DNA of 64,000 bases from NCBI RefSeq assembly GCF_003944765.1, contig NZ_RWIU01000002.1, positions 310,001 to 374,000 of the forward strand. The letters run 5' to 3'. Positions 1-64,000 of the stretch are shown in pieces. The stretch's first letter is position 1; every line of letters starts with the position of its first letter. The position numbers and the translations under genes are program-made. Source of the DNA: Hymenobacter perfusus (GTDB taxonomy: Bacteria; Bacteroidota; Bacteroidia; Cytophagales; Hymenobacteraceae). A model generated the notes under the pieces. That model was not told the DNA's origin. It saw only the letters and a program-made list of their open reading frames with translations, and did not search any database.

Positions 1-331
1 TGATTTCCAGAAAGCGGCCCCGGGCCCGGTTATCAGTAGCCGGCAGCAGGCCCAGGCCCCGGCAGTTGCGCACCGTGAGGCGGGCCCCGCCGTTGGTGGC
101 GTCAATCAGGCGGCCGGGCCCCCGCAACTCGCAGCCGTCCAGCACCACGGGCTCGGTGGTGGCAATACGGATGCAGGGCTGATCCGGGTCGGTGCTTTCG
201 TAGCGGCCGGAGTAGGTGCCTCCCTGCCGGATAACCAGCACCCCGTTCTGGCCGGAACTCAGCGTACAGCCAGTTCCGCTCAGTAAAATGCCCAGCACAC
301 TCAGAAGCTGCAGAAGTGAATAGCCGGGCAT
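1..331 (-). CDS. Secreted protein, possibly beta-helix type (partial, N-terminus only)
   Basis: The reading frame opens at an ATG at 331 and runs off the left edge, so only about 110 residues are visible. The first 22 residues are a hydrophobic export signal ending in LLSGTGC, a weak lipobox, so the protein may be a lipoprotein. The rest (VLVIRQGGTYSGRYES, then LTVRNCRGLGL) has the short strand-turn-strand pattern of a right-handed parallel beta-helix, as in polysaccharide lyases and surface carbohydrate-binding proteins. The start is 31 bp after the stop of the glycosyltransferase gene on the same strand, so it is probably the last visible gene of the exopolysaccharide operon. The fold is inferred from pattern only. 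Confidence 0.5.
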   Translation of the reverse strand, partial: MPGYSLLQLLSVLGILLSGTGCTLSSGQNGVLVIRQGGTYSGRYESTDPDQPCIRIATTEPVVLDGCELRGPGRLIDATNGGARLTVRNCRGLGLLPATDNRARGRFLEI

Positions 332-362
332 GAGCAGGAAGGGAAAAAGCCGTAGCGGCTGG

Positions 363-1202
363 TTAGTGAAGGAAGTAGCCGACCAGCCGGCGGGCATAAC
401 CGTTCAGCAGAAAGTAGGGCAGATAAGGCCGGGGACAGTTTTTGAGGCTGAAATGGGTGAAGTTGCGCAGGTTGCCGCCCCCCCGGATGCCGAACAGGTG
501 CTGATAATACCCGCGCAGGCTACGCTGGCGGCGGGTTATTTCCTGGCCGCTTTCCTCGGGGTAGGTGCTGAGGCGGGCGGCATAGTTACAATACACCGGG
601 AAGCCGTGCCGGCGGGCTACGCTGGTATAGTCGAAGTCGGCGAGGTAGTGGGGCAGGCGTTTCTCATCGAACAGGCCGATGGTTTCTAGCACTTGGCGCG
701 GAATCAGCAGGCCCCGGCCCGGTAGGTAGGTAACCGGGTGCAGGCCCCGCCGCTGCTCCGGGGGCAGGGTTTCCAGCAGGTCGCGGCGGGTGTTGGTGCG
801 CCAGTCCAGGGTTTCGCCGCCGTACACGGGCTGGCCGGTGCTGACATCCAGTTCCAGCGCCCCCAGCACGGCCGTGGGGTGTTGGGCGGCTACGGCCTGC
901 ATCTGGGCCACAAAGTCGGGGGCCGTCAGCACATCGTTGTTGAGGGTCATGACCTGGGTGGCTCCTTCTGCCAGCGCCCGGCGGATACCCAGGTTCACCC
1001 CCGCCGTCCAGAACAGGTTACCGTCGCCTTCTTCCAGGAGTACCTCCGGAAAGTCCTGGCGTAGCATCTGGCCGGTACCGTCGGTAGAGCCATCGTCTAC
1101 CACCACTACCCGAAACGCCGGGGTAGTCTGCTGCCGCAAGGAATTGAGGCACGCCCGGGTAAAGTCTTTGCGGTTAAAAACCGGGATGACAATGTACAGC
1201 AT
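363..1202 (-). CDS. Family 2 glycosyltransferase
   Basis: This is a cytoplasmic GT-A fold glycosyltransferase of about 279 residues that probably adds one sugar to a lipid-linked exopolysaccharide repeat unit. The N-terminus MLYIVIPVFNRK and the nucleotide-binding DDGSTDG (residues 36-42) are classic for family 2. LNND at 87-90 stands where the metal-binding DXD motif lies, as in rhamnosyltransferase-like members. I chose the ATG at 1202 because a longer frame from a TTG at 1262 only adds residues with no family similarity and would abut the previous stop codon. It is the penultimate visible gene of the minus-strand operon. The transferred sugar and linkage cannot be read from sequence. Confidence 0.9.
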   Translation of the reverse strand: MLYIVIPVFNRKDFTRACLNSLRQQTTPAFRVVVVDDGSTDGTGQMLRQDFPEVLLEEGDGNLFWTAGVNLGIRRALAEGATQVMTLNNDVLTAPDFVAQMQAVAAQHPTAVLGALELDVSTGQPVYGGETLDWRTNTRRDLLETLPPEQRRGLHPVTYLPGRGLLIPRQVLETIGLFDEKRLPHYLADFDYTSVARRHGFPVYCNYAARLSTYPEESGQEITRRQRSLRGYYQHLFGIRGGGNLRNFTHFSLKNCPRPYLPYFLLNGYARRLVGYFLH

Positions 1203-1262
1203 ATGAACAAGTAGAAAGTAGACCGGAAGGGGGATGATAGAAACTACGACTGGCCGTCCCAA

Positions 1263-2570
1263 TCAGGCCCGGGCCAGCTGAGGGGAGCCAGCCGCGGCAT
1301 CCTCGTGTTCAAGGGGCGCTGCCATACGGTGCGCTGCAGGCTGCTGGAGCAAGGGGGTGACCAAGGATTGCAGGCGGGCTGCCCGGGCCGTCCAGGTCTG
1401 GGTAAGGGCGAATTCGTAGCCGGCCTGGCCGGCGGCCCGGCGTTCCAGGGGGTGATGGTAGAAGTATGCTACCGCCCGGGCCAGCGCATGGGCAGTAACT
1501 ACGGGCGTCGTAACCGGCACTTTCAGACCGGCGGCGGCCGGAATAAAGTCGTGGGCACCCTGGTGGTCGAGGGTAATGATGGGCAGGCCGGTGGCCATGG
1601 CTTCGAGAAACTGCGAGGCGAACGAGTCGCGCAGGCTACCGAACAGAAAGGCATCGTGGGTGAGAAAGGCCGTGCGTACTTCCGGCCACGAGACGGCCCC
1701 GCGCCAGGTCACGCGGCCTTCAAGGCCGTAGCGGGCAATCCAGCCCGGAATCTGTGGGCCGAGCGGGCCGTCCCCGATGATGGTGAGGTGAAAGGGAATC
1801 CGCCGGTCTACCCGGCTCAGCGCATCGAGGGCCAGCTGCAAAGCTTTGCGCGGAAACAGCCGGCCCAGCCACAGCAGACGCAGGGTAGGGGAGGCTTCAC
1901 GCTCCGGAAACACTGCCGGGAAGAAGGACTCCGGTAGACCCGAATCCAGAAACAGCTCTACCCGCCGCGCCCCCAGCCGGCGGGCCAGGTCGGCGGTTTC
2001 GGAGTTGGTGGCCAGTACCACGGTGGCGTGGCGGAGCGTCTGGCGCACGTTAGGGTCGAAGGTCATCAGCAGCCAGCCAATAGCGTTACGCAGGGTTTCC
2101 GACTTAAACCAATCGGGAATGAAGGCCCGGAAGGCCTCCGGGGCCCGCTGCGCGCCGCCCACCGGCCCAAAGATGAGGGGTTTGCCCAGGCGCCACATCC
2201 AGGAGCCCATCTGCAGACTGCCGTAAGTGGCGTGGTGTACGTAGTCGAACTCTACCTCCCGGCTCAGGCGGCGGGCTTCCTTCCAGGCCAGATACTGCCA
2301 CACCATATAGTGCAGGTACACGCCAAACTGCCAGCGGTGCAGAAACTGCACCCAGGCCGGCACGGCCACAAACAGGAATTGCAGCTGGTTGGGGCCCAGT
2401 TCATGACCATGCTCGGCCATAAACGGCTCGATGCCGGAGCGGCCGTCGGGGTTGGTAATGCACCACACGCGGTGGCCGCGCCGGGCAGTCTGCCAGGTCC
2501 AGTTGAACCCAAAGCCATCTTCTCCACCATTAACTGGGTTGCAGGCGTAGGCTGAAATCAGAACGTTCAT
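1263..2570 (-). CDS. Family 4 (GT-B) glycosyltransferase
   Basis: A 435-residue glycosyltransferase of the GT-B fold. The N-terminal acceptor domain begins MNVLISAYACNP and has the glycine-rich NGGEDG loop. The C-terminal donor domain carries LWLGRLFPRKALQLALDAL and DSFASQFLEAMATGLP, the region that holds the E-x7-E nucleotide-sugar binding motif in family 4. The start ATG at 2570 overlaps the stop of the upstream gene by 4 bp (ATGA), so the two are translationally coupled. The protein acts at the inner face of the cytoplasmic membrane on the growing repeat unit. The donor sugar is unknown. Confidence 0.9.
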   Translation of the reverse strand: MNVLISAYACNPVNGGEDGFGFNWTWQTARRGHRVWCITNPDGRSGIEPFMAEHGHELGPNQLQFLFVAVPAWVQFLHRWQFGVYLHYMVWQYLAWKEARRLSREVEFDYVHHATYGSLQMGSWMWRLGKPLIFGPVGGAQRAPEAFRAFIPDWFKSETLRNAIGWLLMTFDPNVRQTLRHATVVLATNSETADLARRLGARRVELFLDSGLPESFFPAVFPEREASPTLRLLWLGRLFPRKALQLALDALSRVDRRIPFHLTIIGDGPLGPQIPGWIARYGLEGRVTWRGAVSWPEVRTAFLTHDAFLFGSLRDSFASQFLEAMATGLPIITLDHQGAHDFIPAAAGLKVPVTTPVVTAHALARAVAYFYHHPLERRAAGQAGYEFALTQTWTARAARLQSLVTPLLQQPAAHRMAAPLEHEDAAAGSPQLARA

Positions 2571-3595
2571 GCGAGTTGGGTATGAGGTCGTGAGGCGGCA
2601 GGCAGCGGTAGTGCAGGACGGGCCGGAGTCGGGCGGGCCGGGGCGCGGTGCAGTAGCTGGCGGACGGTGCGGCGGAGCTTAGCGGAAACCCGCCCCCAGA
2701 AAAATTCCCGGAACCGCTGCCGGTCCCGGCGCTGGTCGCAGAGTACCTGGGCCGGGTGGCGCAACGGGAAACTCAGCTCCCGGGTCGGCACGTTGGCAAA
2801 CTCGTCGGTAGCATCCAGCGTGTGGGTGCTGTCGTCGCCAAACCCAATGTTGCCTACCAGATTTACGGCCGGTACCACGCACAGCCCCGAGTTGGCCACA
2901 ATGGCAAAGTGCCACTGATAGTCCCACACGTCGGGCGGCTCGGGCAAATCCAGCACGCCGGCTATTTTGCTGAGGCGGTAGCGGCTTTCAAGTCCTGAAC
3001 TGTACAGGCCCCGGAGCTTACCCTGTTCCTGCAGGGGCTGAAACTGATGGAGGTGAAAATCATACAGCTGCCAGGCCCGCCGCCAGGTAGCCCAGCCCCA
3101 GCTGTTCACCTGGGTGGAAAAGTAGTACGACTCGGCCTCCACCGGGCGCGCGGCCCGGGCTTCCCGGCTGAAGTTGTTGCCCCCGATGTGCATCACGCGG
3201 GTATCGTGGCGGTAGCGGCCGAGCAGGTCCTCGCAAAACCGGAAAAACGAGGGTGCCGGTACGCAGTCATCCTCCAGAATGATGCCTTTCTCTTCCTGCC
3301 GGAAAAACCAGTCGATGGCCGAAGCCGGACCCACGCCGCAGTTCAGGTTGGTAGTCCGGAACAGGGTGAATACTTCGCAGGGCCAGTCGATATCGGCCAC
3401 GATGGCGCGGGCGGCGGCGCAGCGGGCGGGGTCATCGGGGTGCGTGGTACGGGGGCCGTCGGCGGCCAGGTACAGGCGGGGCGGCTGGGCGCGGCGCACG
3501 GCTTCGAATACGCGTCGGGTAGTTTCAGGACGGTTGAAAATCAGCAATAGTACTGCCGTTTGCAGAGGAGCAGAAGCATCAGGGGAGGGCGACAT
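2567..3595 (-). CDS. Glycosyltransferase, HlpA-like GT-A type
   Basis: A 342-residue protein with the nucleotide-sugar transferase pattern often annotated as hemolytic protein HlpA-like. It has LLLIFNRPETTRRVFEAVR near the N-terminus and IILEDDCVPAPSFFRF in the middle, where EDD is the likely metal-binding DXD motif. An upstream extension to 3736 is possible but reads as low-complexity sequence, so the ATG at 3595 is preferred. It starts 17 bp inside the preceding polymerase-like gene and its end overlaps the next gene by 4 bp, as expected for a tightly packed operon. It probably adds a sugar to the exopolysaccharide repeat unit; the substrate is unknown. Confidence 0.85.
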   Translation of the reverse strand: MSPSPDASAPLQTAVLLLIFNRPETTRRVFEAVRRAQPPRLYLAADGPRTTHPDDPARCAAARAIVADIDWPCEVFTLFRTTNLNCGVGPASAIDWFFRQEEKGIILEDDCVPAPSFFRFCEDLLGRYRHDTRVMHIGGNNFSREARAARPVEAESYYFSTQVNSWGWATWRRAWQLYDFHLHQFQPLQEQGKLRGLYSSGLESRYRLSKIAGVLDLPEPPDVWDYQWHFAIVANSGLCVVPAVNLVGNIGFGDDSTHTLDATDEFANVPTRELSFPLRHPAQVLCDQRRDRQRFREFFWGRVSAKLRRTVRQLLHRAPARPTPARPALPLPAASRPHTQLA

Positions 3596-4898
3596 ACGCG
3601 GCAGAAGCTTGAGGTGCAGGGTAAGGAAAGTCAGCAGGGGCGGCAGATTGGGCCGGCCGGATAGCTGGGCGGGCTGTTGTCGGGGCCGTATAAGGCAGGG
3701 GAAAAGCGGCGGCCAGCGTGAGGCCCAGCAGGGCATAGAGGTAAGGTGGCCAGTCGTAGGAAAACCCGTAGAGCAGCGTACAGGAGATGAAGCTCACCAA
3801 CGCCGCCGTAGTGGGGCTGAACGGTACCGGCTGCCGCACGCGGCGCACCAACAGCCCGATGGGCACGGCCACCACCAGCAGCAACCCCAGCAGGCCAAAA
3901 TAAAACAGCCGGTCGAGGTAGAAGCTGTGGAAGTGGTGGCCGGTCCGGTCGCGCCAGATGGGCGCATCCCCGTCGCCGTAAAACTGAATGGGCAGCTCGA
4001 AGCCTTCCAGCCGCATGCCCACCACCGGGTTTTCCTCCACAAACGGCTGGTAGGCTTCAATTTGCTTGAGCCGCCAGCTGCCGGTACCCTGCTTGTCAGC
4101 GTTTTCGATGTCCGACACGCTTTCTTCCAGCTTTTTGAGCACCTGTGGGTTATCCAGCACCACGGCTGCACCGCCCAGGCTGCCTACTACCAGAGGCAGC
4201 AGTAGAATGGGCAGGAGCCGGTTGGGCGTAAGCTGCATGCCTTCTACCCGGCGAAATGCAATGAGCAGCCCGTTTACCACCAGGGCCAGGGCCGTGGTCA
4301 GCCACACGGTGCGGTGTTGCAGAAACACAATCAGGGCCAGAATCACGAAGAACACGCCCAGCCGCAACAGGCCGCCCCGGGTCAGGTACTGATTGAAGTA
4401 GTAGAGCGCAGGCAGCAGCAGTAGGAAGGCCGAGGTTACCTGAAATCCCCGTTCATTTTCCAGAAAAGCCGACAGACTCAGAGCTTCCGGATGATAAATG
4501 GCCAGGTTCGCGGTAAGCCCCAGCAGCGCCAGGAACATGAGCAGGCTCACGGGTAGCGCATGGCAGCGGTAGTAGGCAAACAGCGCAAAAATGGGCAGCA
4601 GGATAGTGAGCTTAGCAAATACGTGCGGGTACACCATGGGCGTGCCCCAGCCGTTGTACGACTCCAGGGCCAGCAGCCCAATGGCGGCTACCGTTGCCGC
4701 CAGCCACCGGCGCATTACCGGGCTTAAGTAGCGGAAATACCATACAATGAGCGCCAGCGAAAAGGCCGTCATCAGGTAGCCATACTGACTTAGTACGGGG
4801 TCGTCCTCGTCTTTCACCACGAATTCAGTGAAGGCCCGGTCGGTTACTAGTAGCAGCAGCAGGGGCAGAGTATGCAGGAAGCGGAAATTGATTCTCAT
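3579..4898 (-). CDS. O-antigen ligase/polymerase-like (Wzy/WaaL) membrane protein
   Basis: A 439-residue integral membrane protein with about ten or more hydrophobic helices and one large periplasmic loop around residues 240-310. The sequence HFHSFYLDRLFYFGLLGLLL after that loop is the recurrent O-antigen ligase/polymerase feature, with a histidine just before a late membrane helix. In a Wzx/Wzy pathway this protein would polymerise repeat units at the periplasmic side. Its ATG overlaps the stop of the upstream glycosyltransferase by 4 bp. Polymerase rather than ligase is inferred from the flippase and co-polymerase genes in the same operon. Confidence 0.8.
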   Translation of the reverse strand: MRINFRFLHTLPLLLLLVTDRAFTEFVVKDEDDPVLSQYGYLMTAFSLALIVWYFRYLSPVMRRWLAATVAAIGLLALESYNGWGTPMVYPHVFAKLTILLPIFALFAYYRCHALPVSLLMFLALLGLTANLAIYHPEALSLSAFLENERGFQVTSAFLLLLPALYYFNQYLTRGGLLRLGVFFVILALIVFLQHRTVWLTTALALVVNGLLIAFRRVEGMQLTPNRLLPILLLPLVVGSLGGAAVVLDNPQVLKKLEESVSDIENADKQGTGSWRLKQIEAYQPFVEENPVVGMRLEGFELPIQFYGDGDAPIWRDRTGHHFHSFYLDRLFYFGLLGLLLVVAVPIGLLVRRVRQPVPFSPTTAALVSFISCTLLYGFSYDWPPYLYALLGLTLAAAFPLPYTAPTTARPAIRPAQSAAPADFPYPAPQASAAYVALP

Positions 4899-6052
4899 AG
4901 CGCCGGGGCTGGAAGAGGCGCGGTAGCCCGGGTTGAGACAACCGGCGGCCGGTTGTCCTGGCAGGCTTCCTCATACACTTCCCGGGTGCGGCGGGCAGTA
5001 TATTGCCAGGTAAAATCGAGCAGGCGCAGCTGGCCCAGCCGCACCAGGTCGCGGCGCAGGTGGGCATCCGTCAGCAGGCGGGCGAGTTGCTCGGCCAGGG
5101 CGGCGGGCTGGTTGGGCGGGAAGTAAAGGGCAGCTTCGCGGGCAATTTCGGGGAAGCAGGATGCCTCACTCAGCAGCACCGAGCACTGCTGGCCGTAGGC
5201 TTCCAGAATGGGCAGGCCAAAGCCTTCATACTCGGAGGGGAACACAAATGCCTGGGCCTGCCGGTAGAGTTGGTTGAGCTGAGCATCCGACACCGGCCCG
5301 AACTGGTGGGCTCGGTCGGCCCAGCCGGTGCGGCGCAGCAGCTCCCGCTCCGGGGCCGAGAACGGGCCACCCCCGGCGCAGACCAGGTGCAGGCCCCGGG
5401 CCGTGGCCGGCGGTAGCAGAGCCAGGGCTTCTACCAGGCAGCCGAAGTTCTTATACAGCGCCCGGCTGCCCGTAAACAGCACGTAGCGGTCCGGCAGCGC
5501 CAGGGCCGGCCCACCCGAGGAATATTCCCGGTCGGCGTAGCCGTGATGTACTACCCGTACCCGTTCGGGAGCCACCGGCAGCAGCCGCAGCACATCGGCC
5601 CGGGTGTTTTCCGACACGGTAATGATGCGGCTGGCCCGCTGCACGATGCGCGTGAGCACGGCGGCGTCCCGGTCAGGGTAGTGCTCCGGAAACAGGGCCG
5701 GAATCATGTCGTGAATCGTGACCACCAGCGGCTGTTCGGGAGTCAGTAGGTCCAGGAAGTAGTCGTCGTCGGCCAGCGTGGGGTGAAACACGTCGAACGC
5801 GCCCCGGCGCAGGGCCTGCCGGGAGGCCCGCTGGTTGAAATACCGAATCACGCGCCAGCGGGCCGGCAGCGAGGAATCGGGCAGAAAGGTGCGGTGCCGG
5901 CTGTGCTGGTTGTCGCGCAGGTACAGGTTGTTACTGAGGGCCACGGCCAGTTCCGATTGCCAGTTGGCGTGGCAGAGCAGCTCGTGGTGGTAGCGGGATA
6001 CGCCTCCGAAGTCCTGGAGGGTAAACGCCTGATGGTCGTAGAGAACACGCAT
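4895..6052 (-). CDS. Family 4 glycosyltransferase
   Basis: A 385-residue GT-B glycosyltransferase. The N-terminus MRVLYDHQAF followed by FGGVSRYHHELL is the usual acceptor-domain glycine loop. The C-terminal domain has VLFTGSRALYKNFGCLVEAL and PSEYEGFGLPILEAYGQ, the E-x7-E donor-binding region (EGFGLPILE). It starts 2 bp after the flippase stop and overlaps the polymerase-like gene by 4 bp. It probably acts in the cytoplasm on the undecaprenyl-linked repeat unit. The donor sugar is not determined. Confidence 0.92.
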   Translation of the reverse strand: MRVLYDHQAFTLQDFGGVSRYHHELLCHANWQSELAVALSNNLYLRDNQHSRHRTFLPDSSLPARWRVIRYFNQRASRQALRRGAFDVFHPTLADDDYFLDLLTPEQPLVVTIHDMIPALFPEHYPDRDAAVLTRIVQRASRIITVSENTRADVLRLLPVAPERVRVVHHGYADREYSSGGPALALPDRYVLFTGSRALYKNFGCLVEALALLPPATARGLHLVCAGGGPFSAPERELLRRTGWADRAHQFGPVSDAQLNQLYRQAQAFVFPSEYEGFGLPILEAYGQQCSVLLSEASCFPEIAREAALYFPPNQPAALAEQLARLLTDAHLRRDLVRLGQLRLLDFTWQYTARRTREVYEEACQDNRPPVVSTRATAPLPAPAL

Positions 6053-6054
6053 GG

Positions 6055-7680
6055 TTATACCAGTTCGGTTTCAGGATCGGGCAGCAGGGCGGGATGGGGG
6101 CGGCGGGTAACGGGAGCGGAAGGAGCGGCCGGCAGCACCTCACCATCAAGGCGGGCCAGTCGGTTGGTAAAGGCGGTGAGCAGCTGACCCAGGCGGCCAG
6201 TGGCGGCCTGTCCGTCGTGCAGGCGGCCGAGCAGGCGACGCAGCACCTGGCGCAGGCGGGCGGGCGGGGCCAGCAGCGTACCGGTGGCCAGCAGCAGCGC
6301 CCCGGCCAGCATTTCCAGAAGGAGCAGCACGGCAGCCGGCACTGTGCCGGGGGGCAGCAGCAGGCGCACGCCGGCAATGCCAGCCGCTACGCCCACGCCT
6401 GTCAGCAGCCCTGGCCCGTAGGAGCCCAGCACTTCCGGCACCGTCACGGCCAGCACCCGGCGCATCAGCAGCAGGTACAGCACGGTGCGGATAACCTCAC
6501 CGGCCACCACGGCGGCGGCCACGCCCAGCAGGCCGTAGCGGCTCAGCCCGAAAAACAGGCCCGTGAGCAGCACCGCGTACAGCAGGTTCAGCCAGAGCTT
6601 GGGCGTGAGCGTGGCGGTAGCATCGCACACCACCCCGGCAAACATCGTCACCATACTCAGGCTGAAAGCCGCGCACGTTATCTGGAGCACTGGTACGGCC
6701 GCTTCCCAGCCCGAGCCCAGCATCACGCGCACAATTTCGGGAGCAGCTACGGCCGCGCCGGCGCAGATGGGAATCACGAGGGCCGCAATGAGCGTGATGC
6801 TGCTCAGGTACACGGCCCGCAACCGGGGCCGGTCGGCCTGCACCTGGCTGAAGGAGGGAAATACCACCTTCGAGACGCTGGTCGTCAGCAGGTACACCGG
6901 CAGGCCGATCAGCATCCAGCCGCGGCTGTAAATGCCCAGCGCCGCCGCCCCCAGCAGCCGCCCGATAAGCAGCGTATCCAGGGAGCCAGTCACGAATTCC
7001 AGGAAGCTGATGGCCGACATGCGGCTGCCGTAAGCCACCAGTGGCCGGTAAGTTTCCCAATCGAACAGCAGGCGTACATCGTGGCGTTCGGCCAGGTAGC
7101 TCAGTACCGTCAGTAGCAGGCCCTGGCCCAGCGTGGCGGCCACCAAGCTCCAGACTCCGAAGCCCTGAAAAGCCAGCCCAATGCCTAGGGCGCCGTAGCT
7201 GATAACGTAGGAAGCCACCTCAATAAGGGCCAGCGTCCGGAATTTCATGTGGCGGCGCAGCAGGCTCAGGGCGGTGGCGTTGAGGCCCGTCAGGAAAATG
7301 CCCCCGGCCAGCACGCGCACCACCGGTACTACCTCGGGCTGCCGAACCACGCCGGCGGCCAGCGGCGCGGCCAGCACCAGCAGGCCGGCAAACAAGGTGC
7401 CCAGCGCCACCGACGACGTGAAGGCCGCGCGCACGTCGGCGCGGGTCAGCTCGGCCTTCTGGATGATGGCCTGCTCCATGCCCATTTGGGCGAAGTAAGA
7501 GCCGAAGCGCAGAATCACGCCCGCCAGCGCCACCAGCCCGAAGGCCGCCGGCGTCAGGAGCCGCGCCATGGTGGCCGAGTAGCCAATCTGCAGCACGGCC
7601 GTGATGATGGTGGCCGCCGTGGTCCATTTCACGCCGTGCACGGCGGCGGCGGTCAGGTTTGGAGAGGAAGAAGATGCCAT
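6055..7680 (-). CDS. Wzx-type polysaccharide flippase
   Basis: A 541-residue MOP-superfamily membrane protein with about 12-14 hydrophobic helices. The start region AAAVHGVKWTTAATII and ARLLTPAAFGLVALAGV match lipopolysaccharide-biosynthesis flippases (RfbX/Wzx/TuaB-like). The role is to flip the lipid-linked repeat unit to the periplasm for polymerisation. The ATG at 7680 is chosen over a TTG at 7752 because the upstream extension is not family-like. The tail after residue 480 is a soluble Arg/Pro-rich extension of about 60 residues. It lies between the Wzc-like kinase gene and the first glycosyltransferase gene. Confidence 0.9.
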   Translation of the reverse strand: MASSSSPNLTAAAVHGVKWTTAATIITAVLQIGYSATMARLLTPAAFGLVALAGVILRFGSYFAQMGMEQAIIQKAELTRADVRAAFTSSVALGTLFAGLLVLAAPLAAGVVRQPEVVPVVRVLAGGIFLTGLNATALSLLRRHMKFRTLALIEVASYVISYGALGIGLAFQGFGVWSLVAATLGQGLLLTVLSYLAERHDVRLLFDWETYRPLVAYGSRMSAISFLEFVTGSLDTLLIGRLLGAAALGIYSRGWMLIGLPVYLLTTSVSKVVFPSFSQVQADRPRLRAVYLSSITLIAALVIPICAGAAVAAPEIVRVMLGSGWEAAVPVLQITCAAFSLSMVTMFAGVVCDATATLTPKLWLNLLYAVLLTGLFFGLSRYGLLGVAAAVVAGEVIRTVLYLLLMRRVLAVTVPEVLGSYGPGLLTGVGVAAGIAGVRLLLPPGTVPAAVLLLLEMLAGALLLATGTLLAPPARLRQVLRRLLGRLHDGQAATGRLGQLLTAFTNRLARLDGEVLPAAPSAPVTRRPHPALLPDPETELV

Positions 7681-7791
7681 GAGGCCATCCGGAATAGAAG
7701 GTGCCTGGAATAGGTGGAATGCGGTAGAGCGGGGAATTTTGCTCCCCGGCAACGGTGAGCCGGGGAGCCGGGACGAGAAAGGCAGGTTGGC

Positions 7792-10197
7792 TTAGTAGCC
7801 GTAGGTATAAGCCTTTTCCTTATAGCGGTACTCGTAGGTTTTGGTGAAATGCATGTCGTTGATGATCATGTAAATCTGCTTCACCTTCTGCTCCAGGTGC
7901 AGCTCGTTAATCTGACTGATCAGGCCCTTGTCGGTATAGTTCTGGCGCACCACGTAGATGTTGGCATCGAGGTGGCGCAGCAGCATAAAGAACTCGGCTA
8001 CGTAGCCGGTGGGTGGCGTATCTATCAGTACATAATCGTACTCCTCGCGCAGGCGTACCATCAGGTCATCCATGCGCTGGCTTTCCAGCAGCTCGGTAGG
8101 GTTCTGGGGAATGGGGCCGCAGCACAGCACGTCCAGATTGCGCACCATGGAGGAGTGGCGGCATTCCTCAAACGTGCTCAAACCCATCAGGTAGCTGCTC
8201 AGTCCATGCTCGGCGCACACGTCCTGCAGTCCGAAGTAGCCTGCTACGGTGGGGCGGCGCAGGTCGCATTCCAGCAACAGCACCTTCCGGCCACTCAGGG
8301 CTATTTCGGCGGCCAGGTTCACGGTGCAGAAGGTTTTACCCTCGCCCGGCACCGATGACGTGACGCCAATCACCTTCTTATCCAGCCCCGCCGAGAGGTA
8401 CTGCAGATTCACCCGAATAGAGCGGAACGACTCGGCAATAGGGCCTTTGGGGTCGCGCAACATGTTTTCCTTGTCCTGCTTGGAGCCGTGGGCCACCACG
8501 CCCAGCATCGGAATGGTAGTGATGCGCGACAGGTCTTCCTTGCTCTGGATGAGGCGGTTGGCCTTGTGCAGCATCAGCGTAACGCCCAGCGGCAGCAGCA
8601 GGCCCGCTACCACCGCAATGAGGGCCACCATGCCGGGCTTAGGGGCGGTAGGTCCGTCGCCGTTCATAGCCGCCACGTCCACCACTTTCTTGTCGGTGGC
8701 ATTGGTAGCCAGGGCAATGGCGGCTTCGGCCCGCTTCTCAATCAGGAACTGGTAGTTCTTGTCGTTGAAATCGGTTTTGCTTTTCAGGGTGGCCAGCTGC
8801 CGCTCGTTTTCGGGCATCTGGCTCATAGTGCCGCGCACCCGGCCCAGCTGGCCGTCCAGGTCGCGGAGGGCAATGTCGGCGGCGCGGGTCATGTTTACCA
8901 GCGTCTGGGTCAGGCTTTCCTTGGCTACTTTGATGCGCTCATCTAGGATAGTGACCATCGGGTTTTCCAGGGAGGCATTCACGCCCATGGCCGCCCGCTG
9001 GCTGTTCAGGTCGGTAAGCTGCATAATCAGGTTGTTTACCACCGGGTCCTCAATGCCCACGCTGGTAGGAGCCGCCAGCTGGCCGGCACCCTGGTGGGAG
9101 CGAAGGTAGCTGAGCATGTTCTGGTAATACTTTCGGTTGGTGCTCACCTTGGCCCGCAGCATTTCCAGCTCGCCCTGCTGCTGAATACCGCTAGCCGACT
9201 GCGCCCCGGCATCCACCATGCCCCGGGCCGCCCGGAAGGAGCTGAGCGCGGCCGTGGAGCGCCGCAGCGAGTCGGAGAGGTGGCCGATTTCTTTGTCCAG
9301 AAACGCCACCGTTTTCTGGCCCGTGACGTTCTTATCGCGCAAATCGTTTTCCACGTACACCCGCATCAGCGTATCCAGAAACTGAATTTCCTTCTGGGGC
9401 ACGCTGCCTTTGCTGGCCAGCTCCACAATCCGGGATTCCCGGTCGATGGGGCGCACGGTGAGGTGCTGCTGGTACTCGCCAGTCAGGCTGGCCTGGTCGC
9501 GCAGCTGCACAAAGTAGCGTTCCAGCGTAGCCTGGGCCGGGTATCCGGGCTCCGGCTGGAATACGGCTGTAAGCAAAGGAGTCCGGAGCGTATCGCCGGG
9601 CCGTACCATCTCATTTATGTGCGGATTCAGTACTTCCCGCACCAACTCGCCGGTAGGCAGGCTGTAGAGCTGGCCTTTGTCGGCATCGGCCTGCACATGG
9701 TAGCGGCCGTCGGGCAGCGGGTCCACATAAATGCGGACGCCCGTGAGCTGGGGCGCGTTGGGGTCGGGGATCAGGCGGAAGGGTACCGCGCCGGCCGGCC
9801 GTTCCTGCACTTGCACATCTTTCAGGGAGTTCAGCCACGAGGTGGGGGCCGCGTAGTAGCTGGCTTCAAACGGCAGACGCTTGAGAGCCCGCTGTACCAT
9901 ATCGGCGGAGGTAAGCAGCCCGATTTCGTCCTCCATCTTGGAGCCTTTTTCCTTGACTTCCAGAATTTTGAGCAGCTCCTGCGCCTGCTTCGAGCCGGTG
10001 CCCTGGTCGCCCAGCAGCATAGTAGAGCGGAAGGCGTACACCGGCTGCTTTACTTTCAGGTAGAAGAAAGCCGCCAGCCCGGCCAGCAGTAACGAAGCGA
10101 GGAACAACGGCCAGCGGTTGCGTAACCGGAAGAAAAGCTCGTGCAGATCAAGGTCATCAGCGGGAGTAGAGGGACGTTGTTCCATTCCGATAGTCAT
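7792..10197 (-). CDS. Wzc-like polysaccharide co-polymerase/tyrosine kinase
   Basis: An 801-residue fusion of a chain-length determinant domain and a bacterial tyrosine kinase. Order: N-terminal membrane helix (about 31-47), large periplasmic region with coiled coil (about 60-510), second helix (about 522-543), cytosolic kinase. Walker A is SVPGEGKT (615-622), Walker A' is LLLECDLRRP around D645, and Walker B is VLIDTPP around D726. The C-terminus is a tyrosine cluster (Y788, 790, 792, 797, 799, 801), the usual trans-autophosphorylation site. It controls polymer length and couples polymerisation to export through the Wza-like partner encoded 47 bp upstream. Confidence 0.95.
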   Translation of the reverse strand: MTIGMEQRPSTPADDLDLHELFFRLRNRWPLFLASLLLAGLAAFFYLKVKQPVYAFRSTMLLGDQGTGSKQAQELLKILEVKEKGSKMEDEIGLLTSADMVQRALKRLPFEASYYAAPTSWLNSLKDVQVQERPAGAVPFRLIPDPNAPQLTGVRIYVDPLPDGRYHVQADADKGQLYSLPTGELVREVLNPHINEMVRPGDTLRTPLLTAVFQPEPGYPAQATLERYFVQLRDQASLTGEYQQHLTVRPIDRESRIVELASKGSVPQKEIQFLDTLMRVYVENDLRDKNVTGQKTVAFLDKEIGHLSDSLRRSTAALSSFRAARGMVDAGAQSASGIQQQGELEMLRAKVSTNRKYYQNMLSYLRSHQGAGQLAAPTSVGIEDPVVNNLIMQLTDLNSQRAAMGVNASLENPMVTILDERIKVAKESLTQTLVNMTRAADIALRDLDGQLGRVRGTMSQMPENERQLATLKSKTDFNDKNYQFLIEKRAEAAIALATNATDKKVVDVAAMNGDGPTAPKPGMVALIAVVAGLLLPLGVTLMLHKANRLIQSKEDLSRITTIPMLGVVAHGSKQDKENMLRDPKGPIAESFRSIRVNLQYLSAGLDKKVIGVTSSVPGEGKTFCTVNLAAEIALSGRKVLLLECDLRRPTVAGYFGLQDVCAEHGLSSYLMGLSTFEECRHSSMVRNLDVLCCGPIPQNPTELLESQRMDDLMVRLREEYDYVLIDTPPTGYVAEFFMLLRHLDANIYVVRQNYTDKGLISQINELHLEQKVKQIYMIINDMHFTKTYEYRYKEKAYTYGY

Positions 10198-10244
10198 TTA
10201 ATGGTAGGATGAGGGGAGGTTCGGCGGTAATCAGGCCCCTGGTA

Positions 10245-11033
10245 TCAGAGGATTTTCAGGTAGTTGAGCACCAGTACCACCGCCGAAATGCCGGCGAATA
10301 CCAGGGCTAGGTTGGTGGCGTTGCCTCGGTCGGTGCGGGCCTTCATGGGCTCCACGTACAGCGCATCGTTGGGCAGCAAGTAGAAGTAGGGCGAGGTGAG
10401 CAGGGCCGGGTCGGTGAGGTCGAGCAGCACCACCTCCGAGCCCTTCGCCGTCTGCCGGATCAGCTTCACGTTCTGGCGGTTGCCGAACTCGGTCAGGTCG
10501 CCGGCCAGGCCCAGCCCCTCCAGCACGGTGCATTGCGCGTTGTACACGAAGTAGCGGCCCGGCACGCGCACCTCGCCCAGCACCGTTACCTTAAAGGAGA
10601 GCAGCTTCACCAGCACATTCGCTTTGGTGATATACGTACCCACCTGCTGCTGCACCAGCGCCTGGGCTTCTTCCACCGTGAGGCCCAGCACCTTCAGGCG
10701 GCCCACCGTAGGCAGATTAATGGTCCCGGCCTCATCCACGGAGTAGCCAGTGAGGTAGAGGTTGCCCGGGTCGCCGTTGAACACGGCCCGGGTGTCCACG
10801 GTATTGAACATGTCGTTCATCTGCTGCTGCACGCTCTGCACCCGAATGCTGAGCACATCACCGGGCTGGATGCGGTACTGCTGGCGGACGTTGTCCACCG
10901 TTACTGGGGTGCGGGTGCTGTAGCTGTTGCCCTGCAGATAGGGGAGTTTGCGTTGCGAAACACAGCCGCCCAACCCGGCCAGTAAGGGCAGCAGCAACAC
11001 CAACAGATAACGGAAGCGGAGAGAGAGGCGCAT
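10245..11033 (-). CDS. Wza-like polysaccharide export lipoprotein
   Basis: A 262-residue export lipoprotein. The signal peptide ends in the lipobox LGGC. The mature part has a Poly_export domain (YRIQPGDVLSIRVQSV, then YSVDEAGTINLPTVG, the typical G-Y-V/S-D-G-I-lpyiG pattern) followed by a SLBB-like region (KVTVLGEVRVPGRYFV). A hydrophobic helix at the extreme C-terminus (LALVFAGISAVVLVLNYL) recalls the membrane-spanning end of Wza-family proteins. It would form the outer-membrane exit for the exopolysaccharide. It is the first gene of the minus-strand operon and is divergent from the response regulator gene at 11304 across a 270-bp AT-rich spacer. No clear -7 box could be assigned there. Confidence 0.92.
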   Translation of the reverse strand: MRLSLRFRYLLVLLLPLLAGLGGCVSQRKLPYLQGNSYSTRTPVTVDNVRQQYRIQPGDVLSIRVQSVQQQMNDMFNTVDTRAVFNGDPGNLYLTGYSVDEAGTINLPTVGRLKVLGLTVEEAQALVQQQVGTYITKANVLVKLLSFKVTVLGEVRVPGRYFVYNAQCTVLEGLGLAGDLTEFGNRQNVKLIRQTAKGSEVVLLDLTDPALLTSPYFYLLPNDALYVEPMKARTDRGNATNLALVFAGISAVVLVLNYLKIL

Positions 11034-11303
11034 AGGGGAGAGAAAAGCAGCGAATGGATTCTGCGGAGGAGTTCAGAAAAAGTGTAGGCACACAATTGAA
11101 TGCCCAAACACTTCTATTGAATATTTCCATAAACGTATTGGATTGAAGCCGTAAAGTCAAGGTTTATTTAAATTATTCGGATATTTTTTTGTATTGATAG
11201 AAGTAATGGGCTTATGATGGTCAGGAGGGCGCAAAGTTGTTTTTATCCGGTGTCCGGCTTGGTGGTACTACCTTGCTGCCTTTCATTCGCGTATAGCCTG
11301 TCC

Positions 11304-11981
11304 ATGAAAATTCTGTTGGTTGAAGACGAACCCAAAGTGGCCTCCTTTCTGCACCAGGGCCTCACGGAGCAACATCACACCGTAGATCTGGCCGCCGATG
11401 GGGTGCTGGGGCTGCGCCTGGCCCAGGCCAATTCCTATGATCTGCTGATTCTGGATACGCTGCTGCCCGGCCTCAGCGGGCTGGAAGTGTGCCGGCAGGT
11501 GCGCGCCCACGATACCAGCGTACCCATTCTGATGCTCACGGCCCTGGGCGAAACCGACGATAAAATCCGGGGCCTCGATGCCGGCGCCGACGATTATCTG
11601 GTGAAGCCGTTTGCGTTTCAGGAGCTGCTGGCCCGCATCCGGGCCCTCACGCGCCGCCGCCACGACTCCCCCTCCGCCAACTCGGTCCTGCGCCTAGCCG
11701 ACCTTAGCCTTGACCCCAGCCGGAAGCTGGTGCAGCGCGCCGGCCAGACCATTCAACTCACGGCCCGGGAGTTTGCCCTGCTGGAATACCTGTTGCGCAG
11801 CCAGAACCGCGTGGTGTCGCGCGTGGATATTCTGGAGCACGTCTGGGAAACGTCCTTCGATACGGGCTCCAACGTCATCGACGTGTACATCAACTTCCTC
11901 CGCAAAAAACTCGATAAAGACTTCACCCCCAAGCTCATTCACACGCTGGTGGGCATGGGGTACGTGATGAAGGAAGAGTAG
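11304..11981 (+). CDS. OmpR-family response regulator
   Basis: A 225-residue DNA-binding response regulator. The receiver domain has the acidic pair at E7-D8, the phosphoacceptor D51 (LLILDTLLPG) and the conserved Lys in DDYLVKPF. The winged-helix output domain covers about 128-223 and ends in NVIDVYINFLRKKLD and HTLVGMGYV. The ATG at 11304 is chosen because the family consensus MKILLVEDEP begins there. Its kinase partner follows 154 bp downstream on the same strand. The regulator at 38355 is the same length and similar in sequence. The repeats upstream of the SulP gene, directly after this pair, are a candidate target (inference). Confidence 0.95.
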   Translation: MKILLVEDEPKVASFLHQGLTEQHHTVDLAADGVLGLRLAQANSYDLLILDTLLPGLSGLEVCRQVRAHDTSVPILMLTALGETDDKIRGLDAGADDYLVKPFAFQELLARIRALTRRRHDSPSANSVLRLADLSLDPSRKLVQRAGQTIQLTAREFALLEYLLRSQNRVVSRVDILEHVWETSFDTGSNVIDVYINFLRKKLDKDFTPKLIHTLVGMGYVMKEE

Positions 11982-12135
11982 CTTCCTGCTGCGGAGAGTG
12001 TGAGATAATGTGGTTGAATGGGCGAAATGCCGGACAGGATCTGGGCGCAAACGAGCTTAGGCAGTTTCCGGCATCCTGCTACCCTGTACTGCGCACATTC
12101 GCCACATTTTTTACCACACTTACTACATTCAATAA

Positions 12136-13542
12136 ATGTCCATCCGTACCCGCCTGACGCTGCAATTTGCCGCTATTCTGGTTGTAACGCTGCTGCTGTT
12201 TTCGGCGGTGATTTACTTTTTTACCTACCAGTCGCGGCGGGAGGCGTTCAGTGAAAGTCTGTTTGCCCGGGCCCGCATTGTGGCCCACGTCTACCTCGAT
12301 GGTACCCGGCGGGAAGACGAGGAAAGCCGGGCTTCCTACCGGCGCTACCTGCGGCAGTTCTACCGCACCCTGCCCGAGGAGGAAGTGCGCGTGTTCGATA
12401 CCCGCAACCAGGTAGTGTTCGAGGAAGGCCTGGCGGGCCGCGAGGCCGTGCCGCAGGATTTGCTGCGCCTGGTGCGTACTGATGGCCGGGAAGTAGTGCT
12501 GGAAGACAGCTACCGCCAGACCGTGGGCCTGCTTTACCGTGACGCCATCCGGGGCGACTTTGTGGTGGTAGCTTCGTCCGTTGATGCCGACACCCGCCAG
12601 AAGCTCCAGGACTTGGCCACGGTGCTCACCTTCGGGCTGCTGGCTTCCTTTGTGATTGTGGGTATTGGGGGCTGGTTTTTTGCCGGCCAAGCCCTGAAAC
12701 CCATGAAACGTATTATTCAGGAGGTGGATAGCATCACGGCCTCCGACCTGCACCGCCGCCTGTCGCAGGCCGATGGGCAGGATGAGGTGTCGTTGCTGGC
12801 CCAGCGGTTCAATAGCCTGCTCAACCGCCTCGAAACGGCCTTTGCCGGGCAACGCACCTTCGTGCGCGACGCCTCGCACGAGTTGCGTACCCCGCTGGCG
12901 GCCATTATCGGGCAGCTGGAGGTGTCGCTGCTGCAGCAGGAGCGCAGCTCCCAGGAATACCGCCGGGTGCTGCAAAGTACCCTCGATGCGGCCCGGCTGC
13001 TCAAGGACCTCACCAATGGCCTGCTCCAGATTGCCCGCGCCTCCGACGACCCCTCGCAGGTCCCGCGAACCTTGTTGCGGCTGGATGAACTGCTGCTGCA
13101 GGCGCACGAGGAAGTGCACCGCCGTCACCCCACCTGCCGCATTGATCTGGACTTCAGCGAAACACCCGACGCGCCGCGCCGCGTGCCGTTCGGGGTGCTG
13201 GGCAACGAAGCTTTGCTCCTCTCCGCCTTCCTGAATATTCTGGAAAATGCCTGTAAGTTTTCCGTCGGTAGTCTGGCGCCGGTAGTAGCTACGCTCACCA
13301 CCTCCCGCACCCGCGTGCGTCTGACCGTGCGCGACCGGGGCGTGGGCATGACGGAAGCTGACCGCCAGCAGGTATTCGTGCCCTTTTTCCGGGCCGATGC
13401 TGTACGCACCGTGCCGGGCCACGGTATCGGGCTGCCGCTCACCGCCAAAATTATGCAACTACACGAAGGTGAAATCGTGGTGGAAAGTGAGTTGGGCCAG
13501 GGTACGGCTGTAACCCTGGATCTGCCAACGGCCATCGTCTGA
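12136..13542 (+). CDS. Sensor histidine kinase (HAMP type)
   Basis: A 468-residue membrane sensor kinase. Helix one is at about 9-30, a periplasmic sensor of about 130 residues follows, helix two is at about 162-184, and a HAMP linker starts LKPMKRIIQEVDSI. The dimerisation/phosphoacceptor box is ASHELRTPLAAIIG with H248. The ATPase domain has an N box (NILENACKF) and G boxes (DRGVGM, GHGIGLPL). It should phosphorylate the regulator encoded at 11304. The extracytoplasmic signal cannot be read from the sequence. The layout resembles CusS/QseC-type kinases, and the kinase at 36806 is a paralogue with the same domain order. Confidence 0.94.
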   Translation: MSIRTRLTLQFAAILVVTLLLFSAVIYFFTYQSRREAFSESLFARARIVAHVYLDGTRREDEESRASYRRYLRQFYRTLPEEEVRVFDTRNQVVFEEGLAGREAVPQDLLRLVRTDGREVVLEDSYRQTVGLLYRDAIRGDFVVVASSVDADTRQKLQDLATVLTFGLLASFVIVGIGGWFFAGQALKPMKRIIQEVDSITASDLHRRLSQADGQDEVSLLAQRFNSLLNRLETAFAGQRTFVRDASHELRTPLAAIIGQLEVSLLQQERSSQEYRRVLQSTLDAARLLKDLTNGLLQIARASDDPSQVPRTLLRLDELLLQAHEEVHRRHPTCRIDLDFSETPDAPRRVPFGVLGNEALLLSAFLNILENACKFSVGSLAPVVATLTTSRTRVRLTVRDRGVGMTEADRQQVFVPFFRADAVRTVPGHGIGLPLTAKIMQLHEGEIVVESELGQGTAVTLDLPTAIV

Positions 13543-13685
13543 CGGGTTTGTTCACCGTCAATGCGCCGTGTTTGGTAAATTGTAGCTAGTCAATATGTTA
13601 CGGTTGTCGAAGCTGGCAAACTACATACAAGGTGGATACTGAGTAATAATTGTCTGTATAAATTATTGATAATCAAATATTTGAA

Positions 13686-13744
13686 TTTTTAATTAGTTTT
13701 TAATTTGCTTTTAACTAGGTCTTAACGAGCTGGCTGTAGACTTG
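13686..13744 (+). promoter_or_regulatory. Activator-type promoter: four 11-bp repeats plus -7 box
   Basis: Four direct repeats with TTAAT/TTAAC cores begin at 13689, 13700, 13711 and 13722, an exact 11-bp period. The last core starts 15 bp before TAGACTTG (13737-13744), a Bacteroidota-like -7 box with one deviation from TAnnTTTG. The SulP start codon lies 66 bp further on. The 11-bp period and the phase to the -7 box match binding of tandem OmpR/PhoB-family dimers (known for this family). The regulator encoded at 11304 is the nearest candidate (inference). Confidence 0.72.
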
Positions 13745-13810
13745 CATTAATTCGATGGGCCTGGAAAGGCCCGCCGGACTGCTCCGTCCTCTATTGCCTC
13801 CCCTCGTCCC

Positions 13811-15418
13811 ATGTTGAAAGTTGCCCGGGTTTCCGAAACACCGAATATGCAGCGGCCCGCCGGTTTACCGTCGTCGCCGTGGCAGTCGCTGAGTAAAGAC
13901 CTGCCGGCCGGACTGGTGGTTTTTCTGGTGGCACTGCCGCTGTGCCTGGGTATTTCCCTGGCCTCGGGGGCACCGTTGCTGGCCGGCGTTATTGCGGGCA
14001 TCGTAGGGGGCGTGGTCGTATCATGGCTGAGCGGCTCGCAGTTGAGTGCCAGCGGCCCGGCGGCCGGCCTCACCAGTATCATTCTGGCTTCACTGAGCAC
14101 GTTAGGCTCCTTTGAAGCGGTATTGGCGGCCGTGGTTATTGCGGGTATTATTCAGGTAATTCTCGGGGTGCTCAAAGCGGGTATTATCGGGCTTTACTTC
14201 CCTACGTCCGTTATCCGGGGCATGCTGGCTGCCATTGGCCTCACGCTTATTCTCAAGCAGATTCCGCACCTGTTGGGGGCTGATGCCGACTACTTTGAGG
14301 ACATGACCTTCCTGCAGTTCGATGGGCAGAATACCTTCTCGGCTATCGAAAATGCACTGCAGGGAATCGGGGCTGGTTCTCTGTTGGTGGGGTTGGTGTC
14401 GTTGGGGGTGCTGTTGCTCTGGGAAGAGAAGGTAGTAAAGCGCGTGAAAGCATTACGGCTCATTCCCGGGGCCCTGATTGTGGTACTGCTGGCTATCGGG
14501 CTCAATAACCTGCTCGATGTGGCCGCTCCGGTATTGCGCATTCGGCCCCAGCATCTGGTAAATCTGCCCAACATCACCTCCTGGCACGACTTTACGTCCG
14601 CCTTTGCCAAACCCGACTGGTCGGCGCTGAAGCATCCGGGCTTCGTGATGGTGGCCTTCACCATTGCCGTGGTGGCGTCGCTGGAGTCTTTGCTGAGTGT
14701 GAAGGCAGTGGATAAGCTCGACCCGCACAAGCGCGTCACGCCAACCAACCGGGAGCTAATGGCGCAGGGAGCAGGCAATATCATCAGCGGCTTGCTGGGC
14801 GGCTTGCCCATCACGGCCGTTATCGTGCGCAGTTCGGCTAACATCAATGCCGGCGGGCAAACGCGCATGTCCTCCTTTTTTCATGGCCTGCTGCTGCTGG
14901 TGAGCCTGTTGTTTCTGGAGTCCATCCTGAATCAGGTGCCCTACTCGGCCCTGGCAGCGGTGCTGCTGGTGGTCGGCTACAAACTCACGAAACCCGCCTT
15001 ATACGTTACGCAGTGGCGGTTGGGGTGGCAGCAGTTCCTGCCGTTCATCGTTACCATTCTGGCCATTCTGTTTACTGACTTGCTAAAAGGCGTGACGGTT
15101 GGTCTGGCCATTGGCATCTTCTACATTCTGAAGGCCAATTATGAGTCGGCGTATTTTCTGAGCAAGCCGGCCTCGCAGCAGGCGGGTCCTGTCCACCTCA
15201 AATTGTCGGAGCAGGTATCCTTTCTCAATAAGGCCAGCATCGTGAAGGTGCTGGATGAGCTGCCCAACGACACCAACGTGCTCATTGATGGTTCCGACTC
15301 CTCGTTCATTGATTACGACGTGCTGGAAGCCATTGAGAACTTCCGTCTCTCAGCCCCGGAACGCGGGATTCAGCTGGAGCTGCGGGCCATTCCGCAGGTG
15401 CAGGTGCTGGGCCACTAG
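13811..15418 (+). CDS. SulP-family anion transporter, probable bicarbonate uptake
   Basis: A 535-residue SLC26/SulP transporter with 10-14 membrane helices. The N-terminal signature DLPAGLVVFLVALPLCLGISLASG and the NAGGQTRMSSFFHG region are typical of bacterial SulP proteins. The C-terminal 75 residues (about 460-535, FLNKASIVKVLDEL, NVLIDGSDSSFIDYDVLE) form a STAS-like cytosolic domain. A beta-carbonic anhydrase gene follows 110 bp downstream on the same strand. This pairing is recurrent and suggests bicarbonate as substrate, although sulfate cannot be excluded. A second in-frame ATG at 13847 is a possible alternative start. Confidence 0.9.
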   Translation: MLKVARVSETPNMQRPAGLPSSPWQSLSKDLPAGLVVFLVALPLCLGISLASGAPLLAGVIAGIVGGVVVSWLSGSQLSASGPAAGLTSIILASLSTLGSFEAVLAAVVIAGIIQVILGVLKAGIIGLYFPTSVIRGMLAAIGLTLILKQIPHLLGADADYFEDMTFLQFDGQNTFSAIENALQGIGAGSLLVGLVSLGVLLLWEEKVVKRVKALRLIPGALIVVLLAIGLNNLLDVAAPVLRIRPQHLVNLPNITSWHDFTSAFAKPDWSALKHPGFVMVAFTIAVVASLESLLSVKAVDKLDPHKRVTPTNRELMAQGAGNIISGLLGGLPITAVIVRSSANINAGGQTRMSSFFHGLLLLVSLLFLESILNQVPYSALAAVLLVVGYKLTKPALYVTQWRLGWQQFLPFIVTILAILFTDLLKGVTVGLAIGIFYILKANYESAYFLSKPASQQAGPVHLKLSEQVSFLNKASIVKVLDELPNDTNVLIDGSDSSFIDYDVLEAIENFRLSAPERGIQLELRAIPQVQVLGH

Positions 15419-15528
15419 CGTGAACAAGCAAACTGATTAAGGGCTGGGCAGTAACCCCGCTGCCATCACGGACTCATTCTTCATCTGTCACTTCAACAAG
15501 TCAACCAACCGTTTCGCTACCCAACCAT

Positions 15529-16293
15529 ATGCAAGGCATCGAACCAATTCTGGACAATAACCGCAAGTGGGTTGAAGAAAAGCGGGCCAAGGACCCGGAC
15601 TTCTTCAACCGGCTGGCCGACGGCCAAAAGCCCAGATACTTGTTCATTGGCTGCTCCGATTCGCGGGTGCCGGCCTCGGCCATCACCGGCACCGGGCCCG
15701 GCGAAATGTTTGTGCATCGAAACATTGCCAACCTCGTTATTCACACCGATTACAACTTGCTGTCGGTGCTGCAATACGCGGTGGAAGTGCTGGGCGTGGA
15801 GGATATTATGGTGGTAGGCCACTATGGTTGCGGCGGTGTGGCAGCAGCAGCCAGCAACAAGCAATATGGCCTCATCGATGGCTGGCTGACCAACATCCGC
15901 GACGTTATCCGGATGCACGAAATGGAATTCCTGCGCATCAAGGACGACGATGCCCGCCTGCGTCGGTTGGTAGAGCTGAACGTGATTGAGCAGGTGCGCA
16001 ACCTCGCCAAAACCAGTATTATCCAGAATGCCCGCAAAGGAGCCAAGCCACCCCGTCTGCACGGCTTGGTGTACGATATCAAGGAAGGCCTGCTGAAGGA
16101 TCTGCAGGTAGAGGACAACCTGATTGCGGAACTGGAGCACATCTACGGCACCCATGCCATGCAGCATGCCGCCAAAGTGCTGGAGAAGGAAGTGGAGCAG
16201 CCCGGCCTCACCGCCGACAAACCCGAGCTGACGGATGAAGCGGCAAAGGAAACAAAAAAAGCAGGCAAAGAAACCATGCGTCAGACCAGCTAG
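15529..16293 (+). CDS. Beta-class carbonic anhydrase
   Basis: A 254-residue beta-carbonic anhydrase that interconverts CO2 and bicarbonate in the cytoplasm. The zinc ligands are C42, H98 and C101 (GCSDSR at 41-46 and GHYGCGG at 97-103), with the D44-R46 dyad present. The last 45 residues are a charged extension (Glu/Lys-rich) beyond the usual catalytic domain. It follows the SulP transporter gene and is probably co-transcribed, so imported bicarbonate could be converted in place. A strong terminator lies about 60 bp after the stop codon. Confidence 0.96.
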   Translation: MQGIEPILDNNRKWVEEKRAKDPDFFNRLADGQKPRYLFIGCSDSRVPASAITGTGPGEMFVHRNIANLVIHTDYNLLSVLQYAVEVLGVEDIMVVGHYGCGGVAAAASNKQYGLIDGWLTNIRDVIRMHEMEFLRIKDDDARLRRLVELNVIEQVRNLAKTSIIQNARKGAKPPRLHGLVYDIKEGLLKDLQVEDNLIAELEHIYGTHAMQHAAKVLEKEVEQPGLTADKPELTDEAAKETKKAGKETMRQTS

Positions 16294-16325
16294 GTCTGTC
16301 GCTCCAGCATCATCGGGCGTAGTCT

Positions 16326-16445
16326 GAGGGGAGTGCGCTTTCGATGTGTGGAACCACCATTTCCTTTGGAAATGGTGGTTTTTTTGCGTTTTAAGGGGTG
16401 ATACAGCTGGTAATAAAATGCGGTGCCTAGGTAAAAAGTATGTTC
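16326..16445. repeat. Direct repeat copy A of island boundary
   Basis: This stretch of about 120 bp recurs at 19938-20058 in the same orientation with high identity. Shared blocks include GAGTGCGCTTTCGAT, CCATTTCCTTTGG and GGGTGATACAGCTGGTAAT. It contains the hairpin annotated as a terminator at 16352. The two copies bracket an accessory island with an acyltransferase and transposase debris. Short open frames on the minus strand within the copies look incidental. Confidence 0.8.
16352..16386 (+). terminator. Rho-independent terminator after carbonic anhydrase gene
   Basis: A perfect 13-bp stem (AACCACCATTTCC paired with its complement at 16368-16380) encloses a 3-nt loop and is followed by a T-run. 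It is 59 bp downstream of the carbonic anhydrase stop codon and can end the SulP-carbonic anhydrase transcript. Confidence 0.85.
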
Positions 16446-16830
16446 AAAAGTAGATCGTGACTTTTCATTCCTGCTACGCCTGAGCGTTCTAACTACCAGA
16501 GAAAATATCAATTCGTGCCTACCTGCGTCGGCCTAATGCAGAGGGCTTCCAGCAAGTGCGCCTGCTTGCCCCAAGTCGACTTTCTAAACAGCTTCAGTAC
16601 TAGAAGCCGAAGGTTTTTATCAGAATAAACAAGATGATTATCACAGCAGCCGTTGGCAATCAGACTGGGTCTGCAGAAGCTAATTGTTTCAGCAGTGGCT
16701 TTGCGTTTCTTCTGAACTTTAGCTGTTGTTTCATGGCTAAATATTTATAGTTCAGACATGTATGAGCGAAAAAGGAATAGATGCTTTCCCTGCGCTAGTG
16801 TTATGCTGCGTAAGTCGTCGCCTCTTTCTT
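16446..16830. other. Gene-free low-GC spacer in the island
   Basis: About 385 bp with no supported gene. On the minus strand one frame without a start codon can be read from about 16740 down to about 16515 (it contains KVQKKRKATAETISF and LEALCIRPTQVGTN). It has no recognisable family and lacks an ATG/GTG/TTG start, so it may be a gene remnant or chance. Base composition is lower in GC than the surrounding chromosome. Confidence 0.5.
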
Positions 16831-17994
16831 TTATGCTAACTGAAGTTCTTCCTTGGTCTGTAAGACAGGGGATTTAGGCATTTTCCTCATTAGAAACTTG
16901 TGCATGGGCTCCTCAACAATCCTGAATAAAATGTACGCCAATAGGTTTAGCGCAATAAATTTAACGAACAGATTATCTCCCGTGAATTTGCTGAGTAGGT
17001 ACTCTAACACACCAACATGGATTAGGTAAAACACATAGGAGCTCTTGCCTAATGTCTGCATGAAATTGGAAGACAGAAACCTGCTTGAGATAGTTGTTTC
17101 TCGTACCAACCCATATAGCCATAGCGCAATAGAGGCTGGCATGGCATAGTTGATGGCTATGCTTAAGCCTAATATCAATCCTGACTCCAAAGGAGCAGAT
17201 TGCCCTACAGGTGGGTGCAACCACGCCATCGTGGCAATACATGCTACGGTCAGCACCAAGCCGATTATTGTGTGGTATCCCTGTGCTAGTTTCAACTCCT
17301 TTCCTTTGCTGATACAATAGGCTAAGGCTATGCCAAAGAGAAAATCTCCACAGCGGCCAAAGAAGGTGTTTTCAAAAAAGAAGGAGTACGACCCCATTAA
17401 CCCGTAGAAATCCAATGGGGCTAACACTTTTACGAGTAAGCCACCCACCGCGAGAAACAGTATTCCAGCACCCAAGAGTGGCCAATAGCGCCTACGAGCT
17501 ACCAATAAAATGAATGGAGCTAGAAAGTAGAAGGTTTCTTCGATGGTCAAAGTCCATCCCTGGCTTACTCCGGAAAGCAGGAATTGCTTGAAAAATCCCC
17601 GCAGGAAAGTAAAATTAAGCGTGGCTACCAACGCTTTGTCCCAGAGGCCATAGGACTGCCATTGCCCTGAATGGTCATAGCTTACATCCAGGCTCATGGC
17701 CAAGAATGTTACCGCTGTGATTAAAAAATACATGGGGTAAATGCGGGCTACACGCCCCCAGAGATACTTGACTCCCCAGGCCAGAGATAACTGTAAGTGA
17801 TTCATGTACCGGCTGGCAATCAGGAATCCACTCAGTACAAAAAAGATTACCACTCCAAACCCGCCTCGCTCAACAAGACGGCCAGCCCAAGTATCGAGGG
17901 ATAGTGGGTTAAAGTGGTAGAAGAAAACCATGTAAGCTGCAATAGCTCGGATACCCGTTAACGCGGGGTAATAGGGTTTAGAAATAGCATTCAC
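16831..17994 (-). CDS. Acyltransferase 3 family membrane protein (OafA-like)
   Basis: A 387-residue integral membrane acyltransferase with about 10 helices. The N-terminus YYPALTGIRAIAAYMVFFYHF has the family R-X10-H motif (R16 to H27), and FLSGFLIASRY follows. Such proteins O-acylate surface polysaccharides, peptidoglycan or small molecules; the acceptor here is unknown, though the exopolysaccharide of the nearby operon is a possible target (inference). GC content and codon use (many A/T-ending codons) differ clearly from the neighbours, which supports acquisition by transfer. It sits alone inside the repeat-bounded island. Confidence 0.93.
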   Translation of the reverse strand: MNAISKPYYPALTGIRAIAAYMVFFYHFNPLSLDTWAGRLVERGGFGVVIFFVLSGFLIASRYMNHLQLSLAWGVKYLWGRVARIYPMYFLITAVTFLAMSLDVSYDHSGQWQSYGLWDKALVATLNFTFLRGFFKQFLLSGVSQGWTLTIEETFYFLAPFILLVARRRYWPLLGAGILFLAVGGLLVKVLAPLDFYGLMGSYSFFFENTFFGRCGDFLFGIALAYCISKGKELKLAQGYHTIIGLVLTVACIATMAWLHPPVGQSAPLESGLILGLSIAINYAMPASIALWLYGLVRETTISSRFLSSNFMQTLGKSSYVFYLIHVGVLEYLLSKFTGDNLFVKFIALNLLAYILFRIVEEPMHKFLMRKMPKSPVLQTKEELQLA

Positions 17995-18037
17995 TCGAAT
18001 AAGCCAATTATTATGTTGCTGACAAAATTACAACTCT

Positions 18038-18079
18038 AAACCAGAAAAACCCTGAGGTAAACCCGGGTTTTTCTGGTTT
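18038..18079 (-). terminator. Long inverted repeat, probable terminator
   Basis: A perfect 15-bp stem (AAACCAGAAAAACCC at 18038-18052 with its complement at 18065-18079) has a 12-nt loop and A/T tracts inside the stem. It lies 21 bp after the stop codon of the decayed LamG-type gene on the minus strand and is its likely original terminator. Confidence 0.7.
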
Positions 18080-18100
18080 GCTGAGCCAACTGGTTTCGTC

Positions 18101-18655
18101 TTACTCCGCAACCGCAGCCGCAAACTCTGCGTCCGTGAGTAGCTTGTTATAAAATGCCAGCCGTTTCAATGTCCCTTTCATCGGTACGCTGAAATCATTG
18201 TTGCAAATACTAGGAGCGGTAGGTCGCCAAAGGTGACTGGTGTACCTGTCCAGCTGATCTTGGTGGCATTGACCCCGTTGAGCTGCATTTTGGCAGTGGC
18301 TACACTGTCCAGGTCCAGCTCAAACCCTCCTTTCAGCACGCCACCGGTGAAGGCAACAGAAACCCCAAAAGCGTGCTAACCATATCGGCCCTGGCTGCTG
18401 TGCGCATGAAGATGAATATCTAGTTGCTTAGCTTCTCCCAGCACATCGTGAAGGCCCCAACTGCCGATGCATCCTGATCAAACACGCGCTGGTAGTCGTT
18501 GCCATTATCTGTCAGGCTACCATTGAAAACAATGGTCAACTTACGTAACGTGGCCAGTGCCAATGCGGCGCTGGTGGTGTAAAGCGACGCACTATTTACC
18601 GTCGCTACCCCGCCCGTAAAGTCGGCCACCTTAGCTAAGTCTGGTTGAGGTGGTC
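18101..18655 (-). pseudogene. Decayed LamG/concanavalin-like domain gene (3' part)
   Basis: Read on the minus strand, three pieces in different frames join into one LamG-type C-terminal sequence. From 18655 to 18422 it reads KVADFTGGVATVNSASLY and RVFDQDASAVGAF, then an in-frame TAG. A shifted frame gives VSVAFTGGVLKGGFELDL and KISWTGTPVTFGDL. Another shift gives GTLKRLAFYNKLLTDAEF and ends at 18101. The last phrase is the usual end of phage-tail/LamG-like carbohydrate-binding domains. At least one nonsense change and two frameshifts are visible. The 5' part is missing, replaced by the IS3-type element at about 18655. Confidence 0.65.
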
Positions 18656-19581
18656 TAGGGAAGATGGACAGAAGAAGGACGTATATTTCTTTTGTCATGG
18701 CAACCAAAACCAGCGGGGCGTCGCCCGATAAACGACGCAAATACGGCGATGCGTTTAAGGCCGAGGCCCAGCGCTTGGCCGGCGAGAGCCGCAGCACGCA
18801 GGCGGCCGCCTGGCAGTTGGGCATCAGCCCCAAGCTGCTCTACCGCTGGCGCAGCTCGTGGCCGAGGTAGGCAGCGAAGAAGTGGCCCGCGACCCGGAGG
18901 TGCGCGCCCTGCGTGCCCACCTGAAGCGGGCCGAGCAGGAGCTTGATATTTTAAAAAAAGCCTTGGTCGCCGACCCGGTGAGTACCTACCAGCATATCGC
19001 CCAGCGCCAGGCCCACGTGTCCGTGCGCCAGCTCTGCCAGGTACTGCACGTGGCCCCGGCCGTGTATTACGCTTGACGGCGTGCAGGCCAGCAGCCCTTT
19101 GCCGAGCCGACCTGGCAAGTCGCGGTGCGCGAAGCGTTTGCGCATCACATCCAGCGCTACGGTACGCGCCGGCTGCGGGCCGAAGTGCAGGCCCAAGGGC
19201 ATACGGTCGGCCGCTGGCGTATCCGCCGGGTGCTCCAAGCCCACGGCCTGCGCGCGCAGCAGCCCCGCTCGTTTGTGCCCCGCACCACCGATTCCGACGC
19301 CTCTGTACGGGATGCGCCCAACCGTCTGCTGAACCTGCTAGCCCCCACCGCCCCCAACCGGGTGTGGGTGGGCGACATCACATACTTACCGCGCCAAGGC
19401 GGCGGCTGGCTCTACCTGGTCGTCTGGCTCGACCGCTGCTCGCGCAAAATCGTGGGCTGGGACGTGCGCGACACGATGCCCGAAGACTTGGTCAGCGAAG
19501 CGCTGCGCCTTGGTTGTGCGCCGCCCGCCGGCCGGGCTCATCGTGCACTCCGACCAAGGCAGCCAGTACACGGCCACCCGC
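18655..19581 (+). pseudogene. Broken IS3-family transposase (orfA/orfB remnants)
   Basis: OrfA starts at ATG 18697 with a helix-turn-helix (KYGDAFKAEAQRLAGE, then QLGISPKLLYRWR) and is shifted near 18855. The true frame continues as EVRALRAHLKRAEQELDILK, the IS3 leucine-zipper part. The OrfB frame has a TGA at 19074 where tryptophan is expected, then HHIQRYGTRRLRAEV and the DDE core WVGDITYLP, and a second shift near 19515 before IVHSDQGSQY. The sequence stops being transposase-like right after this second catalytic aspartate, so the third catalytic residue is absent. The element cannot make an active transposase. No terminal inverted repeats could be delimited. Confidence 0.85.
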
Positions 19582-19842
19582 TTCCTGACGGAGGCAGCGC
19601 GCTTGCTGGAACAAGGAGTGGTAAGCTCTTACCGCGAGTTGGCCGACAAGCTGGAGTAAAATCCTAACATCTTCCGTCAGGTGGAAATCGGCCGCTATCA
19701 TTTTAGTGTCAAAATGATTTGTCAGCTGCGCGCTCATTTCCCTGGGGGCGATGTGGAATGGGTGCTGTATGGTCAGGCTTTCACCGGCCGCTCGGAGCCA
19801 ACAGCCGCACACAAGCGCGAGCGGCGGCCTATTGAGCACTAA
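19582..19842 (+). pseudogene. HTH phage-repressor-like remnant fused to transposase debris
   Basis: Directly in frame after the transposase fragment the sequence becomes LTEAARLLEQGVVSSYREL, an in-frame TAA at 19657, then NPNIFRQVEIGRYHFSVKM and DVEWVLYGQ, ending at 19842. Together this resembles a small Xre/CI-type helix-turn-helix regulator, with the TAA replacing one residue between helix two and helix three. No start codon belongs to it. I read it as the remains of a regulator gene joined to the transposase by deletion or insertion. Confidence 0.55.
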
Positions 19843-19937
19843 CCTGCTTGAATCTGGTCCAAAAGTATGCCCATGTGAATAGATATTTGATGTAATGAAT
19901 TGATAATTAATAATATGATGTACTTGGATGGTGGTTC

Positions 19938-20058
19938 GAGGAGAGTGCGCTTTCGATACAAAAAAACCGCCATTTCCTTTGGGAATGGTAGTTTTTTGCA
20001 TGTATTAGGGGTGATACAGCTGGTAATAAAATGCGGTATCTGGGTAAAAAGTGTGCTC
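19938..20058. repeat. Direct repeat copy B of island boundary
   Basis: Second copy of the repeat at 16326-16445, same orientation. Its hairpin (CCATTTCC with GGGAATGG around 19968-19990, followed by TTTTTT) is imperfect but still terminator-like. It ends 34 bp before the stop codon of the convergent minus-strand gene at 20093. Confidence 0.8.
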
Positions 20059-20092
20059 CCAAAATGTGGGTCAGACGTTGCCGGCCTGCTGC

Positions 20093-20905
20093 CTAGTCAC
20101 CACCGCAACCTCCACCACAGCCTGAGTCGCCGCCGCAACCGGAGTCACTGCCGCAGCCCGAGCCGCCGTGGCTGTCGCAGTCGGCCGCATCGGCGCAGCT
20201 GTCGAAGTGGTGGCCGTAGTCATCCCAGGATGTGTATGTGCCACCGCCATCGGTATCGGCACCGGTCTGTTCGCGCTGCACGCGGTGCAGCTCCTGGTCG
20301 AGGGCATGGCCTATCGGGGAGCGGAACGTAGGCAGCAGAAACAGCAGCCCCCCGAGGGCACCGGCCAGTTGCAGGGCCGCTGCCGCATCGTGGCGGGTGA
20401 GTTGATTCAGGCGGCTGTCGTGCTGGTCTAGCTCCTGATGCACCTGCTGGCGCAGGTGTGCTCCGGCCGGCGTCAGCAGCGGTAAATCCAGCCACCGCCG
20501 CCACCACACGGCTTGGTAAAGCGGCAGCAACGGTTCGGCCCGCCGGATGATGCCTGCAAACCAACTGCCGGTGAGGGCGCGCTCATAGGCCATCTTTATG
20601 AAATGGCGCAGTTGCAATTGCCCGAAGCCCTGCGTCAGGAACGGCCGGAGCAGCAGCGCCTCATAGGGCCGGGGCTGGTAAGCTGCCAAGGCCGGTCCCG
20701 GTTGCACGTACCGCACCACCGTAGCCGGGTCGCGTGGGTTGGGTTGCGAAGCACGCTCTTCCAGCCGCAGCACCTGCTGGCGCAGCAAATCCAGAAATGT
20801 GAGCCGCAGCAGCTGCCGCAGCGGCGGGGTGGTATCGGCCAGCAGTACCAAGAGCTCGGTCGGGCGGGCTTGGGGAAAAGCGAAGGTTATTGCTTCGGGC
20901 GCCAT
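20093..20905 (-). CDS. Uncharacterised protein with Cys/Gly-rich tail (TIGR04222-like)
   Basis: A 270-residue protein of unknown function. The central part (RQLLRLTFLDLLRQQVLRLEE) has the winged-helix-like pattern I associate with the TIGR04222 family, and the C-terminus is Gly/Ser/Cys/Asp-rich (GCGSDSGCGG repeats), also typical of that family. A hydrophobic stretch, LAGALGGLLFLLP, may be membrane-associated. I set the start at ATG 20905, which lies 19 bp inside the end of the upstream gene, suggesting translational coupling. A longer open frame from 21454 exists only because the upstream gene carries a frameshift. Confidence 0.6.
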   Translation of the reverse strand: MAPEAITFAFPQARPTELLVLLADTTPPLRQLLRLTFLDLLRQQVLRLEERASQPNPRDPATVVRYVQPGPALAAYQPRPYEALLLRPFLTQGFGQLQLRHFIKMAYERALTGSWFAGIIRRAEPLLPLYQAVWWRRWLDLPLLTPAGAHLRQQVHQELDQHDSRLNQLTRHDAAAALQLAGALGGLLFLLPTFRSPIGHALDQELHRVQREQTGADTDGGGTYTSWDDYGHHFDSCADAADCDSHGGSGCGSDSGCGGDSGCGGGCGGD

Positions 20906-21439
20906 AAAAAGGAAAGCTTGGGAAACAGCCAGTGCGTGCGCAAATCGACGCGGCAGAAGCGGGCAGGCCGAAATCGGATGGCCGGCGCCGGCCACACGGC
21001 GGTGGGCGGCTCCTGCCCGCACACTGCCGCGTACCGCGTGAGGGTGCGGGTATACCAGTTCATCAAATTTGGTCTGTTCCTGCGTGCCGCCGCGCGTGGG
21101 GCCGTGATGAATGGGCCGCGCCAGCGTGTACTGGCAGAAATCAATCCAGTAGGAGCGGGTATAGAGCAGGTGCAGGTGCCAAACCTGGTCCACTGCATCG
21201 GAGGGCGTGAGCGGATGGTCCGTCACGCACAGCAGAAACATGAAACGCTTGTATTCCGCCACGGCCCGGAGCGCAAAAGGCAGTGACCAGCCGTTTTCAT
21301 GGGCCAGCCGGTCGGTAAACGACAGGGCCGCCGCCGGATCATCCAGCTCGAAGCGGCTGATTTTCTCCCACAACTCGGGGTGGAGCGTCGGCGTCACGGA
21401 GGGCGCAGCTAAGAATGGGGGAAATACCTGCGCCAACAT
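20887..21439 (-). pseudogene. GRDP-like (DUF1399-type) gene with a frameshift
   Basis: The first part, from ATG 21439 to about 21055, reads as a glycine-rich-domain-protein (GRDP) N-terminal module: RFELDDPAAALSFTDRL, AVAEYKRFMFLLCV and the signature VDQVWHLHLLYTRSYW. Near 21045-21060 family-like sequence switches frame: the other frame gives YTRTLTRYAAVCGQEPP, TAVWPAPAIRF and a stop at 20887. A single-base change in this short window would restore one gene of about 183 residues. It may be a true mutation or a sequencing error. Role unknown; GRDP-type proteins in bacteria are uncharacterised. Confidence 0.65.
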
Positions 21440-21568
21440 ACGCAAAACGCCCAAAAAAAGGTTGTCTGCCAGCCCTGCACGGCTAAGTTTCGTACAGCAG
21501 GGGAAAACCGGAAGCAGTCGGCCCCGCGCCGACTGCTTCCCGTAGTCATTGCCCTATTTCCTTGCTCC

Positions 21569-22513
21569 ATGAACGCCATCTATTTCGAAGAATACGGCTC
21601 CGCCGACGTGCTCCGCTACGGCGAGCAGCCCAAACCCACTCCCAAAGCCGACCAGATTCTGGTGCGCGTGCGGGCCAGCAGCATCAACCCCATCGACTGG
21701 AAGGTGCGCCAGGGTGACATGAAGCTGATAACGGGCCTGAAATTCCCCAAGATTCCGGGGCGCGACGTGGCCGGCGAAGTTGTATCTGTGGGAGCCAACG
21801 TAACGCGCTTTAAGGCTGGTGACCGGGTGTACGGCATGCCCAACGACAGCGTAGGCGGGGCCAACGCCGAGTGCGCACTGCTGGCTGAATCGGTGGCTGC
21901 ATTTATTCCCGCCAACCTCACGTTTGAAGAAGCGGGGGCCGTGCCGCTGGCCGCTCTCACGGCATTTCAGGCCCTGTACCAGCATGGACAGCTGCTATCC
22001 GGCGACCGGGTGCTGATTAACGGAGCCTCGGGAGGCGTGGGTACGTTTGCGGTGCAGATAGCCAAAGCTCTGGGGGCCGGCGAGGTGACCGGCGTGTGCG
22101 GCCCCGATAACGCCGAGCTGGTACGCAGCCTGGGCGCCGACCGGGTGCTGGACCACCACGAGCACGACTTCGCCAAGGACCTCAGCCACTACGACCTGAT
22201 TTTTGATGCCGTGGGCAAAAGCAGCTACACCGCCAGCCAGCACGCGCTGCGCCGCAACGGCCGTTACGTAACCACCACCCCCGACCCTGCTGCCGTTATT
22301 ACCGATAAGCTGGCCACAGCCTTTTCCTCCAAGTCGTCGCACGTCTTTTTTGCCAAGGAGCGGGGCGCAGATCTGGCCCTGATTTCGGCTTGGTTGCAGG
22401 CGGGCACCGTGCGGGTTGTCATCGACAAAACCTTCCCGCTGGCCGAAACCGCCGAAGCCCACCGCTACAGCGAAACCGGCCGCGCCGTGGGCAAAATTGT
22501 GCTGACGGTGTGA
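21569..22513 (+). CDS. NADP-dependent zinc-free alcohol dehydrogenase/quinone oxidoreductase
   Basis: A 314-residue medium-chain dehydrogenase/reductase. The catalytic domain (NAIYFEEYGSADVLRYGE, PGRDVAGEVVSVG) lacks the cysteine cluster of zinc alcohol dehydrogenases. The nucleotide-binding fold has INGASGGVGTFAVQIAKALG, an AxxGxxG motif typical of NADPH quinone oxidoreductases. The C-terminus (FPLAETAEAHRYSETGRAVGKIVL) is the usual MDR ending. It probably reduces quinones or enones in the cytoplasm using NADPH. It stands alone, convergent with the EamA gene across a 17-bp-stem terminator. Confidence 0.9.
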   Translation: MNAIYFEEYGSADVLRYGEQPKPTPKADQILVRVRASSINPIDWKVRQGDMKLITGLKFPKIPGRDVAGEVVSVGANVTRFKAGDRVYGMPNDSVGGANAECALLAESVAAFIPANLTFEEAGAVPLAALTAFQALYQHGQLLSGDRVLINGASGGVGTFAVQIAKALGAGEVTGVCGPDNAELVRSLGADRVLDHHEHDFAKDLSHYDLIFDAVGKSSYTASQHALRRNGRYVTTTPDPAAVITDKLATAFSSKSSHVFFAKERGADLALISAWLQAGTVRVVIDKTFPLAETAEAHRYSETGRAVGKIVLTV

Positions 22514-22554
22514 GCCTAACCGCGCCGCTTGAGCGCATGCACTAAAGCCTGGAT

Positions 22555-22605
22555 GCGTAACGGGGTGATGTAGTAGCTAGTAGCTGTCACATCACCCCGT
22601 TACGC
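22555..22605. terminator. Bidirectional terminator between convergent genes
   Basis: A perfect 17-bp inverted repeat (22555-22571 with 22589-22605) encloses a 17-nt loop between the oxidoreductase and EamA genes. There is no long T-run, so it may instead belong to the palindrome-rich intergenic class seen elsewhere in the window. Confidence 0.6.
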
Positions 22606-22619
22606 GTCTAGTTGCTTTC

Positions 22620-23042
22620 TTACTCCTTAGTGAAGGCAATCAGTAATGCCCCACCGGCCATCATGGTAGCGCCCAGGATGACCTGCCAGGTTATCTTTTC
22701 CTTCAGAAAGAAGAAGGCCAGCAGGATGGAAAACACCAGCGAGATTTTGTCGAAGGAAGCTGTGCGTGAGGCTTGTCCCAGCTTCAGGGCCTGAAAGGAA
22801 AACAGGGACGAAGCGCAGGTAATAATGCCGGCCGCAATCAGAAACAGCCAGGTGCGGCCCTCAATCTGCTGCACCTGGCCCAGATGGCCCTGCCACGCCA
22901 CCACGCTCCAGGCCACCGTCACAATCAGCACCGATTGGATGGCAAAGGCCACGCTTGACTCCACGTTTTTGACACCTACTTTGGAAAGCGTCACTACCAC
23001 GGCCGCCGACAAAGCCGCCAGCAACGAAAAAACTACCCACAT
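22620..23042 (-). CDS. Half-size EamA/DMT transporter
   Basis: A 140-residue membrane protein with four to five helices. FSLLAALSAAVVVTLSK at the start and FFFLKEKITWQVILGATMM at the end match a single EamA repeat of the drug/metabolite transporter superfamily, where full-length members have two repeats. Such half-size proteins probably work as dimers. The ATG at 23042 is preferred to a TTG at 23051. The substrate is unknown. Confidence 0.85.
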   Translation of the reverse strand: MWVVFSLLAALSAAVVVTLSKVGVKNVESSVAFAIQSVLIVTVAWSVVAWQGHLGQVQQIEGRTWLFLIAAGIITCASSLFSFQALKLGQASRTASFDKISLVFSILLAFFFLKEKITWQVILGATMMAGGALLIAFTKE

Positions 23043-23210
23043 ATAGCACAAGGGAAAACTGCGTTACCGGCTGTACGCAGTCCTGCCCGGTTTAGCTGAG
23101 AAACAGGTGGTGAGGTGGCTGAAAACTCCCGGTCTGCTGCGAAAGCCGGAGTTCGGATGGTATCTTGTGCCGACATGCTTGGCGGCCATAGCCTTATCTG
23201 ACTACTGCTG

Positions 23211-24182
23211 ATGAAGAACTCATTTTCTGCCCGTTTGCTACTTTCCGTCCTGTTATCGGTGCCGGTAGTCACCTGGGCGCAAACCACCCGCTCCGCTGCC
23301 GGTACGCCACCGTTGCCCGAACCGCCCGGCACCGCCCGCGTAGCCGAAAACCTGTTCATGGATGAGGCGGAAGTAGCCAATCTGCACTGGCTGGAATATT
23401 TGCACTTTATCCGTCGCGACTCGGCCTTAGCCTTTTACCGGACGCAGCTGCCGGATTCCACCGGCTGGCAGCCCGTGCCCGATCCTGAGCAGGTGGCTCT
23501 GCCTCAAGCTTATTTTCGGGCCCCGGCGTACCGCTTTCATCCCGCCACCGGCATTACGTACGAGCAGGCGCGGGCTTACTGCCATTGGCGCAGTGTGATG
23601 GTAAACAAAGGCTACTTCCAGGGAGCCGAGTTCCGGAAGCAGCACCCCGAGCTGCGCGACTACGACGTGACGGTGGAATACCGCCTGCCCACGGAGGCCG
23701 AGTGGACGCAGGCAGCAGCCGGTAATCTGCCGCCTGGTCCGCGCCCGTTTGAGCTGGTGCAAACCCGCTCCATCCGCAAACCCCGGCCCCAGAAACTGGC
23801 GGAGTACGAAGACCTGGTAGCTTGCCTTGATGCGCAGCATCTGGCGCACCCGGCCACCGAAACGGCGTATGAGTTGCCTTACAACCTGCGGGAAAATTAC
23901 TACTTGGCAGGGAGCAACCAGGTTTTCTACTGCGCGCCAGTTAAGGAGAAATTTCCTTTACAGTCTACCACTATTGGTCCACCCAACGGCTTCGGGCTGC
24001 AAAATATCATCGGCAACGTGGCCGAAATGACCGCCACCAAAGGTGTGGCCAAAGGCGGCTCGTTCAAAACTTCTGTTACGGAGCTAAAGCTGGATTCGCG
24101 GCAGGCGTACCAAGGCCCGCAAAACTGGCTAGGCTTCCGCTGCATTGCTACTGTGCGCATGACGCGCAAAGCCGGCAGGTAG
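23211..24182 (+). CDS. Secreted FGE/SUMF1-fold protein, probably non-catalytic
   Basis: A 323-residue protein with a signal peptide (cleavage after VTWAQ, about residue 22) and a formylglycine-generating-enzyme-type fold: FMDEAEVANLHWLEYL, YRLPTEAEWTQAAAG, GLQNIIGNVAEMTA, KGGSF and NWLGFRCI. True formylglycine enzymes have a cysteine pair near the GGSW motif; none is seen in KGGSFKTSVTELKLDSRQ, so catalysis of that type is unlikely. The Bacteroidota gliding/secretion lipoproteins GldJ and GldK have the same fold, but no lipobox is present here. Role unknown, probably extracytoplasmic. TATCTTG at 23161 may be a promoter box. Confidence 0.8.
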   Translation: MKNSFSARLLLSVLLSVPVVTWAQTTRSAAGTPPLPEPPGTARVAENLFMDEAEVANLHWLEYLHFIRRDSALAFYRTQLPDSTGWQPVPDPEQVALPQAYFRAPAYRFHPATGITYEQARAYCHWRSVMVNKGYFQGAEFRKQHPELRDYDVTVEYRLPTEAEWTQAAAGNLPPGPRPFELVQTRSIRKPRPQKLAEYEDLVACLDAQHLAHPATETAYELPYNLRENYYLAGSNQVFYCAPVKEKFPLQSTTIGPPNGFGLQNIIGNVAEMTATKGVAKGGSFKTSVTELKLDSRQAYQGPQNWLGFRCIATVRMTRKAGR

Positions 24183-24220
24183 AGGTGCCGACAGGGTGAT
24201 GGCCAGTTCGAGAATGGCTG

Positions 24221-25069
24221 TTATTTACCCAGCCGTACTGCCAAGCCTGCGCCTACGGTAAGGCCGCCGGCATCAGTGCTGAGGCCGTGGCCGGCCGTTA
24301 CGTCGAGGCGTAAGCCGGGCGCAGGGCGGTAGTACAGGCCTGAGGTGAGGCCCGGCCGCCAGCCCTGCTGGCGCTGCCAGGTAGCATAAGTTTCGGCCAG
24401 AAAGCCGAAATGCGTGGATGGTCCGAGCGGGCCGTTGAGGGCCAGTGTCGTCAGGTACTGGCCCTGTTTGGTGCCTTCGGCCTTGAAGCCGCGCTGCCGG
24501 AAACCGAAATTGCCTTCCAGCCCGAACCGCTGCCCCAACTGCTGTGACACCAGCAGCCGGCCGCCGGGCTCAAACTGCTTCTCCCCGAAGCTGCCGTCGC
24601 CGTTGCGCAGGTTCATATCGAAGAGCACGACCACCTGCGAGCGGGCATTTTGTGTGCTGGAGGCCAGGAATTTGGCTCCCACGTTGAGCGGCGCAAACCC
24701 GTTCGGGCCGGTATAAGGAGTGGGCGCGCCGTCGGTGAGGCGGGCGGCAGGCGGAGCCAGCAGGTACTGCTGAGTGGCGCGTAGCTCAATGTGGTTGAAG
24801 AACCCCACGCGCAACGTACTGCCCCAGGCCGTGCGGCCGGGGTAGCCGACGCTGCCACCCGCTTCGGCGCGGGTCAGGCCGGTTTCCAGTTGAAACTGGC
24901 CGGGGTAGAGCATGTTGGTGGTGATGGTCTGCCCGGGCCGGTCAGGGCGGAGCAGGCGCACGAAGGGCGACTCGCCGTTGGCGGCATTGGGGTCGGTGGT
25001 CTGGGCCAGGGTGCGGGCCGGGCCGGCCAGAAGCAGGGCCCCGGCGGTCAGCAGAGTGGTCGTACGCAT
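24221..25069 (-). CDS. Outer-membrane beta-barrel protein (phenol MetA-type transporter family)
   Basis: A 282-residue protein with a signal peptide (MRTTTLLTAGALLLAG, cleavage after LAQ). The mature start RPDRPGQTITTNMLYPGQFQLETG and the alternating strand pattern, ending in VGAGLAVRLGK, match the outer-membrane family annotated as MetA-pathway phenol degradation or simply transporter. A porin-like or structural role in the outer membrane is likely. An upstream extension to 25153 has no signal character, so ATG 25069 is preferred. Confidence 0.75.
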   Translation of the reverse strand: MRTTTLLTAGALLLAGPARTLAQTTDPNAANGESPFVRLLRPDRPGQTITTNMLYPGQFQLETGLTRAEAGGSVGYPGRTAWGSTLRVGFFNHIELRATQQYLLAPPAARLTDGAPTPYTGPNGFAPLNVGAKFLASSTQNARSQVVVLFDMNLRNGDGSFGEKQFEPGGRLLVSQQLGQRFGLEGNFGFRQRGFKAEGTKQGQYLTTLALNGPLGPSTHFGFLAETYATWQRQQGWRPGLTSGLYYRPAPGLRLDVTAGHGLSTDAGGLTVGAGLAVRLGK

Positions 25070-25205
25070 GCCTACCCGACGCCGCCCAGCGCATAAAAGT
25101 TCGATTTTTAGAAGATGCAGCAACCCAAGCGGGTGATTTGCGTTGCCGATCAATCAATGATATTCAGTACGGTAAGGGCCATTATCAGTTCAGAAACACG
25201 CATAA

Positions 25206-25235
25206 AAAAAGGCCGAAAGAGGTTCCGGCCTTTTT
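25206..25235 (-). terminator. Rho-independent terminator of the M1 aminopeptidase gene
   Basis: A 10-bp stem (AAAAAGGCCG with its complement ending in TTTTT) about 24 bp past the aminopeptidase stop on the minus strand, with flanking A/T tracts that give a U-run in that direction. Confidence 0.75.
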
Positions 25236-25258
25236 GATAAAATCAAGAAACAGTGAGT

Positions 25259-27730
25259 TTATTCCGCCTTCTTGATGGTGTCCATTGCAGCCTGTACGGT
25301 AGCCTGTTGGTCGGCGGACTTGCTCTGTTTTACCTTTTCCAGCATCTGCAGAATGGGCTCGTCCACGCCGTACTTTTTGTACTGCACGGCCAGCTTCTGC
25401 AGGCGCTCTGTGCCTTCGTTTAGCACGGTGGCATCGGAAAGGCGGGTCATGTAGCCCACTAGGCTTTCCAGCAGTTGAAACTTGTCCTGCGGGCCGGCCG
25501 CATCGAAGCGGTTGCGCACGTAGGGCCAGGTGCTGGCGTCGCCTTGTTCGGCGTACACGCCAGCAATGGCGTTGGCTACGGCTCCCGTTGCGTTGGGCTC
25601 CAGCGTTTTGGCCCGGGCCAGGGCGGCCTTGGGCTGCACGGCGGCCAGACCTTCCAGGGCCGCGCCCTGCACTACGTACGACTGGCTCTCCAGCGACTTA
25701 GTGAAGATTTTTTCGTCCTTCTTGTCCTTCAGCCGGCCGAGGGCGCCCAGCAGGGCAGCCTGTACGTTGGTGTTTTTTTCCTGAGCCAGCTGCTTGCGGA
25801 TAGCCGGCGCGGCAACTTTCTGCACAGCCTTCTCATCGAGCTTCAGCCCAGCCAAAGCAGCCATGCGCAGGCCGGTATACTTGTCGCTCAGGGCCGTGAG
25901 CAGCACTTGGCGGGCGGCGGCATCGGTGGGGGGCAGGGCGGCAGCGGCGGCTACGGCCTCGCGCCGGTCCACGTAACGCGGACCGTTCTTGAACTGGTAG
26001 GCGAAGTCAGCAAACGGCTTGTTGTCGGTTTTCTGCCAGAGCAGCACCTTTTCGGCATCCACGTTTACCAGCGTAGGCTTGCTGGCGGCCGGGAAGCGGA
26101 AGGTTTCGGTGGCCTGGGTCATGACTACCTGGTGGCGCTGCGGTTTGCCGTTCACGTACACATCAACCGCCATGGGCAGCCGGAAAACCTGGCCGGGCTG
26201 GGTTTGCTTGATAGTCACGGCCTGCTCCTTGCGTGCGGCATCGTAAGCGTAGTCGATGCTGACCACGGGGTGACCCGTGCCATAGTACCACTGGTTAAAG
26301 AACCAGTTCAGATCCTGGCCCGATACGGCCTCCAGGGCCAGGCGCAGCTGGTGGGCTTCGCCGGTGCCGAACTTGTTATCGGTCAGGTACTTTTTGAGGC
26401 CGCCGAAGAACACGTCGTCGCCGAGGTGGCTACGCAGCATGTTCAGAATCTGGCCGCCCTTCTGGTAGCTCACCAGGTCGAACATGTCCTCCTTATCGGC
26501 GTAGTGGAAGCGCACGAGGTGCTTCTGGGCATCTTTGGGGCTGCGCAGGTAGTTGCGCATGTTCATGTAGGCGTGGGCGTCGCCGGCATCCTGGCCGTAC
26601 TTGTGCTCGGCCCAGAGAGCTTCCGAGAAGTCGGCAAACGACTCATTCACCGTCAGGTTGCTCCAGCTTTCGGCCGTTACCAAATCACCGAACCACTGGT
26701 GGAACAGCTCGTGGGCAATGACCGATTCGCCGTTGGCGTACTCGGCATCCAGCAGCTCACGGGCATCCTTCTGCAAAAACTCCCCGTGCAGCGTGGCTGA
26801 GGTGTTTTCCATGGCCCCGCTCACGTAGTCGCGCACCACCACCTGGGCGTATTTGTTCCAGGCGTACTCCACGCCGAGGCGCTCCGAGAAAAACTCCAGC
26901 ATTTCGGGCGTATTGCCGAAAATCTGCTTGGCGAAGGGCGCGTATTTAGGCTCCAGGTAGTAGCTCACTTCCTTGCCGCGCCAAGTTTCCTTGGCAATCT
27001 TGAAGTCGCCCACGGCCATCATGAACAGGTAGGGCGCGTGGGGCAGCTCCTGTTTCCAGGTATCGGTGCGGGTGCCGTCGGAGTTGTTTTTCTGGCTGGT
27101 GAGGGCACCGTTGCTGAGCGTGACGTAGCGCGCGGGCACCGTCATGCTGATTTCGGCGGTGGTTTTCTGGTTGGTGCGGTCGATGGTCGGGAACCAGGCC
27201 GAGGAGCTTTCCGTCTCGCCCTGCGTCCAGATCTGGCGGGGCTTGCCGGCCTCGGTGCTGTCGGGGTTGATGAAGTACAGGCCCTTGGCATCGGTAATAG
27301 CGGCGCTGCCCTTGGCTTTCAGCTCCTCGGGTTTGGCCACGTACTCCAGGTACACGGTGTACTGCTGGCCGGGGGCATACAGGCGGTCCAGGTCAATGTC
27401 GAGCTGCTCGTTGTTGTAGCGGTACTTTAGAGTTTTGGTATCGGAGCCGTTCACCATCGTCACCGATTTGATGTCCATGCCTTTGGCATCGAGCCGCAGC
27501 GAATCGGTGGCGTAGGCGAAAGGCTGCAGCGTCACCCACTCCTTGCCGATGAGCTGACGTTTGGCGTAATCAAAGCGCACATCCAGCTTGGTGTGTACCA
27601 AAGCATTGATTTTGCGGGCCGACTCGCGGTACTGTTGCAGAACGGTAGAATCGGGGCGGGTGGGGGGGTGCTGGCCCAGGGCTGGCGCGGCGGCCAGCAA
27701 CCCCAGGCTCACGAGGAGAGCGTTGGTCAT
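25259..27730 (-). CDS. M1-family zinc aminopeptidase, secreted
   Basis: An 823-residue peptidase with a signal peptide (MTNALLVSLGLLAAAPALGQ). The substrate-recognition motif is GAMEN at 305-309. The zinc site is H340-E341-x-x-H344 with E363 as third ligand (HELFHQW and NES). The C-terminal third is helical and repeat-like (residues about 600-820, e.g. AALLGALGRLKDKKDE), resembling HEAT-type repeats. It probably removes N-terminal residues from peptides in the periplasm. ATG 27730 is chosen because it starts the signal peptide; a longer frame from 27784 is not supported. Confidence 0.95.
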   Translation of the reverse strand: MTNALLVSLGLLAAAPALGQHPPTRPDSTVLQQYRESARKINALVHTKLDVRFDYAKRQLIGKEWVTLQPFAYATDSLRLDAKGMDIKSVTMVNGSDTKTLKYRYNNEQLDIDLDRLYAPGQQYTVYLEYVAKPEELKAKGSAAITDAKGLYFINPDSTEAGKPRQIWTQGETESSSAWFPTIDRTNQKTTAEISMTVPARYVTLSNGALTSQKNNSDGTRTDTWKQELPHAPYLFMMAVGDFKIAKETWRGKEVSYYLEPKYAPFAKQIFGNTPEMLEFFSERLGVEYAWNKYAQVVVRDYVSGAMENTSATLHGEFLQKDARELLDAEYANGESVIAHELFHQWFGDLVTAESWSNLTVNESFADFSEALWAEHKYGQDAGDAHAYMNMRNYLRSPKDAQKHLVRFHYADKEDMFDLVSYQKGGQILNMLRSHLGDDVFFGGLKKYLTDNKFGTGEAHQLRLALEAVSGQDLNWFFNQWYYGTGHPVVSIDYAYDAARKEQAVTIKQTQPGQVFRLPMAVDVYVNGKPQRHQVVMTQATETFRFPAASKPTLVNVDAEKVLLWQKTDNKPFADFAYQFKNGPRYVDRREAVAAAAALPPTDAAARQVLLTALSDKYTGLRMAALAGLKLDEKAVQKVAAPAIRKQLAQEKNTNVQAALLGALGRLKDKKDEKIFTKSLESQSYVVQGAALEGLAAVQPKAALARAKTLEPNATGAVANAIAGVYAEQGDASTWPYVRNRFDAAGPQDKFQLLESLVGYMTRLSDATVLNEGTERLQKLAVQYKKYGVDEPILQMLEKVKQSKSADQQATVQAAMDTIKKAE

Positions 27731-28153
27731 AGCGGAAAAAGGAAAAAAGAGAGTTGAGAGTGCTAGTTGCGAACTTTTTGGCACAGGTACGGAGCAGGTG
27801 GGATACTGGCCAGTGCCGGGCAGATCGGTGGATCAAATGTATATATCGGTACTATGTAAAACAAGGTACTTGATAATATATTTATTCAAGATAGTATATG
27901 TTTTGATTTGAGCTTGCCTTCTAGACTTCCCGCTTCAAGCGTTAAGTCATAGATTTTCACCGTAATCCGCAATCTGGGCTACTGAGTTTGTTTTGTTTCG
28001 GTAGGTTGCACGTCAGCTGTTCAGTTGCTGCGTCCAACGATTCAGGGCACGACCCGTTCTCTGTTTCGGCCGTTGTGTGGGGGACAGCACCCTGACCAGC
28101 CGCTCCTCCTTACCACTACGCGTTTCATAATTCCGTCAAACCTGTTCGTTCCT
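27731..28153. other. Divergent intergenic region, AT-rich
   Basis: A 423-bp spacer between the divergent aminopeptidase and esterase genes with no supported gene. The centre (27838-27905) is strongly A/T-rich. A minus-strand promoter candidate is listed separately at 27834. For the esterase the best guess is TAGGTTGC near 28001, which is weak. Confidence 0.6.
27834..27864 (-). promoter_or_regulatory. Promoter of the M1 aminopeptidase gene
   Basis: On the minus strand TACATTTG (27841-27834) matches the Bacteroidota -7 consensus TAnnTTTG exactly, and a TTG at 27864-27862 lies about 20 bp upstream, the usual -33 position. The untranslated leader would be about 100 nt. Confidence 0.55.
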
Positions 28154-29029
28154 ATGAAAAACTGCTTCCGTCTGCTACTCATTCTGCTGCTGCTGGGCCC
28201 CGCCGCCCGCGCCGCCACCGTCGATACCGTGGCTATTCCCAGCGCGGCTATGCAGCGCACCTACAAGGCCGCGGTGGCGGTGCCGGCCTCCTACGCCAAA
28301 AACAAGAAGGCCCGCTACCCCGTGCTGTACCTGCTGCACGGGGCCTACGGGCACTTCGCCGACTGGAGCAGCAAAACCCCCGACAAAACCCTCATTCACC
28401 GCCTCGCCGACCAGTACAACCTCATTATCGTGATGCCCGAGGGCGAGACATTCAGCTTCTACCTCGATTCGCCGGTGAACCCCGGCAGCCAGTTTGAAAC
28501 CTACATCACCAAGGACGTTATCGAGGCCATCGACCAGCGGTACCGCACCGTGGCGCGCAAGGAAGGCCGGGTTATTTCGGGCCTGTCGATGGGTGGGCAC
28601 GGGGCGCTGTACCTCTCGGGGCGTCACCCGGAGCTGTTTGCCGCTGCCGGTAGCATGAGCGGCGCCCTGGACATGAGCATCACCAACCGCAAGCTCAACC
28701 CCCAGGAAGCCCAGCAGCGCCAAAGCCTGTTCAACCCCATCCTCGGCCCCGAGACGCCCGCGCCCAGCCCGTATAGCGCCAACTCGGTCGTCAACATGGC
28801 CGACAAGCTGTATACCAACGGCCTACCCCTCATCATCGACTGCGGCGTGGATGATTTTCTCATCGAAATCAACCGCGAAGTGCACCGCCGCCTCGTGTAC
28901 AACCACACCCCCCATGACTACACCGAGCGGCCCGGCGCCCACACCTGGGAGTACTGGCAGAACGCGCTGCCCTACCATCTGGTCTTCTTCCAGAAAATGC
29001 TGGATGCGGGTGGGGTAACGGTGAAGTAG
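28154..29029 (+). CDS. Secreted esterase of the esterase D/antigen 85 type
   Basis: A 291-residue alpha/beta hydrolase with a signal peptide (MKNCFRLLLILLLLGPAARA). The nucleophile elbow is GLSMGG with S145; the likely acid is in CGVDDF (D233 or D234) and the base is H263 in GAHTWEYW. The oxyanion region is YLLHGAYG. This PF00756-type fold includes S-formylglutathione hydrolases, feruloyl esterases and mycolyltransferases. The signal peptide argues for a role in cleaving ester-linked acyl groups outside the cytoplasm. ATG 28154 is the start that opens the signal peptide. Confidence 0.92.
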   Translation: MKNCFRLLLILLLLGPAARAATVDTVAIPSAAMQRTYKAAVAVPASYAKNKKARYPVLYLLHGAYGHFADWSSKTPDKTLIHRLADQYNLIIVMPEGETFSFYLDSPVNPGSQFETYITKDVIEAIDQRYRTVARKEGRVISGLSMGGHGALYLSGRHPELFAAAGSMSGALDMSITNRKLNPQEAQQRQSLFNPILGPETPAPSPYSANSVVNMADKLYTNGLPLIIDCGVDDFLIEINREVHRRLVYNHTPHDYTERPGAHTWEYWQNALPYHLVFFQKMLDAGGVTVK

Positions 29030-29030
29030 G

Positions 29031-29157
29031 TTATATAGAACGAGGTAGAGACGCGACACTTCGCGTCTCGTCGTTGAACGACTTGGGAACTGACGGATTA
29101 AACAACGTCAGCAACGATGAGACGCAAAATATTGCGTCTCTACACCGTTCTATATAA
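29031..29157. repeat. Intergenic palindrome, family A
   Basis: The left arm (from TTATATAGAACG, containing GTAGAGACGC) and the right arm (ending CCGTTCTATATAA) are inverted copies with a few mismatches. Each arm itself holds a small hairpin (GAGACGC ... GCGTCTC). It fills the spacer between the convergent esterase and CzcA-like genes. Related copies lie at 36576-36800. Confidence 0.8.
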
Positions 29158-29159
29158 GC

Positions 29160-29188
29160 AAAAGGCCCGGTCAGTGACCGGGCCTTTT
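29160..29188. terminator. Bidirectional terminator esterase/CzcA-like
   Basis: A perfect 13-bp stem (AAAAGGCCCGGTC at 29160-29172 with its complement at 29176-29188) and a 3-nt loop, with A/T runs on both sides, sits between two convergent genes. Confidence 0.88.
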
Positions 29189-29197
29189 ACTTTGTGC

Positions 29198-32100
29198 CTA
29201 ATGCGCTAATACGGCCTGTTGCCGCTCGGGGTGCAGTTGCGGGTCGTCGGCGTAGTGGGTGTGCTCGGCGCGGTAGGCGCGTTCGAAAATCAGGGGGAAG
29301 ATGAACAGGGTGAGGATGGTGCCGGTGATGAGGCCGCCGATTACCACAATGGCCAGAGGCTTGGAGGTTTCGGAGCCGATGCCGGTGCTCATGGCGGCGG
29401 GCATGAGGCCGATGGTGGCCATCAGGGCCGTCATCACCACGGGGCGGACGCGGCTGGTGACGCCCTCGTGGATGCTGCGGTCCAGACTCATTTTGCGTAC
29501 CATATTCTGCTTGAACACCGATATCAGAATCACGCCGTTCTGGATGCAGATGCCGAACAGGGCAATGAACCCGATGCCGGCCGAAATGCTGAAGTTGGTG
29601 TGCGTAATCAGCAACGCCGCAATGCCGCCGATGATGGCAAACGGCACGTTCAGTAGCACCAGTCCGGCATCTTTCAGGTTGCCGAACAAAATGAACAGGA
29701 TGAAGAAAATCAGGCCCAATGAAACCGGCACCACCTGCGTGAGGCGCTGGGTGGCGCGGCGCTGGTTTTCGAAGTCGCCGGTCCATTTCATGGTGTAGCC
29801 TTTGGGCAGGCTTACCACGGCATTTACCTTTTTCTGGGCTTCCTCGATGGTGCTGCCCATGTCGCGGCCCCGGATGCTGAACTTCACGGCGGCGAAGCGC
29901 TGGTTATCGTCGCGGTAGATGAGGGAGGGGCCGTTGACGTCGCCGATGGTGGCAATTTCGGAGAGGGGAATGGTGGTGCCGTTCTGGGTGGGGACCATGA
30001 GGGCGGCAATTTCCTGGGGTGTCTGGCGGAACTGCTCCTGGTAGCGCACCCGGATGGGGAATTTCCGCTCGCCCTCGTACATCTGCGAGGCCTGCTTGCC
30101 GCCCACGGCCATTTCCAGCACCGCGTTGGCGTCGGCTTTGCTTACGCCGTACTGGGCCATGCGTTGCTCATCCAAATCAACGTGCAGCTCCGGCTGACCG
30201 ATGTTGCGCAGCACGCCCAAATCATCAATGCCTTTGATATTTTGGAGGACACCGTACACCTGGCGGCCTTTTTCCTCCATCAGCTTGAGGTCGGTGCCGT
30301 AGATTTTGACGGCAATAGAGCCTTTCACGCCCGAGGCGGCTTCCTCCACGTTGTCGGTGATAGGCTGAGAAAAGTTGAAATCCACACCGGGGAAGCGGTT
30401 GAGCTTTTCCTTCATGCCGGCAATCAGGGCTTCGCGCTTGTCTTTGTGCTTCATTTCGGCCTCCACTTCGGGGGTGTGCTTGAGCTGCACCAGAAACTCG
30501 TTGTTGTAGAAGCCAGTGGGGTCGGTGCCGTCGTTGGGGCGGCCGGTCTGGCTCACCACGTCGCCCACCTCAGGGAAACTCAGGAATACCCGGCGCATCT
30601 CGTTGCAGAGCTTGTTCGATTCATCCAGGCTGATGCTCAGCGGCAGCTGAGCCCGCACGTAAATGGAGCCTTCGTTCAGCTCGGGCAGGAACTCGGAACC
30701 CAGGAAGTGAAAGGCGCCCATGCCCAGCACCACAGCCACGGTGGCTACCAGCAGACTGGCGGTTTTGCGGGCGTAAGTGAAGGAAAAGAACCGCTCGGCC
30801 CCGCGGTTGATGCCCCGCACGAAGAAGTTATCCTTCTCCACCACGTTCTTTTTGAGCAGCAGCGAGGTGAGCACCGGCACCAGCGTGAGCGTGAAAATCA
30901 GGGCCCCCAGTAGGGCGAAACCCAGCGTCCAGGCCAGGGGCGAGAACACCTTGCCTTCCACCTTCTCGAAGGAGAAAATGGGCAGCAGGGCGGTGATGAT
31001 GATGGCTTTGGAGAAGAAAATGGCTTTGCCCATGTCGCGGCCGGTTTTCTTGATCAGGCCCAGCTTGGCTACTTTGTTGAACCGCTCCATGCCCATGCGG
31101 TGCGCCTTGTGGTCGAGGGCCACAAAGAGCCCTTCCACCATCACCACGGCCCCGTCGATGATGATGCCGAAGTCGATGGCGCCCATGCTGAGCAGGTTGG
31201 CCGACATGCCCTTCAGCCGGAGGCAGATGAAGGCAAACAGCAAGGCCAGCGGAATAATCACGCTCACAATCACCGTGGTGCGCCAGTCGGCCATGAACAC
31301 GAACACGATGACCGTGACCAGCACAATGCCTTCCAGCAGGTTGTGGATTACCGTTTCGGTGGAGAAGTCGATGAGCTGCTGCCGGTCGTAGAAGGTTTGA
31401 ATCTTCACATCGGAGGGCAGAATCTTCTCATTGAGGTCGGCTACTTTATCCTTGAGGCGGGCAATGACTTCAGAGGGATTTTCGCCTTTGCGCATCACCA
31501 CAATGCCTTCCAGCACGTCGTCGTTCAGGCCCCGGCCCACCTTGCCAAACCGCGGCAGCGCCGATTCGTGCACGATGGCCACGTCCTTCACCAGGATGGG
31601 GGCCCCGTTCACGTTCTTGATAACCGTGTTGTTGATGTCGTTGATGTTGTTGAGCAGGCCAATGCCGCGCACCACGTAGTTCTGCTGGCCCTCGTTTATC
31701 ACGTCGCCGCCCACGTTGATGTTGCTGCGCTGGATGGCGTTGTAGAGGTCGAGCGGGGTGAGGCCCAAGTCCTGGAGCTTGCCGGGGTTCACGCTGATTT
31801 CGTAGTCCTTCACCTCGCCGCCGAAGCTGTTCACGTCGGCCACGCCGGGCACGGCTTTCAGGTTGCGTTCCACCACCCAGTCCTGCAGGGTTTTCAGCTC
31901 GCGGGTGGTTTTGTTGTTGCTCTTGAGGGTGTAGCGGAAAATTTCGCCGGTGGGGCCGTAGGGCGGCTGCACGTCTGGGTCGGCGCCCTCGGGAAGGTCG
32001 GCCTGGCTGAGCAGGTTGTTCACCTGCACCCGGGCAAAGGCATCGTCCACGCCATCATCGAAAATCACCTTCACCACCGACAGCCCAAACAGGGTGGTGC

Positions 32101-32359
32101 TGCGGATGCTGGTTTTCTTCTGCACCGGGTTCAGCGCAATTTCGATGGGGGCCGTCACGAACTTCTCAATCTCCTCGGCCGAGCGGCCGGGCCACTGCGT
32201 GATGATGGTAATTTCGGTGTTGGTAACGTCGGGGAAGGCCTCGATGGGCGTATTCCGGTAGCTCATCACCCCGGCCACAATGACCACAAAGGTCATCAGG
32301 AACACGAAGCCCCGGTTTTTAAGCGAAAAGGCGATAATGCCCTGGATGAATTTGTTCAT
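29198..32359 (-). CDS. czcA: CzcA/CusA-type heavy-metal efflux RND pump
   Basis: A 1053-residue inner-membrane RND transporter with the usual 12 helices and two periplasmic loops. The heavy-metal subfamily motif in helix four is DFGIIIDGAVVMVE (D396, D402, E409), the proton-relay residues. The N-terminus (FIQGIIAFSLKNRGFVFL, NTPIEAFPDVTN) is typical. It exports divalent or monovalent metal cations using the proton gradient, together with the adaptor and TolC-like proteins encoded upstream. The metal cannot be assigned with certainty. It is the last gene of the minus-strand efflux cluster and ends at a bidirectional terminator. Confidence 0.95.
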   Translation of the reverse strand: MNKFIQGIIAFSLKNRGFVFLMTFVVIVAGVMSYRNTPIEAFPDVTNTEITIITQWPGRSAEEIEKFVTAPIEIALNPVQKKTSIRSTTLFGLSVVKVIFDDGVDDAFARVQVNNLLSQADLPEGADPDVQPPYGPTGEIFRYTLKSNNKTTRELKTLQDWVVERNLKAVPGVADVNSFGGEVKDYEISVNPGKLQDLGLTPLDLYNAIQRSNINVGGDVINEGQQNYVVRGIGLLNNINDINNTVIKNVNGAPILVKDVAIVHESALPRFGKVGRGLNDDVLEGIVVMRKGENPSEVIARLKDKVADLNEKILPSDVKIQTFYDRQQLIDFSTETVIHNLLEGIVLVTVIVFVFMADWRTTVIVSVIIPLALLFAFICLRLKGMSANLLSMGAIDFGIIIDGAVVMVEGLFVALDHKAHRMGMERFNKVAKLGLIKKTGRDMGKAIFFSKAIIITALLPIFSFEKVEGKVFSPLAWTLGFALLGALIFTLTLVPVLTSLLLKKNVVEKDNFFVRGINRGAERFFSFTYARKTASLLVATVAVVLGMGAFHFLGSEFLPELNEGSIYVRAQLPLSISLDESNKLCNEMRRVFLSFPEVGDVVSQTGRPNDGTDPTGFYNNEFLVQLKHTPEVEAEMKHKDKREALIAGMKEKLNRFPGVDFNFSQPITDNVEEAASGVKGSIAVKIYGTDLKLMEEKGRQVYGVLQNIKGIDDLGVLRNIGQPELHVDLDEQRMAQYGVSKADANAVLEMAVGGKQASQMYEGERKFPIRVRYQEQFRQTPQEIAALMVPTQNGTTIPLSEIATIGDVNGPSLIYRDDNQRFAAVKFSIRGRDMGSTIEEAQKKVNAVVSLPKGYTMKWTGDFENQRRATQRLTQVVPVSLGLIFFILFILFGNLKDAGLVLLNVPFAIIGGIAALLITHTNFSISAGIGFIALFGICIQNGVILISVFKQNMVRKMSLDRSIHEGVTSRVRPVVMTALMATIGLMPAAMSTGIGSETSKPLAIVVIGGLITGTILTLFIFPLIFERAYRAEHTHYADDPQLHPERQQAVLAH

Positions 32360-32387
32360 GGTAAGTCGGTGCTGACTTAAAGGAGGT

Positions 32388-32580
32388 CGTCATGCAGAGC
32401 GGAGCGAAGCATCTCGCGTGCTGACTTGGAAATGGCAATGGTCGTGTCATGCTGAGCCCCGCGAAGCATCTCTGCCTCAGGCTGACTCAGTGGTGGTAAC
32501 GAAGCGGTAGAGATGCTTCGCGGGGCTCAGCATGACAGATAGCTTCTGGCGAGATGCTTCGGCTGCGCCTCTGCATGACG
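32388..32580. repeat. Nested intergenic palindrome, family B
   Basis: Outer arms (CGTCATGCAGAGCGGAGCGA from 32388 and its inverse ending at 32580) enclose inner arms (TGTCATGCTGAGCCCCGCGA from 32445 and its inverse ending at 32537). Both belong to the family recognised by CGTCATnCTGAGC ... GAAGnATCTC. It separates the adaptor and pump genes on the same strand. Confidence 0.8.
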
Positions 32581-32585
32581 TTCTT

Positions 32586-33680
32586 TTAATCGTTTAGCTC
32601 GTCGTAGACCAGCAGCTGGTTTTGGGCGATGATGTGCTCCCCGTCTTTCAGGCCCGATTGCACGTAGCTCACGTCGCCCACGGTTTTGGCAATTTTGACC
32701 TCGCGGGTTTCCACGTGGTGCCGGTCCCGGAACACCATCACGAAGTTGCGGTCCTTATCGAAGACCACGCATTTGGCGGGCACAGCCAGCATCTGCCGGT
32801 TTTCGGTGTTGAGCACCTTGATTTGGGCGTACATCTCGGGCTTGAGCTGGTAGCCGGGGTTGTTGAGCTTCACGCGCACCTTCATCACCTTGCTTTCGGG
32901 GTCGAGCACGTTGAACACCTTATCGATGCGGCCCTGGAAGTGTTTGTCGGGGTAGGAGAGGGTGGTCACGTCGGCCTGGTAGCCCTGCTGCACCTTGCTG
33001 ATGTCCGACTCAAACACGTTGGCCATGATCCACACGTCATCCAAGTTGCTCACCGTAAACAGGTTGCCCACGTTGTCGGCGTTGAACTGCATGTGGTCGG
33101 TCACGTTCTTCTCCGTGATGAAGCCCGAAATGGGGGCCCGCAACGTGTAGGTCCCATCGGCCGACACGCCGTACACGCCGAGCTGCTTCTGGCTCTTGCC
33201 CACGTTGCTTTGGGCTTTGCGCAGCTCCTGGCGGGCCAAACTCACGTCGCGCTCCGAGGCCAAGCCCGATTTGTACTGGTCTTCCAGTACCGAGAGGTTC
33301 TTGCGGGCAATATCCAGGTCGGTGCCGGCGGTGCTGCTCTGGTTTTGCAGGTCGGCAATTTCCCCGCTCTTGATGACGGCCAGCACCTGGCCCTTGGTTA
33401 CATGGTCGCCTAGCTCCACGCTCAGCTGCTCCACCACGCCGCCCACCAGCGGGTACACCTTCACGGTTTTGTCGCCGTCGGTGGCAATCTGGCCCGAGAG
33501 GTTCAGCTCGTCGCGCACGGGCTCCCGGCGCACCGTGTCAATCTTCAGCTCCCGCAACATCTGGTCCGACATCGAGAAGCCGGCTTCGGCCTTCTGCGGG
33601 GCGTCCGTTTCTTCAGATTTCGAGCAGCCCGTTAGCGTCAGCGAGAGGGCAAAGGGAAGTAAGGGGAGGAGGCGGTTCAT
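32586..33680 (-). CDS. RND efflux periplasmic adaptor (CzcB/HlyD type) 1
   Basis: A 364-residue membrane-fusion protein. The N-terminus is a lipoprotein signal with lipobox LTGC (MNRLLPLLPFALSLTLTGC). The domain order is usual: barrel-sandwich (VYPLVGGVVEQLSVELGDHV, DGTYTLRAPISGFITEKNV), a helical hairpin between the halves (about 105-170), beta-barrel, then membrane-proximal domain ending KDGEHIIAQNQLLVYDELND. It bridges the pump and the TolC-like channel. A second adaptor with the same ending (YKELND) is encoded at 35337 in the same cluster. Confidence 0.93.
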   Translation of the reverse strand: MNRLLPLLPFALSLTLTGCSKSEETDAPQKAEAGFSMSDQMLRELKIDTVRREPVRDELNLSGQIATDGDKTVKVYPLVGGVVEQLSVELGDHVTKGQVLAVIKSGEIADLQNQSSTAGTDLDIARKNLSVLEDQYKSGLASERDVSLARQELRKAQSNVGKSQKQLGVYGVSADGTYTLRAPISGFITEKNVTDHMQFNADNVGNLFTVSNLDDVWIMANVFESDISKVQQGYQADVTTLSYPDKHFQGRIDKVFNVLDPESKVMKVRVKLNNPGYQLKPEMYAQIKVLNTENRQMLAVPAKCVVFDKDRNFVMVFRDRHHVETREVKIAKTVGDVSYVQSGLKDGEHIIAQNQLLVYDELND

Positions 33681-33710
33681 GAGTATATGCGGTTGAGGTC
33701 GGGCAGAGTC

Positions 33711-33795
33711 CCCAGGGCTGAAGCCCTGGGCTACGGAGCAGGAAGTGGATGTTGGGGAAACCGGGCGCTGCTTAGCCCAGGGCTTCAGCCCTGGG
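33711..33795. repeat. Intergenic palindrome, family C
   Basis: The left arm at 33711-33733 (CCCAGGGCTGAAGCCCTGGG plus CTA) and the right arm at 33773-33795 are perfect inverted copies over 23 bp, and each contains its own smaller hairpin. It lies between the TolC-like and adaptor genes. This is the only copy in the window. Confidence 0.8.
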
Positions 33796-33805
33796 AACGG
33801 GCGAG

Positions 33806-35095
33806 CTATTCGGCGTTGAACACCGGGCGGCCCACGGCGTAGTTGAGCTGTTCGAAGGCGCGCACCCGGTTGGCGCGCAGGTTGTTGAGTTGCACCAGGT
33901 TGTTCTTGTAGCTCTCGTAGAAATCCAGGAACTCCACAATAGTGAGGTTGCGCTTGGCGTAGCTCTCATCAATGCCCTTCATCAGGCGGTCGAAGTCGGA
34001 GGTTTCGCGGGCGGTGCCCTGGTAGAGCTGGTCGTTCTGGCGGGCCAGGCGCCAGGCTTCCTGCACGTCGTTCTGCACCTGCAGCTGCTGCTGGCCCAGC
34101 TGGGCCTTGCTCACCTCAATCTGGTTTTGCGCCGTGCGGATGTTGCCCTGGTTGCGGTTGAACAGGGGCACGGCCACGCCCAGCGTGAGGGCGTTGTAGT
34201 TCTGGATGTAGTTGCCGGCCCGGTCGTACACGTAGCCCACGGCCAAGTCGGGAGTGGCCAAAGCGCGTTGGAGGCGCAGGTTCTGGGTTTGCTGCTGCAC
34301 GGCGGCCTGGCGGGCCTTCAGGTCGGCGCGGTTCACCTGGGCCGAATCGATGAGCTGCGCCTCGGTGCGGTTGGTCAGGCTCAGGGCTTTCAGGCGGTTC
34401 TGGTCGGCCTGGGGCAGGTAATAGGCCCCGCTGGTGTCGCGCATGAGAGTGCGCAAATCGGCTTGCTCGGCGGCAATGTCGTTGAGCAGATTCTGCCGCT
34501 CGTTGCGGAGCTGAAACAGGAAGGCCTTAAGCCGAATCACTTCTTTCAGAGCAATGTTGCCCTTGTCGTATTGGCCCTGATACAGACTTACGGTGCGCTG
34601 GAAGCTGGCCACTTCCTTGTCGTACACGCCCACGCTCTGCTGCTTGAAATACAGATCGTAGAAGGTGCTGCGGAGCTGGTAGCGCAGGGTGCGCAGCAAA
34701 TCCTGAAACGTGAACTGCTCCACCAATGCATTCTGCTGGGCCACGCTGGCGGCGGCTTTGCGGCGGCCGGCCAAAGCAAACAGCTGCTGCACCTGCACAA
34801 TGGAGTTGCCGGTTTTGGTCACGTCCAGCACCTTGCGCGTCTGCGGGTTGTAGGTGTTCTGCTCGATGGAAACCGTGGGGTTGTCCCAGAGCCGGGCCTG
34901 CAGAATCTGGGCCTCGGCGGCCGATACGTTATAGCGCTGGGCCAGCAGATTCAGGTTGTTCTGCACGAACCGCTGTTCGGCGTCGGAGAGGGTGAGCCGC
35001 ACCGTGTCGCCTGCGAGGGGAGCGGCCGAGGCGGTGCGGGTAGTGACGCCGCCGAGCAGCAGGGCCGTCAGCAGCAGAAAAAGGAAGCGTTGCAT
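33806..35095 (-). CDS. TolC-family outer-membrane efflux channel (CzcC-like)
   Basis: A 429-residue outer-membrane efflux protein with a signal peptide (MQRFLFLLLTALLLGGVTTRTASA). Two long coiled-coil halves follow (about 50-210 and 250-420, e.g. SVAQQNALVEQFTF, QNQIEVSKAQLGQQQLQVQ), the repeat organisation of TolC proteins. It forms the exit duct for the RND pump. The ATG at 35095 begins the signal peptide. The activator-like promoter at 35120-35175 is directly upstream, so this gene can start its own transcript inside the cluster. Confidence 0.92.
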   Translation of the reverse strand: MQRFLFLLLTALLLGGVTTRTASAAPLAGDTVRLTLSDAEQRFVQNNLNLLAQRYNVSAAEAQILQARLWDNPTVSIEQNTYNPQTRKVLDVTKTGNSIVQVQQLFALAGRRKAAASVAQQNALVEQFTFQDLLRTLRYQLRSTFYDLYFKQQSVGVYDKEVASFQRTVSLYQGQYDKGNIALKEVIRLKAFLFQLRNERQNLLNDIAAEQADLRTLMRDTSGAYYLPQADQNRLKALSLTNRTEAQLIDSAQVNRADLKARQAAVQQQTQNLRLQRALATPDLAVGYVYDRAGNYIQNYNALTLGVAVPLFNRNQGNIRTAQNQIEVSKAQLGQQQLQVQNDVQEAWRLARQNDQLYQGTARETSDFDRLMKGIDESYAKRNLTIVEFLDFYESYKNNLVQLNNLRANRVRAFEQLNYAVGRPVFNAE

Positions 35096-35119
35096 AACCG
35101 GATTCGGTGGTTGGTTATG

Positions 35120-35175
35120 CAAGAGTACGCCCCCCGTATTAGGACTGAATTAGAGGTAGATTAGAAACGGATTAG
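35120..35175 (-). promoter_or_regulatory. Activator-type promoter of the TolC-like gene: four 11-bp repeats plus -7 box
   Basis: ATTAG (CTAAT on the coding strand) occurs at 35138, 35149, 35160 and 35171, exactly every 11 bp. The proximal core is 15 bp upstream of TACTCTTG (minus strand, 35127-35120), a -7 box with one deviation. The -7 box ends 25 bp before the ATG. The same elements at the same distances precede the second adaptor gene at 36416. An OmpR-family regulator gene in the same cluster is the natural candidate binder (inference). Confidence 0.8.
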
Positions 35176-35344
35176 AGGAGAAAAATTTTCTCAGAAAGTC
35201 CATTTGCGGCTGATTGGTTTGGTTTTGCGTGGCTGCCGAAATAGAATAATCCGGCCGCTGCGCCAACTCCCGCTCCGAGGTCCACATGGCCCGCTCCACC
35301 CACTGCCGCGCCGTCCCGGCCGTTAGTTCGTCGGGCCTAGTCAT
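35150..35344 (-). CDS. Possible small protein overlapping the adaptor stop
   Basis: A 64-codon frame whose ATG overlaps the last codons of the second adaptor gene, an arrangement that favours coupling. The first 35 codons mostly end in G or C like neighbouring genes (MTRPDELTAGTARQWVERAM). No family is recognised and no signal peptide or membrane helix is visible. The 3' end runs through the TTAG repeats of the TolC promoter, so the C-terminus is not free to be conserved. It may be a chance frame. Confidence 0.28.
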   Translation of the reverse strand: MTRPDELTAGTARQWVERAMWTSERELAQRPDYSISAATQNQTNQPQMDFLRKFFSSNPFLIYL

Positions 35345-36416
35345 TGAGCTCCTTGTAGATAAGCAGCGGGTTGCCGGTCACCACTTGCTCGCCGGGCGTC
35401 AGGCCGCTGCGCACGAAGCTCATGCCGCCCACCGTCTGGCCGGGCTCCACCAGCCGGGTTTCCACCTTCCCCGATTCCTGCAATACCAGCGCGTAGCGGC
35501 GGCCGTTGGCAAATACCAAGCTGCCGGCCGGCACGGCGGGTAGCTGCTCGGGCAGGGTGCTGGTGAGCTGCACCTGGGTGTACATGCCGGGCTTCAGCAG
35601 GTGGCCGGGGTTGCTGAGCCGCACCCGCACCTGCAGGCTCTTGCTGGTGGCGTGCAGTAGGTTGAACACCTTGTCAACCTGTCCGGTGAACACCTTATCG
35701 GGATAGGCCAGCGTCCGGATTTCGGCCGGCACGCCCACCCGCACGCCGGCAATGTCGGCCTGGAACACGTCGGCCAGCACCCACACTTCGTCCAGGTTGG
35801 CCAGGGTGAACAAGGCATCCACCTGCCCCGGCTCAAACTGCATACCGGCGCTGACATGCTTAGCGGTGATGGTGCCCGCCAGCGGGGCCCGCACCACGTA
35901 CCGCTCCTGCGACGCGCCCAGCACCGCCTGCTGCTGCTGCACCCGGCTCACCTCGGCCTGGGCCGTGCGCCACGCCGCCCGGGCCTGAGCCAGCTCCAGC
36001 TCCGAGGCCATGCCATCGGCGTGCAGGTCCTCGGTGGCGGCCAGCTCCCGGCGGGCGGTAGCCAGGTTTACGGCTGCTACCTGGGTTTCCTGCGCCAGCC
36101 CTGCTACCCGCGTGCTGCGCACCACGGCCAGCACCTGACCCTTGCTCACCTCATCGCCCAGCGTAACGGGCACCGACTCCACCACGCCTCCCGCCACCGG
36201 GTACACGGGGGCCGTACGGTCGGCATTGACTACCACCTGCCCGCTTAGCTTGAGTTGGGTTTGCACGGGGGCCAGGCGCACGGTATCGGTAACGAGGTGG
36301 GCCAGTTGGGGCGCGGCGGCCGGCACCAAGGCCTCCGCAGCTTCTTCGGAGCAGGCAGTCAGACTCAGGCCCGAAGGCACCAGCAGCAGGCTGGCAAAGT
36401 GGAATAAACGGTTCAT
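35337..36416 (-). CDS. RND efflux periplasmic adaptor (CzcB/HlyD type) 2
   Basis: A 359-residue membrane-fusion lipoprotein with lipobox LTAC (MNRLFHFASLLLVPSGLSLTAC). The barrel-sandwich halves (VYPVAGGVVESVPVTLGDEV and ERYVVRAPLAGTITAKHV) flank a short helical hairpin, and the beta-barrel and end domain are present (GEQVVTGNPLLIYKELND). It is a diverged paralogue of the adaptor at 32586. ATG 36416 is chosen over an upstream TTG. The promoter at 36441-36496 lies directly upstream. Two adaptors for a single pump suggests either alternative or mixed adaptor assemblies. Confidence 0.93.
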   Translation of the reverse strand: MNRLFHFASLLLVPSGLSLTACSEEAAEALVPAAAPQLAHLVTDTVRLAPVQTQLKLSGQVVVNADRTAPVYPVAGGVVESVPVTLGDEVSKGQVLAVVRSTRVAGLAQETQVAAVNLATARRELAATEDLHADGMASELELAQARAAWRTAQAEVSRVQQQQAVLGASQERYVVRAPLAGTITAKHVSAGMQFEPGQVDALFTLANLDEVWVLADVFQADIAGVRVGVPAEIRTLAYPDKVFTGQVDKVFNLLHATSKSLQVRVRLSNPGHLLKPGMYTQVQLTSTLPEQLPAVPAGSLVFANGRRYALVLQESGKVETRLVEPGQTVGGMSFVRSGLTPGEQVVTGNPLLIYKELND

Positions 36417-36440
36417 CGTATCAGCAGCACAAGTGAAGTG

Positions 36441-36496
36441 CAAGCTTACGCCGCCAGTATTAGGACCCGGTTAGAGCCACATTAGAAACTGATTAG
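36441..36496 (-). promoter_or_regulatory. Activator-type promoter of adaptor 2: four 11-bp repeats plus -7 box
   Basis: Cores ATTAG/GTTAG on the plus strand start at 36459, 36470, 36481 and 36492, an exact 11-bp period. The proximal core is 15 bp upstream of TAAGCTTG (minus strand, 36448-36441), which ends 25 bp before the ATG. Every spacing equals that of the TolC promoter at 35120-35175, although sequence between the cores differs. This is the expected layout for tandem OmpR-type dimers activating from just upstream of -7 (inference). Confidence 0.82.
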
Positions 36497-36575
36497 AGCG
36501 TGAGTTTTTGATGAAGTTTCTTCCGGATTCCGACGAAAAGAACGTCATGCAGTGGCGCAGATGAGGTGTTTAGCT

Positions 36576-36800
36576 GAACGAGGTAGAGACGCAATACTTT
36601 GCGTCTCGTCGTTGCTGATGTTGTTAGTTCGTAGGATGAGCAGAACGATGTAGAAACGCAACACTTTGCGTCTCGTCGTTGAACGAATGGGACTGCACGC
36701 CGCCGCGTAGCTTCAACAACATCGGCAATGGATGAGACGCGCAGTTTAAACAACATCAGCAACGACGAGACGCACAGTGTTGCGTCTCTACACCGTTCTA
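36576..36800. repeat. Compound palindrome array, family A
   Basis: Two left arms (GAACGAGGTAGAGACGC at 36576 and a variant at 36641) and two right arms (a partial one near 36731 and GACGAGACGC ... CTACACCGTTCTA ending at 36800) form a nested inverted array. Individual units hold the hairpin GAGACGCAA ... TTGCGTCTC. A fragment of family B (AACGTCATGCAGTGGCG) is at 36541. The array occupies the spacer between the kinase stop and the adaptor 2 promoter. Confidence 0.75.
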
Positions 36801-36805
36801 AACCG

Positions 36806-38155
36806 CTACAAAACCACCTCCACCACTGTGCCCTGGCCCGGCTGGGAGCTGAGGTGCACCTCGCCGCCGTGCAGCTGAATAATCTTGCGGGCCAAGGGCA
36901 GCCCCACGCCGTGCCCCACCACGTGGCGGGCGTTATCGGCCCGGAAAAACGGCTGAAAAACCTGCGGCAGCGCCTTTTCGCTGATGCCGATGCCGTGGTC
37001 CTGCACCCGAATGTAGCGCCGCCCGGCCCGGTATTCCAGCTGCACCACCACGGGTTGGTCGGCGGGTGAATACTTCAGGGCGTTGTCGAACAGGTTGGTA
37101 AAGGCCCGGCTCAGCAGCTGCCGGTTGCCCTTGATTTCCAGCGCTTCCGCCTCTTCCGGCAACTGGCCAAAGGTGAGCTGCACCCGGCGCCGCTGCTCCG
37201 GCAGCACCGCCTCGCGCGCCTCCGACAGCAGCTCATCCAGCCGGATTTCCTCCTGGGCTCCCGTGTTGGTCTGGGTCAGGTCGAGCAGGTTGTTGATGAG
37301 CAGCTTGAGTTGTTGCAGCTCGTGTAGCACCGAGGCCACCGCCTCCCGGTACGCGGCCGGGTCCCGCTCCCGGTTCAGCAGCACCTGCAGCTCCCCGATG
37401 GTGGCCGTGAGGGGCGTGCGCAGCTCGTGCGAGGCATTGCTGACGAAGGTGCGCTGCGTCTCAAAACCATCTTCCAGCCGTTCCAGCATGCGGTTGAAGG
37501 TGCGGGCCAGGCGGGTTATTTCGTCCTGCTCGTGGCTGATGCCCTCGTTTACGCGCAGGTGCAGATCCTGGGTGGTAATGCGGTCCACCTGGTCGTTGAC
37601 GGCGGCAATGGGGGCCAGGGCCTTGCCCGAAAATACCCGCCCGGCCACGTAAATCACCACCAGACTCACCACAAAAATGCTGGTCAGAATCATCACCAGA
37701 TGTTCCAGCCGCGCCGCGCCGGAGTGGTTCTGCGCGGCGGCTACAATAATGAACTGGCCCTGGTTGTCGGTGTAAAACAGGCCAATGGCCTGCCGGCTGC
37801 CCAACGTGAAATACACTTCTTTCTCGGTGATAATCCGGGTGAGAATCCGGTCGGGAATGTCTACGCGGTCATCCTGTTCAATGAAGCGCGGCTGCAGCTG
37901 GTCGTCGTAAATCTGCAGCACCTCGCCGGTGAGGGTGCGCAGGTAGCGGCGCTGAAACTCTCGAAACGCCTCGGCCCGCAACTCGTCCTGCTCCAGAAAT
38001 ACGTAGCCCGTCACCTCGGCCCGGTCGCGCAGGCGCTGGTGAAACTCCTCGTGGGTGTAGTCGGCCTGCAGCAGGTAAATCGTCGTCATCACCCCCAGCA
38101 GAATCACGGCCACTACCCCCAAAAACAGCCACGTCAATCGGTTCCGGATGGTCAT
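36806..38155 (-). CDS. Sensor histidine kinase of the efflux cluster
   Basis: A 449-residue membrane kinase, CusS-like in layout. Helix one is at about 8-29, a periplasmic domain of about 120 residues follows, helix two is at about 153-172, then HAMP (ALAPIAAVNDQVDRITTQDL). The phosphoacceptor box is NASHELRTPLTATIG with H243. ATPase motifs include FDNALKYS, DHGIGI and GHGVGLPLARK. It probably senses periplasmic metal and signals to the regulator at 38355 (inference from position). The upstream regulator gene is separated by a family B palindrome rather than overlapping. Confidence 0.94.
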   Translation of the reverse strand: MTIRNRLTWLFLGVVAVILLGVMTTIYLLQADYTHEEFHQRLRDRAEVTGYVFLEQDELRAEAFREFQRRYLRTLTGEVLQIYDDQLQPRFIEQDDRVDIPDRILTRIITEKEVYFTLGSRQAIGLFYTDNQGQFIIVAAAQNHSGAARLEHLVMILTSIFVVSLVVIYVAGRVFSGKALAPIAAVNDQVDRITTQDLHLRVNEGISHEQDEITRLARTFNRMLERLEDGFETQRTFVSNASHELRTPLTATIGELQVLLNRERDPAAYREAVASVLHELQQLKLLINNLLDLTQTNTGAQEEIRLDELLSEAREAVLPEQRRRVQLTFGQLPEEAEALEIKGNRQLLSRAFTNLFDNALKYSPADQPVVVQLEYRAGRRYIRVQDHGIGISEKALPQVFQPFFRADNARHVVGHGVGLPLARKIIQLHGGEVHLSSQPGQGTVVEVVL

Positions 38156-38213
38156 GAAGGGAATGGTGAATTAGACGGGTGGTAGAACAGCAAAGGAAGC
38201 AAAAGACCTAAAA

Positions 38214-38348
38214 GAACGTCATTCTGAGCGAAGCCGAAGAATCTCTACCGCTTCGTTGCCTCACGACCAAGATTACTATTGCGGTAGAGATTCTTCGGCT
38301 TCGCCTCCGGACCCTGGCTCGATGCGCCACCTGCTCAGAATGACGTTC
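38214..38348. repeat. Intergenic palindrome, family B
   Basis: The left arm GAACGTCATTCTGAGCGAAG and the right arm ending in CAGAATGACGTTC are inverted copies, with an internal perfect part around GAATCTCTACCGC. The right arm carries an extra segment (38306-38330). It lies between the regulator and kinase genes on the same strand. Confidence 0.8.
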
Positions 38349-38354
38349 CTTTTC

Positions 38355-39032
38355 TCACTCCTGAGCCCGCAGCACGTAGCCCATGCCCACTACCGTGTGA
38401 ATGAGCTTGCGGGGGAAGGGCTTGTCGACTTTGTTGCGCAGGTAGTTCACGTACACGTCCACCACGTTGGAGCCGGCGTCGAAGGAGTCCTCCCACACGT
38501 CGGCGGCCAGCTCGGCGCGGCTGAGCACGCGGCCGGGGTGGCGCAACAGCAACTCCAGCAGCCCAAATTCGCGGGCCGTGAGCTTGAGCGGCTGCCCGGC
38601 CCGCGTCACGGTTTTGGCGGCCGAGTCCAGCGTCAAGTCCTCGAATTGCAGCACGGCGCTTTTGGCCTGCTGGCCCCGGCGGCGGGTGAGGGCCCGCACC
38701 CGGGCCACCAATTCCGGAAAATCGAAAGGCTTCACCAGGTAGTCATCGGCTCCGCCGCCGAAGCCGTGCAGCTTGTCCTGGGTGGTGCCCAAAGCCGTGA
38801 GCATGAGCACCGGCGTCTGCTGGTCCTGCGCCCGGATGGCTTCCAGCACCTCCAGCCCGCTGAAGTAGGGCAGAATTACGTCCAGAATAATCAGCTCGTA
38901 GGCGTGGGAGAGGGCCAACTGCCGCCCAAACCGCCCATCGTAGGCCACTTCCACCTCAAACCCTTCCTCCTCCAGCCCCCGCTTAATAAATGCCGATACC
39001 TTAGGCTCATCTTCAACCAGCAGAATTTTCAT
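38355..39032 (-). CDS. OmpR-family response regulator of the efflux cluster
   Basis: A 225-residue response regulator (CusR/CopR-like). The receiver has E7-D8, phosphoacceptor D51 (LIILDVILPYFSG) and DDYLVKPFDFPELV. The winged-helix domain ends in NVVDVYVNYLRNKVD and HTVVGMGYV, very similar to the regulator at 11304. It is the first gene of the efflux cluster. The ATG at 39032 matches the family start MKILLVEDEP. The twin 11-bp repeat promoters at 35120 and 36441 are its likely targets (inference). Confidence 0.95.
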   Translation of the reverse strand: MKILLVEDEPKVSAFIKRGLEEEGFEVEVAYDGRFGRQLALSHAYELIILDVILPYFSGLEVLEAIRAQDQQTPVLMLTALGTTQDKLHGFGGGADDYLVKPFDFPELVARVRALTRRRGQQAKSAVLQFEDLTLDSAAKTVTRAGQPLKLTAREFGLLELLLRHPGRVLSRAELAADVWEDSFDAGSNVVDVYVNYLRNKVDKPFPRKLIHTVVGMGYVLRAQE

Positions 39033-39082
39033 GGGAAAAGGGGATGGTTGAACAGATAGGTGGGTAAAACTAAGACGCAACA

Positions 39083-39183
39083 GAACGTCATTCCGAGCTT
39101 GCCGAGGAATCTCGCGTGCTGACGTTGAGTTACTATTACAACGTCAGCACGCGAGATTCCTCGGCAAGCTCGGAATGACGTTC
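39083..39183. repeat. Perfect 44-bp palindrome, family B
   Basis: Arms 39083-39126 and 39140-39183 are perfect reverse complements over 44 bp with a 13-nt loop. The arms start GAACGTCATTCCGAGC and include GAGGAATCTCGCGTGCTGAC. It lies between the regulator start and the stop of the TPR gene, 18 bp from that stop. Confidence 0.92.
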
Positions 39184-39201
39184 TAAGTAACTTGTGCCGT
39201 C

Positions 39202-39543
39202 CTAGTCCTCATCCTCGTAATCCAGACCCAGCAACTGGTTCATGGCTTGCTGGATTTCGCTGGCGGCGTGCAGTTGCCCGGCTTTGCGGGCCACAGTGAG
39301 GCCTTTGCGGTAAACTTTTTCGGCTTCTTCAGGCTTTTCCAGCTGTTGCAGCATCTTGCCAGCGTGGTAGTACGTACCCACGTAATCCGGATGCTCGTCG
39401 AGCAGTTTCTGGTAGTACGTCATGGCCTTTTCCGGCTCCGTAACGCGGTATTCGGTGGCCAGCGCGTAGATGGTAAACGCGTCGGTAGGATCATCCTGGT
39501 AGAAGGCCAGGAGTTGTTGCAGGCGGCTCGGCGCAGTTTCCAT
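39202..39543 (-). CDS. Small TPR protein
   Basis: A 113-residue tetratricopeptide-repeat protein. Two to three repeats are visible: DAFTIYALATEYRVTEPEKAM, YYQKLLDEHPDYVGTYYHAG and EEAEKVYRKGLTVARKAG. No signal peptide is present, so it probably acts in the cytoplasm as a protein-interaction module. ATG 39543 is preferred over a longer start at 39603. It is divergent from etfB and shares its promoter region. The specific partner is unknown. Confidence 0.85.
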   Translation of the reverse strand: METAPSRLQQLLAFYQDDPTDAFTIYALATEYRVTEPEKAMTYYQKLLDEHPDYVGTYYHAGKMLQQLEKPEEAEKVYRKGLTVARKAGQLHAASEIQQAMNQLLGLDYEDED

Positions 39544-39560
39544 GGGGCGGGAGTTTTGAG

Positions 39561-39568
39561 TATCTTCG
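39561..39568 (+). promoter_or_regulatory. Probable -7 box of etfB
   Basis: TATCTTCG lies 50 bp before the etfB start and matches TAnnTTTG with one deviation. A second similar word, TATCTTCC, lies at 39594. The spacer is only 74 bp and also serves the divergent TPR gene. Confidence 0.4.
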
Positions 39569-39617
39569 CCCCAAATTTGGCACTTTCTCCTAGTATCTTC
39601 CATATAAGCAGCCGTAG

Positions 39618-40358
39618 ATGAAGTTTCTCGTTTGCATCAGCAACGTACCCGACACGACCACCAAAATCACGTTTACTCCTGATAACAAGGAGTTTAACAA
39701 AGCTGGCGTGCAGTTCGTGATTAATCCGTGGGATGAGTATGCACTCACTCGCGCCATCGAACTCAAAGAAGCCCAGGGTGGTGGCACCGTAACGGTGCTC
39801 AACGTAGGTGAGGCCGACACCGAGCCCAACATCCGCAAGGCCCTAGCCATCGGTGCCGACGACGCCATCCGCGTAAACGCTCACCCGAAGGATGCCTTCT
39901 TCGTGGCCCAGCAAATTGCCAACATCGCCAAAGACGGCGGATACGACGTGATTCTGATGGGTAAGGAGAGCATCGACTACAACGGCTTCCAGGTGCACGG
40001 CATGGTGGGCGAGCTGCTCGGCATCCCCACGGTGGCCCCGGCCATGAAGCTGGATATGAGCGGCAACACTGCCACGCTGGAGCGCGAAATCGAAGGCGGC
40101 AAGGAAATCGTGGAAGTAAACGCCCCGTTCGTGGCTTCCTGCCAGCAGCCGATGTGCGAGCCCCGCATCCCGAACATGCGTGGCATCATGACGGCCCGCA
40201 CCAAGCCCCTGAAAGTGGTGGAAGCCACCGCCGATGCGGCCCGTACCGAGGTAGCCGCCTTCGCGCTGCCCCCGCAGAAGCAGGGCGTGAAGCTCATCCC
40301 GGCCGAAAGCGCCGGCGACCTGATCAAACTGCTCCGCAACGAAGCCAAGGTTATCTAA
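39618..40358 (+). CDS. etfB: Electron transfer flavoprotein beta subunit
   Basis: A 246-residue ETF beta subunit. The start MKFLVCISNVPDTTTKITF, the NPWDEYALTRAIELKE region and the signature CEPRIPNMRGIMTARTKPL define the family. With the alpha subunit it forms a soluble heterodimer that carries electrons from acyl-CoA dehydrogenases to the membrane ETF:quinone oxidoreductase. The alpha gene follows 125 bp downstream; the gap is filled by an A/T-rich inverted repeat. Confidence 0.97.
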   Translation: MKFLVCISNVPDTTTKITFTPDNKEFNKAGVQFVINPWDEYALTRAIELKEAQGGGTVTVLNVGEADTEPNIRKALAIGADDAIRVNAHPKDAFFVAQQIANIAKDGGYDVILMGKESIDYNGFQVHGMVGELLGIPTVAPAMKLDMSGNTATLEREIEGGKEIVEVNAPFVASCQQPMCEPRIPNMRGIMTARTKPLKVVEATADAARTEVAAFALPPQKQGVKLIPAESAGDLIKLLRNEAKVI

Positions 40359-40362
40359 ACAT

Positions 40363-40474
40363 CAATTAATAATTAGCAATTAAGAATTAGTAATTGGCTG
40401 ACCATGAGCCGGCGAAGGTCGCTCCGATGGGAAAAGCTGATAATTCTTAATTACTAATTCTTAATTACTAATTA
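40363..40474. repeat. A/T-rich inverted repeat between etfB and etfA, family D
   Basis: The left side is built from AATTAATAATTAGCAATTAA and GAATTAGTAATT; the right side has the complementary words (AATTCTTAATTACTAATTC). A 45-bp GC-richer centre separates them. Similar words (AATTGAGAATTATGAATTA) occur in the spacer at 58761-58858. Confidence 0.7.
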
Positions 40475-40483
40475 AGAAAAGAA

Positions 40484-41461
40484 ATGTCTGTACTAGTAGT
40501 TGTTGAATGTGACGGCGGCGAGGTAAAGAAATCCTCGCTGGAAGTAGCTTCCTACGGCAGCCAGGTGGCCCAGATGCTGGGTACCACCGCTACGGCCGTA
40601 GCCGTGGGTGAAGCCACCGAAGCCAACCTGGCCAAGCTGGGCGAGCAGGGCATCACCAAGGTGTTGCACGACGCCGAGCCCCGCCTCAAAGATTTCGTGA
40701 ACGGGGCCTACACCAAGCTGATTGCCGCCGCCGCTCAGAAGGAGGACGCCAAAATCATCGTGCTGGCTAACTCCAACATCGGTGCTTCGGTTGGTTCGCG
40801 CCTGTCGATTCGGTTGCAGGCCAGCATTGCTACTAACGTGGTGGAGCTGCCCAAAACCGACGGTGGCTCATTCACGGTGAAGCGCGGCGCCTTCTCGGGC
40901 AAAGCCTTTGCCGACGTGACGCTGGCTGGTGACCGGAAAATCATTGCCGTTAAAAAGAACTCCATTGAGGCCCTGCACGAAGCCGGCAAAACCGCCCAGG
41001 TAGAGTCGTTCTCGGCGCAGCTGTCGGATGCTGACTTTGCTGACGCCCCCAAACAGGTAGTGATGCAGGATCAGGCCGGCGGCATTCTGCTGCCCGAGGC
41101 TGACCTCGTGGTATCGGGTGGCCGTGGCATGAAAGGCCCCGAGAACTGGAACCTCATCGAGGACTTGGCGAAGGCACTGGGCGCAGCTACGGCCTGCTCC
41201 AAGCCCGTATCGGACGTGGATTGGCGCCCTCACCACGAGCACGTGGGCCAGACCGGCATCACCGTATCGCCGAACCTGTACATTGCCTGCGGTATTTCGG
41301 GGGCCATCCAGCACCTGGCCGGCGTGAACTCGAGCAAGGTAATCGTGGTCATCAACAAAGACCCCGAGGCGCCGTTCTTCAAGGCGGCCGACTACGGCAT
41401 TGTAGGCGACGTGTTCGACGTGTTGCCCAAGCTGACTCAGGCGGTAAAAGAGCTGAATTAA
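40484..41461 (+). CDS. etfA: Electron transfer flavoprotein alpha subunit
   Basis: A 325-residue ETF alpha subunit. The N-terminal half ([19 protein letters not shown]) is the variable domain. The C-terminal FAD-binding domain carries [36 protein letters not shown] and [22 protein letters not shown]. It binds FAD and partners with EtfB, encoded upstream. A hairpin terminator follows. Confidence 0.97.
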
Positions 41462-41470
41462 GGTGACTGA

Positions 41471-41521
41471 AATGTGCATGCGATGGGAAGGCCAGGCCCG
41501 GCTACCCTTCGTATGCACATT
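41471..41521 (+). terminator. Terminator after etfA
   Basis: The left arm AATGTGCATGCGATGGG and the right arm CCCTTCGTATGCACATT pair with a minor interruption and are followed by TTTTC. It starts 10 bp after the etfA stop codon. Confidence 0.75.
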
Positions 41522-41560
41522 TTTCACAACCTTCACCGTAGCACATTCACCTAGACCCTA

Positions 41561-42187
41561 GTGAAAAAAATACCGCTCGAAATCCTGGGCCTCTCGTCCA
41601 GCCAGTCGCAGTCGGGTTCGTTCGCCCTTATTCTGGGGGAGAAGACCGGCAACCGGCGTCTGCCGATCATCATCGGCATGTTTGAGGCGCAGAGCATTGC
41701 CATTCAGATAGAAAAAATCAGCCCGAACCGGCCGCTTACGCACGATTTGTTTAAATCTTTCGCTGAGCAGCTGCACGTAGCCGTGCTGGAAGTGCTGATT
41801 TCCGATCTGAAGGAGGGAGTGTTCTACTCCAAAATCGTGTGCTCCGACGGGGCCACCACCTTCGAGCTGGATTCGCGCCCTTCCGACGCCATTGCCATTG
41901 GTCTGCGCTTCGGCGTGCCCATTTTCACGGTGGAAAGCGTATTGAGCGAAGCCGGTATTATCCTTTCGGACCTCGACGAAAACGCTGAGGACTCAGATGA
42001 AGATGATGACGACGACGAGGATGACGACGCCGGCGACCGGCCCGTGACCTCGCCCACTGAGCCTAAGGAGCCCAGCGGCCAGGTGTCGCTGGACGAGCTG
42101 ACCAAAATGCTGGCCCAGGCCTTGGAGCGCGAGGACTACGAGAAAGCCGCCAAAATCCGCGACGAACTCAACAAGCGCAACGACTAA
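41561..42187 (+). CDS. DUF151 bifunctional nuclease-like protein with UVR motif
   Basis: A 208-residue protein that starts at GTG. Residues 1-140 are the DUF151/bifunctional nuclease domain (VKKIPLEILGLSSSQSQSGS, LPIIIGMFEAQSIAI, RPSDAIAIGLRFGVPIF). An acidic linker follows (SDEDDDDDEDDDAGD), then a C-terminal UVR motif (LAQALEREDYEKAAKIRDEL), the short helical pair known from UvrB and UvrC. This arrangement is recurrent in Bacteroidota. It may act in nucleic-acid binding or cleavage in the cytoplasm; the substrate is not established. A strong terminator follows. Confidence 0.92.
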   Translation: MKKIPLEILGLSSSQSQSGSFALILGEKTGNRRLPIIIGMFEAQSIAIQIEKISPNRPLTHDLFKSFAEQLHVAVLEVLISDLKEGVFYSKIVCSDGATTFELDSRPSDAIAIGLRFGVPIFTVESVLSEAGIILSDLDENAEDSDEDDDDDEDDDAGDRPVTSPTEPKEPSGQVSLDELTKMLAQALEREDYEKAAKIRDELNKRND

Positions 42188-42207
42188 CCGTCGCCGCCTC
42201 GCTTACC

Positions 42208-42249
42208 AAAAGCCCCGAACACCCACCCGATTGGCTGTTCGGGGCTTTT
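42208..42249 (+). terminator. Terminator after DUF151 gene
   Basis: A perfect 14-bp stem (AAAAGCCCCGAACA at 42208-42221 with its complement at 42236-42249) and a 14-nt loop end in TTTT. It begins 20 bp past the stop codon. Confidence 0.88.
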
Positions 42250-42298
42250 GCTTTGCCGCGAAGGCCTACTTTTTCAACTGTTTCTACTCCTTCCCTGC

Positions 42299-42841
42299 AT
42301 GGAAACTCCCGATTTACGTTATCCCATCGGCCACCCGGTGCTGCCCGATGAAACCCTGGACCGGGGTGCACGCACGGCCTATATGGCCCAGATTGCCACC
42401 CTGCCCGATCAGATACGGGCGGCCGTAGCCGGCCTCACGCCCGAACAGTTGGATACGCCCTACCGGCCCGGGGGCTGGACGGTGCGCCAGGTAATCCACC
42501 ATCTGCCCGATTCCCACCTGAATGCTTACACCCGCTTCCGGCTGGCTCTCACGGAGGATAATCCTACCATCAAGCCCTACGACGAAGCCGCCTGGGCCGA
42601 GCTGCCCGACGTGGCCACCACACCGTCGGCCGTGTCGCTGGCGCTGCTGGAAGCCTTGCACATCCGCTGGATAAAACTGCTGCGCGGCCTCAATGACGCC
42701 CAGTGGCAACGCACCTTTTCCCACCCCGAAACCAAGCGCACGTTCACCCTCGACCAGGCCCTGGTGCTGTACGCTTGGCATGGCCGCCACCACCTGGCCC
42801 ACTTGGCTCATCTGGTGCAGCGGGAAGGCTGGCGGAAATAG
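42299..42841 (+). CDS. YfiT/DinB-family metal-dependent transferase or hydrolase
   Basis: A 180-residue member of the DinB/YfiT superfamily, four-helix proteins that bind a metal through three histidines. The start DLRYPIGHP, the motif RPGGWTVRQVIHHLPDSHLN and the C-terminal WHGRHHLAHL give the likely metal ligands (first His of HHLPDSH region and the HxxxH pair). Family members transfer bacillithiol or related thiols to electrophiles. The real substrate here is unknown. ATG 42299 is chosen because the YfiT consensus begins there. Confidence 0.88.
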   Translation: METPDLRYPIGHPVLPDETLDRGARTAYMAQIATLPDQIRAAVAGLTPEQLDTPYRPGGWTVRQVIHHLPDSHLNAYTRFRLALTEDNPTIKPYDEAAWAELPDVATTPSAVSLALLEALHIRWIKLLRGLNDAQWQRTFSHPETKRTFTLDQALVLYAWHGRHHLAHLAHLVQREGWRK

Positions 42842-42913
42842 AAGTAAAAAGTCAAAGCGCCATTGATTATCCTGAACGAAGCAGGAGACCAATGGCGCTT
42901 TGACTTTTTACTT
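42842..42913. repeat. Perfect 24-bp palindrome between convergent genes, family F
   Basis: Arms 42842-42865 (AAGTAAAAAGTCAAAGCGCC plus ATTG) and 42890-42913 are perfect reverse complements with a 24-nt loop. It begins at the last base of the YfiT gene region and ends 12 bp before the stop of the convergent ABC ATPase gene. It can act as a terminator for both. Confidence 0.9.
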
Positions 42914-42925
42914 GATACTTTTTAC

Positions 42926-43735
42926 TTAAATATTAATAGCCTCGTCGGTGGTAGCGGCGGCGAGGCCGCCTTCGGTTTCATCGTCTACCTTCTTGGCGGC
43001 GCGTACCAAGCTGCTGCTAAAGATGAACTCTTTCAGCTCGGGCACCTGGGCGTTCAGGATTTCATCCTTGTTGCCGTCCCATAGCTTCTGGCCTTTGTAG
43101 AGGAAGATGATATGGTCCCCGATTTCGATAACGGAGTTCATATCGTGGGTTACTACCACGGTGGTAATGCCGTACTCGTGAGTGATTTCGTGGATGAGTT
43201 CGTCGATTTTGATGCTGGTGAGCGGGTCGAGGCCGGAGTTGGGCTCGTCGCAGAACAGGTAGGTGCAGTTGGGGGCAATGGCGCGGGCAATGCCCACGCG
43301 CTTCTTCATGCCGCCCGAAATTTCGGAGGGCATTTTGGTGCCGGCATTTTCCAGCCCCACCCGTTTGAGGCAGAACTCCACCCGGTCGCGGCGCTCCTCC
43401 CGACTCATCTCGGGCGTGAGCATCTTGAGCGGGAATTCCACGTTCTCGTACACGGTCATGGAGTCGAACAGCGCGGAGCCCTGAAACAGCATGCCGATTT
43501 TGCGGCGGATTTCCTGCCGGATCTGCACTTTGTTGTTGGTGAACATAGTGCCGTCGAAGGTGATGCTGCCGAGGTCCGGCTGCATCAGGCCTACAATGCA
43601 CTGCAGCAGCACTGACTTGCCGGTGCCGGAACCGCCCAGCAGCAGATTACACTTACCGGTTTCGAAGGTGCAGGTAATGCCCTTGAGTACCTGGTTGCCG
43701 TTGAAAGACTTCTGGACGTTATGAACTTCAATCAT
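42926..43735 (-). CDS. MlaF-like ABC transporter ATPase
   Basis: A 269-residue ATP-binding protein of the MlaF/Ttg2A type, which energises phospholipid transport between the membranes. Walker A is GGSGTGKS (34-41), the signature is ISGGMKKRVGIARAIA, Walker B is YLFCDEPNSGLDP and the switch is VVTHDMNS. ATG 43735 starts the conserved MIEVHNVQKSF. The permease gene lies 80 bp upstream on the same strand. No MlaD-type substrate-binding gene is next to the pair in the window. Confidence 0.93.
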   Translation of the reverse strand: MIEVHNVQKSFNGNQVLKGITCTFETGKCNLLLGGSGTGKSVLLQCIVGLMQPDLGSITFDGTMFTNNKVQIRQEIRRKIGMLFQGSALFDSMTVYENVEFPLKMLTPEMSREERRDRVEFCLKRVGLENAGTKMPSEISGGMKKRVGIARAIAPNCTYLFCDEPNSGLDPLTSIKIDELIHEITHEYGITTVVVTHDMNSVIEIGDHIIFLYKGQKLWDGNKDEILNAQVPELKEFIFSSSLVRAAKKVDDETEGGLAAATTDEAINI

Positions 43736-43743
43736 GATTGTTG

Positions 43744-43815
43744 TGAGCTGCAAGCTATAAGCCGCAAGCCGCAAGTGATTTATGCTAAACGATGAGCTTA
43801 CAGCTTGTAGCTTCT
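43744..43815. repeat. Imperfect inverted words between the Mla genes
   Basis: GTGAGCTGCAAGCTATAAGC and GAGCTTACAGCTTGTAGCTT are related by inversion with several mismatches. The right part overlaps the first bases of the permease C-terminal end. It is a weaker example of the palindrome-filled spacers. Confidence 0.45.
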
Positions 43816-44546
43816 TAGAGAAGCAACGCGGCCAGGGCGAAGTCGGCCACCAGAATAGCAATGATGGAGTTGTTGACGGCCGTAGTGCTGGCGTTACCAA
43901 CTTCCAAAGCTCCGCCCTCCGTGAAATAGCCCTTAAACGAAGAAATGGCCGATACCAAAAAGGCGAATACCACCGATTTGATGAGGGCGAACAGGATGTT
44001 GTAGGGAATGAAATCAGTGCGGATGCCCTCAATGTACTCCTGAGCCGATACGGCACCTGTAAGCGAGCCGGCCAGGTAGCCCCCCACGATGGACAGCGCC
44101 ATAGCCACAATCACCAGCAGCGGAAACATGAGCATGGAAGCCAGAATACGCGGCAACACCAGATAGGAGGCAGAGTTGATGCCCATTACTTCCAGCGCCG
44201 ATACCTGCTCGGTGATGCGCATGGTGCCCAAGCCGCCGGCAATACTGGAGCCTACTTTGCCCGCCAGCACGATGCTGGTGATGGTAGGAGCCAGCTCCAG
44301 AATCGTCATCTCGCGCACCATGTACCCGATGGTGCTTTTTGGGATGAGCGGGTTGGTGAGGTTGTAAGCAATCTGCACACAGGTTACGGCCCCAATAAAG
44401 GCCGACACGATGGAAACGATGAAGATGGAGTTGATACCAATAGTGACGCATTCGTCCATTGTCCGATTCCACAGCACCCGCAGGCGCTCTTTCCGCGTGA
44501 GCATGCTCTGAATAAAGAGCAGGAATTCACCGAATGATTTGACCAT
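43815..44546 (-). CDS. MlaE-like ABC transporter permease
   Basis: A 243-residue membrane protein with five to six helices. GSSIAGGLGTMRITEQVSAL and MGINSASYLVLPRILA are the MlaE-family (DUF140) signature around the cytoplasmic coupling helix. It would form the inner-membrane part of a lipid transporter with the ATPase encoded downstream. The ATG at 44546 begins MVKSFGEFLLF, an amphipathic N-terminal helix as in MlaE. Confidence 0.93.
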   Translation of the reverse strand: MVKSFGEFLLFIQSMLTRKERLRVLWNRTMDECVTIGINSIFIVSIVSAFIGAVTCVQIAYNLTNPLIPKSTIGYMVREMTILELAPTITSIVLAGKVGSSIAGGLGTMRITEQVSALEVMGINSASYLVLPRILASMLMFPLLVIVAMALSIVGGYLAGSLTGAVSAQEYIEGIRTDFIPYNILFALIKSVVFAFLVSAISSFKGYFTEGGALEVGNASTTAVNNSIIAILVADFALAALLL

Positions 44547-44663
44547 AAAAAGCAGAAAACAACAGGAAAAGCGGAAACTTGCGGCCTCAGTGCCCCACGC
44601 GGAGTACCTCCGGAAAAGAGGTGCCGCTCAGCTTACGTAAAAACCACTTCAGGAATCAAAGGA

Positions 44664-45374
44664 ATGCAAAAAAATATCGTTGTTACGGGTGGTACCAAAG
44701 GAATTGGGCGGGCTCTGGTGATTCGCTTTCTGCGGGCCGGCTACCCGGTGGTTACCTGCGCCCGCTCCGCCGCCGACCTGGCCGCGCTGCAAGCGGCTGC
44801 TACGGAGCAGGTTCCCGGGGCCGTGCTGCACACTTTCGTGGCCGACCTGAGCAAGCGCACGGAAACGGTTTTATTTACGGAGTTCGTGCAAAGCCAGGGG
44901 CCGGTGGAAGTACTCATCAACAACGCCGGGGCATTTATCCCGGGCCGCTTGCAAGACGAGCCGTTGGATGGCTCCCAGCTGCGCCAGATGCTGGACGTGA
45001 ACCTGCTCAGCGCCTACGACGTGACCCAGGCCCTGCTGCCGGGGCTGCTGGCCCAGCGCAGCGGCTATGTCTTCAACATCTGCTCTACGGCCAGCCTCAC
45101 GGCATACCCGAACGGCGGCTCCTACGGCATTGCCAAGCACGCGCTGCTGGGCTTCACCCGCAACCTGCGCGAAGAACTGAAGGACGCCGGCATCCGGGTA
45201 ACGGCGGTGCTGCCGGGCGCTACGCTCACGGCCAGCTGGGAAGGCGTAGACCTGCCCGCCGAGCGGTTCATCCGGGCCGAAGACGTGGCGGATACCATTT
45301 TCGGGGCCTTTTCCCTTTCGCCCCAGGCGGTGATAGAGGAACTGCTGATCCGGCCGCAGCTGGGGGATATTTAA
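44664..45374 (+). CDS. Short-chain dehydrogenase/reductase 1
   Basis: A 236-residue classical SDR. The cofactor motif is TGGTKGIG (8-15), the structural motif is NNAG (86-89), and the catalytic residues are S141 (or S144), Y154 and K158 (YGIAK). It is an NAD(P)H-dependent oxidoreductase of unknown substrate in the cytoplasm. Its stop codon overlaps the end of the convergent membrane-protein gene by 4 bp. A second SDR of similar size lies at 46607. Confidence 0.92.
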   Translation: MQKNIVVTGGTKGIGRALVIRFLRAGYPVVTCARSAADLAALQAAATEQVPGAVLHTFVADLSKRTETVLFTEFVQSQGPVEVLINNAGAFIPGRLQDEPLDGSQLRQMLDVNLLSAYDVTQALLPGLLAQRSGYVFNICSTASLTAYPNGGSYGIAKHALLGFTRNLREELKDAGIRVTAVLPGATLTASWEGVDLPAERFIRAEDVADTIFGAFSLSPQAVIEELLIRPQLGDI

Positions 45375-45802
45375 GCGGTGGGCGGCTGGGTTGAACGCCG
45401 GATATAGGTGACGTACACAAAGTCGAGAATGATGGCCCACATAGTGGCTTGCAGTAATCCGCCAAGCCAAGGCAGCCCCAGCCGCCAGCCGATGCCCAAC
45501 GAAATGCCAGAAAACCCCAGCGCTACCCCGTAGCTCAGCTTCAGCCAGTCGAGCCGCTGCCGTTGTTTTTTTCGGGTGTTCCAGATTGCGTAGAACACTA
45601 TGAGCAAGGTTCCGCCACCTATCAGCAGTTCAGCAGCTCCTGCCCAATGCTGCAGCTTAAACAGACCACCCAGCACCAACGCAGACACAGCCGCTAACAC
45701 TGGAATAAAAAAGGCAGAGCTGCTGAGGCTGCCTTTGTAGATGACTACAAGCAGCAGCGCATAAGCTACGGCGGATATCAGGAGAGGAAAGGGAAAATTC
45801 AT
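45371..45802 (-). CDS. Unknown small membrane protein
   Basis: A 143-residue protein with about four hydrophobic helices (LLISAVAYALLLVVIY, AFFIPVLAAVSALVLGGLF, AAELLIGGGTLLIVFYAIW, GGLLQATMWAIILDFVYV) and a basic loop (RKKQRQR). The phrase GGLFKLQHWAGA recalls the start of GldL-like proteins, but the rest does not match, so I make no assignment. It ends by overlapping the SDR stop and lies 10 bp downstream of the GIN-domain lipoprotein gene, probably in one transcript with it. Confidence 0.7.
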   Translation of the reverse strand: MNFPFPLLISAVAYALLLVVIYKGSLSSSAFFIPVLAAVSALVLGGLFKLQHWAGAAELLIGGGTLLIVFYAIWNTRKKQRQRLDWLKLSYGVALGFSGISLGIGWRLGLPWLGGLLQATMWAIILDFVYVTYIRRSTQPPTA

Positions 45803-45812
45803 ACGGACACAT

Positions 45813-46571
45813 TTACTCGGCCTTCACCTGGCCCTTGCCGGTAACTTTCAGCTCGCGCCGGGTTGGGGCCGGCAGAGCGTAAAACACCGTCCCGAACCCC
45901 TCGTGCGCACCGGCCAACAGCCGGCCCACGCGCAGGTGGGCATTGCCGCTGCTGTTGGCATTGGTTTGCAGGTACATATCCTGCAAGGAAAAATCGGCGG
46001 CGTACAGGCTGCCGCTGCCACCCAGCGTATGGTGCAGCTCCTGAGTGCTGCCGCTGAGGTAGATGTCCCCCAACTCGTACTGACTCATGCCGATGTACTG
46101 GCTGGCAAGGTTCAGGTGAAAGTCGCCGGAACCGATAAGATGCGCGAAAATAGTGTCCTGCTCAAACGGTCTGTCGGTGCGGATATCAGCCTGCCCGCGC
46201 AGGAAGATGCTGGTGATATGGGGCGTGTGCAGCGTTACCTCGCGCGGGGTATCGTAGCGGCGCACCCAGTTGCAGCGGCTGGTGTTGCGGATGGTCAACT
46301 GGTCACTTTTGACGTCCAGCCGGATATCATCCTGGAGGTTTTTGCCGGCCCGCACTTCGGCGTAGGTTTCCGCGTCCTGCACCAGGGTTACCTGCACGTT
46401 GTCGTAAGCCGAGAGTACCTGAAAAGGAGGGAGGCTGCGGCGTTCCGTGACGATATTGCCGGTGCTGGTGAAACAGCCGGCGTCGTTTTCCTTGGTGCAG
46501 CCTGGCAACATGACCAGCAGGCTCAGGCCGGCCGCGCCGCGCAAAACCCACCGGGAGCAGCTAACTTGCAT
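45813..46571 (-). CDS. GIN-domain (DUF2807) lipoprotein
   Basis: A 252-residue putative lipoprotein with signal and lipobox LPGC (LSLLVMLPGCTKEND). The mature part (RSLPPFQVLSAYDNVQVTLV, VKSDQLTIRNTSRC, LRGQADIRTD, LIGSGDFHLNL, LGGSGSLYAADF) has the repeated short strands and Gly-Ser/Ser-Gly turns of the putative auto-transporter adhesin, head GIN domain. It is probably a cell-envelope beta-helix protein of unknown function. ATG 46571 is preferred to one at 46592. It is divergent from the SDR at 46607 across 35 bp. Confidence 0.88.
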   Translation of the reverse strand: MQVSCSRWVLRGAAGLSLLVMLPGCTKENDAGCFTSTGNIVTERRSLPPFQVLSAYDNVQVTLVQDAETYAEVRAGKNLQDDIRLDVKSDQLTIRNTSRCNWVRRYDTPREVTLHTPHITSIFLRGQADIRTDRPFEQDTIFAHLIGSGDFHLNLASQYIGMSQYELGDIYLSGSTQELHHTLGGSGSLYAADFSLQDMYLQTNANSSGNAHLRVGRLLAGAHEGFGTVFYALPAPTRRELKVTGKGQVKAE

Positions 46572-46606
46572 CTTCAATTCTGACCACCACATAACAACCG
46601 GGCACT

Positions 46607-47299
46607 ATGGACCTCAACGGCAAGGTAGCCATTATCACAGGCGTCAGCAAAGGAATCGGGCGGGCCACCGTGGAACTGCTGCTGGCCCGCGGCATGCATG
46701 TGGCCGGCTGGGGCCGCACCGCGCCTGCCGACTTCCGGCACCCGCGCTTCCTGTTCATCGAGTGTGATATCCGCCAGGAAGCCGAAGTGCAGAAAGCCTA
46801 CAAGGCCACCGAGAAGGCCCTGGGCAAAGAAATCCATGTGCTGGTGAACAACGCCGGCCTCGGCAACTTCGGCCCTATTGATGGGTTTTCGTCGGAGCAG
46901 TGGCACGAGATGTTCGATACCAACGTGCACGGCCTGTTTTACTGCACCCGCGCCGTACTGCCCGCCATGAAAAAGCAGCAGCTGGGCCACATCATCAACG
47001 TGGCCTCCCTGGCCGGCACGGCGGGCACGGCTAACCTGGCCGGCTACTGCGCCACCAAGTACGCCGTGCGCGGTTTCTCCGATGCTTTGTTCAAGGAAGT
47101 GCGCCCCCAGGGTGTGCGTGTTACCTGCGTAATGCCCGGCTCGGTGGAAACCAACTTCGGCGGCAAGGAGCCCGGCCAGGAACCCGATCCGCACAAAATG
47201 CAGCCCGAAGACATTGCCGCTGCCATCGTCCACGCGCTGGAAGCCCCGCAGACCGTTATGATTTCGGAGCTGCAAATGCGACCCACGCAGGTGAAGTGA
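46607..47299 (+). CDS. Short-chain dehydrogenase/reductase 2
   Basis: A 230-residue classical SDR with TGVSKGIG (11-18), NNAG (81-84), S134, Y147 and K151 (YCATK). The pattern is that of FabG-like or general oxidoreductases; the C-terminal phrase PEDIAAAIVHALEAPQTVMISELQM is typical. The substrate is unknown. It lies just upstream of gldA on the same strand, separated by a 105-bp spacer with a half copy of a family B repeat. Confidence 0.92.
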   Translation: MDLNGKVAIITGVSKGIGRATVELLLARGMHVAGWGRTAPADFRHPRFLFIECDIRQEAEVQKAYKATEKALGKEIHVLVNNAGLGNFGPIDGFSSEQWHEMFDTNVHGLFYCTRAVLPAMKKQQLGHIINVASLAGTAGTANLAGYCATKYAVRGFSDALFKEVRPQGVRVTCVMPGSVETNFGGKEPGQEPDPHKMQPEDIAAAIVHALEAPQTVMISELQMRPTQVK

Positions 47300-47322
47300 G
47301 TTGCCGGCTGATGACAACCAGT

Positions 47323-47369
47323 AGAACGTCATTGTGAGCGTAGTGCAACGAAGCCGAGGAATCTCGGAA
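47323..47369. repeat. Single arm of family B repeat
   Basis: GAACGTCATTGTGAGCGTAG continues to GAAGCCGAGGAATCTCGG, one arm of the family B palindrome without its inverted partner. It lies between the SDR and gldA. Confidence 0.7.
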
Positions 47370-47403
47370 TAACGGGCTGACAGAACCAGATTATAATACC
47401 TAC

Positions 47404-48306
<903 letters not shown>

Positions 48307-48310
48307 AAAT

Positions 48311-48422
48311 GAACGTCATGCTGAGCGAAGGCGGAGCCGTAGTCGACGCATCTCTACCTCTGGCTAATTCCTATTTGTAAACGAAGCGGTAGAGATGCTC
48401 CGCCTTCGCTCAGCATGACGTT
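48311..48422. repeat. Intergenic palindrome, family B, between gldA and gldF
   Basis: Arms from 48311 (GAACGTCATGCTGAGCGAAG plus GCGGA) and ending at 48422 (TCCGCCTTCGCTCAGCATGA plus CGTT) are near-perfect inverted copies. It starts 5 bp after the gldA stop codon and would separate the two cistrons. Confidence 0.85.
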
Positions 48423-48463
48423 TTACCGGCCCTACTAAGTACTATATCACCACATCAACCTCG

Positions 48464-49189
48464 ATGCTCGCCATCCTTCGCAAAGAATTCAACAGCTTCC
48501 TGAACTCGCCCGTGGCCTACGTGGTGCTGGGTGTGTTTCTGGTGGCTACCGGCCTGTTCGTGTGGGTGTTCCCGGATAGCTCGGTGCTCGACTACGGGTT
48601 TGCCGATTTGCAGACGCTGTTCAACATTGCCCCCTGGATTTTCCTGTTCCTGATTCCGGCCCTCACCATGCGCACCTTTGCCGAGGAGAAGAAGGCCGGC
48701 ACCATGGAGCTGCTGCTCACCCGCCCGCTCACCGATGGCCAGATCATCGGGGGCAAGTACCTGGCCTGTCTGCTGCTGGCGTTGCTGGCGCTGGTGCCCA
48801 CGCTGCTCTATTACTACTCGGTGTACCAGCTGGGCAACCCGGCCGGCAACATCGACTCGGCCGCGACGGTGGGCTCCTACCTGGGCCTCACGCTGCTGGC
48901 GGCCGTGTTTGCGGCCATCGGAGTGCTGGCCTCGGCCCTCACGCGGGACCAGATTGTGGCCTTCCTGGCGGCCGTAGTGGGCTGCTTTCTGGTGTACTCG
49001 GGCTTCGATTCGCTGGCCTCGGTGTTTGATGGCGGCCTAGCCTACTACATCGGTCAGCTGGGCATTGCCGCCCACTACCGCGACCTGGCCAAGGGCCTCA
49101 TCGACTCCCGCGACCTGCTGTACTTCTTCAGCCTGACGGCCGGCTGCCTGCTGGCTACGCGGCTGGTGCTGCAAAGTCGGAATTGGTAG
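48464..49189 (+). CDS. gldF: Gliding-associated ABC transporter permease GldF
   Basis: A 241-residue ABC-2 type membrane protein with six helices. The sequence MLAILRKEFNSFLNSPVAYVV, RTFAEEKKAGTMELLLTRPL and the final LATRLVLQSRNW match GldF. It forms the membrane part of the GldAFG complex in the inner membrane. It is preceded by a palindrome and followed by the gldG gene. Confidence 0.94.
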   Translation: MLAILRKEFNSFLNSPVAYVVLGVFLVATGLFVWVFPDSSVLDYGFADLQTLFNIAPWIFLFLIPALTMRTFAEEKKAGTMELLLTRPLTDGQIIGGKYLACLLLALLALVPTLLYYYSVYQLGNPAGNIDSAATVGSYLGLTLLAAVFAAIGVLASALTRDQIVAFLAAVVGCFLVYSGFDSLASVFDGGLAYYIGQLGIAAHYRDLAKGLIDSRDLLYFFSLTAGCLLATRLVLQSRNW

Positions 49190-49198
49190 AGGTTTTTG

Positions 49199-49366
49199 AG
49201 CGGTTAGCTGATGGCGGTTAGCTGTTGGCTTTTCTGAAATGAAAGTGAGGAGTTGGCTGCCGGATCTGGGGGCCGACCTGACATAAAAAGACATCCACAA
49301 GTGAGTACAGAACCCCAGCCATCAGCTACCAGCCAACAGCTACCAGCTAATCCGGCAGCTACCAGA
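49199..49366. repeat. Inverted-word spacer reaching into gldG, family E
   Basis: The left side has GCGGTTAGCTGATGGCGGTT and GCTGTTGGC; the right side has the complementary words CATCAGCTACCAGCCAACAG and CTACCAGC. The right part lies inside the gldG reading frame and encodes its Ser/Gln/Pro-rich N-terminus. A similar text fills the spacer at 59742-59835. Confidence 0.65.
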
Positions 49367-51040
49367 AAACGTCGTGACCTGACGCGCTTCGGGGCGGTGC
49401 TGCTGGGGCTGCTGCTGCTCAATTTCCTCGGGGGGCTGTACTTCTTCCGCCTCGACCTTACGGAGGAAAAGCGCTACACGATGTCGGCGGCCACCCAGAC
49501 GCTGCTTTCGGGTCTCAAGCAGCCGGTTACCGTCACGGTGTACCTGGATGGCGACTTCCCGCCGGCCTTCCGGCGGTTGCAGCAGTCGGTGCGCGAGACG
49601 CTGAACGAGATGCAGCTGCACAGCGGCTCCAACCTGCGCTACGTGTTCGTGGACCCCTCGGCGGCCGGCACCGAAAAGGCCCGCAACGACTACTACCAGA
49701 CCTTGTTCAAGAAGGGCCTGAGCCCCACCAACCTAGGCGCTAATGAGAACGGCAAGCGCATCGAGAAAATCATCTTCCCCTGGGCCGTGGTATCGGCGGG
49801 CGGCAAGGAGCAGAACGTGCTGCTGCTGCGCGGCAACCAGGCCGCCCCCTCCGATGTACGCCTCAACCAGAGCATCGAAGGGCTGGAATATGAATTGGCC
49901 TCGGCCATCCGCAAGCTTAGCCCTGGCCAGCGCAAGCGCATCGGGGTGGTGGAAGGCCACAGCGAGCTGAGTAACCTGGAAGCCGGCGACCTGATCGGCT
50001 CCCTGAGTCAGTACTACGACGTGTTCCGGGTAAACCTGGCCCAGTCAAGGCCCGAGGCGCTACAAACGCTCAGTGCCCTCATCGTGGCCAAGCCGGCGGG
50101 CGCGTACACTGAGACCGAGAAATTCAAGCTCGACCAGTTCATCACCCGGGGCGGCAACGCGCTGTTCTTCGTGGATGCCATGCGCGTGAACCTCGACAGC
50201 GCCAGTCGGGGCGGCATGCTGGCCTTCCCCCAGTCGCACAACCTCGATGATCTGCTGTTCAAGTACGGTGTGCGCATCAACCCCGATCTGCTGCTCGACC
50301 TCAACTCCGGCGTGATTCCGCTGGTGACGGGCATGACTGGCAACAAGCCCAAGGTGGAGCCCATGCCCTGGCAGTTCTACCCGCTCATCAACAAGTTCAG
50401 CCCGCACCCCATCACCCGCAACCTCGATGCGGTATACACCAAATTCGTGAGCAGCATGGATACGGTGAAGGCCACCGGCATCCGCAAAACGCCGCTGCTG
50501 TTCACCTCGCGCTACACCCGGGTGCTACCCTCGCCGGTACCCGTAAACCTGAACGATGCCCGCCTGGAGCCGAACCCCAAGCTCTACACTTCGCAATTTA
50601 AGCCCGTAGGCTACCTGCTCGAAGGCCAGTTTGGCTCCCTCTACGCCAACCGCGCCGAGCCCGGCACCACCAACTTCCAGCCCGCCACGCCCGCTGGGGC
50701 CAGGCCCGCCAAAATTCTGGTGGTGTCGGATGGCGACTTCGTGCGCAACGAGGTAGACCCCAAAACCAACCGGCCCTTCCGCCTGGGCTTCGACCGCCTC
50801 GCCAGCACCGAGTTTGCTAACCGCGAGCTGCTGCTCAACGCCGTGGACTACATGCTCGACGAATCGGGCCTGATTGCCGTGCGCGGCAAGCAAATTACCC
50901 TGCGCCCCCTCGATAAGCTGCGGGTAGTGGAGGAGCGCCGCCGCTGGCAGCTGCTGAACCTGGGCGCGCCGTTGGTGCTACTGGCTCTATTCGGGGCCGT
51001 GCGTGCCTGGCGGCGGAAGCGGCGGTATGCTCGGTTTTAG
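49301..51040 (+). CDS. gldG: Gliding-associated ABC transporter component GldG
   Basis: A 579-residue protein with one N-terminal helix (FGAVLLGLLLLNFLGGLYFF), a large extracytoplasmic ABC_transp_aux domain (RLDLTEEKRYTMS, IGVVEGHSELSNLEAGDL, FKLDQFITRGGNALFFVDAM) and a C-terminal helix (LLNLGAPLVLLALFGAVRAW). The best start is the GTG at 49301, because no ATG lies before the first helix. Its first 22 residues (VSTEPQPSATSQQLPANP) are encoded by an intergenic-type repeat. It is the third subunit of the GldAFG complex. Confidence 0.9.
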   Translation: MSTEPQPSATSQQLPANPAATRKRRDLTRFGAVLLGLLLLNFLGGLYFFRLDLTEEKRYTMSAATQTLLSGLKQPVTVTVYLDGDFPPAFRRLQQSVRETLNEMQLHSGSNLRYVFVDPSAAGTEKARNDYYQTLFKKGLSPTNLGANENGKRIEKIIFPWAVVSAGGKEQNVLLLRGNQAAPSDVRLNQSIEGLEYELASAIRKLSPGQRKRIGVVEGHSELSNLEAGDLIGSLSQYYDVFRVNLAQSRPEALQTLSALIVAKPAGAYTETEKFKLDQFITRGGNALFFVDAMRVNLDSASRGGMLAFPQSHNLDDLLFKYGVRINPDLLLDLNSGVIPLVTGMTGNKPKVEPMPWQFYPLINKFSPHPITRNLDAVYTKFVSSMDTVKATGIRKTPLLFTSRYTRVLPSPVPVNLNDARLEPNPKLYTSQFKPVGYLLEGQFGSLYANRAEPGTTNFQPATPAGARPAKILVVSDGDFVRNEVDPKTNRPFRLGFDRLASTEFANRELLLNAVDYMLDESGLIAVRGKQITLRPLDKLRVVEERRRWQLLNLGAPLVLLALFGAVRAWRRKRRYARF

Positions 51041-51078
51041 CGGCATCATTTCGTATTCAAGCCTTAACTCAGGGCAGG

Positions 51079-51348
51079 ATGTTCGATTTTATCTTTGAAG
51101 TGGTATTCGAAGTGCTGTTTGCGGGGTTGCTGAATTGGCTGCTGTTCACGCCCATTGGCTTTCTGTACCTCTACATCCGCTACCGCAGCCGCCCCGGGGT
51201 AGCGTTGGTGCTGAGTCAGAAATACGAAGGCAAGTATGCTAATGCCGGGCAGGAGCTGCTATTGAATGCGTTCATCTTAGTGCTGATAGTGCCTATCCTG
51301 TTGATGGTGGTGTGGGCGATTTACAGTAGCATCCTTCGGTTGCTGTAA
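51079..51348 (+). CDS. Small unknown membrane protein
   Basis: An 89-residue protein with two hydrophobic helices (VLFAGLLNWLLFTPIGFLYLYI and ILVLIVPILLMVVWAIYSS) joined by a basic loop (YRSRPG). It has no recognised family. It lies 39 bp after gldG on the same strand and may be co-transcribed. Codon use is like that of its neighbours. Confidence 0.6.
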   Translation: MFDFIFEVVFEVLFAGLLNWLLFTPIGFLYLYIRYRSRPGVALVLSQKYEGKYANAGQELLLNAFILVLIVPILLMVVWAIYSSILRLL

Positions 51349-51516
51349 ACGTCCCCCCGTTGCCCCGGTCCGGCAGCTGCAGCCTGCCGGACCGGTTGCC
51401 GCCGGCTGACACCCGAACGACTTCACGCGGCGCGGCGGCAGCAAGTCCTGCAACAACTCGGCTTTGCGCTACGGCCGCCCGCAAAACACCGGCCGGGCGG
51501 CTGCGGCCTGAATGCG

Positions 51517-51524
51517 TATCTTTG
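51517..51524 (+). promoter_or_regulatory. -7 box of the kaiC operon
   Basis: TATCTTTG matches the Bacteroidota consensus TAnnTTTG exactly and lies 19 bp before the kaiC start codon, giving a very short leader. No clear -33 TTG was found at the usual distance. Confidence 0.6.
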
Positions 51525-51542
51525 AAGGAAACTAATCAGTGT

Positions 51543-53276
51543 ATGCAGGATATGTTAGCTTCTTCGGCCGCCGCGCGCCCTCAGCTGCCCAAGGCCCCCA
51601 CGGGCATTGACGGGCTGGATGAAATTACCGAAGGCGGCCTGCCCCTGGGTCGGCCCACGCTGGTGTGCGGCAGCGCGGGCTGCGGTAAGACCCTCATGGG
51701 CGTGGAGTTTCTGGTGCGCGGCATTCTCAACCACGACGAGCCCGGCGTGCTGATGGCCTTCGAGGAAACCGCCGACGAGCTGACCGCCAACGTCACGTCC
51801 CTGGGCTTCGACCTGAAAGCGCTGCAGGCCGCCGGCAAGCTCAAGCTCGACCACGTTCACGTCGACCGCTCTGAGATTGAGGAAACCGGCGAGTACGACC
51901 TGGAAGGGCTATTTATCCGACTGGGCTACGCCATTGACTCCATCGGGGCCAAGCGTGTGGTGCTCGATACCATTGAGGCCCTGTTTTCGGGCTTTCCGAA
52001 CCAGGCCGTGCTGCGCTCCGAAATCCGCCGGCTGTTCCGCTGGCTCAAAGACAAGGGCGTGACTACTGTCATCACGGCCGAGCGGGGCGAGGGTTCCCTC
52101 ACCCGCCAGGGCCTGGAGGAATACGTGTCGGACTGCGTGATTCTGCTGGATAACCGCGTGATTGACCAGATTACCACCCGCCGGCTGCGCATTGTAAAAT
52201 ACCGGGGCAGCACCCACGGCACCAACGAGTACCCCTACCTCATCACCGAGGACGGTATTTCGGTAGTGCCCGTCACGTCGCTGAAGCTGGCCCACGAGGT
52301 ATCCGACGAAATCGTGTCGTCGGGGGTGCCGGCGCTGGATGCCATGTTCGGGCGGCGCGGGTTCTTCCAGGGCAGCAGCGTGCTGATTACGGGTACGGCG
52401 GGCACAGCCAAAACCACACTGGCCGCTGCGTTTGCCGCCGAAATCTGTCGCCAGGGTAAGCGGTGCATCTTCTTCGCCTTTGAGGAGTCTCCCCGGCAGC
52501 TGGTGCGCAACATGCGTTCCGTGGGGCTCGATCTGGCCCCGTACCAGGAGCAGGGCCTGCTGTACATCGAGTCGTCGCGGCCGACCCTGAACGGGCTGGA
52601 AAAGCACCTCGTCACGCTGCACAAGCTGGTGGCCGAGCAGAAGCCGGCGGCCGTCATCATCGACCCCATCAGCAACCTGATTACGGTGGGCAACACCGCC
52701 GAAGTCAGCAGCATGCTCACCCGCCTCATCGATTTCCTGAAAGTGCATAACGTGACGGCGCTATTTACCTCGCTCATCAGCGGCCGGAACGTGCAGCAGG
52801 AAATGACGGAGGAAGGTGTATCCTCACTAGTAGACACCTGGCTCAGCGTGCGCGACCTGGAAGGCATCGGGGAGCGGAACCGGGGCATCAGCATCCTCAA
52901 ATCCCGGGGCATGAGCCACTCCAACCAAGTGCGGGAGTTTATCGTGACGGATGAGGGCATCCAGTTGCTGGAGGTAGTGGTGGGGCCGGCGGGCATTGTC
53001 ACGGGTGCCGGTCGGCTCACCCAGCAGCTGCAAGAGGAAACCCTGGCCCTGGCCGCCCGCCAGGAAGCGGAACGCAAGGACCGGGAAATTGAGCGTCGGC
53101 GCCGGATGCTGGAAGCCACCATTGATAACCTACGCACCGAGTTTGAATCAGTGGAAGAAGAGCTGCGCCGCATCAACCAGGAGGAGCTGCTGCGCCAGCA
53201 GGCCCAGCTTACTAACCGCCAGCAGATTGCTTCCTCCGATGGCCGCCCTTCGGCCGCTTCTCCACCACTCGCGTAA
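51543..53276 (+). CDS. kaiC: KaiC-family dual RecA ATPase
   Basis: A 577-residue protein with two KaiC RecA domains. CI (about 15-250) has Walker A GSAGCGKT (43-50) and catalytic pair E74-E75 (FEE). CII (about 255-490) has GTAGTAKT (284-291) and E314-E315. Aligned to the phosphorylation loop of cyanobacterial KaiC, VSSLVDTW places S427-S428 at the S431/T432 positions, so both sites keep a hydroxyl. The C-terminus (about 493-565) is a charged coiled coil instead of the short KaiA-binding tail. ATG 51543 starts the domain; the upstream frame to 51360 is not conserved. Downstream follow two kaiB genes and a PAS kinase, so it probably acts as an ATP-driven signalling switch without KaiA. Confidence 0.93.
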
Positions 53277-53283
53277 TACCCTT

Positions 53284-53601
53284 ATGGATACTATCCCCGC
53301 CCCCCCAGCCGCCGCCGATTCGGCCGCCGAAACCTGGGAGCTGCGCCTGTACGTGGCCGGCCAGACGGTAAAATCCGTGACGGCCCTGGCCAACCTGAGA
53401 AAATACTGCGAGGAGCACCTGAAAGGGCGTTACAAGCTGGAGGTAATTGACCTGCTGCTGCATCCACAGCTGGCCGAAGGTGACCAGATTCTGGCCATTC
53501 CCACGCTGGTGCGCAAAGTGCCGGTGCCCATCCGCAAAATCATTGGTGACCTCTCGAACCAGGAAAAGGTGCTGGTGGGGCTGGATATCCGGACGGTTTG
53601 A
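53284..53601 (+). CDS. kaiB: KaiB-like protein 1
   Basis: A 105-residue KaiB-family protein with thioredoxin-like strands: [60 protein letters not shown]. KaiB binds the CI ring of KaiC in its switched fold. The first 16 residues are an Ala/Pro-rich extension absent from cyanobacterial KaiB. It starts 7 bp after kaiC and its stop overlaps the TTG start of the second kaiB gene. Confidence 0.93.
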
Positions 53602-53948
53602 GCAGCGAGCAACCGGGCGGGCTGGCCCCCGCAAACCCCGGTGAAGGTGCCTCCCCCGCGTACGTGCTGCTGCACCTGTACATTGCGGGAGCCACGCCCA
53701 ACTCTACCCGCGCCGTGCAAAACCTCAAAGCCATCTGCACCCAGTACCTGCCCGGCCGGCATGAGTTGTTGATCATAGATATTTATCAGCAGCCCGAGCT
53801 GGCCAGTCAGCAGCAGATTATTGCCTCGCCCACGCTAGTGAAGCTGTGGCCGCTGCCCGTGCGCCGCCTGATCGGGGACCTTTCGGACCGCCACAAGGTG
53901 CTGGTGGCCCTGGGCCTGACGCCTCCCGATTCCGCTCCCCATGACTGA
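53598..53948 (+). CDS. kaiB: KaiB-like protein 2
   Basis: A 116-residue KaiB-family protein starting at TTG (overlapping TTGA with the previous stop). Motifs: [61 protein letters not shown]. The N-terminal 20 residues are Gly/Pro/Ser-rich. It is clearly different from KaiB 1 (about half of aligned residues in the conserved blocks). Two KaiB paralogues could compete for, or select between, partners such as KaiC and the kinase (inference). Its end overlaps the kinase start by 8 bp. Confidence 0.92.
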
Positions 53949-55647
53949 TGCCCAGGCGGCCGAGCTGGCCCGCGAAAATGAAGAGCTACGGCAGCAGCTC
54001 CAAGAAGCCGACGAGCTGATTTCCGCCATCCGGACCGGGGCCGTGGATGCGCTGGCGGTTCAGAGTGCCGACGGCCCCCGCATCTTTACGCTGCAAAGCG
54101 CCGACCAGGGCTACCGCACGCTCATTGAGCAGATGAATGAGGGGGCGCTGCTGCTAAGTGCTGATGGCACCATTCTGTACGGCAATGCGTCTCTGGCCGG
54201 GCTGTTGGAGTTGCAGTTGCAGGAGTTTATCGGCAGCTCCTTCGAGCGGTTCGTGCCCCGGGAATTTAGCGCGTACTGGCAGCTGCTGTTCAAAACTGGC
54301 TGGAGCAGTAAAAGTAAGGGTGAGTTACCGCTACTGGCCAAATCGGGGATGCTGCGGCCGTTTCTGGTGTCGATGAACGTGCTGACGTTTGACGCGCTGC
54401 CGGTGCTGGCCGTGATTCTGACCGATATATCGGCCCAGCAGGAAATCCGGCATGTGCGGGCCCAGGTGGAGGAGCAGAATGCGCTGCTGGTACGTAAAAA
54501 CCAGGAGCTTAAGGAGCAGGAAGCTGAGCACCTGACCATCAGCCAGGCCGCCGCCGAGGCCAACCGGATGCTGGAAGGCATCCCGCAGATTGCCTGGACG
54601 GCCGACCCGCAGGGCCGCCTGACTTACCTCAACCAGCAGTGGTTCTATTATGCCGGTCACCACCATTTGGAAGCTATCAGCGAGCAGCTGCCCGCCCGCC
54701 TGCACCCTGAGGATGCGGCGGCGGCCACCGCCCGCTGGCAGAACAGTCTGCATACCGGTCACGCCCTGGAAGTGGAATGCCGCCTGCTGAGCCGCGCCGG
54801 CCACTACCGCTGGATGCTGGGCCGGGCGCTGCCCTCTCGCAACGAGCAGGGCGATATTATCCAGTGGATTGGTACCTACACCGACATCCACGAGCACAAG
54901 CTGGCCCAGGAGCGCATCGACCAGGCCCAGCGGCAACTGCAGGAAAACAACGAGCGCCTCACCCGCGTGAACGTGGACCTGGATAACTTCATTTACACCG
55001 CTTCCCACGACCTCAAAGCCCCCATCAACAACATTGAGGGGCTGCTGCACGCGCTGCTGCCGGAACTGGTAGACCCGGCCGCCACGGGCAGCCAGGTACC
55101 GCTGCTGCTGGGCATGATGCAGGAGTCGGTAGACCGTTTCAAGCGCACCATCGAGCACCTGACGGAGGTCACCAAGCTGCAGAAGGAGAATGACCAGCCC
55201 ATGGCCGTGGTGGATCTGGCCACGGTTATCCGGGAAATCAGCCTGGACCTGGCCCCGCTGCTGGCCGAGGCCGGGGGGCAGGTCCAGGTAACCGTAGACG
55301 CCTGCCCGACGGTGTCGTTTTCGGAGAAAAACATGCGCAGCATCCTCTACAACCTGCTGAGCAACGCCCTCAAATACCGCTCCCCGGACCGCGTAACGCA
55401 CATTCATATCCGATGCGAAAGCCACGGCTCCAACGTGGTACTGATGGTGCAGGACAACGGTCTGGGCATTCGGGAAGCCTTCCAGCCCAAGCTGTTTACC
55501 ATGTTCCAGCGCTTCCACGACCACGTGGAAGGCAGCGGCATCGGGCTGTACATGGTGAAAAAGATGGTGGAAAATGCCGGAGGCCGCATTGAGGTGCAGA
55601 GCACGGAGGGCGTAGGCTCCACATTCACCATTTACCTGAAACGCTGA
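53941..55647 (+). CDS. PAS-domain histidine kinase linked to Kai operon
   Basis: A 568-residue soluble sensor kinase without membrane helices. An N-terminal coiled coil (AAELARENEELRQQLQEADEL) precedes PAS 1 (about 55-170, MNEGALLLSADGTILYGNASL), a linker coiled coil and PAS 2 (about 205-325, IPQIAWTADPQGRLTYLN). The phosphoacceptor box is TASHDLKAPINNIEG with H356. The ATPase domain has LLSNALKYRS, DNGLGI and GSGIGLYMVKK. It resembles bacteriophytochrome-type and SasA-associated output kinases but has no KaiB-like domain. No response regulator gene lies next to it. It probably reads out KaiC/KaiB state (inference from the operon). Confidence 0.92.
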   Translation: MTDAQAAELARENEELRQQLQEADELISAIRTGAVDALAVQSADGPRIFTLQSADQGYRTLIEQMNEGALLLSADGTILYGNASLAGLLELQLQEFIGSSFERFVPREFSAYWQLLFKTGWSSKSKGELPLLAKSGMLRPFLVSMNVLTFDALPVLAVILTDISAQQEIRHVRAQVEEQNALLVRKNQELKEQEAEHLTISQAAAEANRMLEGIPQIAWTADPQGRLTYLNQQWFYYAGHHHLEAISEQLPARLHPEDAAAATARWQNSLHTGHALEVECRLLSRAGHYRWMLGRALPSRNEQGDIIQWIGTYTDIHEHKLAQERIDQAQRQLQENNERLTRVNVDLDNFIYTASHDLKAPINNIEGLLHALLPELVDPAATGSQVPLLLGMMQESVDRFKRTIEHLTEVTKLQKENDQPMAVVDLATVIREISLDLAPLLAEAGGQVQVTVDACPTVSFSEKNMRSILYNLLSNALKYRSPDRVTHIHIRCESHGSNVVLMVQDNGLGIREAFQPKLFTMFQRFHDHVEGSGIGLYMVKKMVENAGGRIEVQSTEGVGSTFTIYLKR

Positions 55648-55739
55648 GCCGCCCGGCCCTGGCGAAATACCCGGCGGCGCATGGTCCGCAACTGCTAAAC
55701 CTGGCGCGGCGGCCGTTAGAAAACCCGCTGCCCGTTCCG

Positions 55740-55747
55740 TATCTTTG
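55740..55747 (+). promoter_or_regulatory. -7 box of dnaN
   Basis: TATCTTTG matches TAnnTTTG exactly and lies 36 bp before the dnaN start. It shows that dnaN is not dependent on the kai operon transcript. Confidence 0.6.
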
Positions 55748-55783
55748 CCCTCTACCCAACCAAGCCCGAAACGACTCTTCCGT

Positions 55784-56908
55784 ATGAAATTTATCGTCTC
55801 GTCTTCCGCCCTGCTCAAGCAGCTTCAGAGCATCAACGGCGTGGTTACGAACAACCCCGTGGTGCCCATTCTGGAGAACTTCCTCTTCGAAATTGAGGAC
55901 GGCAAGCTGACGATTACCGCCTCCGATCTGGAAACCAGCATGATGACCGAGCTGCCGGTGGAAGCCCGCGAAAGTGGCCGCATTGCCGCCCCCGCCCGCA
56001 TTCTGCTCGATACGCTCAAGAACCTGCCCGACCAGCCCGTGACCTTCACCCTGGACGAGGAAACCTACACCATCGAAATTGCCAGCAGCAACGGCCGCTA
56101 CAAGCTGGCCGGCGAAAACGCTACCGATTTCCCCCGCGTGCCGGTGGTAAAAGGCTCGGCTCCGGTCGAAATTCCCTCCACCTCCCTGGCCCGAGCTATC
56201 AACAAAACCATCTTCGCGGTGAGTACCGACGAGCTGCGCCCTGCCATGACCGGCATTCTGGTGCAGCTGGCCGATAACCAGGTAACCTTTGTAGCCACCG
56301 ACGGCCACCGCCTGCTGCGCTACCGCCGCTCCGACGTGGGCGCAGGCCAGACCTCGAACATCATCATCCCGCGCAAGGCGTTCAACCTATTGAAAGGCGC
56401 GCTGCCCTCCGAGGCCACTACCGTGCGCATGGAGTTCAACAGCTCCAACGCCTTCTTCTCGTTCAACCAGATGCGCCTGGTGTGCCGCCTGATTGATGAG
56501 CGTTACCCCGATTACGAAAACGTAATTCCGGTAAGCAACCCCAATAAGCTTATCATCAGCCGTCAGGAAATCCTGAACTCGGTGAAGCGCATCAGCATCT
56601 ACTCCAACAAAACCACCCACCAGGTGCGCCTGCGCCTGGCCGGTTCGGAGCTGACGGTTTCGGCCGAGGACCTAGACTTCTCGAACGAAGCCAACGAGAA
56701 GCTGGCCTGCCAGTACGACGGCGAGGACATGGAAATCGGCTTCAACGCTAAATTCCTGCAGGAAATGCTCAGCAACATCGACTCCGAGGAAATTACCCTG
56801 GAGCTGAGCACCCCCAACCGCGCCGGCCTGCTCATGCCCACCCTCGCCGACGACAACGAGAGCATCCTGATGCTGGTCATGCCGGTAATGCTCAATAACT
56901 ACGTCTGA
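55784..56908 (+). CDS. dnaN: DNA polymerase III beta sliding clamp
   Basis: A 374-residue beta clamp made of three similar domains. The start MKFIVSSSALLKQLQSINGV, the middle TDGHRLLRYRRSDV and the end VMPVMLNNYV are typical. It encircles DNA and gives the replicative polymerase processivity. The neighbourhood lacks dnaA and oriC features, as is common in Bacteroidota. The stop codon TGA is the first part of a large palindrome that extends to the gldC start. Confidence 0.97.
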   Translation: MKFIVSSSALLKQLQSINGVVTNNPVVPILENFLFEIEDGKLTITASDLETSMMTELPVEARESGRIAAPARILLDTLKNLPDQPVTFTLDEETYTIEIASSNGRYKLAGENATDFPRVPVVKGSAPVEIPSTSLARAINKTIFAVSTDELRPAMTGILVQLADNQVTFVATDGHRLLRYRRSDVGAGQTSNIIIPRKAFNLLKGALPSEATTVRMEFNSSNAFFSFNQMRLVCRLIDERYPDYENVIPVSNPNKLIISRQEILNSVKRISIYSNKTTHQVRLRLAGSELTVSAEDLDFSNEANEKLACQYDGEDMEIGFNAKFLQEMLSNIDSEEITLELSTPNRAGLLMPTLADDNESILMLVMPVMLNNYV

Positions 56909-57077
56909 TCACAGATGGTGCAGATGGCGCGGATTACGCAAATGCGGACGACTCCCACGGCTCTACACCAATCCATTTTTGAACGGAGTACCCTTTAAAT
57001 TCGATGGCCTGGAAAACGCAGCGGCGTAAGTAGTCGTCCGCATCTGCGTAATCCGCGCCATCTGCACCATCTGTGAT
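56908..57077. repeat. 46-bp-arm palindrome between dnaN and gldC, family G
   Basis: Arms 56908-56953 and 57032-57077 are reverse complements over 46 bp with one mismatch, separated by a 78-nt loop. The first base of the left arm is the last base of the dnaN stop codon and the last two bases of the right arm are the first two of the gldC ATG. The arm text includes CAGATGGTGCAGATGGCGCG. Confidence 0.93.
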
Positions 57078-57417
57078 GAAGAAATCTGAAATCCGCTTCA
57101 GCATTGCCCTGGACGACCAGAAAGTACCCGAGGCCATCAGCTGGACGGCCACCGATGCCGGCCCCGATATTCATTTTGCCAAAGCCATCAACATTGCCCT
57201 CTGGGACCGGGATGAGCGCGGCACGATGAAAATCGACCTCTGGACCAAGGAAATGCCCGTGGACGAGATGAAGCGTTTCTACGTGGACACCATGGGCGCT
57301 ATGGCCGAAAGCATCATCACCGCCACCAACGACTCAGTAATGGCCACCAAAATGCGCAACCTCTGCCGCGAGCTGATGGACCACATCGAGGAGGAAGAAA
57401 GCAAGCAGCCGCGCTAA
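57076..57417 (+). CDS. gldC: Gliding motility protein GldC
   Basis: A 113-residue soluble protein. The phrase KSEIRFSIALDDQKVPEAI, HFAKAINIALWDRDERGT and IDLWTKEMPVDEMKRFYVDT are characteristic of GldC. GldC is kept in most Bacteroidota, including non-gliders, and its molecular role is unclear. The ATG at 57076 is used; GTG at 57073 is in frame but adds only a leading residue. A strong terminator follows. Confidence 0.92.
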   Translation: MKKSEIRFSIALDDQKVPEAISWTATDAGPDIHFAKAINIALWDRDERGTMKIDLWTKEMPVDEMKRFYVDTMGAMAESIITATNDSVMATKMRNLCRELMDHIEEEESKQPR

Positions 57418-57447
57418 ACCTGCGGCTTCACTTCACCTGAATCAGAC

Positions 57448-57487
57448 AAAAAAGCCCCGCCGGAAGCTCTTCCGGCGGGGCTTTTTT
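57448..57487. terminator. Bidirectional terminator gldC/unknown secreted protein
   Basis: A perfect 19-bp stem (AAAAAAGCCCCGCCGGAAG with its complement) and a 2-nt loop, with T-runs in both directions, separates two convergent genes. Confidence 0.93.
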
Positions 57488-57505
57488 TATGGAACGTTAT
57501 ACGTG

Positions 57506-58027
57506 CTACTGGCGGGTGCGGGTAGCGGGAGCGGCCGTGGAACGCGCCGGCCCTACGGTAGAACCGTTGCTGCTGGCCGGCAGCGGGTTCTGCACCGAGT
57601 TGACGAAAATAGCGTTGGCGGCTTTGCTGCCGTAGCTCATGCTGAACGTGTTGTACGTGCGGCGCGAGTCGTAGTAATTGCTGTACTGGTCGGTGCTGAG
57701 CACGCTTTGCAGCTCTTTGTCACGCTCCTTGCACACGGCATCACACTGCTCTTTAATGAGCTTGGTATTGCCAGCATTCTTTTGGTTGATGGCCACGATT
57801 TTAGCCTGCTTCTCCTCGTTGATGGCCTGGAGGCGGGTTTTCTGGTAGCCGTTCAAGCGCAGGTCGCGGGCCATCTGGTCGGAGAGCTGGCGGGCGTGTT
57901 CCTGGAACGGATTGAGGCGGGGCGAAGGCTGGGTTTTATCCTGCGGGGCCAGCGTGGGCTTCTGTTGGGCCTGGGCCCCGAAGGAAGCAACGAGCAAGGC
58001 AGCCGCAGCGGCAAGTTTCTTAGTCAT
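57506..58027 (-). CDS. Secreted Spy/CpxP-like unknown protein
   Basis: A 173-residue protein with a signal peptide (MTKKLAAAAALLVASFGAQAQ). The core (LSDQMARDLRLNGYQKTRLQ, INEEKQAKIVAINQ, KERDKELQSVLSTDQYSNYY) has the helix pattern of Spy/CpxP-like proteins, including the short SVLSTDQYSNY element that resembles the LTxxQ repeats. The C-terminal 40 residues are Ser/Ala/Thr-rich and probably disordered. Such proteins often act as periplasmic chaperones or metal-stress factors; that role here is only suggested. Confidence 0.65.
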   Translation of the reverse strand: MTKKLAAAAALLVASFGAQAQQKPTLAPQDKTQPSPRLNPFQEHARQLSDQMARDLRLNGYQKTRLQAINEEKQAKIVAINQKNAGNTKLIKEQCDAVCKERDKELQSVLSTDQYSNYYDSRRTYNTFSMSYGSKAANAIFVNSVQNPLPASSNGSTVGPARSTAAPATRTRQ

Positions 58028-58151
58028 GATATCAGGCAGTTCGGTTCAGGAAAGGACCGGCAGCTTTTCAACGCATCAGAAAACCGCTGGCTGTTAAGTC
58101 CTAACGAAAAACTATGCCAGCTAGTTTACTGCCTTCCGGAAAAACCGCACA

Positions 58152-58187
58152 ATAACGCCGCCGCACCCAGCAGGTACGGCGGCGTTA
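58152..58187 (-). terminator. Hairpin after dcd
   Basis: TAACGCCGCC and its complement GGCGGCGTTA form a 10-bp stem about 30 bp past the dcd stop on the minus strand; a short T-rich run follows in that direction. Confidence 0.6.
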
Positions 58188-58217
58188 TGGCGTACAAAAA
58201 ACAGCTCTGTTACCGAG

Positions 58218-58754
58218 CTAGAACTTGTTTTTCCACATCATGGATTCCACCGGTTTGTTGGTGCGCTCATTGTACTTGGCGTTGGGCTTGCGGTTGTAGA
58301 AATTCTCCACATCACCCTGCACGGTGAAGTATATGAGCTGGCCCACGGGCATGTTGTAGTACACCCGCACCGGCATGGAAACACTGATTTCCAGCGTCCA
58401 GGTGTTGCAGAAACCGATGTCGCCCTTACCAGCAGTGGCGTGAATATCAATGCCCAGGCGGCCGACGCTGCTCTTGCCTTCCAGGAACGGGACGTGGGCG
58501 TGGGTTTCGGTGTACTCATCGGTTACGCCCAGGTACAGGGTACCAGGCTGCAGCACGAAGCCTTCCTTCGGAATCTCAAACACGTCGATTTCGTTGTGCT
58601 TGCGGGCGTCCAGTACCGCGTCGCGGTAGGTGGCCAGATAGCGGCCCAGGTGCACATCATACGAGTTGGTTCCGAGGCAGCTCCGGTCGTAAGGTTCAAT
58701 GAGGATGGTGCCCCGCTCTATTTCGGCGAGAATCTGCTGATCGGTGAGAATCAT
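58218..58754 (-). CDS. dcd: dCTP deaminase
   Basis: A 178-residue dCTP deaminase of the dUTPase-like trimer fold. The start MILTDQQILAEIERG, the substrate-binding GKSSVGRLGIDIHATAG and the C-terminal NRKPNAKYNERTNKPVES define the family. It converts dCTP to dUTP, which dUTPase then turns into dUMP for thymidylate synthesis. The spacer upstream (58761-58858) is an inverted A/T-rich repeat. Confidence 0.96.
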   Translation of the reverse strand: MILTDQQILAEIERGTILIEPYDRSCLGTNSYDVHLGRYLATYRDAVLDARKHNEIDVFEIPKEGFVLQPGTLYLGVTDEYTETHAHVPFLEGKSSVGRLGIDIHATAGKGDIGFCNTWTLEISVSMPVRVYYNMPVGQLIYFTVQGDVENFYNRKPNAKYNERTNKPVESMMWKNKF

Positions 58755-58760
58755 GGGGTG

Positions 58761-58858
58761 AATTGAGAATTATGAATTACGAATTAAAAATGGCGCTCAT
58801 TCCAACTGCTATGCAGCGTCAGAAGGCAGGACGACTTTTAATTCTCAATTTTTAATTG
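58761..58858. repeat. A/T-rich inverted repeat, family D
   Basis: AATTGAGAATTATGAATTAC on the left and CTTTTAATTCTCAATTTTTA on the right are inverted versions around a GC-rich centre. It lies between the dcd start and the stop of the upstream gene. The words recall those between etfB and etfA. Confidence 0.65.
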
Positions 58859-58864
58859 AAAAAA

Positions 58865-59710
58865 TTACTCCTCGTCCTCGTACCGGTCTTCGGGGAGGGG
58901 GGCGCGGCGGCGGGTGCGCGGGGCGGTTGGTTCGGCGTCGCTGAGGGTATCGAGACGGGTGCGCAGGTCAGGCAGCACGCTGGTAACCAGGTAGAGCAGC
59001 AGCAGGAATGAGCCACTGGCCAGCATCAGAGTCAGGTAGTCCATCCAGTCGTGGCGGGGCGGCACATCGAGCGAGCGGGGGGCGGCGTAACCGGCATCCG
59101 GCACTGAGGTCAGGCTGGCTTCCGGGGCGGGCTGCGGGTCCTCAGCGGCAGCGGCCGGGGCCAGAGTGGCCGTTTCGCCGTCGGCGGGCGGCACGGCGGC
59201 AGCATCGGCGGCCAAATCTTCCGGGGCCGGGTCTTCGGAGGCGTTGAACTGGGCCGTGCCCTGCTTGATGTAGCGTTGCAGGCTCCGAATGAGGGCCACC
59301 CGTTCATCGCGCGGCAGCACCCGGATGAAGAATTCGAAGTTGCGGTCAACCAAGATGGTGTTCAGTTCCTTCTCAAACTCCACCAGATCGGCGCGGCCCT
59401 TGCCGAAACGGCTTTTATAGTGGGCCGAAATGTCGTTGTAGTTATGGAAGAGCTTCTTGAGGTCGTCGCGGCCGGGAAAGTTGTTGAACTCCTGGCGGGC
59501 TTTCACGGAGCGCAACGAGGCCGGGAATTTGCCCCGGGCAAACGACTTATCGTACACCGTTTCCATCGTCCGGAAGTTGAGCTCCTCCACGGTGCGGTCG
59601 AACAGGCGCTTATTGGCCGCGGCGGGCGTTTCCATCTGGGCGCGGAGCGGGCCGGGCACAACAAGCCACAACAGCAAAAAAAGCGGCAGTAGCTGACGAA
59701 ATCGGAACAT
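58865..59710 (-). CDS. Unknown secreted/membrane-anchored protein
   Basis: A 281-residue protein with a signal peptide (LLPLFLLLWLVVPGPLRAQ). The mature N-terminal half (ANKRLFDRTVEELNFRTMET, KARQEFNNFPGRDDLKKLFH) is helical and has no family I can name. It is followed by an Ala/Pro/Glu-rich segment (about 155-215), one membrane helix (LMLASGSFLLLLYLVTSVL, about 225-245) and a charged cytosolic tail. ATG 59710 is used because the -7 box at 59732 lies inside any longer frame. Function unknown; the layout suggests envelope anchoring. Confidence 0.65.
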   Translation of the reverse strand: MFRFRQLLPLFLLLWLVVPGPLRAQMETPAAANKRLFDRTVEELNFRTMETVYDKSFARGKFPASLRSVKARQEFNNFPGRDDLKKLFHNYNDISAHYKSRFGKGRADLVEFEKELNTILVDRNFEFFIRVLPRDERVALIRSLQRYIKQGTAQFNASEDPAPEDLAADAAAVPPADGETATLAPAAAAEDPQPAPEASLTSVPDAGYAAPRSLDVPPRHDWMDYLTLMLASGSFLLLLYLVTSVLPDLRTRLDTLSDAEPTAPRTRRRAPLPEDRYEDEE

Positions 59711-59731
59711 ACGGGCGGCAGAAATTTCGCG

Positions 59732-59739
59732 CAAAGGTA
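59732..59739 (-). promoter_or_regulatory. -7 box of the unknown membrane-anchored gene
   Basis: On the minus strand TACCTTTG matches TAnnTTTG exactly and lies 22 bp before the ATG at 59710. It also argues against a start further upstream. Confidence 0.6.
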
Positions 59740-59741
59740 GA

Positions 59742-59835
59742 TAGTTGTTGGCTGGTAGTTGTCAGTTGGTAGTTGATAAAATGGCTGACAACTGATAACT
59801 ACCAGCCAACAACTACCAACTGACATCCAACAACT
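59742..59835. repeat. Inverted-word spacer, family E
   Basis: TAGTTGTTGGCTGGTAGTTG and GTCAGTTGGTAGTTG on the left are answered by ACTACCAGCCAACAACTACC and AACTGAC on the right. It fills the spacer to the hemL stop. Related words are found at 49199-49366. Confidence 0.7.
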
Positions 59836-59841
59836 GCTGAC

Positions 59842-61167
59842 TTACAGCCCGTGGGCTTCCTGCATGGAGGCGCGACAAGCAGTGAGGTAGTGGTCCACGA
59901 GGTCGTCGGTCATGGCAGTGCTCACGAACAGGGCCTCGTACTGGGCCGGAGCTAGGTAAATACCCCGGTGGAGCATGGCCTGGAAGTAGCGGCCGAAGGC
60001 TTCGGTATCGGAGGTTTTAGCCGATTCCAAGTCGGTTACGGGCTGATCGGTGAAGAACACGCTGAACATGGAGCCGACCTGATTCACGGTGTAGTTCAGG
60101 CCCAGCTCTTGGCAGATCTGGCGGGTGCCGTCGGCAATGCGGGTGGTGGTGCGGTTGAGCTGGTCGTAGAGCTCGGGGTGCTGCTGCAGGTAGGTCAGCT
60201 GGGCAATGCCGGCGGCGGTGGCAATGGGGTTGCCTGAGAGCGTGCCCGCCTGGTACACCTTGCCGGCCGGGGCCACGTTGTCCATGATGTCCTGGCGGCC
60301 GCCGTACGCGCCCACCGGCATCCCACCCCCGATGATTTTGCCTAGCGTCGTCATGTCGGGGGTGATGCCGTAGAGCTCCTGCGCCCCGCCCCGGGCCAGC
60401 CGGAAGCCGGTCATTACCTCATCGAAAATCAACACGATGCCGTGTTGGGTACACAGGTCGCGCAATCCTTGCAGGTAGCCTTCGGCGGGAGCCACCAGGC
60501 CCATATTGCCCACTACCGGCTCCAGAATAAGGGCGGCTACCCGGCCGTCGTTGGCAGCAATGATGCGCTCCACGGCGGGCAGGTCGTTGTAGGGCACCGT
60601 GAGGGTATCCTGGGCCACGCCCTCAGTAACGCCCGGCGAATCGGGCGCGCCGAGGGTGAGGGCGCCCGAGCCGGCGGCAATCAGGAAGGAGTCGCCGTGA
60701 CCGTGGTAGCAGCCTTCGAACTTGATGATTTTGTTGCGGCCAGTGTAGCCCCGCGCCACCCGAATAGCCGACATCGTGGCCTCGGTGCCGGAATTCACCA
60801 GCCGAACTTTCTCGATGCTGGGCACCATCTGCTTGATGAGCTCGGCCATTTCCACCTCCCGCTGGGTAGGCGCGCCAAAGGAAAGCGAGTTGCCGATGGC
60901 GCCGCGCACGGCTTCCAGCACAATTTCCGGAGCATGACCCAGAATCATCGGGCCCCAGGAGTTGATGAAGTCGAGGTAGCGGTTGCCGTCCACGTCGGTC
61001 AGCCAGGCCCCTTTAGCCGACTGCATGAACACCGGATGGCCGCCCACAGCGCGAAAAGCGCGCACCGGAGAGTTTACCCCACCCGGAATATGGTCTTTGG
61101 CCCGGGTGAACAGGGCATCGGAAGTGGCTAAGGAGAGGGGCATAGCGGGTGTTGCGGATGCAGACAT
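59842..61167 (-). CDS. hemL: Glutamate-1-semialdehyde 2,1-aminomutase
   Basis: A 441-residue PLP enzyme of class III aminotransferases that makes 5-aminolevulinate in the C5 haem pathway. Motifs: PGGVNSPVRAF, NSGTEATMSAIRVARGYTGR, LIFDEVMTGFR and the PLP-binding lysine K277 in TTLGKIIGGGMPVG. A start at 61143 (MPLSLATSDALF) is equally possible. The long 3' neighbour on the minus strand is a type-1 periplasmic-binding-fold protein. Confidence 0.97.
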   Translation of the reverse strand: MSASATPAMPLSLATSDALFTRAKDHIPGGVNSPVRAFRAVGGHPVFMQSAKGAWLTDVDGNRYLDFINSWGPMILGHAPEIVLEAVRGAIGNSLSFGAPTQREVEMAELIKQMVPSIEKVRLVNSGTEATMSAIRVARGYTGRNKIIKFEGCYHGHGDSFLIAAGSGALTLGAPDSPGVTEGVAQDTLTVPYNDLPAVERIIAANDGRVAALILEPVVGNMGLVAPAEGYLQGLRDLCTQHGIVLIFDEVMTGFRLARGGAQELYGITPDMTTLGKIIGGGMPVGAYGGRQDIMDNVAPAGKVYQAGTLSGNPIATAAGIAQLTYLQQHPELYDQLNRTTTRIADGTRQICQELGLNYTVNQVGSMFSVFFTDQPVTDLESAKTSDTEAFGRYFQAMLHRGIYLAPAQYEALFVSTAMTDDLVDHYLTACRASMQEAHGL

Positions 61168-61269
61168 GAACGGAAAGCTGAGGGAGACGTGCAGTGAAAC
61201 AGAGAACAAAACAGCGGAGTGACGGGCATCTCACTACTCAATACCCACTACTCTATACTAATAAGCAAC

Positions 61270-63204
61270 CTACCGGATGCCCACCGGGTTCAGGACTTCC
61301 ACTTCCAGTCGTTCCAGTTTGGTAATGGGCACGTACTGGTTGTCGTGGGCGCCGGCCGGGTAGCCGATGCCCTGGAACACGGCTCCCGAAACCGGCCCGC
61401 CATTGGCCAGCTGCTGCTGAAACGCGGGGCCGTATTGATGCAGCTGGCTACCGAAATAGTACAGCAGCTCGAAGCCGGTGAAGGCAAAAACCGACGGCGG
61501 CAGGTTCTGGCGCTGCACGTAAAGCTGCCGGAAGCGGCGCACCCCGGAGTTGGTTTTATCGAGGAATTTCGGGTGCACAAAGTACACATCGCGGGCATCC
61601 AGCTGGCCCAGACCGATGCGGTTGTTATCCAGCCAGGAAGCGTAGGTAATGACCGGCAGACGAGCGTCCTGAGCCTTGAGCATGCCCAGCGTATACGGCC
61701 CGGCCTTCTTCCCATCGGAGGCTACCACCAGATGCCCGATGTTTTTCAGATCAACACCCGCAAAGCCGGCGGCCAGGGACTCTTCCACGTCGGAGTTGAT
61801 GCGGCGCAGCTGCAGCACGCGGCCACCCAGCGCCTCGTAGGCCTGCTTGTAGGCGGCCCCGAAATCTTCCTCGTCCTTGGTGTCTTCGTAGAGTACCACG
61901 GCCGTACGAGAGCCGCCGAGGCGGCTAAAGGCAAACTGCGCCGCCTGCCGGGCCTGGGTGGCGGTGCTGGGCTCGAACAGGTAATGCCAGGGATTGTCCA
62001 GCACCAGACTGCCATCCTGCGACAACGGGTTGACCACCGCAATCTGCCGCTGCTGAGCGTAGCGGGCCAGAATCTTGGACCCCGACTTGTATACCGGCCC
62101 GATGATCAGGTCCATGCCGGCCAGCTCGGGCAGGGCCAGCACCTGTTTGAGCTGGGTGGTATCGGCACCGGTATCGTAGGTGAACAGCTGCACCGGCCGG
62201 CCTTCGCGCTGCAAGGAGTCCTGGGCCAGGCGCAGGCCGGCGTACAGGTCCGTCACGAACTGATTTTTGCGCCGCTTCTCCCAGCTCGGGTCGTTGAACT
62301 CGAAGGGTAGGAGTACCCCGATGTTGTAGGTGGATTTTTTAGCGGCCTGGGGGCGGGGTGTGTAGCGGGTCCGGTCGAGCTGAAACTGGCTGATAAGCTG
62401 GTCGAGCTGGCCTTTGTCGGCCTCGGTGTACCAGCCGCCGTTGGCCAGCTTATCGGCGTAGGCGCGGGCCAGCATGGCTTCCTGGGGGTAGCTTTTGAGC
62501 AGGTTCTGGAAAGTGGCTTTGTCCTTAACGCGGGGCAGGTAGGTGGCCTTCATGTTCTCCCGCTCGGTGGTCAGGCGGCCTTCCGGTACCTGGACCAGCA
62601 CCCGCAGGGCATTCTCGAAGTCGCCCTGCTCAAACGATACCTGACCCTGCAGGAAAAATGCCTCCGCCAGCGCCGGCCACTGGGCATACTCGCTGCGCAG
62701 CAGGTTCAGCATCTGCTCGGCTTCGGCCCACTTCTTGGCGCGGCTGGCGGCTACGGCGTAGAGGTAAGCAGCTTCCGGGGCCTTGGCAAACTTGGTGGCC
62801 GGGGCCGTGAGGGGCTCCAGCTCCTGCAGCGCCAGATCGTAGCGCGCTTGGTCTAGCAGGGTTTTACCGTTTTTGTAGCGCACGTTGGGGTCGGTGGAAC
62901 CCAGGTTAGCCGGTAGGGGAGGCCCCGTAGGCTTGGGTGCCGCAGAAGTAGCCGGCCGGGTAGGGGTGGGCTTAGCGGGGGCCGTTGGGGCAGGTTTGGG
63001 GGCCGTGGCCGCCGGTTTGGTAGCAGCGGCGGCGGGCTTGGCCGGAGTTGTTGCTGGTCTGGCGGGTGTGCCAGGGGCGGGCTTGCTGGTGGCCGGAGCC
63101 GTGGCGGCGGGTTTCTTGGCAGGTGTCTGCTGAGCCGTAGCAGGCGCGACCAGGCCCAGACCGGCCGAAAAAACAACAGCGGGGAGAAAAGAGGAAAGCC
63201 TCAT
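61270..63204 (-). CDS. Large secreted periplasmic-binding (type 1) fold protein with Ala/Pro linker
   Basis: A 644-residue protein with a signal peptide (MRLSSFLPAVVFSAGLGLVAPATAQ). Residues about 28-100 are a low-complexity Ala/Pro/Thr/Lys linker. Then comes a TPR-like helical region (about 105-270, YKNGKTLLDQARYDLALQEL) and a type-1 substrate-binding domain (about 290-640, YNIGVLLPFEFNDPS, MDLIIGPVYKSGSKILARYA). This recalls LpoA-type activators or amino-acid-binding proteins (Peripla_BP_6). No ABC transporter gene is adjacent, so a structural or regulatory envelope role is as likely as transport. Confidence 0.85.
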   Translation of the reverse strand: MRLSSFLPAVVFSAGLGLVAPATAQQTPAKKPAATAPATSKPAPGTPARPATTPAKPAAAATKPAATAPKPAPTAPAKPTPTRPATSAAPKPTGPPLPANLGSTDPNVRYKNGKTLLDQARYDLALQELEPLTAPATKFAKAPEAAYLYAVAASRAKKWAEAEQMLNLLRSEYAQWPALAEAFFLQGQVSFEQGDFENALRVLVQVPEGRLTTERENMKATYLPRVKDKATFQNLLKSYPQEAMLARAYADKLANGGWYTEADKGQLDQLISQFQLDRTRYTPRPQAAKKSTYNIGVLLPFEFNDPSWEKRRKNQFVTDLYAGLRLAQDSLQREGRPVQLFTYDTGADTTQLKQVLALPELAGMDLIIGPVYKSGSKILARYAQQRQIAVVNPLSQDGSLVLDNPWHYLFEPSTATQARQAAQFAFSRLGGSRTAVVLYEDTKDEEDFGAAYKQAYEALGGRVLQLRRINSDVEESLAAGFAGVDLKNIGHLVVASDGKKAGPYTLGMLKAQDARLPVITYASWLDNNRIGLGQLDARDVYFVHPKFLDKTNSGVRRFRQLYVQRQNLPPSVFAFTGFELLYYFGSQLHQYGPAFQQQLANGGPVSGAVFQGIGYPAGAHDNQYVPITKLERLEVEVLNPVGIR

Positions 63205-63269
63205 AAACCGAGGAGCCAGGGGAAAAGGCGGGAGGAACCACGGAGCCGCAACCGGCGCAACTCACCGGG

Positions 63270-63277
63270 CAAAGGTA
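63270..63277 (-). promoter_or_regulatory. -7 box of the binding-fold protein gene
   Basis: On the minus strand TACCTTTG matches TAnnTTTG exactly and lies 66 bp before the ATG at 63204. It is divergent from the ABC exporter promoter at 63347-63413. Confidence 0.6.
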
Positions 63278-63346
63278 CGCAGTTGCGGCGGGGAAGACGT
63301 AGCCCCGCTGCGTCCGGGCGGCTACCGGCGGTTAATTGGAATTATT

Positions 63347-63413
63347 TTAATCTGGAATTAAGCTGCATTTAACCCGGTCTTAAGTTTAGGCCTGCCGGGC
63401 GGCCGTACCTTTG
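63347..63413 (+). promoter_or_regulatory. Activator-type promoter of the ABC exporter: four 11-bp repeats plus -7 box
   Basis: TTAAT/TTAAG/TTAAC/TTAAG cores start at 63347, 63358, 63369 and 63380, an exact 11-bp period. The last core is 26 bp (15 plus 11) upstream of TACCTTTG (63406-63413), so it is on the same face of the helix as the three similar promoters in this window but one period further away. The exporter ATG lies 140 bp after the -7 box. Rest of the 348-bp spacer: no gene seen. Confidence 0.68.
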
Positions 63414-63552
63414 TCACGGTTGAGCTGCCGTCGATTCAGTGGTCCTACGCAGGTTGTAGAACTTTCCGGTGCGTGGGAGTTATTGAGTTGCTGGCCTGCT
63501 TCCAACTGGCTCTTCGGAGCTGCCTGTTCTGCTTGCCACCACTACTCCCCCT

Positions 63553-64000
63553 ATGGCCGACCACCCCGAACCCTCCCTCACTCCCGGGCAGCGCCTGCTG
63601 CGCCTGCTGGCGTCTGAGCGCCGCGACATTACCTACTTATACGTGTACGCCGCCCTCACCGGGCTTATCAGCCTGACGCTGCCGCTGGGCGTACAATCCG
63701 TTATCGGCTTCGTGAGCAGCGGCGACGTGAGCACCTCGCTCATCGTGCTCATCGGCTTTATTGTGGTGGGCACGTTTCTGGTAGGCGCGCTGCAGGTAAT
63801 GCAGCTGTACCTGGTAGAGTTTATTCAGCAGCGGCTGTTTGCCCGCATCAGCCTGGATTTTGCCGTCCGCCTGCCCCGCATCCGGACCGAGCAGCTGGAT
63901 GGCCAGTACCTGCCGGAGCTGGTAAACCGCCTGCTTGATACGCCCACGCTGCAAAAAGGCCTTTCCACGCTGCTGGTCGAGTTTTCGGCGGCGGCTTTGC
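63553..64000 (+). CDS. ABC exporter with fused membrane and ATPase domains (partial)
   Basis: The first 149 residues are visible. After a short cytosolic start (MADHPEPSLTPGQRLLRLLA) comes a type-I ABC exporter membrane domain: helices YLYVYAALTGLISLTLPLGV and TSLIVLIGFIVVGTFLVGAL, then the intracellular loop start VEFIQQRLFARISLDFAVRL. The pattern is that of HlyB/peptidase-less toxin exporters or LapB-like type I secretion ABC proteins. The ATPase domain lies beyond the edge, so the assignment is partial. Confidence 0.8.
   Translation, partial: MADHPEPSLTPGQRLLRLLASERRDITYLYVYAALTGLISLTLPLGVQSVIGFVSSGDVSTSLIVLIGFIVVGTFLVGALQVMQLYLVEFIQQRLFARISLDFAVRLPRIRTEQLDGQYLPELVNRLLDTPTLQKGLSTLLVEFSAAAL

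Follow-up and report, generated by a model that had tools for sequence, protein, structure and literature searches.

Two genes inside a predicted heavy-metal efflux cluster of Hymenobacter perfusus are preceded by promoters of the same layout, each with four short repeats in front of its -7 box, and the question raised by this locus is which protein would recognize these repeats and whether it would switch the two promoters on or off. The window analyzed here is the whole stretch of 64,000 nucleotides (contig NZ_RWIU01000002.1, positions 310,001 to 374,000), and the coordinates of its features are counted from its first letter.

Two promoters of equal geometry inside the efflux cluster

The cluster is encoded on the minus strand in the order regulator, kinase, array 2, adaptor 2, array 1, TolC-like protein, adaptor 1 and CusA/CzcA-type pump; as the regulatory pair comes first, both arrays are located inside the cluster and behind this pair. 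The regulator RR1 (38355..39032) is a CusR/CopR-like response regulator of the OmpR/PhoB family with Response_reg and Trans_reg_C domains and the recognition helix NVVDVYVNYLRNKVD. Its best curated family is TIGR01387 (CusR/CopR), with a score of 259.1 bits that stays below the cut-off of 279.2, and the copper/silver family PRK09836 gives 220.1 bits, which is also below the cut-off (420). The sensor histidine kinase (36806..38155; HAMP, HisKA and HATPase_c) scores 207.5 bits against TIGR01386, whose cut-off is 292.6. They are followed by the periplasmic adaptor 2 (MFP2, 35337..36416; HlyD_D23, and RND_mfp above cut-off), the TolC-like outer-membrane efflux protein (33806..35095; OEP), the periplasmic adaptor 1 (MFP1, 32586..33680) and the pump (29198..32359), which belongs to the CusA/CzcA family of heavy-metal RND pumps according to a TIGR00914 score of 925.4 bits (cut-off 701.5). 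The DFG...DGA motif of this pump presumably points to divalent metals. Two copies of a palindromic sequence (GARACGCAA...TTTGCGTCTC) lie between the kinase and array 2 (36580-36690) and resemble a dispersed repeat.

Array 1 (35138..35175, minus strand) is located upstream of the TolC-like gene and reads CTAAT-N6-CTAAT-N6-CTAAT-N6-CTAAT, and array 2 (36459..36496, minus strand), upstream of adaptor 2, reads CTAAT-N6-CTAAT-N6-CTAAC-N6-CTAAT; both were identified by pattern match and by their orthologous arrays. On the coding strand the layout of both is four CTAAY cores with a period of 11 bp, followed by 10 bp and a -7 box of the form TAnnCTTG, namely TACTCTTG for array 1 (35120..35127) and TAAGCTTG for array 2 (36441..36448), both on the minus strand and kept in relatives. 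The preliminary description had placed the cores at 35138, 35149, 35160 and 35171 and at 36459, 36470, 36481 and 36492 in exact steps of 11 bp, and this is what we found (plus-strand coordinates). It was also right that the remaining distances are equal at both promoters, but their values have to be corrected: the gap between array and box is 10 bp instead of 15 bp, a number that had been counted from the far end of the core, and the box lies 24 bp instead of 25 bp before the ATG (at 35095 and 36416).

With up to three mismatches, the array pattern gave four matches in the window, two without any mismatch, which are arrays 1 and 2, and two with three mismatches each, which are the same arrays shifted by 11 bp; no match was found at this tolerance in 100 shuffles of the window. 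The whole 5.1-Mb genome contains nine CTAAY-array matches with up to three mismatches, and arrays 1 and 2 are the only exact ones, the other seven carrying two or three mismatches and including the two shifted versions. In other genomes, the first ATG, which need not be the start codon, lies 23-25 bases after the box in 28 of 46 arrays that precede an OEP gene. The core period and the distance from array to box are conserved across genomes, and the spacing from box to ATG is no strict rule.

The preliminary description had further stated that the bases between the cores differ, which is too simple, as 19 of the 28 non-core positions (spacers and 10-bp gap) are identical between arrays 1 and 2 (68%). 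It is a serious possibility, though one we lean slightly against, that promoter and adaptor gene were duplicated together long ago, so that the equal geometry was inherited and not independently selected. Besides the shared non-core bases, the matches of adaptors 1 and 2 to the same families speak for such an old event, which would be compatible with both arrays being operators of RR1. The duplication does not look recent, as already argued before: at 11 twin loci, arrays within one genome share 53% of their non-core bases, versus 57% for first arrays and 66% for second arrays between genomes.

The array and RR1 across Hymenobacter

The CTAAY array (up to one mismatch) was detected in 66 of 120 genomes of the genus, compared with four of 120 for the backwards control, and an RR1 orthologue with at least 73% identity is encoded in 60 of the 120. 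The array is present in 59 of the 60 genomes with the orthologue versus seven of the 60 without it (Fisher p 9e-25, phylogeny ignored, the 73% cut-off having been chosen after both lists had been seen). If the cut-off is lowered to at least 66%, which brings in a sister clade of regulators, the numbers are 59 of 73 versus seven of 47 (p 5e-13, phylogeny ignored). The sole orthologue genome missing at up to one mismatch (G077) holds an array copy with two mismatches (L231). In 57 of the 59 genomes the array lies less than 16 kb downstream of the RR1 orthologue on the same strand; for G094 and G108, array and regulator are listed on different contigs. Furthermore, 80 regions of the genus were retrieved, 51 of them with an RR1 orthologue, and in 50 of these 51 the array is situated between the kinase and the first efflux match, the single miss being a contig of 3.5 kb (L233). 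A search for autoregulatory arrays with the CTAAY pattern (at least 18 of 20 letters) gave none in the 3 kb preceding RR1, across the 51 regions. This linkage, both by genome and by position between kinase and efflux genes, supports the previous assignment of the arrays to the regulator at 38355, and the genome-wide scan that had been proposed ties the array to gene starts, to RR1 and to the efflux cluster, with exact matches at arrays 1 and 2 alone.

Array matches without an orthologue occur in seven genomes, which weighs against the assignment. One of them, in G025, is a flawless tandem repeat of 11 bp; the assemblies of G018 and G107 are highly fragmented, the matches in G075 and G076 lie near another regulator, and those in G115 and G117 are without explanation. 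In the regulator tree, L182 and L187, which are just above 73% identity, group with the sister clade despite their four- or five-repeat arrays.

The 80 regions hold 87 arrays, and 62 of these have a TTG at the place predicted by the 10-bp gap; the other 25 include paralogous and long arrays. From 41 representatives of the 62 (less than 80% identical) we built the consensus TTCTAATCcGTtTCTAATg..cCTCTAAt.cgg.cCTAAT-N9-GtA..cTTGCA, in which N9 has weak preferences only. Because the search had asked for the cores and the TTG, nothing can be concluded from their conservation; among the letters that it left free, those conserved are TT in front of the first core, G in front of the box, A within the box and CA behind it. 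The array with its -7 box at 10 bp is better conserved than the flanks, and boxes lacking TA occur frequently (14 of 41). According to the available text of one study (PMC7366714), the -7 box of Bacteroidota has the consensus TAnnTTTG; in B. fragilis it is accompanied by a TTTG near -33, and in Flavobacterium johnsoniae the -33 motif was not found. Six of our 41 representatives have a TTG in the -33 area, near the chance expectation of 12%, and as this area lies inside the array, the absence of a TTG is partly forced and weak evidence.

The sequence, the geometry, the conservation and the genetic linkage of array and regulator are established directly. From these comparisons of sequences we consider it very probable that arrays 1 and 2 are operators of RR1, predicted to activate two transcripts of its own cluster. 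We infer binding by RR1, its dependence on phosphorylation, a tetramer on the DNA and activation, which may proceed as follows. The neighbouring kinase would phosphorylate RR1, and four RR1 molecules would align on the same side of the DNA in head-to-tail order, with one molecule for each 11-bp turn and (T)CTAAY core; two tandem dimers on the four cores, as suggested before, are plausible. Located 10 bp before the -7 box, such a filament would occupy the position of the -33 element and recruit RNA polymerase, so that two transcripts could be switched on, one from adaptor 2 and one from the TolC-like gene.

A location directly upstream of the -7 box is suited to blocking as much as to recruiting, and RR1 might instead act as a repressor, whose filament blocks the polymerase until a signal releases it. 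We regard this as quite unlikely. The lack of a recognizable -33 TTG in 35 of the 41 promoters is a weak argument against it, as the array fills that place, but in related units the arrays are 21, 22, 32 or 30-63 bp away from the box, which makes blocking less likely, and the metal regulator AgrR works as a type II activator at the majority of its investigated promoters, according to the accessible part of PMC7380067.

Returning to RR1 as an activator, the number of repeats and the distance to the box vary in units other than its own two promoters. In a paralogous pump cluster, whose regulator is 56-62% identical, four repeats lie 21 bp from the box; in the second pump unit of some RR1 clusters, an array of four to seven repeats is 30, 41, 52 or 63 bp away from it, and the distances in other units rise in 11-bp steps. 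At up to one mismatch, a four-repeat array is missing from the sister clade of regulators (66-72% identity to RR1, 13 genomes); all 13 genomes carry two repeats, CTAAT-N6-CTAAT, exactly 10 bp before TAGnCTTG and upstream of an adaptor match, with TTAAT as second repeat in three of the 13. Arrays thus consist of two, four or as many as seven 11-bp units. Among 395 genomes drawn evenly from the class, six contain an exact four-core array with box, and three of these are Hymenobacter; the rarity of this combination beyond the genus also weighs against the operator reading.

Some loci deviate from the composition of the cluster. In the sister clade (L219-L230 and L232) the two-repeat operator precedes the adaptor gene (295 aa in L220), and no matches to a pump or an outer-membrane protein were found in these retrieved regions. 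At L185 (7703-8056; G036), two arrays are about 316 bp apart, and as no adaptor-2 match lies between them, adaptor 2 seems to have been lost from this sequence and its array retained; G069 and G081 have arrays of similar spacing (array coordinates only). Arrays of six repeats at L184, L204 and L205 have no adjoining pump and lie about 3 kb from a regulator with 51-52% identity, and an array of five repeats at L191 and L144 also has no adjoining pump, with no matches to the six cluster proteins.

Paralogous regulators and the first base of the core

The window contains a third array, which was overlooked in the preliminary description. Array 3 (13689..13726, plus strand) reads TTAAT-N6-TTAAT-N6-TTAAC-N6-TTAAC, has no mismatch to a pattern that asks for geometry only (four times NTAAY, 10 bp, TAnnYTTG) and is followed after 10 bp by the -7 box TAGACTTG (13737..13744, plus strand). 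Upstream on the same strand are RR2 (11304..11981), a paralogous response regulator with the helix NVIDVYINFLRKKLD and 58-59% identity to RR1, and the histidine kinase of RR2 (12136..13542); behind array 3 follow a SulP-family permease (13811..15418, plus strand; Sulfate_transp) and a carbonic anhydrase (15529..16293, plus strand; Pro_CA). The geometry-only search with up to three mismatches gave nine matches in the genome, and the three exact ones are arrays 1-3. The geometry of array 3 (up to one mismatch) is present in 118 of the 120 genomes of the genus, that of the backwards control in three of 120. In 40 of the 41 genomes for which both coordinates are listed (array list to G061, regulator list to an E-value of 6.5e-82), a TTAAY array lies within 6 kb downstream of an RR2-type regulator; the exception is G022 with a distance of 28 kb. 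For G006 and G048, response regulators with about 61-62% identity are listed, and a TTAAY array was not found at up to one mismatch.

As the paralogues share this geometry, cross-binding is conceivable, and the true binder of arrays 1 and 2 might be another regulator of the OmpR/PhoB family, e.g., the paralogue RR2 or RR3, or PhoB. We hold this to be very unlikely, since the CTAAY array tracks the RR1 orthologues (59 of 60) and adjoins them (57 of 59), and RR2-type regulators have a TTAAY array of their own within 6 kb, in 40 of the 41 genomes with both listed. RR1 is thus kept as the predicted binder of arrays 1 and 2.

Further sites of this kind occur outside the window. A third paralogous regulator of the same genome (57% identity) is located near an RND-type unit (L315, G000:C9:802500-813500), where two weaker four-core arrays (13/16 core matches each) lie 10 bp from YTTG, with CTCAY as core 3, and five regions with regulators related to this one have one or two sites of 12-14/16 each. 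Sites with the same period and other cores, with one or two mismatches to the generic pattern, precede a TonB-dependent receptor and a GNAT plus acyltransferase protein (L242 and L245; G000:C7:760941 and 870377), and similar sites exist in other genomes of the genus. The GNAT plus acyltransferase protein resembles the ornithine-lipid enzyme OlsF, and sites of this type are perhaps the pho boxes of Bacteroidota.

Paralogous regulators seem to use the same grammar, with the half-site base set by one residue of the recognition helix, where RR1-type regulators have Tyr (mostly C in the DNA) and RR2-type regulators have Phe (mostly T). In an ungapped alignment of the recognition helix this position is Tyr220 of M. 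tuberculosis PhoP, which ranks third by score among solved relatives. In the PhoP-DNA structure, as given in the available text of PMC4832192, Tyr220 forms a hydrogen bond with C5 of the motif T4-C5-ACAGC; matched by its position after T, this C5 would be the C of TCTAAY. At all loci with an array, Tyr goes with C 235, T 20, A 4 and G 3, Phe with T 85 and C 3 and Leu with T 4, a count that is biased because most loci were retrieved by the CTAAY or TTAAY patterns. It comprises 71 of 97 Tyr, 23 of 43 Phe and one of two Leu regulators for which an array was found; three Gln rows (C 6, T 1) were dropped because the array was judged to belong to the neighbouring regulator. Loci picked by protein alone outside the genus gave Tyr with C 14 and T 6, Phe with C 3 and T 17 and Leu with T 4 (pooling Phe and Leu as C 3, T 21 gives Fisher p 1.4e-4, the half-sites not being independent). 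Behind these regulators of the class an array was detected in 12 of 36 cases (Tyr 5/12, Phe 6/22, Leu 1/2), a low yield that weighs against the operator reading as well, and 24 of 36 loci gave none.

In a tree of 86 regulators with part of the genus set, the residue changes eight times, and the base five times with strict assignment (55 rows) or seven times with relaxed assignment (66 rows, 11 of them assigned by hand). Independent pairs of residue and base number one on well-supported branches and four or six on the best tree, and with so few supported switches the tree test cannot reach significance. There are also exceptions, as L278 is a Tyr regulator with T in three of four half-sites and L276 one with T in two of four, and regulators with His at this position (L316 and L319) have mixed or T-type cores. 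In view of the exceptions, of the 24 loci without array and of the few switches in the tree, the Tyr/Phe code is offered as a hypothesis. It states that one residue and one base insulate the paralogues, the residue at the position of Tyr220 reading the first base in each of the four half-sites, with Tyr selecting CTAAY and Phe (or Leu) selecting TTAAY, with repeated switches in Bacteroidota while the period, the copy number and the 10-bp gap stay fixed; we think this possible, if somewhat more doubtful than not. Pairs of paralogues within one genome would allow the insulation of two-component systems at the level of DNA to be tested by a single residue swap.

In the wider scan, near-perfect 11-bp tandem repeats with CTAAY are common in MAGs (e.g., L047, L127, L148 and L156, unrelated minisatellites as far as seen), and 83 of 120 listed loci are without an array of clearly differing spacers. 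Non-trivial arrays, i.e., those with differing spacers, are present at 37 of the 120 loci among the matches listed, and in 14 of these 37 a TAnnYTTG box follows after 10, 22 or 32 bp. Among the same listed matches, all 14 boxed arrays adjoin a kinase or regulator match versus three of the 23 others, and three of the 14 are Hymenobacter records. Despite the frequency of simple repeats, it is hardly credible that arrays 1 and 2 arose by chance, as a minisatellite or as a DNA-bending sequence without a specific protein, since the cores are kept while the spacers differ, the shuffles gave no match, the distance to the box is fixed and boxed arrays keep to kinases and regulators; these readings were set aside, as was a recent duplication after the non-core comparison of the twin arrays.

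Comparison with known operators

The Pho box sits next to the -10 element, in the place of the -35 element, and the PhoP boxes of B. subtilis as well as the CiaR boxes are tandem repeats with an 11-bp period, with cores and promoters other than those described here. In E. coli the Pho box consists of 11-bp direct repeats with seven conserved and four variable positions, and the C-terminal domain of PhoB is found on two of them (PMC2648988, available part). For M. tuberculosis PhoP, the accessible text of PMC4832192 gives a 7-bp motif with a strict 4-bp spacer and therefore an 11-bp period, which is bound as a tandem dimer, and three or four motifs in a row are bound more tightly. Arrays 1 and 2 share with these operators the direct repeats at an 11-bp period and the position adjoining the -7 box, with a gap of 10 bp, and RR1 is a winged-helix Trans_reg_C regulator genetically linked to the array; the operator type is Pho-box/PhoP-like and already known. 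Compared with PhoB and the E. coli Pho box, the 11-bp direct repeats are the same, whereas the core is CTAAY and not CTGTCAT, the box is the -7 box of Bacteroidota and the target is a metal efflux cluster. Compared with M. tuberculosis PhoP, the period is again the same, but the motif (TCACAGC in PhoP), the phylum and the regulon differ.

A literature search, which covered subscription journals thinly, found no operator of this kind described for metal regulators of Bacteroidota. It also returned no papers on metal two-component systems of Hymenobacter or on the specificity of OmpR-family regulators among paralogues, and nothing useful on Bacteroidota pho boxes, on Bacteroidetes metal regulators or on the B. 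subtilis PhoP and CiaR boxes. The present analysis gives one class of Bacteroidota metal-efflux clusters a regulator, a putative operator and a promoter layout.

The proteobacterial regulators CusR, CopR, PcoR and AgrR have in common with RR1 the closest family (below cut-off in our case), the kinase partner and a metal RND target. According to the accessible part of PMC7380067, the operator recognized by CopR, PcoR and AgrR is an inverted repeat of 16 bp, with additional direct half-sites at some operators of AgrR. In contrast, arrays 1 and 2 consist of direct repeats only, with all four cores on one strand. A Pho-box-like operator for a CusR-like metal regulator therefore seems to be new, as the proteobacterial relatives bind inverted repeats, and this suggests that the symmetry of the operator, inverted versus direct repeats, may differ among CusR-like metal regulators.
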